Source of the DNA: Syncephalastrum monosporum B8922
Taxonomy: Eukaryota > Mucoromycota > Mucoromycetes > Mucorales > Syncephalastraceae
Direction: 5' to 3'
Assembly: GCA_000697355.1 (NCBI GenBank)
Contig: JNEN01000772.1
Span: 1-23,620, forward strand
Length of the DNA stretch: 23,620 nt
The position numbers and the translations under genes are program-made. Positions 1-23,620 of this stretch are shown one piece after another. The notes beneath the pieces were generated by a model that saw nothing but the letters and a program-made list of their open reading frames with translations, was not told the DNA's origin and ran no database searches. Numbering within the stretch: position 1 is the first letter of the stretch; each line of letters opens with the position of its first letter.

Positions 1-2412
1 CCACCTCTTCTTCTTCCTCTGGAGCCCGCGCCGGGCGCTGGAGGTCGCTCGGTCTGCTACCCTTGGTCAATTGCTCGACAGCGGCGCGGCGGATGTTTCT
101 GCTAGCGTTAACGTCACGTTGCCATAATCTGTGGCAATTCTTGCAAGCTAATACGCCGTGCAACGCGTATTCCAACTCGGGTGGTCGAAACTTCTTGAGT
201 CTGGCCTTCTTGTCACGTTGCTTGCAGCGGGAGCATACCTGCGACGTGAGATACTCGTCAACGTTGACAAGCTCCAACAGTCCTTGCTGCCGCCCACGTT
301 TCAGCATCTTGGTGAGACTGCCAGCCAGGCTTGCGGTTTGCTTGCCCCGGTAGCTCGATGGGAATGCTGCGCTTCCGAGAGCTATGAGAGATTTCTTGGT
401 CGACTTTTGAAAAGGAGTCTTCCGCCATTTCTTCTCGTTGCGTTTTTGGACTCTGAATGAATTGCACAAATGTCAATATAAAAGTAAGGCGTTTTGATTA
501 TTTTTTTTTTTAAAAAAACACATACCTTTGGCCATGCATTTGCGGTTCTGGAAACATAGGCTCAGGAATCATGCTTGTTGAAGGGTATGCCACTTGTTGC
601 CGGCCAAATTCCAATGGAACAGAGGAAAGATCAAGCGCCAGGTCGATATCGCCAAAAGCCGCGCTGGCAGGGCCACCGGACATGCCTAGAGGGTCAAAAG
701 ATACGACTGGAGGACCGCCTGGTGGAAATACAACTTGCTTGCGAAGTGGTGCTGGGACGGACGAAAAGAGGTCAGGCTGCCTTTGAATCGTTTGCCATGT
801 GTCCCAGTCCCATTGTCGGTGGCTCTTCCATCGTTGGCGCGCCTCATTTTGCCTTTGATGCGCTTGCTCTCGCTGGTCATGCACGCCTCTTGCCTCTTGC
901 CCCTGACGCAGTTTGTCACGCTGTTTTCCTAGGCGTTCCGGATTATATTTTCGGCCTCCGTCTACGAAAATATTCAAGATTTCTGCTTCAGCGCGCTGAC
1001 GGCCGGCATAGTTGTAAAAGCGAAGACTTGGGCCATGTTGACGATAAAAAGCGTTCAGACGCGGCAGCAGAGTAAACAGCTGCTGGAGGTAAATTGTGAG
1101 CATGGCTGGGTCGGAGGTCTTGTAGCGAAAATTGCTCAGCTCGGTCTCGGCCTGGATGATGCCTTCTGTTTGCTTCGCTTCCAGCATTCGTTTGTTTGTT
1201 TTCTTGTAGCCTGCAATGGAGTAGAATTCTGCAGAAGTCATCTGGCGGATCTGATGTGGTGCTTCATCGTGATCGTTGCTTGCGACGAAAATCTCAGTGA
1301 CACCAGGATCGACGCCCCATACTTCGTACTTGTCGATCTGTTGCTCCTCTTGGTCTGTAACGAACTCTTCGATTTTTGGGACAGGTGTTTCTTCTTGTCT
1401 TTTCCTCGCCAGAATAAAGTCCACACCGAAACCGTCGCTCTTGATATGGCCAGTAAACATAAAACGAGGCGCTGGGTCTTCGAGAGTGGCAAGCATGTTG
1501 GGGAAACCAATGGCGGAAAAGTCGAACGTGGCATCAAAAACCGTCAGGCCTTCCTCCAGTGTTTTCGGATGTGGTGTGTGAATGCCTGCTCGTCGTAGTA
1601 TGGCCGCGAGCATTTCGCCGTCGATATACGAATAGCGCCTGCCTAGACGACAAGACGGCGCCAAGCTAAAGTACGGTCGTTGCTGGGCCACCAGATAGGC
1701 ATCGGGAATGAAGCAGTCCTCGAGCTGTATTCCGGCAGTGTCACCGCTCTGGTACCGACGTGAGTTTTCTATCTGGCGCCTGGTATTAAAGATAGTGTCG
1801 CGGATGGTCTGGCGGGACGGCGCTGAAAGTTTATCGGGGTCCATGAGACTCTCGTCCTTATTGACGGATCCTTGGAGATGCTTCACCAGACGGTTACGAT
1901 ATCTTCGGCCGAGTTGCGGCCACTCTGGCAGCTCGCGTAAAACAGAGAAGGCCCATGCACGTGTTGCTTCAACTTGAGGGCGATTGGCTGCTTCTATCTG
2001 CTCAGCGTTAAAGTTTTCGATGCGCCTGAGAGCTCGATGCATGAATGGAATGTAGTAGTCAGGGTGCGAGGAGAGCTTGGTGGTCGTGATGGGAAGGGCC
2101 CCATCTGGCAGGTCTTCTTGTGCAGCATCAACCATCGCGTTGATTCTCTGTTGAAGCACTTTTGTCTCTTTGATTTTGGTAGGCCATCGGGCTTGTTCCT
2201 CTTCTCTTGCAAAGCGGCTGTAGATATACGGAGCCAAGCGCTTAGCATCTTTGACGGCCAGCTGTCTGAGGCGAATGTCGTCGAGCAGTTCATACATGAA
2301 ATAGTTTGTGATGTTGCGTTCGAAACGTTCCGAGAGCGAGTTTCGAAAGGCCGTCCCAAATTCAACCGCAAGGTTTTGATGCTTGCCAGCAGTATCGTAT
2401 ATATTGATACTA
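1..2412 (-). CDS. Fanzor (eukaryotic TnpB/OrfB-like RNA-guided nuclease), 3' end beyond window
   Basis: Likely an RNA-guided DNA endonuclease of the Fanzor family. Numbering from the ATG at 2297, residues 281-330 carry a TGHIKSDGFGVDFIL-type strand and then RuvC-I (WGVDPG, D330). The stretch GRQRAEAEI (about 432-440) is typical of OrfB-like proteins of early-diverging fungi. A GTATGT donor (exon end 526) and CAG acceptor (exon start 452) define a 73-nt intron; without splicing the frame stops within a few codons. Exon 2 supplies VDEYLTS (RuvC-II, E657), a zinc ribbon CSRC...CKNC (C664, C667, C694, C697) and QRDVNASRNI (RuvC-III, D704), so the D-E-D triad is intact. The frame stays open to the window edge in an acidic tail. 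It is also open upstream of the ATG to a CAG acceptor (exon from 2412) without a Met, so an upstream exon is likely. Residues 450-590 are a Q/R- then P/G-rich insert. Family knowledge: Fanzors use a guide RNA encoded near the gene end, which lies outside this window. Whether it is active is unknown. Confidence 0.88.
453..525 (-). other. Fanzor intron (73 nt)
   Basis: The minus strand reads CAAAG|GTATGTG at the donor and ATTCATTCAG|AGTCC at the acceptor. Splicing joins a split AG|A arginine codon and restores the frame straight into the RuvC-II/zinc-ribbon/RuvC-III exon. Without it the protein would stop shortly after the donor and lack two catalytic residues. Confidence 0.85.
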
Positions 2413-2610
2413 CTGTGTAAAATTCAGTTATTTTTACTCCTCTTTATGCAAATATTGACTGTGTGTATTTGTCCGGATAGTGTGAGGAAGTGACAGACCA
2501 GGGATGGAAGAGAGCGGGACGTGGCAAATAGGAACAAAACGGACAGGACAGGAAGCAGACAAGACAAGAAAGACTGAGAGGTTAAGACAGAGGTGACAAG
2601 GATGCTGTAT
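2413..2610. promoter_or_regulatory. Fanzor 5' flank, purine-rich on plus strand
   Basis: This is the gap between the first visible Fanzor exon and the stop of the next minus-strand coding remnant. Read on the Fanzor strand it is strongly pyrimidine-rich (CT runs around 2480-2600), as in many fungal promoters and 5' leaders. No TATA box or start codon that obviously joins the Fanzor frame was found. The missing first exon could lie here or in the next 300 bases. Confidence 0.3.
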
Positions 2611-3580
2611 TTACATCTTCATCTCACACGATTTCAGCTCGTCGCTCAACATCACAGACGGGCTCTGACTCTCCATGAGTTCCACCTTCTTCCTCGCGAC
2701 CGCCAAGCATATTCCACTGTTGCCGCTTGTCGTATATATCTGGGTACCGATTAGTATGGTTCCGACCTACATTCGTCAGCGAACCTGCTTCAACCTTGTA
2801 ACTGCTTCCTCCACAGTATGTTCATCAATTTGGAATACTGCTTCGACCTCGACATTGTCCTCTTATCACTGGACACGTCCAGCGGGTGCACGCGTGGCCC
2901 CAACTGATCCATAATGGTGCGCTGCATGATGCTTTCGATACTGCGCACCGTGTCAGCATACTCAGCCAAAGTGTTGATACTCGACTCGGTGTAAGTGTTG
3001 TCCAGTCGAACGAGGGCGTCCATTCGACTGCGTAGATCTTCCCAGTACTTTTTCTTCACATATAGCATCCTGTGGGTGTTCAAACAAAGAATAAAAAGGG
3101 TAAGCACCTTGACACAAAGACAGAGGAAGACTTACGGTAGTTTCATACGACGCTTGATCTTCCCCATTGCGACCCTCTCTGATGACTTGGGTCGCAATTT
3201 GCCGGAAAATCAAATATGCTGTTTTCGCCTGCGAGATAGTCGCCAACCTGGGCTGGTCACAAGTGTCGATATGCTTACAGGCTGCATCTCCAGGCGCGAA
3301 CTGAGACTAAAAGACGCTCGGCACATGGTGAGAGTCGACAAATGGTCGAACTTACTGCGCACCTGCTTCAACTGGTACATGGAAGGCATTTCTTGAGCGC
3401 GTGCGGTGTTGGCGTCAGCAAGCATGACTTTTACTCTGTCCACTGCATCGCAATCAATGTATATGCGCGTTTCAGCGGTCGGAGTGAAATGTTTGGTTGC
3501 TGGTCCTAGGTTCACAGACTGTATGTCAAGTCTTATGCTTGCTGTCACCAGTACGCTGCAGGTGCGGGATCCTACAATTA
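2611..3580 (-). pseudogene. Unrecognised multi-exon gene, copy A (decayed)
   Basis: I do not recognise the product. Minus-strand coding is supported by similarity in frame, with mostly conservative changes, to copies at 4807-5115 and 11430-11690. One exon (ending 3356) carries LGPATKHF and ends in YQLKQ. A 49-nt intron (donor GTAAGT, acceptor TTTTAG) leads to an exon at 3306-3136 with DQPRLATISQAK and LIFRQIATQVI. A 66-nt intron (GTAAGT...CACAG) leads to an exon from 3069 with KKKYWEDLRSRMDAL, mostly helical and charged. The frame then changes near 2855 (stretch FQIDEHTVEEAVTRLKQ). A probable last intron with a TACTAAT branch site and CAG acceptor gives a final exon 2739-2611 ending CEMKM-stop. 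The frame break and the out-of-phase 66-nt intron point to decay. The flank at 3684-3935 holds an oppositely oriented exon of the same family. Confidence 0.5.
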
Positions 3581-3683
3581 ATTTTGTGCCGTCCGCGCTG
3601 GGTAGGAGGCAAACCGACAGGTTAAAATAATGTCCCGACCTTCTTCGAGATCTTCGAGATGAGCTGAGGGCTCCAGATAACCT

Positions 3684-3935
3684 TTGTTCAGCGTGGGCAT
3701 CAATCAGGCAGTCCCGGGCATACGGCTCGACCGTATTCAGCAAGATGGCCGTCGTTCCTTCCACCAGCATCAAGCGAACGGGACCGGTAACTTTTCAGGC
3801 CTCAGAATCGTCGGAAATGCCATGTTGAACAGTCAACTGGTCGGCCTCGCTGCAACGATTGTTACTCATGAAGGCGAACTCAATAGCAAAAAGATACCTG
3901 AAATAATCAACATTATGTACAGTGAAGGCTCCTAA
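3684..3935 (+). pseudogene. Inverted exon of the same unrecognised family
   Basis: Read on the plus strand, a CTTTTCAG acceptor near 3798 is followed by a short exon with RIVGNAMLNSQLVGLAA and KKIPEI, ending at a TAA. The same exon occurs at 11077-11271 (minus) and 4635-4807 (minus). Changes between copies in this frame are largely conservative (R/K, V/I, D/E, F/L, V/M), and each copy has a TTTTCAG acceptor at the same place, which supports this strand as coding. Here and at 11.1 kb the exon points away from the neighbouring exons of its own family, so it is probably a rearranged remnant. No function can be assigned. Confidence 0.45.
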
Positions 3936-5115
3936 TGAGCGGTCGAATGATCCGCAATGTCCTCGCCGGATCCGTCTATCCACCGTTTTGGTAAATAGAA
4001 CGGATAGGGCGTGGGCGGAAATCGGCTGTATTGTCTATGCCCTGAAGCGCCAGTCTCCATCTCAAAGTCCTTCGACTGCTGCTGGCTATTTTGTCCGCAA
4101 TATACTCCACATGTCGCTGTACTAGATAAAATAGTAAGCTACTTAGCACTGCTTTATGCGACATTGTACCTTGTAAGCAAAGAGGATTGGCAAGACACTA
4201 TCAGACTCCCCGAGGAAGTCTTCTAGGTCGATCTCGCAGCTGGGCAAGAACACCTCCGCTACCGATGTCTCGTACATTGCTTGATTTTTCTGGAAAACAG
4301 AGAACATGTTCCCTGAGTCAAAGTAGTTCTATATCTCGACATGATCGCCAATCCCAAATGTGGCCTTTTTCTCCTTCTTTTGCGCCAATATCTCGCTCTG
4401 GATAGTGCGGAAGTGATTTGCTTGCGCGAGGGCTATAGTTCCGGCTGCTTCTGTTGCGGCGTAGTCGGTCAAACTGCATCTTAAGTTTGAATAACGTATC
4501 ATCTTAGCTAAAGCTGTCTGTTGGTGTATGCTAGTGGTAGTCACGATCGGCGAGATCGGCGGCTTGAACTTGATTGCCTGGATCTGCATGGTTCTCGCCT
4601 GCAGCGTCAACATCAGCTTGGATAATTGATTCTCCTAGCATGATTCGGTCAAGCTATCTCTCCCATATGTAATGTATAGTGCCGTATCTTTTGGTTGTCT
4701 TGTGTTCATTGGTTCGGTAGACGTGGAGCAGGGAACAATCTTTGCAGCGAGCTCCATCAATTGAATGTCCAGCATAGCGTGTCCGATGATTTTGATTTCC
4801 GACTGGTCTGAAAAGATGTCTCCCATCTTCGTTAATGTTTGACACGGCCGATTTTCCGGCGAGAGAGGCCCTTTATCTCGGCATGTGCAAGTGTGGCATT
4901 GCGACCGTCATTGATAATTTGAAAGGCGATCTTTCGGAAAAGCAGAGATGCTACTTTTGCATGCGATATAGTCGCCGAGCTGGGCTGGTCGAAAAAGTCC
5001 ATATACTTATGGGTACATTTTCAGACGCGAACATGCACGAAGATTCTCGGCACATTGTAGAAGTTGACAAATAATCAGACTTGCTACGTGATTGCTTCAA
5101 CTGGTAATTGAGGAT
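3932..5115 (-). pseudogene. Unrecognised multi-exon gene, copy C (nearly intact, one internal stop)
   Basis: Minus-strand exons in order are as follows. The YQLKQ end lies near 5110. Next comes an exon with FFDQPSSATISHAK and LLFRKIAFQII (about 5020-4870), parallel to copy A. An exon from 4807, after a TTTTCAG acceptor, has KIIGHAMLDIQLMELAAKIV. An exon 4634-4170, after a CTAG acceptor, starts ENQLSKLMLTLQARTMQ, includes TDYAATEAAGTIALAQANHF and GIGDHVEI, then a TAG at 4329-4331. It continues in the same frame through FSVFQKNQAMYETSVAEVF to an acidic end (EIDLEDFLGESD) before a GTACAA donor. A 48-nt intron (acceptor TTTATCTAG or CAG) leads to the last exon; one frame ends at 3932, another at 3976. 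Protein family unknown. A single internal stop in otherwise coding-like sequence suggests recent inactivation, a sequencing error or an unmodelled intron. Confidence 0.5.
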
Positions 5116-5509
5116 ATCAAGGATCCCGTTGCTAAGTTATCGTCGACGCGTTTTTAGGACGGTCGTCCACTGCCCCAGCAGGCCAACAGGGGCGCCTCCC
5201 CGAATAGACAAGGGAAGTTTTGGGGCCGTAAAAAAAGGATGGTGGAGGTAGCGACGACGACGATAACGAGGAGGAAGAAGAGGTGGGAAGAGCATAGGGG
5301 TGGAGGTGAGTGGTGGTTTAGGCGTGCGAGAGCAGATGGTGGTGAGAGGAGCCGTGGTGGTGGATGCGGAGAACAAGGAAGAGGAGAAGGAGTGGAAAGG
5401 GGGCGAGTGCGGATACGCCGCTGCGTGCCGACATACAGCACCTGGTATCCCCACTGTGTCCAAAGGACGCACGCGCGCTAATTGAACTTGTCGCCTCTTT
5501 TGCTCTGCT
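5116..5509. repeat. Purine-rich low-complexity tract
   Basis: From about 5236 to 5405 the plus strand is almost pure G/A with GAGGAAGAAGAGG-like and GGTGG runs. The opposite strand gives proline/serine/threonine-rich open frames that look like composition artefacts. No gene was supported. A long polypurine tract can adopt unusual structure, but nothing more can be said. Confidence 0.5.
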
Positions 5510-5846
5510 TTAGCCCGTGATCCGAGCCGGTGTCTCCACCATGCCAGTGTCGGCAGAGATGTCTGTGTTTGATGTCGCGCCTTGTGCTGGACCGCGCAAT
5601 GTACTGGATCCTTGCACAGTTGCGTTGCTCTTCTTCAAGTGCGACTCGGGCTTGTGGAAATCATGCGCCGTTGAATGTCTCGGATTCATTTCCCATTGGG
5701 TAGGCGCTTGAAAGCGAATGTAATGTGAGATAGAGTGGTGTGGAACAATCAAATTTGCCACGTGTCAAAATTACTACAACACTTACTGTTGGTCTTTGCT
5801 GAAGCACGCAGACGCCAAAATAGCGGTAGATATCGCCTTTTACCAT
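5510..5846 (-). CDS. Possible small two-exon gene of unknown function
   Basis: A minus-strand ATG at 5846 opens a 20-codon exon (MVKGDIYRYFGVCVLQQRPT) that ends at a perfect GTAAGT donor (about 5786). A TTTCAAG acceptor near 5710 precedes a stretch reading PTQWEMNPRHSTAHDFHKPE and on to a TAA at 5510. The phases do not join cleanly, so the exact splice is uncertain. The 3' part is Ser/Thr/Gln-rich and looks disordered. Upstream, an ATG followed by GTACGT near 6024 and a TTTCTAG acceptor near 5906 could be a 5' UTR intron. I recognise no family. The strong splice sites are the main reason to list it. Confidence 0.3.
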
Positions 5847-5906
5847 TACGGCAAGGAATGAGGTAGTGCTATTGTTTCAGCAGCAGCCGTGTGATTGATG
5901 CTAGAA

Positions 5907-6819
5907 ATAAAGTATTGTCAATAAAAAAACATTTCTGCGTGGAGCTGTGGAGCTGTGGAGCATGTCATGCCATGCTATACCAGCAGAATAACAATGAAAA
6001 ACGTACCACATCTTTTAAAGAGTTAAGTGCGAGAGGCTTCAGACCAGGGTGGCCGCCTCGACTCAGCTTGGCTTATTCGCCTGGTGCTTGTTGGTTTTAT
6101 GCGATAAGAGGACGGTAGACTTCTGCGACGTGTGCTTGGGACGCGCGTGGACAAGATTTAAGTCATGGCGTCGTCTGATGGCAGAACAATGAGGTTCATG
6201 ACCAGAGTTCCGTCGATAAGACACTTACTTTAGTGAGAAACGTGTTGAGAAAGGAGAAAAAGAGGTGCATTTTTGCTGCGGTGTACATGTTGTTGCCAGT
6301 ATGATGGTTCCATGCGCGCTGGGTCTTATGATCAATATGCGAGCCTTTTCCGACTTGCTACGGCTCTACAAGGTGGCTATCGTATAGTACCATAGATATG
6401 TATATAGATGAACATATAGATAAATATATCTTTCTTCTGCTACTCAAAAAAGCAAAACCTCTCTTGCTCTTTCGCTACTTTCTCTTCAGTAGCACGATGA
6501 AAGATTCTTTTGTTTCCAAAGAAGGGGGGAAATTATATATTTTTGACAACCAAGACGAGAATGAAGTGTCGACCGGTGAAGTTGGAGTGTTCCCTTCTAG
6601 TGAGTCTTTCCAAATTAAAAAGTGTCGTCCCACTTGAACGAAAAGTGCGCACGCGTCTGTGTGCGCCTGGCCACATCCAGTGAGACTGTTAGTGCTACGG
6701 GTTTTTCACCTTCCTCGTGGGGGGTAGGGACTTTCCTACACACACCCTTTGTACCTTTTCTTTTCTACTTCTTTAAACTTACCAAGATTAATCATCAAAG
6801 AAACCGGAATTGTTCTCAG
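5907..6819. other. Intergenic, no supported gene
   Basis: This is AT-rich sequence with short open frames on the plus strand (around 6398-6637 and 6622-6822) that have no recognisable motif. A 37-bp stretch at about 6475-6512 (CTACTTTCTCTTC..AGCACGATGAA) recurs at about 9855-9890, so some of this DNA is dispersed repeat. A TTGTTCTCAG acceptor-like sequence at about 6810-6819 may open the next coding region. Confidence 0.4.
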
Positions 6820-8168
6820 TGAGTAATGGAAACGTCAATGTTTTGAAGAAGCAGAACCCTGACCGTGCATACCATACAGCTCTCTCACTAGAGTGTGAGC
6901 CTATTGCTCTTCATTTTCGCCATCCCAGTATGAACCCAACGACAGTCCACGGTCTATTCCACTTGAGCAACGTGTCGCATTTGTCAAACTGGGTGCCGCT
7001 GGAAGACGATACTGTATCAAAGCCGGTGGAATGCTTGGTTCAGTTCCATGAAGAGAAGATGATACTTTCCAAGGTATCCGTCCTCCCGTAGATCAAGCAG
7101 ATCCTATGCCTCGAATCGTTGAAATTGTTGAGAAGTCGTTCATGCCAGGCTTGCTTGAATGGAACGGCGAATACAAGGAGCCATCGGCAGACTTGCTTCG
7201 TCTTTTAAATTTCGACTTCCGCGCGCACCCCAAACTGATCCAGGCAGCCGCGAAACTGCACACTGGCGCTTTGATCCTGGACAAGGACCTCATCTTCTTG
7301 ATGACCGCCGAAGGGTATTGCCGTGGGAAAGGGTCTGACGTTCATGCAGAAACCAACCTGAAGTCGTGGCCATCTCCCTCAGCATGCTACTATCGATCAC
7401 TCTCGGTTGGTGTGCACGAAGAATCCGACGGCAAACTGTCCAAAAGGAAGTTGAAAATAGGCAGCAACACTTTGAATGTTCTCGCCACGCTCTCGATTGT
7501 TGTGAATGAGCAGCCTTCAGCAGACATTGGACCCGAAACTTCCGCCACTCCTTGGAGCATCAGCCCAGACGGCCAGAATCCTGTTTCGCCAGTGCATGAG
7601 AAGCGAGTTTATGGATATCATGAACAACAATCCCTCAATCAACTATCAGCCGTCGATATCAATCACATCATTACGACAGCTTGTTTTGGGATTTGCCGAC
7701 AAATCCACGTATCTGCCAGGTCGTGCGAGTCATGAAGAATTTGCAAATGATTTGTTGATGCCTGCTACCGTGTCCACCTTATGCGATTTACCACATCAAG
7801 GATATGGTTCATCCGCTCATGCTGTCAGCAAACTGACGTCTCAATTTCTGCAAGCACTCGTGTTATCGATGAGTACCTGCAAACCGTGTGTTTTTTCGTC
7901 GGCTTTGGATACATTTCACGTTGCCCAGGCAAATAGGGTGGGGCAGAAGTCGACAGAATCGTGGACCGAACTTTTTGCGTTGGTATCTACTCTCGAGTCA
8001 AAGCTGGCCATTGACAGCACAACCCATGCCTGCGTTTTAGCTGGAGGCCTCAACTTCGCTAAATTGGCTCAAGAAACCACCTCTGGCATCGCTACCGCAA
8101 ATACGCAAATCAGAACCAACGCCATCAAGAGATTACGAGAACTATATTCATCAGTTCCTGCCATATGA
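6820..8168 (+). pseudogene. Unrecognised coding region with two compensating frame changes
   Basis: Three overlapping open stretches on the plus strand read as one protein broken twice. The first (about 6820-7091) includes LFHLSNVSHLSNWVPLEDD. The second (from about 7054 through 7735) has PRIVEIVEKSFMPGLLEWNG, LLRLLNFDFRAHPKLIQAAA and LILDKDLIFLMTAEGY. The third returns to the first frame near 7600 and runs to a TGA/A-rich end at 8168, with LRQLVLGFADKSTYL and AKLAQETTSGIATANTQI. The frame goes 0, 2, 0, so the two shifts cancel. No convincing introns explain them: the only GT...AG near 7075 would be about 18 nt. I recognise no domain. It could be a decayed gene, a mobile-element protein or the result of two sequence errors. 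Confidence 0.45.
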
Positions 8169-8235
8169 ATCGCTCAATGCTGTCTATGCATTACTGTATA
8201 TTTATATCTCTCTCTATAACTTGTATATAATTAAA

Positions 8236-8670
8236 CTATTCTGTCCACTCATGCATATTGTTGTCTTTATTCCAGGCAATATCGATGCGCATTTGCGCAG
8301 GCTTGTCGGTGCCGTCCAGTGCTGCGATGGCCCTGTTGCATTGATCTTTGGTCTGGGTGCACACACTTTTCAAAACACGGGTCATCGATGCCTGAGTCGC
8401 AACTTGGCTTTTGAGAATGCTTTACATCTTGGTATATAAATGACACAGGGTTGGATTGATGATCGACGGTTCTTGCTCAATAAGGCATTGTGCGAGTGCA
8501 ACAAGGGGATGGAGCGGTGTCTCGTCGAGAAAAGGCGCAATTGCCTGCTTATTCAACATTAAGCAAGAGAGTGCCCATCCAATGCTTGATAGCCTTTTTG
8601 TAAAAGGGAGGCCGGTATGGGCTATCTCGCATTCCAGGATGTCCGGTTGCGTCGTGTTTACGACCCGCAA
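8236..8670 (-). pseudogene. Unrecognised coding remnant with one in-frame stop
   Basis: The minus-strand frame runs from about 8670 (TTQPDILECEIAHTGLPFTK, IGWALSCLMLNKQAIAPFLD) to a TAA at 8422-8424. It continues in the same frame for 61 codons (SILKSQVATQASMTRVLK, CNRAIAALDGTDKPAQMRID, NNMHEWTE) to a TAG at 8236. Both halves look like normal globular protein, so a single nonsense change, or an unmodelled intron, seems to split one gene. The 5' end is unclear: an in-frame TAG or a splice acceptor GGTAG lies just upstream. Product not recognised. It converges on the plus-strand region ending at 8168. Confidence 0.4.
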
Positions 8671-8864
8671 GAAAAGCTACCACGCAAACGAGCTTTACCA
8701 AGTGTTCGTCCGACACACGGCATTTCCTCCGCCCTGGCATCACGGGGCTTGCTATTTGAGTCCCGGATCGGCAGTACAGCAAGCGCGGCAGGAAGAAAAA
8801 CAAGGTCCATGAACGACCCAAAAATGGCAAGGACCGGCATAAGATTCACCCAAGTTTGGGAAGC

Positions 8865-9140
8865 AAAACGTTCGTACTCGTAACAAACGCCTCCCGCCAA
8901 GGACGACCTGGTGCCGTACTGTCTCAAATCGACGATGACAATCGTGAACGCGTCGTATTGTATATTAGCCGTGGACTCTCAAGCGCCGAACGCAACTACG
9001 GAATATCGAAACTTGAATATCGTTTGGGCGTTAAACCAACTACGCCCCGTACCTGCTCGAAAACGATTCAAAGTGTTAATCGATCACTCCGCATTGCATG
9101 ACCTTATCAAAATCTCAACCTACTGGAATCCTCGCACGAA
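8865..9140 (+). mobile_element. Ty3-type LTR retrotransposon RNase H fragment
   Basis: The plus strand encodes FVLVTNAS..GAVLSQ, then VVLYISRGLSSAERNYGISK, then after a frame change IVWALNQLRP and FKVLIDHSALHDLIK. This is the order found in the RNase H domain that follows reverse transcriptase in Ty3/gypsy elements (family knowledge: TDAS, GAVL, SR.L..AE.NY, E.L.VVWA...R.YL, TDH..L). The catalytic TDAS aspartate is Asn here and frames shift, so it is dead. No reverse transcriptase, integrase or complete LTRs are attached. A shorter copy lies at 11697-11790. Confidence 0.75.
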
Positions 9141-9218
9141 GAATCACATTCCTCGCCGCATCCTACTTCGACATACACAGACCAGGGAAAGAAACAAGAA
9201 CATTAAGCGCAAGCTAAG

Positions 9219-9390
9219 TGTACATCAGAAGTTTAGTGCGGTCCAAGAACCATGTACTCTTGACGCGACAACTTACTTTCATGCACACCGGTGCAGTTGG
9301 GGGCGGGCAACCGGTGGCAGAGGGACTTACGGGGAATGTAGTGGTCTATGTGTTGCACTTCTTATTAGTTTATACTTGTAACTATAATCC
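9219..9390. repeat. Dispersed LTR/UTR-like repeat, copy 1
   Basis: About 170 bp here match 20207-20376 in the same orientation, with shared blocks such as CCGGTGGCAGAGGGACTT and a G-rich GTGCA..TGGGGGC. It sits directly after the RNase H debris, so it may be an LTR or untranslated part of the same retrotransposon family. That link is inference. Confidence 0.55.
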
Positions 9391-9467
9391 TTTCGTATAT
9401 ACTTGCCGATATTCATGCAAGAACACGGGCGGGCTGTGCTAATGGGAAAGGAGAAGTAAAAGATAAG

Positions 9468-9660
9468 GACCTGACAGGGATTGACGTCAGGTATCTTTTG
9501 CGTTTCAGAGGATTCATTGGCCTACTTTGCCATCACGCGGTTCACATTTACCGAAGGACACGGGTGAAAAGACCTTGATGAAGATTGACGTCAGGTACCG
9601 TTGACGTCTCAAAGTTGTCTACTTTGGCAGACGCCCTGCCCGGGAATTGTACCGGGGCCT
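9468..9660. repeat. Two-copy imperfect direct repeat with full CRE palindromes
   Basis: Copies at about 9468-9532 and 9571-9626 share ATTGACGTCAGGTA and end in CTACTTTG. Each carries a perfect TGACGTCA palindrome (9482-9489, 9586-9593), the consensus site of CRE/ATF-type bZIP factors. A partial TGACGTCT follows at 9602. The first copy also forms CCTGAC...GTCAGG. The setting resembles a retrotransposon LTR regulatory region. Confidence 0.45.
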
Positions 9661-9744
9661 TTTGTGTCTTGCTTATGTAATTATGGATGTACGGAATATT
9701 AAGATTATTATTTATAGATGAAACATGAAAGCGGAGGACCTAGA

Positions 9745-9860
9745 GCGCGAAAGTGATTTGCTTGCGCAAGGGCTATGGTTCCGGCTGCTTCTGTTGTGGC
9801 GTAGTCAGTCAAGATGCACCTCAACTTTGAATAATGTGTCGTCTTTAGCTAACGCTACTT
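9745..9860 (-). pseudogene. Fragment of the unrecognised family (copy D)
   Basis: This is a close DNA match to about 4410-4515. On the minus strand it reads YSKLRCILTDYATTEAAG and TIALAQANHF in the same frame as copy C, with three amino-acid differences. Flanking homology is absent upstream; downstream it joins the 37-bp repeat also seen at 6475. It is a truncated relic. Confidence 0.55.
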
Positions 9861-9891
9861 TCTCTTCGGCAGCACGATGAAGATGCTTTCT

Positions 9892-11076
9892 AACATCTAT
9901 TTCATTGCCCGACAGGTGACGATGAGCAATAAGGCACGCGCAGGTAATGAGCTGCCAAACGAAAGTTCTGGAGTGTCGTCGCGAGGCGCCTGAAGAGTCT
10001 GTGTGATTTCTGTATATACTGCATATTGCTCAACAATAATGATGGAAGAACAGTCACATGCCCTAAGAGGGAAGTGTGGAGTATAAGAGACGCTAAAAGA
10101 AGACGGAATAATCATGATGAAGGAGACAAGACAGATAGAACAAAAGTGGTTTTATTTTCTGATGGGTTTCGCGAAGGATCGACGAAAGTCGCTTTATGGT
10201 ATTTTGACAGTTATGACAGCGAAACTTGGTCATTTCTAGACAGTCCACCTTTGCGTGCCAGTCTGCGTGACAGTAACGACGCTGCATATCAGTACATACT
10301 GTATCCGATCAATGCAATGAAATACTCACGTCACTCTTCCGGCCAATGCGCGTCTAGATGATCCAAAGACAGCTTCGCATCGTCTGCAGGTCCATCCACT
10401 AGGGGCATCAAACAATACCGTTCCTGGTGCTACAAGAGCAGTATTCCACGTGCGATGCCTAAGATTTAATTTTATTCCTTTCTTTTACAAATGCCGCAGT
10501 GCCAAGATCATCTAGAATACTTTCCAAACGACTGAAAGTCTATTGCCTACGAAAGTCAGGGAACATAAGATTATAGAGTCTTTGAAGTATGTGGTAGGGC
10601 TGGGATGCATTCGAACTCTGGCCTGAGGATCGACATAAGCAATGATCCTCTTCACTGAATACCCCCTGTATTCCATATATATTTTATCTCTTAGCAGTTC
10701 AGTCATATAAATAGCCCTTAAATTCTTAGACACAAAACAATTCTCTTATTTCTCTGGCGCTACAGAAATCTTTTCTATCGTCTGTCACTGATCTCCGTTG
10801 GTTATTTATCAAGACACCAAAGCGGTGCACATAATGCGATATTGTTGCACGATCAACAGTCGAGAATGGGGCATTTACTCCCTTAGTGCTTGGAGAAAGA
10901 CCCCGCCCTGGAAAGAAGTGTTGGGCAAATTGGAGCACCGGGAACCACGCCTGGCAAGCTGCCACTCTCTGAAATGCCGACAGTGCTGAAAAGACACCGC
11001 GCTTTCCCGCATGCTTCAGCTGTAAAGAAGTTGTTATCAATGTTATTACTTCTTATTTTGGATGCCATTTATTTGA
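9892..11076. other. Intergenic, no supported gene
   Basis: Open frames here (for example 10026-10361 plus and 10726-11040 minus) show no motif I recognise and no matching copy in the window. A 7-bp perfect stem (GAGGATC/GATCCTC, about 10625-10652) sits beside a GTTCGAA-containing stretch on the minus strand. That stretch superficially resembles a tRNA T-arm or pol III B box, but no cloverleaf forms. Confidence 0.35.
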
Positions 11077-11700
11077 CTAGGAGCCTTTATTGTACATAAT
11101 GCTATATATTTCAGGTATCTTCTTGTTGTCAAGCTCGCCTTTATGAGCAACAACTGTTGCAGCGAAGTCGACCAGTTGACTATTCAACATGGCATTTCCG
11201 ACGATTCTGATTTCAGACTGGTCTGAAAAGACCCGGTTCCGTTCGCTTGATGGTGGTGGAAGGGACGACAATCATCTTGCTGAATACGGTCGAGCCAGAT
11301 GCCCAGTACTTCTTAATTGATGCCCACGCTAAACGAAGATCATCTGGAGCACCCAGTTCGTTCCCAACAATAGCTGAACGCTTGAAACCTGTCCGTTTGC
11401 CTTCTCCCGAGCGCCGATAGTACAAAATTGGTTGTTGGCACACCTGTGGCCTACATAACGGCGAGCACCAGACTTGATGAACAGTCTGTCGATCTAGGAC
11501 CGGCGACAAAGCACTTCACCTCGACCTCTGACACGCGCATATACCTTGATTGTGAAGCCGTGGGCAGAGTGAAGGACATGCTTCCCGACGCCAACACCAC
11601 ACGAGTCCAAGAAATGCCGTCAATATACCAATTGAAGAAGGTACGCAGGTGCCGCGCATTTTCTGGCCTCAGTTCACGCCTTGAAATGCAGCCTTTGAGT
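11077..11700 (+). pseudogene. Unrecognised family, copy B, fused to retrotransposon debris
   Basis: This segment is homologous to 3300-3942 in opposite overall orientation. It includes a minus-strand exon at 11077-11271 (RIVGNAMLNSQLVDFAA, KKIPEI, TAG stop) and a plus-strand part. That part has SVDLGPATKHF, TRIYLDCEAV and PSIYQLKKV at about 11428-11640, with several stops and shifts between. Homology to copy A continues past the former intron and breaks off near 11700, exactly where RNase H sequence begins. The shared back-to-back arrangement of exons in copies A and B means the inversion happened before the two were duplicated. Confidence 0.5.
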
Positions 11701-11790
11701 ATCAGTCGTGGACTATCAGGCGCCGAATGTAACTACGGAACATCGAAACTCGTATGTCTGGGAGTTGTTTGGGCGATAAATCAACTTTGA
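11697..11790 (+). mobile_element. Second Ty3-type RNase H fragment
   Basis: The plus strand reads SISRGLSGAECNYGTSK then LGVVWAINQL and a stop. It is homologous to the RNase H debris at 8865-9140 and keeps the VVWA block in frame where that copy has shifted. It is only about 94 bp and is abutted on its left by copy B of the unrecognised family. Confidence 0.7.
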
Positions 11791-11952
11791 TCCATCTGCA
11801 TGCGCAATGCTAGTGACCCAAAAGTCCGTGTATCGAGTGTTGTGCGGTGGGGGCAAGCTTGACATTGATTGTAGTGTATCAGATTCGGCATGATAATCGA
11901 TCAGTACATTTCTGTTGTACACTTCGACAGTGTTGATTAAGATGGTCTTGCC

Positions 11953-12700
11953 TCACATCGGATCGTGTACAATCGCACCGGTGAGCGCCTTCGCAGAAAA
12001 AAAACGATATTGTGGCAACACAGACCAATCCGTGTTCAATTGACGACAACGAGCGTCATCCATCTCGTCGTAGGATCGATGGCAGACAAAATGACCGAAT
12101 GAACCGTTTGACGCAATTTTTGTGACGTCTACCGGCAGCGAATTCACAATATCAAAATCACCAGACGCTCCATCGCGTGAGTGTTGGCGCTTTTTCAATC
12201 ATAATTGTTTCAAATTCATCACCGTAATCTGGAGACATTAGGAAATCAACTTGCGCGTCTTTAGAAGACAGGGTCATCGGGGCGATATCAAGGCTTGATA
12301 AAATGGCCAGCGTTCGTTTGCGCTCCTTATAAGTCCCAGATCCTTCTTGGCAAGCTGATAATAAGACTTCTTCGTAGGATCGCTTTCTGCCCCAGTTGTA
12401 ACCACGACCGTTGTTTGTTCTGCGACTTTCATGGTTCACGTCGCTTGAGCTCTCGGCCTCCGCGCTTTTGTCCCCATCACCATTGTCCACTGTGTTTTCA
12501 AACTTGCTGGATAACAGGTTTTCCGATTCGTCTCCTTCGATGCAACGCAAAGCTGAAATGAATCATGTAAAACGCCTTTGTGTACATTCTCCAAGTGACG
12601 CCGAAAGTTCCGTCGATATTGTATTTGTTGATCGCAGAATGGACAAGGTAGCAATCCTTTCGTTCGTCGAATGTCGTTGACTACAAAATGTAGCAAGGAT
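11953..12700 (-). pseudogene. Single C2H2 zinc-finger protein gene, frame-broken
   Basis: The minus strand begins with a C2H2 finger (CPFC then H-x4-H in RRHLENVH, about 12640-12580), which fits a DNA-binding protein. The frame shifts near 12555 into an acidic/serine-rich region (DNGDGDKSAEAESSSDVN, about 12490) with a basic patch (GRKRSYEEVLL) and DAQVDFLMSPDYGDEFET. It returns to the first frame at an A5 run near 12197, giving DFDIVNSLPVDVTKIAS and CHRSYDEMDDARCRQL, and ends at 11953. The frames go 0, 1, 0. No ATG start is obvious upstream. It could be a pseudogene, or a real gene with sequence errors or missed introns. No specific orthologue was recognised. Confidence 0.45.
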
Positions 12701-13097
12701 AAGCCATGGTTTATTTTTACTTTTTCGCTGATAAACTGTTTCTTTTAATAAAACGTAAACTGGCATGATTTTCCGCGAAGTGTTTGTTTCGATTATTATC
12801 TGTCTTAAACGACTTGTCACAATTATCGTCAGGACAAGGAAAAGAATCAGTTGTCAAAATAACGCAAACTTTTCACCAGAAAAAAGGAACGAAAAAAAGG
12901 TGCGCCGACTTCGGGACACTCATGCCAGCGATGAAAAGCGACAGAGCAAAATTCAATTCCAGTTCCAACAGTATGGTCATCCACAAAGCCATCATAATGC
13001 TAGGTTATTTTGCAACTTTTGAACACACCGGATTCACTATTTCTTTCCAGTTTCACGCATTTTCTGTAATGGTAGTTCCATCTGTAAACGGCAATAT
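12701..13097. other. AT-rich intergenic, no supported gene
   Basis: Short open frames only, with no motif. It lies upstream of the zinc-finger remnant and runs into the tandem repeat. Confidence 0.4.
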
Positions 13098-13233
13098 GGA
13101 TCTCCCAGTTGCAAATGGCAATGTGAGTGGATCTCCCAGTTGGCAATGGCGATAGTGAGTGGATCTCCCAGTTGCAAATGGCGATAGTGAGTGGATCTCC
13201 CAGTTGCAAATGGCAATGTGAGTGGATCTCCCT
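13098..13233. repeat. 31/32-bp tandem repeat, four full copies plus part
   Basis: Units start at 13098, 13129, 13161, 13193 and 13224 (31, 32, 32, 31 bp, then partial). Each begins GGATCTCCCAGTTG and ends GTGAGT. The two middle units share a GCGATA variant where the outer ones have GCAAT. This is a typical minisatellite. Confidence 0.9.
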
Positions 13234-13275
13234 GTCTAATTTTTTAGAACAACTTTTTTTTCATGAAGAAAAGCG

Positions 13276-13307
<32 letters not shown>

Positions 13308-13315
13308 AAAAAGAA
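13276..13315. repeat. Poly(A) tract, 40 nt
   Basis: This is an uninterrupted run of A on the plus strand, followed by AAAAAG repeats to about 13320. It may be a microsatellite or the tail of a retroposed copy; no target-site duplication was recognised. Confidence 0.9.
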
Positions 13316-13624
13316 AAAAGATGTGTGCACCATCAAGAAATTGAACTTCACAATTGTAAAGGAAGGTCTCGCGAAATGAAATTGGAGGACACGATCCTTA
13401 CACAAAATGGGACATGCTTTTTTACAATTTGTGTTTACTGTTTGTAGTGTACTGTAGGTACAGCACAGACTTCATCGACTAAGGTATTGGCAGACTGATA
13501 CGCCAAACAATTGATATTAGTATTCAGAGTCTCCAACGAAAATTTGTCTGGTTCGATCTCAAGTTCTATTGACCCGTTGCCATTCTCATTCTTCGAGATA
13601 AAACATGAAGGATTTAGGATCCAT

Positions 13625-13627
<3 letters not shown>

Positions 13628-13701
<74 letters not shown>
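13628..13701. repeat. Poly(A) tract, 74 nt
   Basis: A pure A run of 74 on the plus strand, unusually long for a genome sequence. The 300 bases before it contain no recognisable gene. Retroposition tail, slippage-grown microsatellite and assembly artefact are all possible. Confidence 0.9.
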
Positions 13702-13704
<3 letters not shown>

Positions 13705-14187
13705 CTGTATGGTGAAATAAGAATGGAAGGAAAGCCTTTTTAGCTTTCATGTGTTTTATCATGTGACGTCCTAGCGTAGCGCTGGACTCACTTATTACAC
13801 AAGAGGTCTGCTACGGTCTTTCACCCACCCGCCCGCCTGCTTCTGCTTTTCTGTTCGCTCTCTTTCAAAGATGTAGTAGTAGATTAGCTTTCAAAAATTT
13901 TTTATCTTTGTTCGCAATTAAAACGGAGAACTTAGGAAGCCCAATAAGTACGCAGACCTCGAAGTGTAATATGTTTTATCTCTTGGCACGATGCAAAAAT
14001 AGGCAACATGGTAACGCAAACATTTCCAAGTGCCGACGCGAAATGCACTGCAAAATCCAGTATATAACACTGTATTAGTTTATTTTATTCAAAAACGCTG
14101 CAGTCATACGTGAACCTTCGATCTGCGATTCGGTCTTTCTTTTTATTATATAGATAAAACCGTTTTTCAGATAACTCAATATAATAA
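13702..14187. other. Intergenic, 3' flank of the dioxygenase gene
   Basis: No coding signal was found. The AT-rich stretch just left of 14188 would be the 3' UTR of the minus-strand dioxygenase gene. No clear poly(A) signal could be singled out. Confidence 0.35.
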
Positions 14188-15366
14188 TTAGGCCTTCTCG
14201 AGCTCGGCTTGACGACGCGATTTGCTGTTGGGATCAAAGAAAGGTTTCTCGGCCTGCGGTGACACGCGCCAGCCATGTCGCCGGCCAATGTCCAGGTAGT
14301 CAAAGATTGCATTATGCGCAGTGACACGGTTGTCCCAGACAGCCACTGTATCTTCTGTCCAACGGAACCGGACCTGGAAGTCGTGACCAGATTCGATGTG
14401 GTTGATCAAGAAGTCGAGCACAGCACGTGACTCACGGTAGCTCATGCCCACAATACTGCGCGCGAAGCCCGGCTGGATATACAACGCCTTCCACCCTGTC
14501 ACGGGATGTGTGCGTACCAATGGGTGCACGGAACTAACATGGCTGCGCCGAGAAATGTGGCCCCGCTTGATGGCTTCTTCTTGTTGCTCTTTAGCCGAGT
14601 GAACGACTTGCAAACCATCCGCGAATTTCTGCCATGCGGGCGACAGACGATCATATGCGGTATAGCCACTCAACCACATCGTGTCACCACCGATCGGGGG
14701 CAAAGTGTCGATCTTCAAGAACGTTAAGCCCAGTGGCTGATGTTCGTAGCTAACGTCCGAATGCCACGAGTCGCCAGCGCTGCGACCATTGAACAGATCT
14801 TGGGGTGTCCTTTTAGATGTGTGATTAGATTATGATTTCTATCAGTGATATCAACTTACTTCGTGTCAAAATAAATAATGTGCGCTTCAGGGAGACCATC
14901 AGGATGACCAGAAGAATTGTGGATATGTAAGCGTCCATAGTGCTTGCCGAGCTCTAACCCCTGCTTGATGCTTATGTCCTGGTCACGAAAAAACACGACT
15001 CCGCGCTGGGCCACCAGCAGGGCCAGGTCGTCCTTCTGCTGGCTGGTCAGTTTGGACAGCTGGATGCCATGCACCTCGGTACCGATATGAGGCGTAAGGT
15101 CAAAAATTTTCTCGGCATTATCATAGATTGATGACTTCTTGGGGTCGGCACGATGGCCTGGGTCAGTGTGCTCAAATGGCTCAAGGTTGGGATACTGTCA
15201 TACGAGATATAGCACACAAATGATGAGGAAGGGAAAAAGTAGTAGAACGAAAATATACCTTTTTCTCTGGGTAAACGGTATACGCACCACTTTTGGCGAG
15301 TTCCTTAAGGTCTAGGTCCTTAAATTCCTGCACAAGCTCCGTTGTCTCTGCGTGGGGTGGTGCCAT
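14188..15366 (-). CDS. TauD/TfdA-family 2-oxoglutarate Fe(II) dioxygenase
   Basis: This non-heme iron enzyme uses 2-oxoglutarate and O2; fungal members release sulfite from taurine/alkylsulfonates or hydroxylate other acids. Three exons fit exactly: 15366-15259, 15194-14860 and 14809-14188, with introns of 64 and 50 nt (GTATAT...CAG, GTAAGT...AAAAG). They give 354 residues, normal for fungal members. Visible motifs are the N-terminal core THIGTEVHGIQL-type block with VFFRDQ, the iron motif WHSD (H164, D166), distal H313 in RVTAHNAIFDY, and the 2OG-binding Arg in GRRHGWR (R324/325). The start is the first ATG, giving MAPPHAETTELV. It ends ELEKA-stop. No signal peptide, so probably cytosolic. 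It lies about 1.3 kb from a carotenoid oxygenase on the same strand. The exact substrate cannot be told from sequence; sulfonate is the default for the family. Confidence 0.92.
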
Positions 15367-15420
15367 TGTTTAGATGCTCGTAAACTTTTTGTTTGCTTTT
15401 CTCCTCTTGCGTTCACCCTC

Positions 15421-15430
15421 ATTTATATAC
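15421..15430 (-). promoter_or_regulatory. Probable TATA box of the dioxygenase gene
   Basis: On the minus strand GTATATAAAT lies about 55-65 bases upstream of the ATG at 15366, a usual TATA position for a fungal gene with a short leader. There is no other support. Confidence 0.45.
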
Positions 15431-15499
15431 TCAAATCGTCTTTATTTTTTGGTACCAGTTCCCATCGGATCATCTATAACCCAGAACTGAATGTAATGA

Positions 15500-16686
15500 G
15501 AGGAAAGCATATGGACATCCCCGCGCGTGTGCAAGCGCGCGCTCTTACGATACAATATTGGGCACCATGCGTGTGTGCGCCTAGCTGTGTGTGCGCGTGT
15601 GTATATGTGTGTGACTTGTCGACAATCATATCCCTGATTACGCAAGATATAAACTCTTGCTGAGACATCACGCCATTCAGTTGCTCACGGCCCATAAAAA
15701 GGAGCCTTATTGCGTGATTGTCTCAGTCAAGCGCGTAATTAAATTCTCATATCTCTGAGTCAAGAATCGTTTGCGCGTGACCGCAGATAAAGAGCAATCC
15801 AAATTTCGTTGACCTGGGCATCAAAACCCAAGTCGTCCGTGCGTTAAGCTCCCAGAGCACTGATCGAGATTATCTTTGAATGCAGATCACGTCACGAATG
15901 CAATACGTATGCAGGTAACTCGATTATTAATCCAAGGACCCACATACTTATCTATGAGCACATTACACTGTTTTGTTATTCTCTATATTGGGAGTCTACG
16001 TTGCACTTCCAGCAAGTATGATAGACTGATCTGATGAATTCCACCTTTTCTATTCCACTGGTGGCATATTATTTTATGTATATAAATTATCAATGACTGC
16101 CTATATCAAGACATAATATATTCGTCTGTAGCAAGCGCGTAAATATGTATAGTAAAATTTTTCATGAGTCCGGATCACTGAATAAAAAAACTACAATTCA
16201 TAACACAGCTTCTATATTGCGTGATTCATGTACCACATAATCAGTATACATCCACGGTTAATATTTCCCAGCGCTTACTATTGTTTTTTGGTTGTTTCCA
16301 TGATTAAATGTTTGTCTTGTAATATAAGTAGGATCATGATCAACACCGAGCCACTTTGAAAAGCCTTCAAATATTTTTCTACTATATAAAGATATGCATC
16401 TATGATATTGTCAATCAATATCGCTGATGTTACGATACGGGTTGGATGCATAACTGACGGATATCAGTGTCAGAACTTGTATGTGTTCTGCGAAAACATA
16501 TTGTAATCACGTGCCATCTTCCCAGCAGCGCAGTCCCTTTTTGAGGAGCCGTACAGAATCTTCCGTCGTAACTTCGTGCACAATATGAGGGCCCTGCTGG
16601 CATCCCAGCTTTTCTGTTGTCCATAACAGAATAGATAGTAATACATATACTGTTGAAAATAATCTATTGATCTTAAACCCTTCATA
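15500..16686. other. Intergenic, AT-rich, with a GT-rich stretch
   Basis: About 1.2 kb separates the dioxygenase promoter from the carotenoid oxygenase stop. A TGTGTGCG/TGTGTATATGTGTG stretch (about 15566-15614) alternates purine and pyrimidine. Open frames here are short and lack motifs. The right end should be the 3' UTR of the oxygenase gene. Confidence 0.4.
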
Positions 16687-18555
16687 CTAGTTCATGGAAA
16701 CGTTCTCAAAATGCTGATCCACAAAGGAGCCATGGAAAGTGGTAGTTGTAAAGTCTCCTACGTCACAACGGCCGACTTCCTTCATGGTCTGAGCGTCCAG
16801 AATAAGCAGGATACAACGGTCTTTCTCGGGATCTTTGGGGTCCAGAATATTCACCAGGCTCAGAATTGCACCCTCGTCTCCTGCTACCATGGATCGCGGC
16901 ACGAAGATGGGCTCAGAGCAGGCATAACCGGGCTTGTCAAACTTGGTCAACTTCCCGGTCTCTAGATCAATCTTGACGAGGTTGTAGCGCTCGCATGATG
17001 TGTCGGATACCATGATCTGTCGATTGGCCCACACGTAACGGTATGGCTTGAGCGTGTTTAAAGGATTGAAACGAGGAAACTCGACATTACGTGTAAGGGT
17101 TGTGGCGGATGTACTTGCCGAATCAGCATTCCAGAACAGAGTGTAGCGCTTGAGGTCACCAAAAGGTAGACCATCGTATACGGGTGGCATGGTTATGCCT
17201 CGTGGTTTTGTGTGTGTCTTCTTGGCGACCTTTGGCTCCTCTGTGGGGCGAATAGGGTGGCCATAGCTGTGCACCGAGTAGGCAACATCACCATCACGGA
17301 AAGCACATGCGTCAAGGTGAATCTGAATGTTGCCTTGTTCATCGACAGTATCCCAGGCATTGCTTGTATGGAAGGTGTAAAAAGTCTCTACAGGCAGCGT
17401 GGTCACGTGACCATCGCCGTGCCGGCTCACCACATGGAGGTACATAGGGCTTTCTTCGTCCCAACGCAACGACGCTGTCAAGTTGCCGGTCAGCAGAATG
17501 TCGAGACCACCATTTATGAATTGAAGGGGTGACTCCGGGAAGATGATGTAGTTCTTTGTCATCCAGAAAGCGTGGATATAGGTCGGCACAAAAGGGCCCT
17601 TCTTGGCGTTGTACGTATCACCCTGGAGATTTTCAGGAAGTTTGCGTTGCTTGATTTCGGCCAGGATGGTGGTCTCACCGGATGGCGACACTTTGAACGC
17701 AACCAAGCTGGGTGTGCGGCCCATATTGGTCACAAAATTGAAGACCTCTTTTGTCTCTGGATCGTACTGATGATGCGAAGCCGAGAGAGGACCACTTGCC
17801 AAACGCTTGTCCAAATGGCCGTAGGTGTAGCTCATAGTAGGCTCTGGATATAAGTGGATGAATTGAGTACCTGACGTTAAAATGCGATATATCATATCAT
17901 CAAATTACCCAAAGTTTTTGCGTGAACTTTTTGCAGGATATTTGCATCTGTTTTGGTAACCAAGACCTGTCCATCCTCAGATGTCTTGGTAGAGGGTGGC
18001 GCGGGGTAGTTTGGTGTAACGGTAACACCAACAGGTCGCACGGATGGATCATCTTCATTTGGCTTGTTTCCGCCGGGAGGACCCATAGTCGAGTCCTCAA
18101 ACCGTCGTAAAGCATTTTTAAACCACTGGAAACCACTGGTGTCAGTTGCATGACCAAAAACTACGTTGAGGCTATTCGGGTCCTCCGCCAGCTTCTTTTC
18201 AGCAGATTTGCCGAGATGACGCGAGTTGTAGTGAATGACCTGCTCCGCAGGTACGAGCTCGAATCGGTGCACAAAACCGTGGCCGTCGAACGCGTGTTTA
18301 ATCATGTACTCTTTGCCGTCTTTGCCAAGGTTGTATTTTCCAGGACCTAAGTCATATATGAGTACTTCTTTATTTGAAGATATTTTGTCCGTACCTGTGC
18401 GATAGAGGATACCGCTCAGCCATTTTGGAATAGCACCTTCGACTGGCAGCGAGATCGGATCGTTCACTTCAGGTGTGTTGCGAAAAGGCGTGTTCTGGAA
18501 CTCACGCAACTTTGTTTCCAAGCTGATGTATTCTTTGAAACTATTCCAAATCGTT
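16687..18555 (-). CDS. Carotenoid cleavage oxygenase (RPE65/CCD family)
   Basis: An Fe(II) enzyme that cleaves carotenoids or apocarotenoids with O2 (some relatives cleave stilbenes). Exons 18555-18395, 18346-17909 and 17870-16687 join in frame to about 594 residues, near family size. The N-terminal block NTPEVNDPISLPVEG..PKWLSGILYRTGPGKYNLG and HAFDGHGFVHRF is typical. The four iron-ligand His contexts are SASHHQYDPETKE, YIHAFWMTKNY, FHTSNAWDT and FHGSFV near the C-terminus (ends ENVSMN). The first visible codon is not Met: the frame opens at a TTCTAG acceptor (18556), so a short upstream exon is missing from this model. The second intron (48 nt, GTACGG...TTAG) is a multiple of three without stops; the third is only 38 nt. 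Family knowledge suggests the product could feed retinal- or trisporoid-like compounds, but substrate is inference. Confidence 0.92.
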
Positions 18556-18729
18556 CTAGAAAAAAAAGAGGTGCGTTCACAATATCATTTCCGAGGCGTT
18601 CTTTTATTTGTTGCTGCGGCCAAGAAGTCCCCGGTTACTTTTTTCCAAAGACAATTTGCTTTCAGCTCTCAGTGCGTTTTTGCCTTATTTGAGTATAGAG
18701 TTTCTGTAATCTTTTAGTTGAGACACAGC

Positions 18730-19850
18730 ATGACTCCCCCCTCAGGAGACCACAGTTCTCAGAATTATCCTATTTGTCTGCCTCTCGCGCCTCTCGCTCA
18801 CCTCAGCCGAAAATGGCAAAGTTTTCGTCACCACATCCGCGCCGCACCGGTCCAACGTGAAACAGTTTTTCGAGACATCGAGGCACAAGCTGTTGTAGAC
18901 CGTTCACGGGCAGAGAAATTTTGGGCTCGCTCGGTTGGAGCGAACAGCGCAGTTTTCTATCACGAAGTGACACCGGCGACGTTCGTTGAGCGTCTGCCGA
19001 CCGTCTGCCCAGAGGCAGTAGGTCTCATTCCCAGCCCACACTCTCTATCCTGCGCGATCGTCTCTCTCGACTCGGAAGAGGCCCTTGACAAAGCCGGTAC
19101 CGAAGATCTTACCATTGATGATTTACTTTTTATCGACACGCTCATGCTGGGCACCGAGAGCAATGTCTTTCGTCTGGCCCTGGAGAATTTGTCTATTTTA
19201 TGAGTTGAGGTGTTGGGACCTATGGTTCGAGAGTGGCTCAGCTGCTACGGCAAAGTTGTGCATGTGCAACTATGCGCCTGACTCCTCGGAAGGACTGTTT
19301 AATTTGAAAGGCTTTGCCACGATAAGAATACTCTGTCAATGAGTCAATTGACACCCCTTTACAAAGTCCTTGAACATGAGATTGAAGTTACTGTTAATGG
19401 GCACAAATGTATCATTACCGCCGCTAGCGTGACAATCCAGTGTAACTCCTGCAAGAAAGAGGGGCACAGAGTTCGTGAATGTCCCAAGCTTAAAGCCCGG
19501 CAGACGCGAAAAAAGAATGTTACTCTTGTAACTCAGCCAAGCATTTGGTGGTGAATTGTTACCACGCTAGTCCATATTCGGTGCTATCAAAGTGCGGCCG
19601 CACCGAACTTACCAGAGCATTTCCAAGCTCAGTAAGCGTGAGACAGCACACCAGCACCATCAGCCACCGTGGCCTCTATCAGTACTACAATGCCCGCCGA
19701 CCTCCAATAAATGCAAGCTTGGCACCGTCCACCCCGACTGGTGGATCAATGCACACTCCAGAAATCCCCTTCGATGATAGTACTCGATATGCTCTCACCG
19801 CACCCCTTCAGCACACAGGCTACAGCAGATATTCCCGACCGTGTTCCTGA
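18730..19850 (+). mobile_element. LINE ORF1 / Gag-like remnant with CCHC knuckle
   Basis: The plus strand opens at ATG 18730 (MTPPSGDHSSQNYP) and gives a 157-residue piece with FWARSVGANSAVFYHEVTP, ending at a TGA (19203). A degenerate stretch follows with EVLGPMVREWLSCYGKVVHV and two stops. Then an open part at 19339-19554 carries CNSCKKEGHRVREC, a CCHC zinc knuckle (C-x2-C-x4-H-x4-C), followed by basic KLKARQTRKK. A proline/serine-rich stretch runs to about 19850. This order (alpha/beta RNA-binding part, knuckle, disordered tail) matches ORF1 proteins of L1-like elements in early-diverging fungi, which coat the element RNA. No reverse transcriptase or endonuclease follows, so it is a dead fragment. 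A Ty3-type Gag is the alternative. Confidence 0.6.
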
Positions 19851-20206
19851 GGCGCTGACTCGACCGGGTCCAAGCGTCCAATGAGTTGTCGCAGTTCAAA
19901 TCAGGCGTCTTCGTACCTGCGAGGCAGAGGCAAGGCAGGGGCAGGGCATATGCTTGCCAGAAATCAAGTGGCAAAGCCAAGGACATGAAAGGACAGAGGG
20001 AGGAGAACGGACAGTGATGCAGTAGTCAATCAGTAAAATCCCGAAACCATTGAGTGTGTATCCCCTTTTCCATAGACATGACTTTGTTTCAGTTACGGAC
20101 AGAGGAAAAAGCGAAAAAAAAAAAAAAACTCTCTGCTGAGAGGGGAGCAAGCGGAAAGGAGGAGGAGACGGGAGAGGAGGCGGGAAAGAAGGCGACAAGC
20201 AAAGTA
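19851..20206. other. Spacer with purine-rich stretch, no supported gene
   Basis: It contains an A15 run near 20115 and a G/A-rich block (about 20100-20200). An open frame to about 20015 (GVFVPARQRQGRGRAYA) could be the tail of the LINE remnant, but this is weak. Confidence 0.3.
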
Positions 20207-20376
20207 TACATCGGAAGACGGTCAGTGGTGTCCAGGACCATCTACTTTTTGACGGATAACAGCTTTCTATCATGTACATCGGTGCAAGTGGGGGCAGGAA
20301 CCGGTGGCAGAGGGACTTTGGGGGACCGCATGTGGTTCATGTTGCGCTTATTAGCTCATGCTTCTAGCTAGTATCC
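20207..20376. repeat. Dispersed LTR/UTR-like repeat, copy 2
   Basis: Matches 9219-9390 in the same orientation, sharing the ACCGGTGGCAGAGGGACTT core, with moderate divergence on both sides. It is not adjacent to any RNase H or other pol remnant here. Confidence 0.55.
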
Positions 20377-20404
20377 TATATTATTGCACATGCCTGACAA
20401 GATT

Positions 20405-21275
20405 TTAGAATATAGACGATGAACGCAGAGAAAGCAACGTCTTTTCATGAACAGACTCGCGTCGATTGACATCCAGGCCAAAAATGGGATACAGAAAATG
20501 GCAACCTTTATTATGGAATAAAGCCCACATTGGCACGACGCTACTAATGAAGTCGCTGTTGCATCGCACGACGGCCATGCAAAGCGCTTCATGTTCACTC
20601 AGGGCGTCACGAGCTATGCCACAGACTGACGCCGAAGCGGACGAAACCTCTCCGACGCTTCCTTGGCCAAAGTGGGCACTCATAAGAAGCCAGGCAGTGT
20701 TGCCATTGTTACCATCAAAAGGGAAGAGTCAGTGATGTACTTCTTACGTGCGTTACACGTTGCTTACCTTTGCTGCGATAAACAATCACCCTGCCTTGGC
20801 ACGACGCTACTAATGAAGTCGCTGTTGCATCGCACGATGGCCATGCAAAGCGCTTCATGTTCACTCAGGGCGTCACGAGCTATGCCACAGACTGACGCCG
20901 AAGCGGACGAAACCTCTCCGACGCTTCCTTGGCCAAAGTGGGCACTCATAAGAAGCCAGGCAGTGTTGCCATTGTTACCATCAAAAGGGAAGAGTCAGTG
21001 ATGTACTTCTTACGTGCGTTACACGTTGCTTACCTTTGCTGCGATAAACAATCACCCTGCCTTGGCACGACGCTACTAATGAAGTCGCTGTTGCATCGCA
21101 CGATGGCCATGCAAAGCGCTTCATGTTCACTCAGGGCGTCACGAGCTATGCCACAGACTGACGCCGAAGCGGACGAAACCTCTCCGACGCTTCCTTGGCC
21201 AAGAACTACAAAAGTTAACTGAAAGCGAGAAAGAAAAAGAAGCCAAAATTTGAGGCAGTCCAGAGCCAAAGTCAT
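20405..21275 (-). CDS. Possible gene built from the tandem-repeated exon
   Basis: On the minus strand each 266-bp unit encodes GQGSVGEVSSASASVCGIAR, DALSEHEALCMAIVRCNSDF and ISSVVP. In two units this runs to a CAGCAAAG|GTAAGC donor-like site. The first unit on this strand is preceded by a TTAAC...TTTTGTAG acceptor-like sequence at the repeat edge. The last runs into a different tail (MWALFHNKGCHFLYPIF, stop at 20405). The plus strand also has long open frames through the array, so strand is not certain. No known family was recognised. Confidence 0.25.
20531..21202. repeat. 266-bp tandem repeat, 2.5 copies
   Basis: Units begin at 20531, 20797 and 21063 with TGGCACGACGCTACTAATG. The first two are full and the third stops at about 21202, at CTTGGCCAA. 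The copies are almost identical: the only difference I saw is C/T in CGACGGCC/CGATGGCC between unit 1 and the others. Such identity indicates recent duplication, or an assembly collapse/expansion. Confidence 0.93.
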
Positions 21276-21357
21276 GGTCGTAAAACCGATACATCAGTCA
21301 AGCACGAGCAAGCCTGCAACAACCACATCGAACTCAGCAGCGTCGAAGTAAAAACGG

Positions 21358-21955
21358 TGTTCCCCTTTCCCCTTTTCGGTATTTTTGACCATCCACTTTT
21401 CAAAAGGATGGATTTTTTTCCATCCATTAACCTTTTGGATGGTCAACTTTTTTCACTCCATCACCTTCTTGGATGGATACATTTCCTTTTCCAATCATAT
21501 CTTATCCCTTTTCCCTTCACATATATTTTAGCAAATCTAGCAATTAGTATAAATACTTCCATAGTTTCTATTCAAAGACATCAGTCAATTGCAGATACAC
21601 AAATACAGCTCTATCTATCTTATCCTTGAAGCTTATATTCTCCATTGCCTCCGTTGAAACAGCCTACTCCATCGACAAACACAAACCGCTACCTATATCC
21701 TTTTCATACACACACGCAAGAGACGTGATATTCCTCTTGCCCTTTTATCTTTTCCTAAACTTGTAACATCAAGAGACGCACGTTCCTCTTGACGTTTTCT
21801 CTTTTCTTTTTATTTCTTACCTTTCCGTACACGTACACGTTAAACACATAACTTGTGGTTTGACTGGTGTCTCATTACAAAACACCTATTCACACACCCA
21901 CATTATACCTTTTTTTTTATCTTACCCAAAACCACCTATCACTTTTTTACTCTAT
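21358..21955 (+). repeat. 5' LTR (right boundary approximate)
   Basis: Starts TGTTCC and carries nested inverted repeats (GACCATCC 21387-21394 with GGATGGTC 21437-21444; GGATGGA 21406-21412 with TCCATCC 21419-21425) and a TATAAATA at 21548-21555. Two CAAGAG...CTCTTG stem-loops follow (21717-21739, 21770-21791). The right end is placed by a CA just before the TGGTGCCC motif and could be off by tens of bases. Confidence 0.55.
21548..21555 (+). promoter_or_regulatory. TATA box in the 5' LTR
   Basis: TATAAATA about 190 bp into the LTR and about 540 bp before the gag ATG is positioned to start the element's full-length transcript. Only the motif and its place support it. Confidence 0.45.
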
Positions 21956-22084
21956 CACTTGGTGCCCTTATCACTACACAACCCCATCACCTGGTGCTCT
22001 TACTACAGGGGACGTTATACGACAAATTTACCGCGAAATCGCCTACAACCTACCAAGAAATTCACTTCTGCAGCAATCAAGAAA

Positions 22085-23377
22085 ATGACCGAACAACAGA
22101 ACACACCTGTGTTGGCCCAAGAGCTGATCAACGGAAACGCCTTGCGCACTTACTCTGGTGCACTGCATGAAGATTTCACAGCCTTTCGTGAAGACTTGGA
22201 GTCATCTTTTGCCTTGGGCAACGTGACGAAAGAAGGCCGCAAAAAGCAAATCCTATTCGCCCAACTACGTGGAGCCGCACGCATTTACTACAAGGAGAAC
22301 CTACTCCAACGAGCCAGCAACGCACTTTTTTACGACATCACCACTGCAGTTAAAGGACAATTCATTACGGACGAAGTCTTTATGCAGATGCGGAATTTAT
22401 TTGACCGTATGCATCAAGGAGAACAAGAAGCGCCGAACAGCTTCTACCTGAGACTCCTGGTCGCCACCCAACACGCTGAAATTGATAACACTGGAGGTGT
22501 TATCGAATCAAGATTCAAGGCCGGACTCCAACCACGCTACGCCAACCGCTGTGCGAAAATGGGTGCCCTTACCTTTGCCGAGTTCAAAAGATTCGCCCAA
22601 GCCCTCTGGAACACAGAATCCAGCACACGCACAGATATAGTACCTGAAGTTTTCAACGCATATCGCATGGCAAACGGTGAACGAGCCGTCATTCAAAATA
22701 TTATGCCGTCTAATTTCATCGCGCCTGCAACTGCCTTGATCATGAACGAAAGGGACCGCATAGAGCTATCGAACCTGGAGCGTATCCACGGACCAGAGCA
22801 TGACCGCCGCCTTAACCAATTCTTCACCGAAGCCCTCAACGAAGGATGCTCGTTGGCCGAAGCAGCACGCCGTGCCGCTCGCCGTACCATCCTATCTGCC
22901 TTCAACGAAATGTACCTGGATGGCAGATGGCCCGCACCGACCCTGCGCCCGCCGCGGCAAGAGTATCAGGATCGCCGCCTGCATTACCAGGATCGCCGAC
23001 CACAGTATCAGTACTGTCGTCCTCAGTATCAAGGCCGCCGGCAAACATACAATGATCGTCGCCCGCAACAGCTAGTCGGACACCGCCCGCGCAATGAAGA
23101 CTCTCGCCCTGCTCCTGTCACAAATCAAATGCTGAACCTATGGGACCACGCTTACCAACTTTCAACAAACTCGAAGGCGCACAAGCCGAAATCGTCCGAC
23201 TCCAAGAAGAAACCAAGAGACTACAAGGCAACGTCGAAGACCACAAGCAATCCCAGAAACGCCGCGCTCGCCATATCAATAAGCTTGTGGCCAAGAGTCG
23301 ACACACAAACGGACAACAAAGAAACTCTGTGTACCGTGCGCTTTTTCGACGCAAGTACATGTCGGCGTACGACGTAG
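22085..23377 (+). CDS. Gag-like protein of the LTR element
   Basis: ATG at 22085 (GAAAATGACC context) is preferred to the upstream open frame because the earlier codons read low-complexity leader and LTR. The 430-residue frame begins MTEQQNTPVLAQELINGN. It has FTAFREDLESSFALGNVT, KKQILFAQLRGAARIYYKEN, then RNLFDRMHQGEQEAPNSFYL and FKAGLQPRYANRC. This is the pattern of a Ty3-type retrotransposon capsid (retrotrans_gag: short edge helix, K..xL..L.G.A, helix-rich C-terminal half). A helical stretch follows (LNQFFTEALNEGCSLAEAARR). A basic tail of YQDRR-type repeats (about 22955-23065) stands where a CCHC knuckle would usually be. The last about 80 residues of this frame look spurious, because another frame there is more protein-like. 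Probably forms the particle around element RNA. Confidence 0.75.
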   Translation: MTEQQNTPVLAQELINGNALRTYSGALHEDFTAFREDLESSFALGNVTKEGRKKQILFAQLRGAARIYYKENLLQRASNALFYDITTAVKGQFITDEVFMQMRNLFDRMHQGEQEAPNSFYLRLLVATQHAEIDNTGGVIESRFKAGLQPRYANRCAKMGALTFAEFKRFAQALWNTESSTRTDIVPEVFNAYRMANGERAVIQNIMPSNFIAPATALIMNERDRIELSNLERIHGPEHDRRLNQFFTEALNEGCSLAEAARRAARRTILSAFNEMYLDGRWPAPTLRPPRQEYQDRRLHYQDRRPQYQYCRPQYQGRRQTYNDRRPQQLVGHRPRNEDSRPAPVTNQMLNLWDHAYQLSTNSKAHKPKSSDSKKKPRDYKATSKTTSNPRNAALAISISLWPRVDTQTDNKETLCTVRFFDASTCRRTT

Positions 23378-23460
23378 ATCGTCTCGTACGACGCATACAT
23401 CGAGCCATTGAACGCGATGAACGTACGCGACTCACTTCACCCGAAACCGACCACATGTGA
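23140..23460 (+). CDS. Short coiled-coil ORF overlapping gag (-1 frame)
   Basis: The frame opens at 23098 after a TGA, has its first ATG at 23140, and ends TGA at 23460. It reads FNKLEGAQAEIVRLQEETKR then basic HKQSQKRRARHINKL and RRKYMSAYDVDRLVRRIHRA, with heptad-like leucine/isoleucine spacing followed by a basic helix. Gag reads frame 2 and this reads frame 1, so a -1 shift would fuse the two. No classic X-XXY-YYZ slippery site was seen in 23098-23140. It may be the true C-terminus of Gag displaced by an indel, a shifted product or a separate small protein. Confidence 0.5.
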   Translation: MGPRLPTFNKLEGAQAEIVRLQEETKRLQGNVEDHKQSQKRRARHINKLVAKSRHTNGQQRNSVYRALFRRKYMSAYDVDRLVRRIHRAIERDERTRLTSPETDHM

Positions 23461-23515
23461 GACTGGTCTACCAGGCCCCCATCTGCATAACTTTCTTCTT
23501 TTTCTTTGCTCTCTT

Positions 23516-23620
23516 TGTTCCCCTTTCCCTTTTAGGTATTTTTGACCACCCACTTTTTAAAAAGGATGGATTTTGTTCCCTCCATTAATCAAACGTTCCC
23601 CTCTTCCCCTTCACATATAT
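23516..23620 (+). repeat. 3' LTR, partial
   Basis: Matches the first 169 bp of the 5' LTR but lacks about 64 bp: the segment carrying the second half of the inverted repeat (GGATGGTC) and the later GGATGGATAC is missing or replaced. The shared end is TTCACATATAT at the window edge. The difference shows the two repeats are not a fresh pair. Confidence 0.7.

Follow-up and report, generated by a model that had tools for sequence, protein, structure and literature searches.

A probable 5'-truncated Fanzor1 copy, split by an intron within its RuvC insertion, in Syncephalastrum monosporum

Fanzor1 proteins are eukaryotic relatives of TnpB that are carried by mobile elements. The start of one contig of Syncephalastrum monosporum B8922 contains the motifs of such a protein on its minus strand, and an initial annotation had proposed an RNA-guided nuclease whose catalytic triad is complete only after splicing. 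Is the intron real, and is the nuclease intact? We analysed the entire contig (C40, 23,620 nucleotides; the window) and compared it with the 27.5-Mb, 198-contig genome assembly. Positions 2411 to 1 of the minus strand very probably represent a 5'-truncated Fanzor1 member, its coding sequence interrupted by an intron in a RuvC insertion, and this copy probably is no nuclease by itself.

When left unspliced, the minus-strand frame from 2411 is open until a stop codon at 510, as the initial annotation had stated. Removal of 525..453 gives a 779-residue protein that is open up to the contig end. Exon 1 (526..2411, minus; 628 codons plus 2 nt) is an open frame with its earliest in-frame ATG at 2297. 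It aligns to residues 273-842 of the protein encoded by L014, a related locus in the same genome, and encodes the remaining part of the REC/WED region and RuvC-I, with Asp368 in WGVDPG (1308..1310, minus). Exon 2 (1..452, minus) encodes RuvC-II with Glu695 in VDEYLTS (254..256, minus), a zinc ribbon of the PF07282 type, CSRC-x26-CKNC (134..235, minus), RuvC-III with Asp742 in WQRDVNASRN (113..115, minus) and the onset of an acidic tail; there is no stop codon before the contig end, and position 1 falls within the coding region. All of these motifs had been named before; they lie on the minus strand, and the motifs and coordinates then given are right. The triad and ribbon are complete: D368, E695 and D742 align with D383, E541 and D606 of SpuFz1 (numbering from PMC10432273), the last within the RD pair of that protein. 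Glu695 occupies the shifted position typical of Fanzors, the first ribbon cysteine following six residues later.

The proposed GT-AG intron (453..525, minus; 73 nt, GTATGTG...CATTCAG) lies in phase 2 and joins the codon AG|A. We examined it by comparison, modelling the spliced product of the window and of its relatives L014, L011 and L015. All four carry an intron at the same site and in the same phase, with lengths of 73, 62, 153 and 153 nt, respectively, and the intron sequences of the close group (window and L014) are unlike those of the middle group (L011 and L015). A deposited protein from Syncephalastrum racemosum (hypothetical protein BCR43DRAFT_518717; P0001 below) reads across the junction without intron sequence. 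The window protein and L014 share 62% amino acid identity, and dN/dS between them, calculated with our own Nei-Gojobori script, is 0.26 over 754 codons, 0.24-0.36 in exon 1 depending on the segment, and 0.17 over 145 aligned exon-2 codons. Both exons are under purifying selection. The intron thus looks real and is well supported by the relatives, from whose sequences we infer that it is spliced in the cell. Given the PF07282 score (see below), the intron site and phase shared with L014 and the low dN/dS in both exons, the observation is beyond chance.

The HMM search suggested in the initial annotation bore out the family assignment: the spliced protein matches PF07282 (OrfB/Cas12f1-like zinc ribbon) at 39.7 bits, above the cut-off of 26.3, and exon 2 by itself scores 43.4 bits. 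Scores against four TnpB/Cas12f models were under each cut-off. The fingerprint of Fanzors in PMC10711439, DPG in RuvC-I and a Glu six residues before the ribbon, is present in the window (VDPG; E-YLTSQV-C), at wider spacings than in the search pattern given there (DPG to E, about 325 versus 120-160; ribbon gap, 26 versus 12-18). Similarly, the Fanzor1 motif D-X(125,275)-[TS][TS] describes the sequences known in 2013 (PMC3627910); the window keeps the order of its parts, but the Asp-to-[TS] distance of 329 residues lies outside the published range, which counts against the assignment. We regard the published range as descriptive, since an insertion accounts for the excess and the relative's fold agrees with that of Fanzor1.

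Placement in Fanzor1 specifically was by profile and fold ranking, the fold being that predicted for P0001 rather than for the window copy. The proposed structure check therefore succeeded for the relative only: the P0001 model (mean pLDDT 65) has the Fanzor1 fold, but the window copy itself, RuvC-III and the ribbon are outside it, a second point against our reading. A third is that a single-sequence search of solved chains with the window protein gave one weak match, mimivirus L79 (E 0.067), a TnpB-like protein that the title of its PDB entry names Fanzor2. This match is also what favours a bacterial-type TnpB or a recently acquired Fanzor2, an origin that we consider extremely improbable. 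The family is multicopy in this genome, with at least 26 PF07282 matches, at least 25 of them over the cut-off, and 51 stretches matched by a search with P0001.

P0001 is the sole close relative that was found. The search that found it gave two matches among 7,993 scored candidates, and the family profile gave one. It is 57% identical to the window protein over 89% of the latter's length and has the same RuvC insertion, but differs in possessing the N-terminal ~365 residues that are absent from the window, and in that its deposited model lacks the ribbon and RuvC-III. It ends ...VDEYLTSQYLQQTVAA directly before the ribbon, and no Pfam family matched it. Nor did any family match exon 1 alone in Pfam and NCBIfam, or the frame 2297..510 in Pfam. 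As the earlier warning had it, genes of this sort easily escape automated annotation: P0001 is called hypothetical, although its model was cut by a different error and skips the intron.

Position 2412, taken initially as a gene boundary, is not a gene start but approximately the point (2411..2413, minus) at which homology to L010, L014 and P0001 stops. The L014 protein (1069 residues) matches the window solely at residues 273-842 and 889-1019 (all else, E >= 3), and the match of P0001 to the contig begins no earlier than residue 366. Neither a search of the window with L014 nor one of the contig with P0001 revealed the lost N-terminus at any other place. The DNA upstream of the break shows no match to the 5' DNA of L010 and L014, and a genome-wide search for copies of 2420-3170 returned only itself. 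Relative to its sister L014, the window copy is therefore short of ~270 N-terminal residues. The fold that P0001 shares with solved Fanzor1 chains begins at its residue 238-245; in the P0001 model, the first strand comprises residues 246-253 and the first long helix 262-300, and the stretch preceding the core is mostly disordered (residues 1-232 under pLDDT 50). With matches starting at residue 366, the window copy is therefore without ~120 residues of the folded core. The counterpart of P0001 residues ~244-365, needed for a complete WED/REC core, is absent, which is a fault of this copy and not of the family. A knuckle-like CxxC...C motif, noted by eye, is present in the N-terminal stretch of L014 and P0001.

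At the 3' side, L010, L014 and L016 continue into an acidic E/Q/H-rich tail and a stop codon; in the window, the sequence runs out before a stop codon, a 3' end or any guide RNA is reached. The earlier description as an intact RNA-guided nuclease is therefore not supported at either end. Since the core has lost its first strand and first helices, the copy probably cannot act as a nuclease alone, as judged from the alignments and the relative's model. No Rfam family was detected in the window at gathering cut-offs. Divergence at four-fold sites of the 3' coding end, with exon 1 versus L014 (65/151) as the reference, is low against L010 (6/35, P 0.006) but not clearly so against L014 (10/31, P 0.32), and we do not claim a hidden RNA constraint.

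The intron site lies within a fast-evolving RuvC insertion specific to this family (526..944, minus), which extends a few codons into exon 2. Over the insertion (residues 500-629), identity to L014 drops to 37% and dN/dS is 0.36; in the P0001 model, part of the equivalent region is disordered (912-989). The catalytic Asp and Glu are separated by 327 residues in the window versus 158 in SpuFz1. PpFz1 of Parasitella parasitica (PDB 9cf0-9cf3), another Mucorales Fanzor1 with an insertion in RuvC, carries the cyclophilin-binding FRI insertion of ~100 residues (PMC11423790). We tested an equivalence of the two, which the alignments do not support: they put the FRI earlier in the chain, whereas the window's insertion sits further along, after the YxxRQRA segment. 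A [YF]PPGGP stretch common to the window, L014 and P0001 is no more than a guess in this respect.

How should this copy be interpreted? An intact, working Fanzor1 would require a short upstream exon for the N-terminus, and the DNA directly beyond the contig would have to hold the stop codon and a guide RNA. The open frame and the purifying selection against L014 speak for it, as does a possible acceptor, ttttacacag, right at the break; the N-terminal 270 residues of the relatives are, however, traceless in the window and on the contig, and none of the ORFs upstream matches a family above the cut-off, so that we regard it as unlikely. We give somewhat better than even chances to a dead relic, that is, a decayed transposon fragment with a frame kept open merely through recent truncation. 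The 5' truncation fits, and many copies in the genome are fragmentary or contain stops (L010 and L029 are broken), but 779 codons without a stop or frameshift do not. The relic overlaps with our preferred reading, a 5'-truncated Fanzor1 copy that, expressed or not, is probably inactive by itself. Against the preferred reading, too, stand the open frame, unexpected in an old dead copy, and the fact that no transcript was seen; the frame may reflect recent truncation or an unseen exon. In intact relatives, by analogy, the element's 3' end would supply an omegaRNA that the protein binds, the flank would supply the guide, and the RuvC site would cleave matching DNA next to a short motif, a mode of action published for SpuFz1. 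For this family, a guide RNA and cleavage would follow by the same analogy.

The remainder of the contig contains several other features. Upstream of the Fanzor copy, a GT-AG intron divides a small ORF (2795-3163, minus) into two exons; its only family match, to DIRP, is below the cut-off. An inverted repeat pair (3355-3934 and 11078-11648; 77% identity) probably consists of old retroelement pieces, as ORF 11428-11790 has an RT_RNaseH match below the cut-off. Further along are a piece of a TauD/TfdA-type dioxygenase (14188-14718, minus; PF02668, 1e-36) and a carotenoid-oxygenase gene (RPE65, PF03055; 16687-18521, minus) in two overlapping frames, implying an intron or frame break between them. 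A 505-residue ORF (21860-23377, plus) has no Pfam match and is retrotransposon gag-like by eye only.

By similarity to the window protein, the copies in the genome comprise a close group (L010, L014 and L016), a middle or sister group (L009, L011, L012, L013, L015, L026 and L029) and more distant copies. Sister-group elements have a sharply defined right boundary: 13/14 genome matches to a 122-nt right-end query reach ...TTTCAG and then differ. Among L011:1816-1940 (minus) and the ends in L033-L045, these 13 stop at one ...TTGTTCGTTTCAG boundary, with different flanks. At least four right-end loci (L026, L040, L041 and L043) hold just a small portion of the gene, and these gene-poor copies recall the 'ghost' loci described for S. 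punctatus. L040:1673-2098 and L041:1035-1442 are deletion derivatives with one common internal deletion joint and the sister right end kept. Neither terminal inverted repeats (four sister loci) nor target-site duplications (two sister loci) were convincing. Of the copies in the window's own group, L016 departs after ...CCGGCAATATCCT but L010, L014, L050 and L051 continue, so that candidate right ends come from the sister group only; degenerate direct part-copies of the 3' coding end follow right after the stop codon at L010:1737-2065, L014:2041-2399 and L016:1706-2052.

The stretch before the sister boundary resembles both an omegaRNA end and an intron, and is a lead only. A weak consensus hairpin (12 pairs, one two-sided change) is present in 11/13 sequences, with an unfavourable covariation term. 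Read as an intron, the same ~80 nt show GTAAGT in 11/13, CTAAT in 10/13 and TTTCAG in 13/13 sequences, counts that come from sequences anchored on TTTCAG, which the boundary alignment was not. We think it very unlikely that these last ~80 nt are an intron with the boundary as acceptor, such that spliced read-through would join the 3' exon to the flank. If true, splicing would either assemble guide RNAs or buffer insertions into genes. As its 3' end lies beyond the contig, the window's element could share this splice-like right end.

Among characterised proteins, SpuFz1 of Spizellomyces punctatus (PDB 8gkh, 9ceu-9cez) shares the catalytic D-E-D, the ribbon and the fold, but has DPN in place of DPG and a complete N-terminal core, and is encoded by a single ORF of 633 residues (PMC3627910). 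That paper (Bao and Jurka 2013) also reports Fanzor1 in Rhizopus, Phycomyces and Mucor, EST-supported Chlamydomonas genes of five and ten exons, and Chlamydomonas CRe-1/2/3 elements that are multi-exon and often 5'-truncated with 3' ends kept. By description, the window resembles these families in being a Mucorales Fanzor1 with multiple exons and a 5' truncation, and its gene thus belongs to an already known kind. Searches for Fanzor with Mucoromycota or Syncephalastrum found no papers in the literature covered, most subscription papers being outside its scope.

With this locus, Fanzor1 gains a Mucorales-type subfamily that is split by an intron and has a RuvC insertion of its own. The locus also illustrates how Fanzors can be concealed by introns and by faulty gene models: no family matches exon 1 on its own, and P0001 stops short of the diagnostic ribbon. 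Should the sister elements make use of their splice-like right end, this would be relevant to the production of guide RNAs in eukaryotes.
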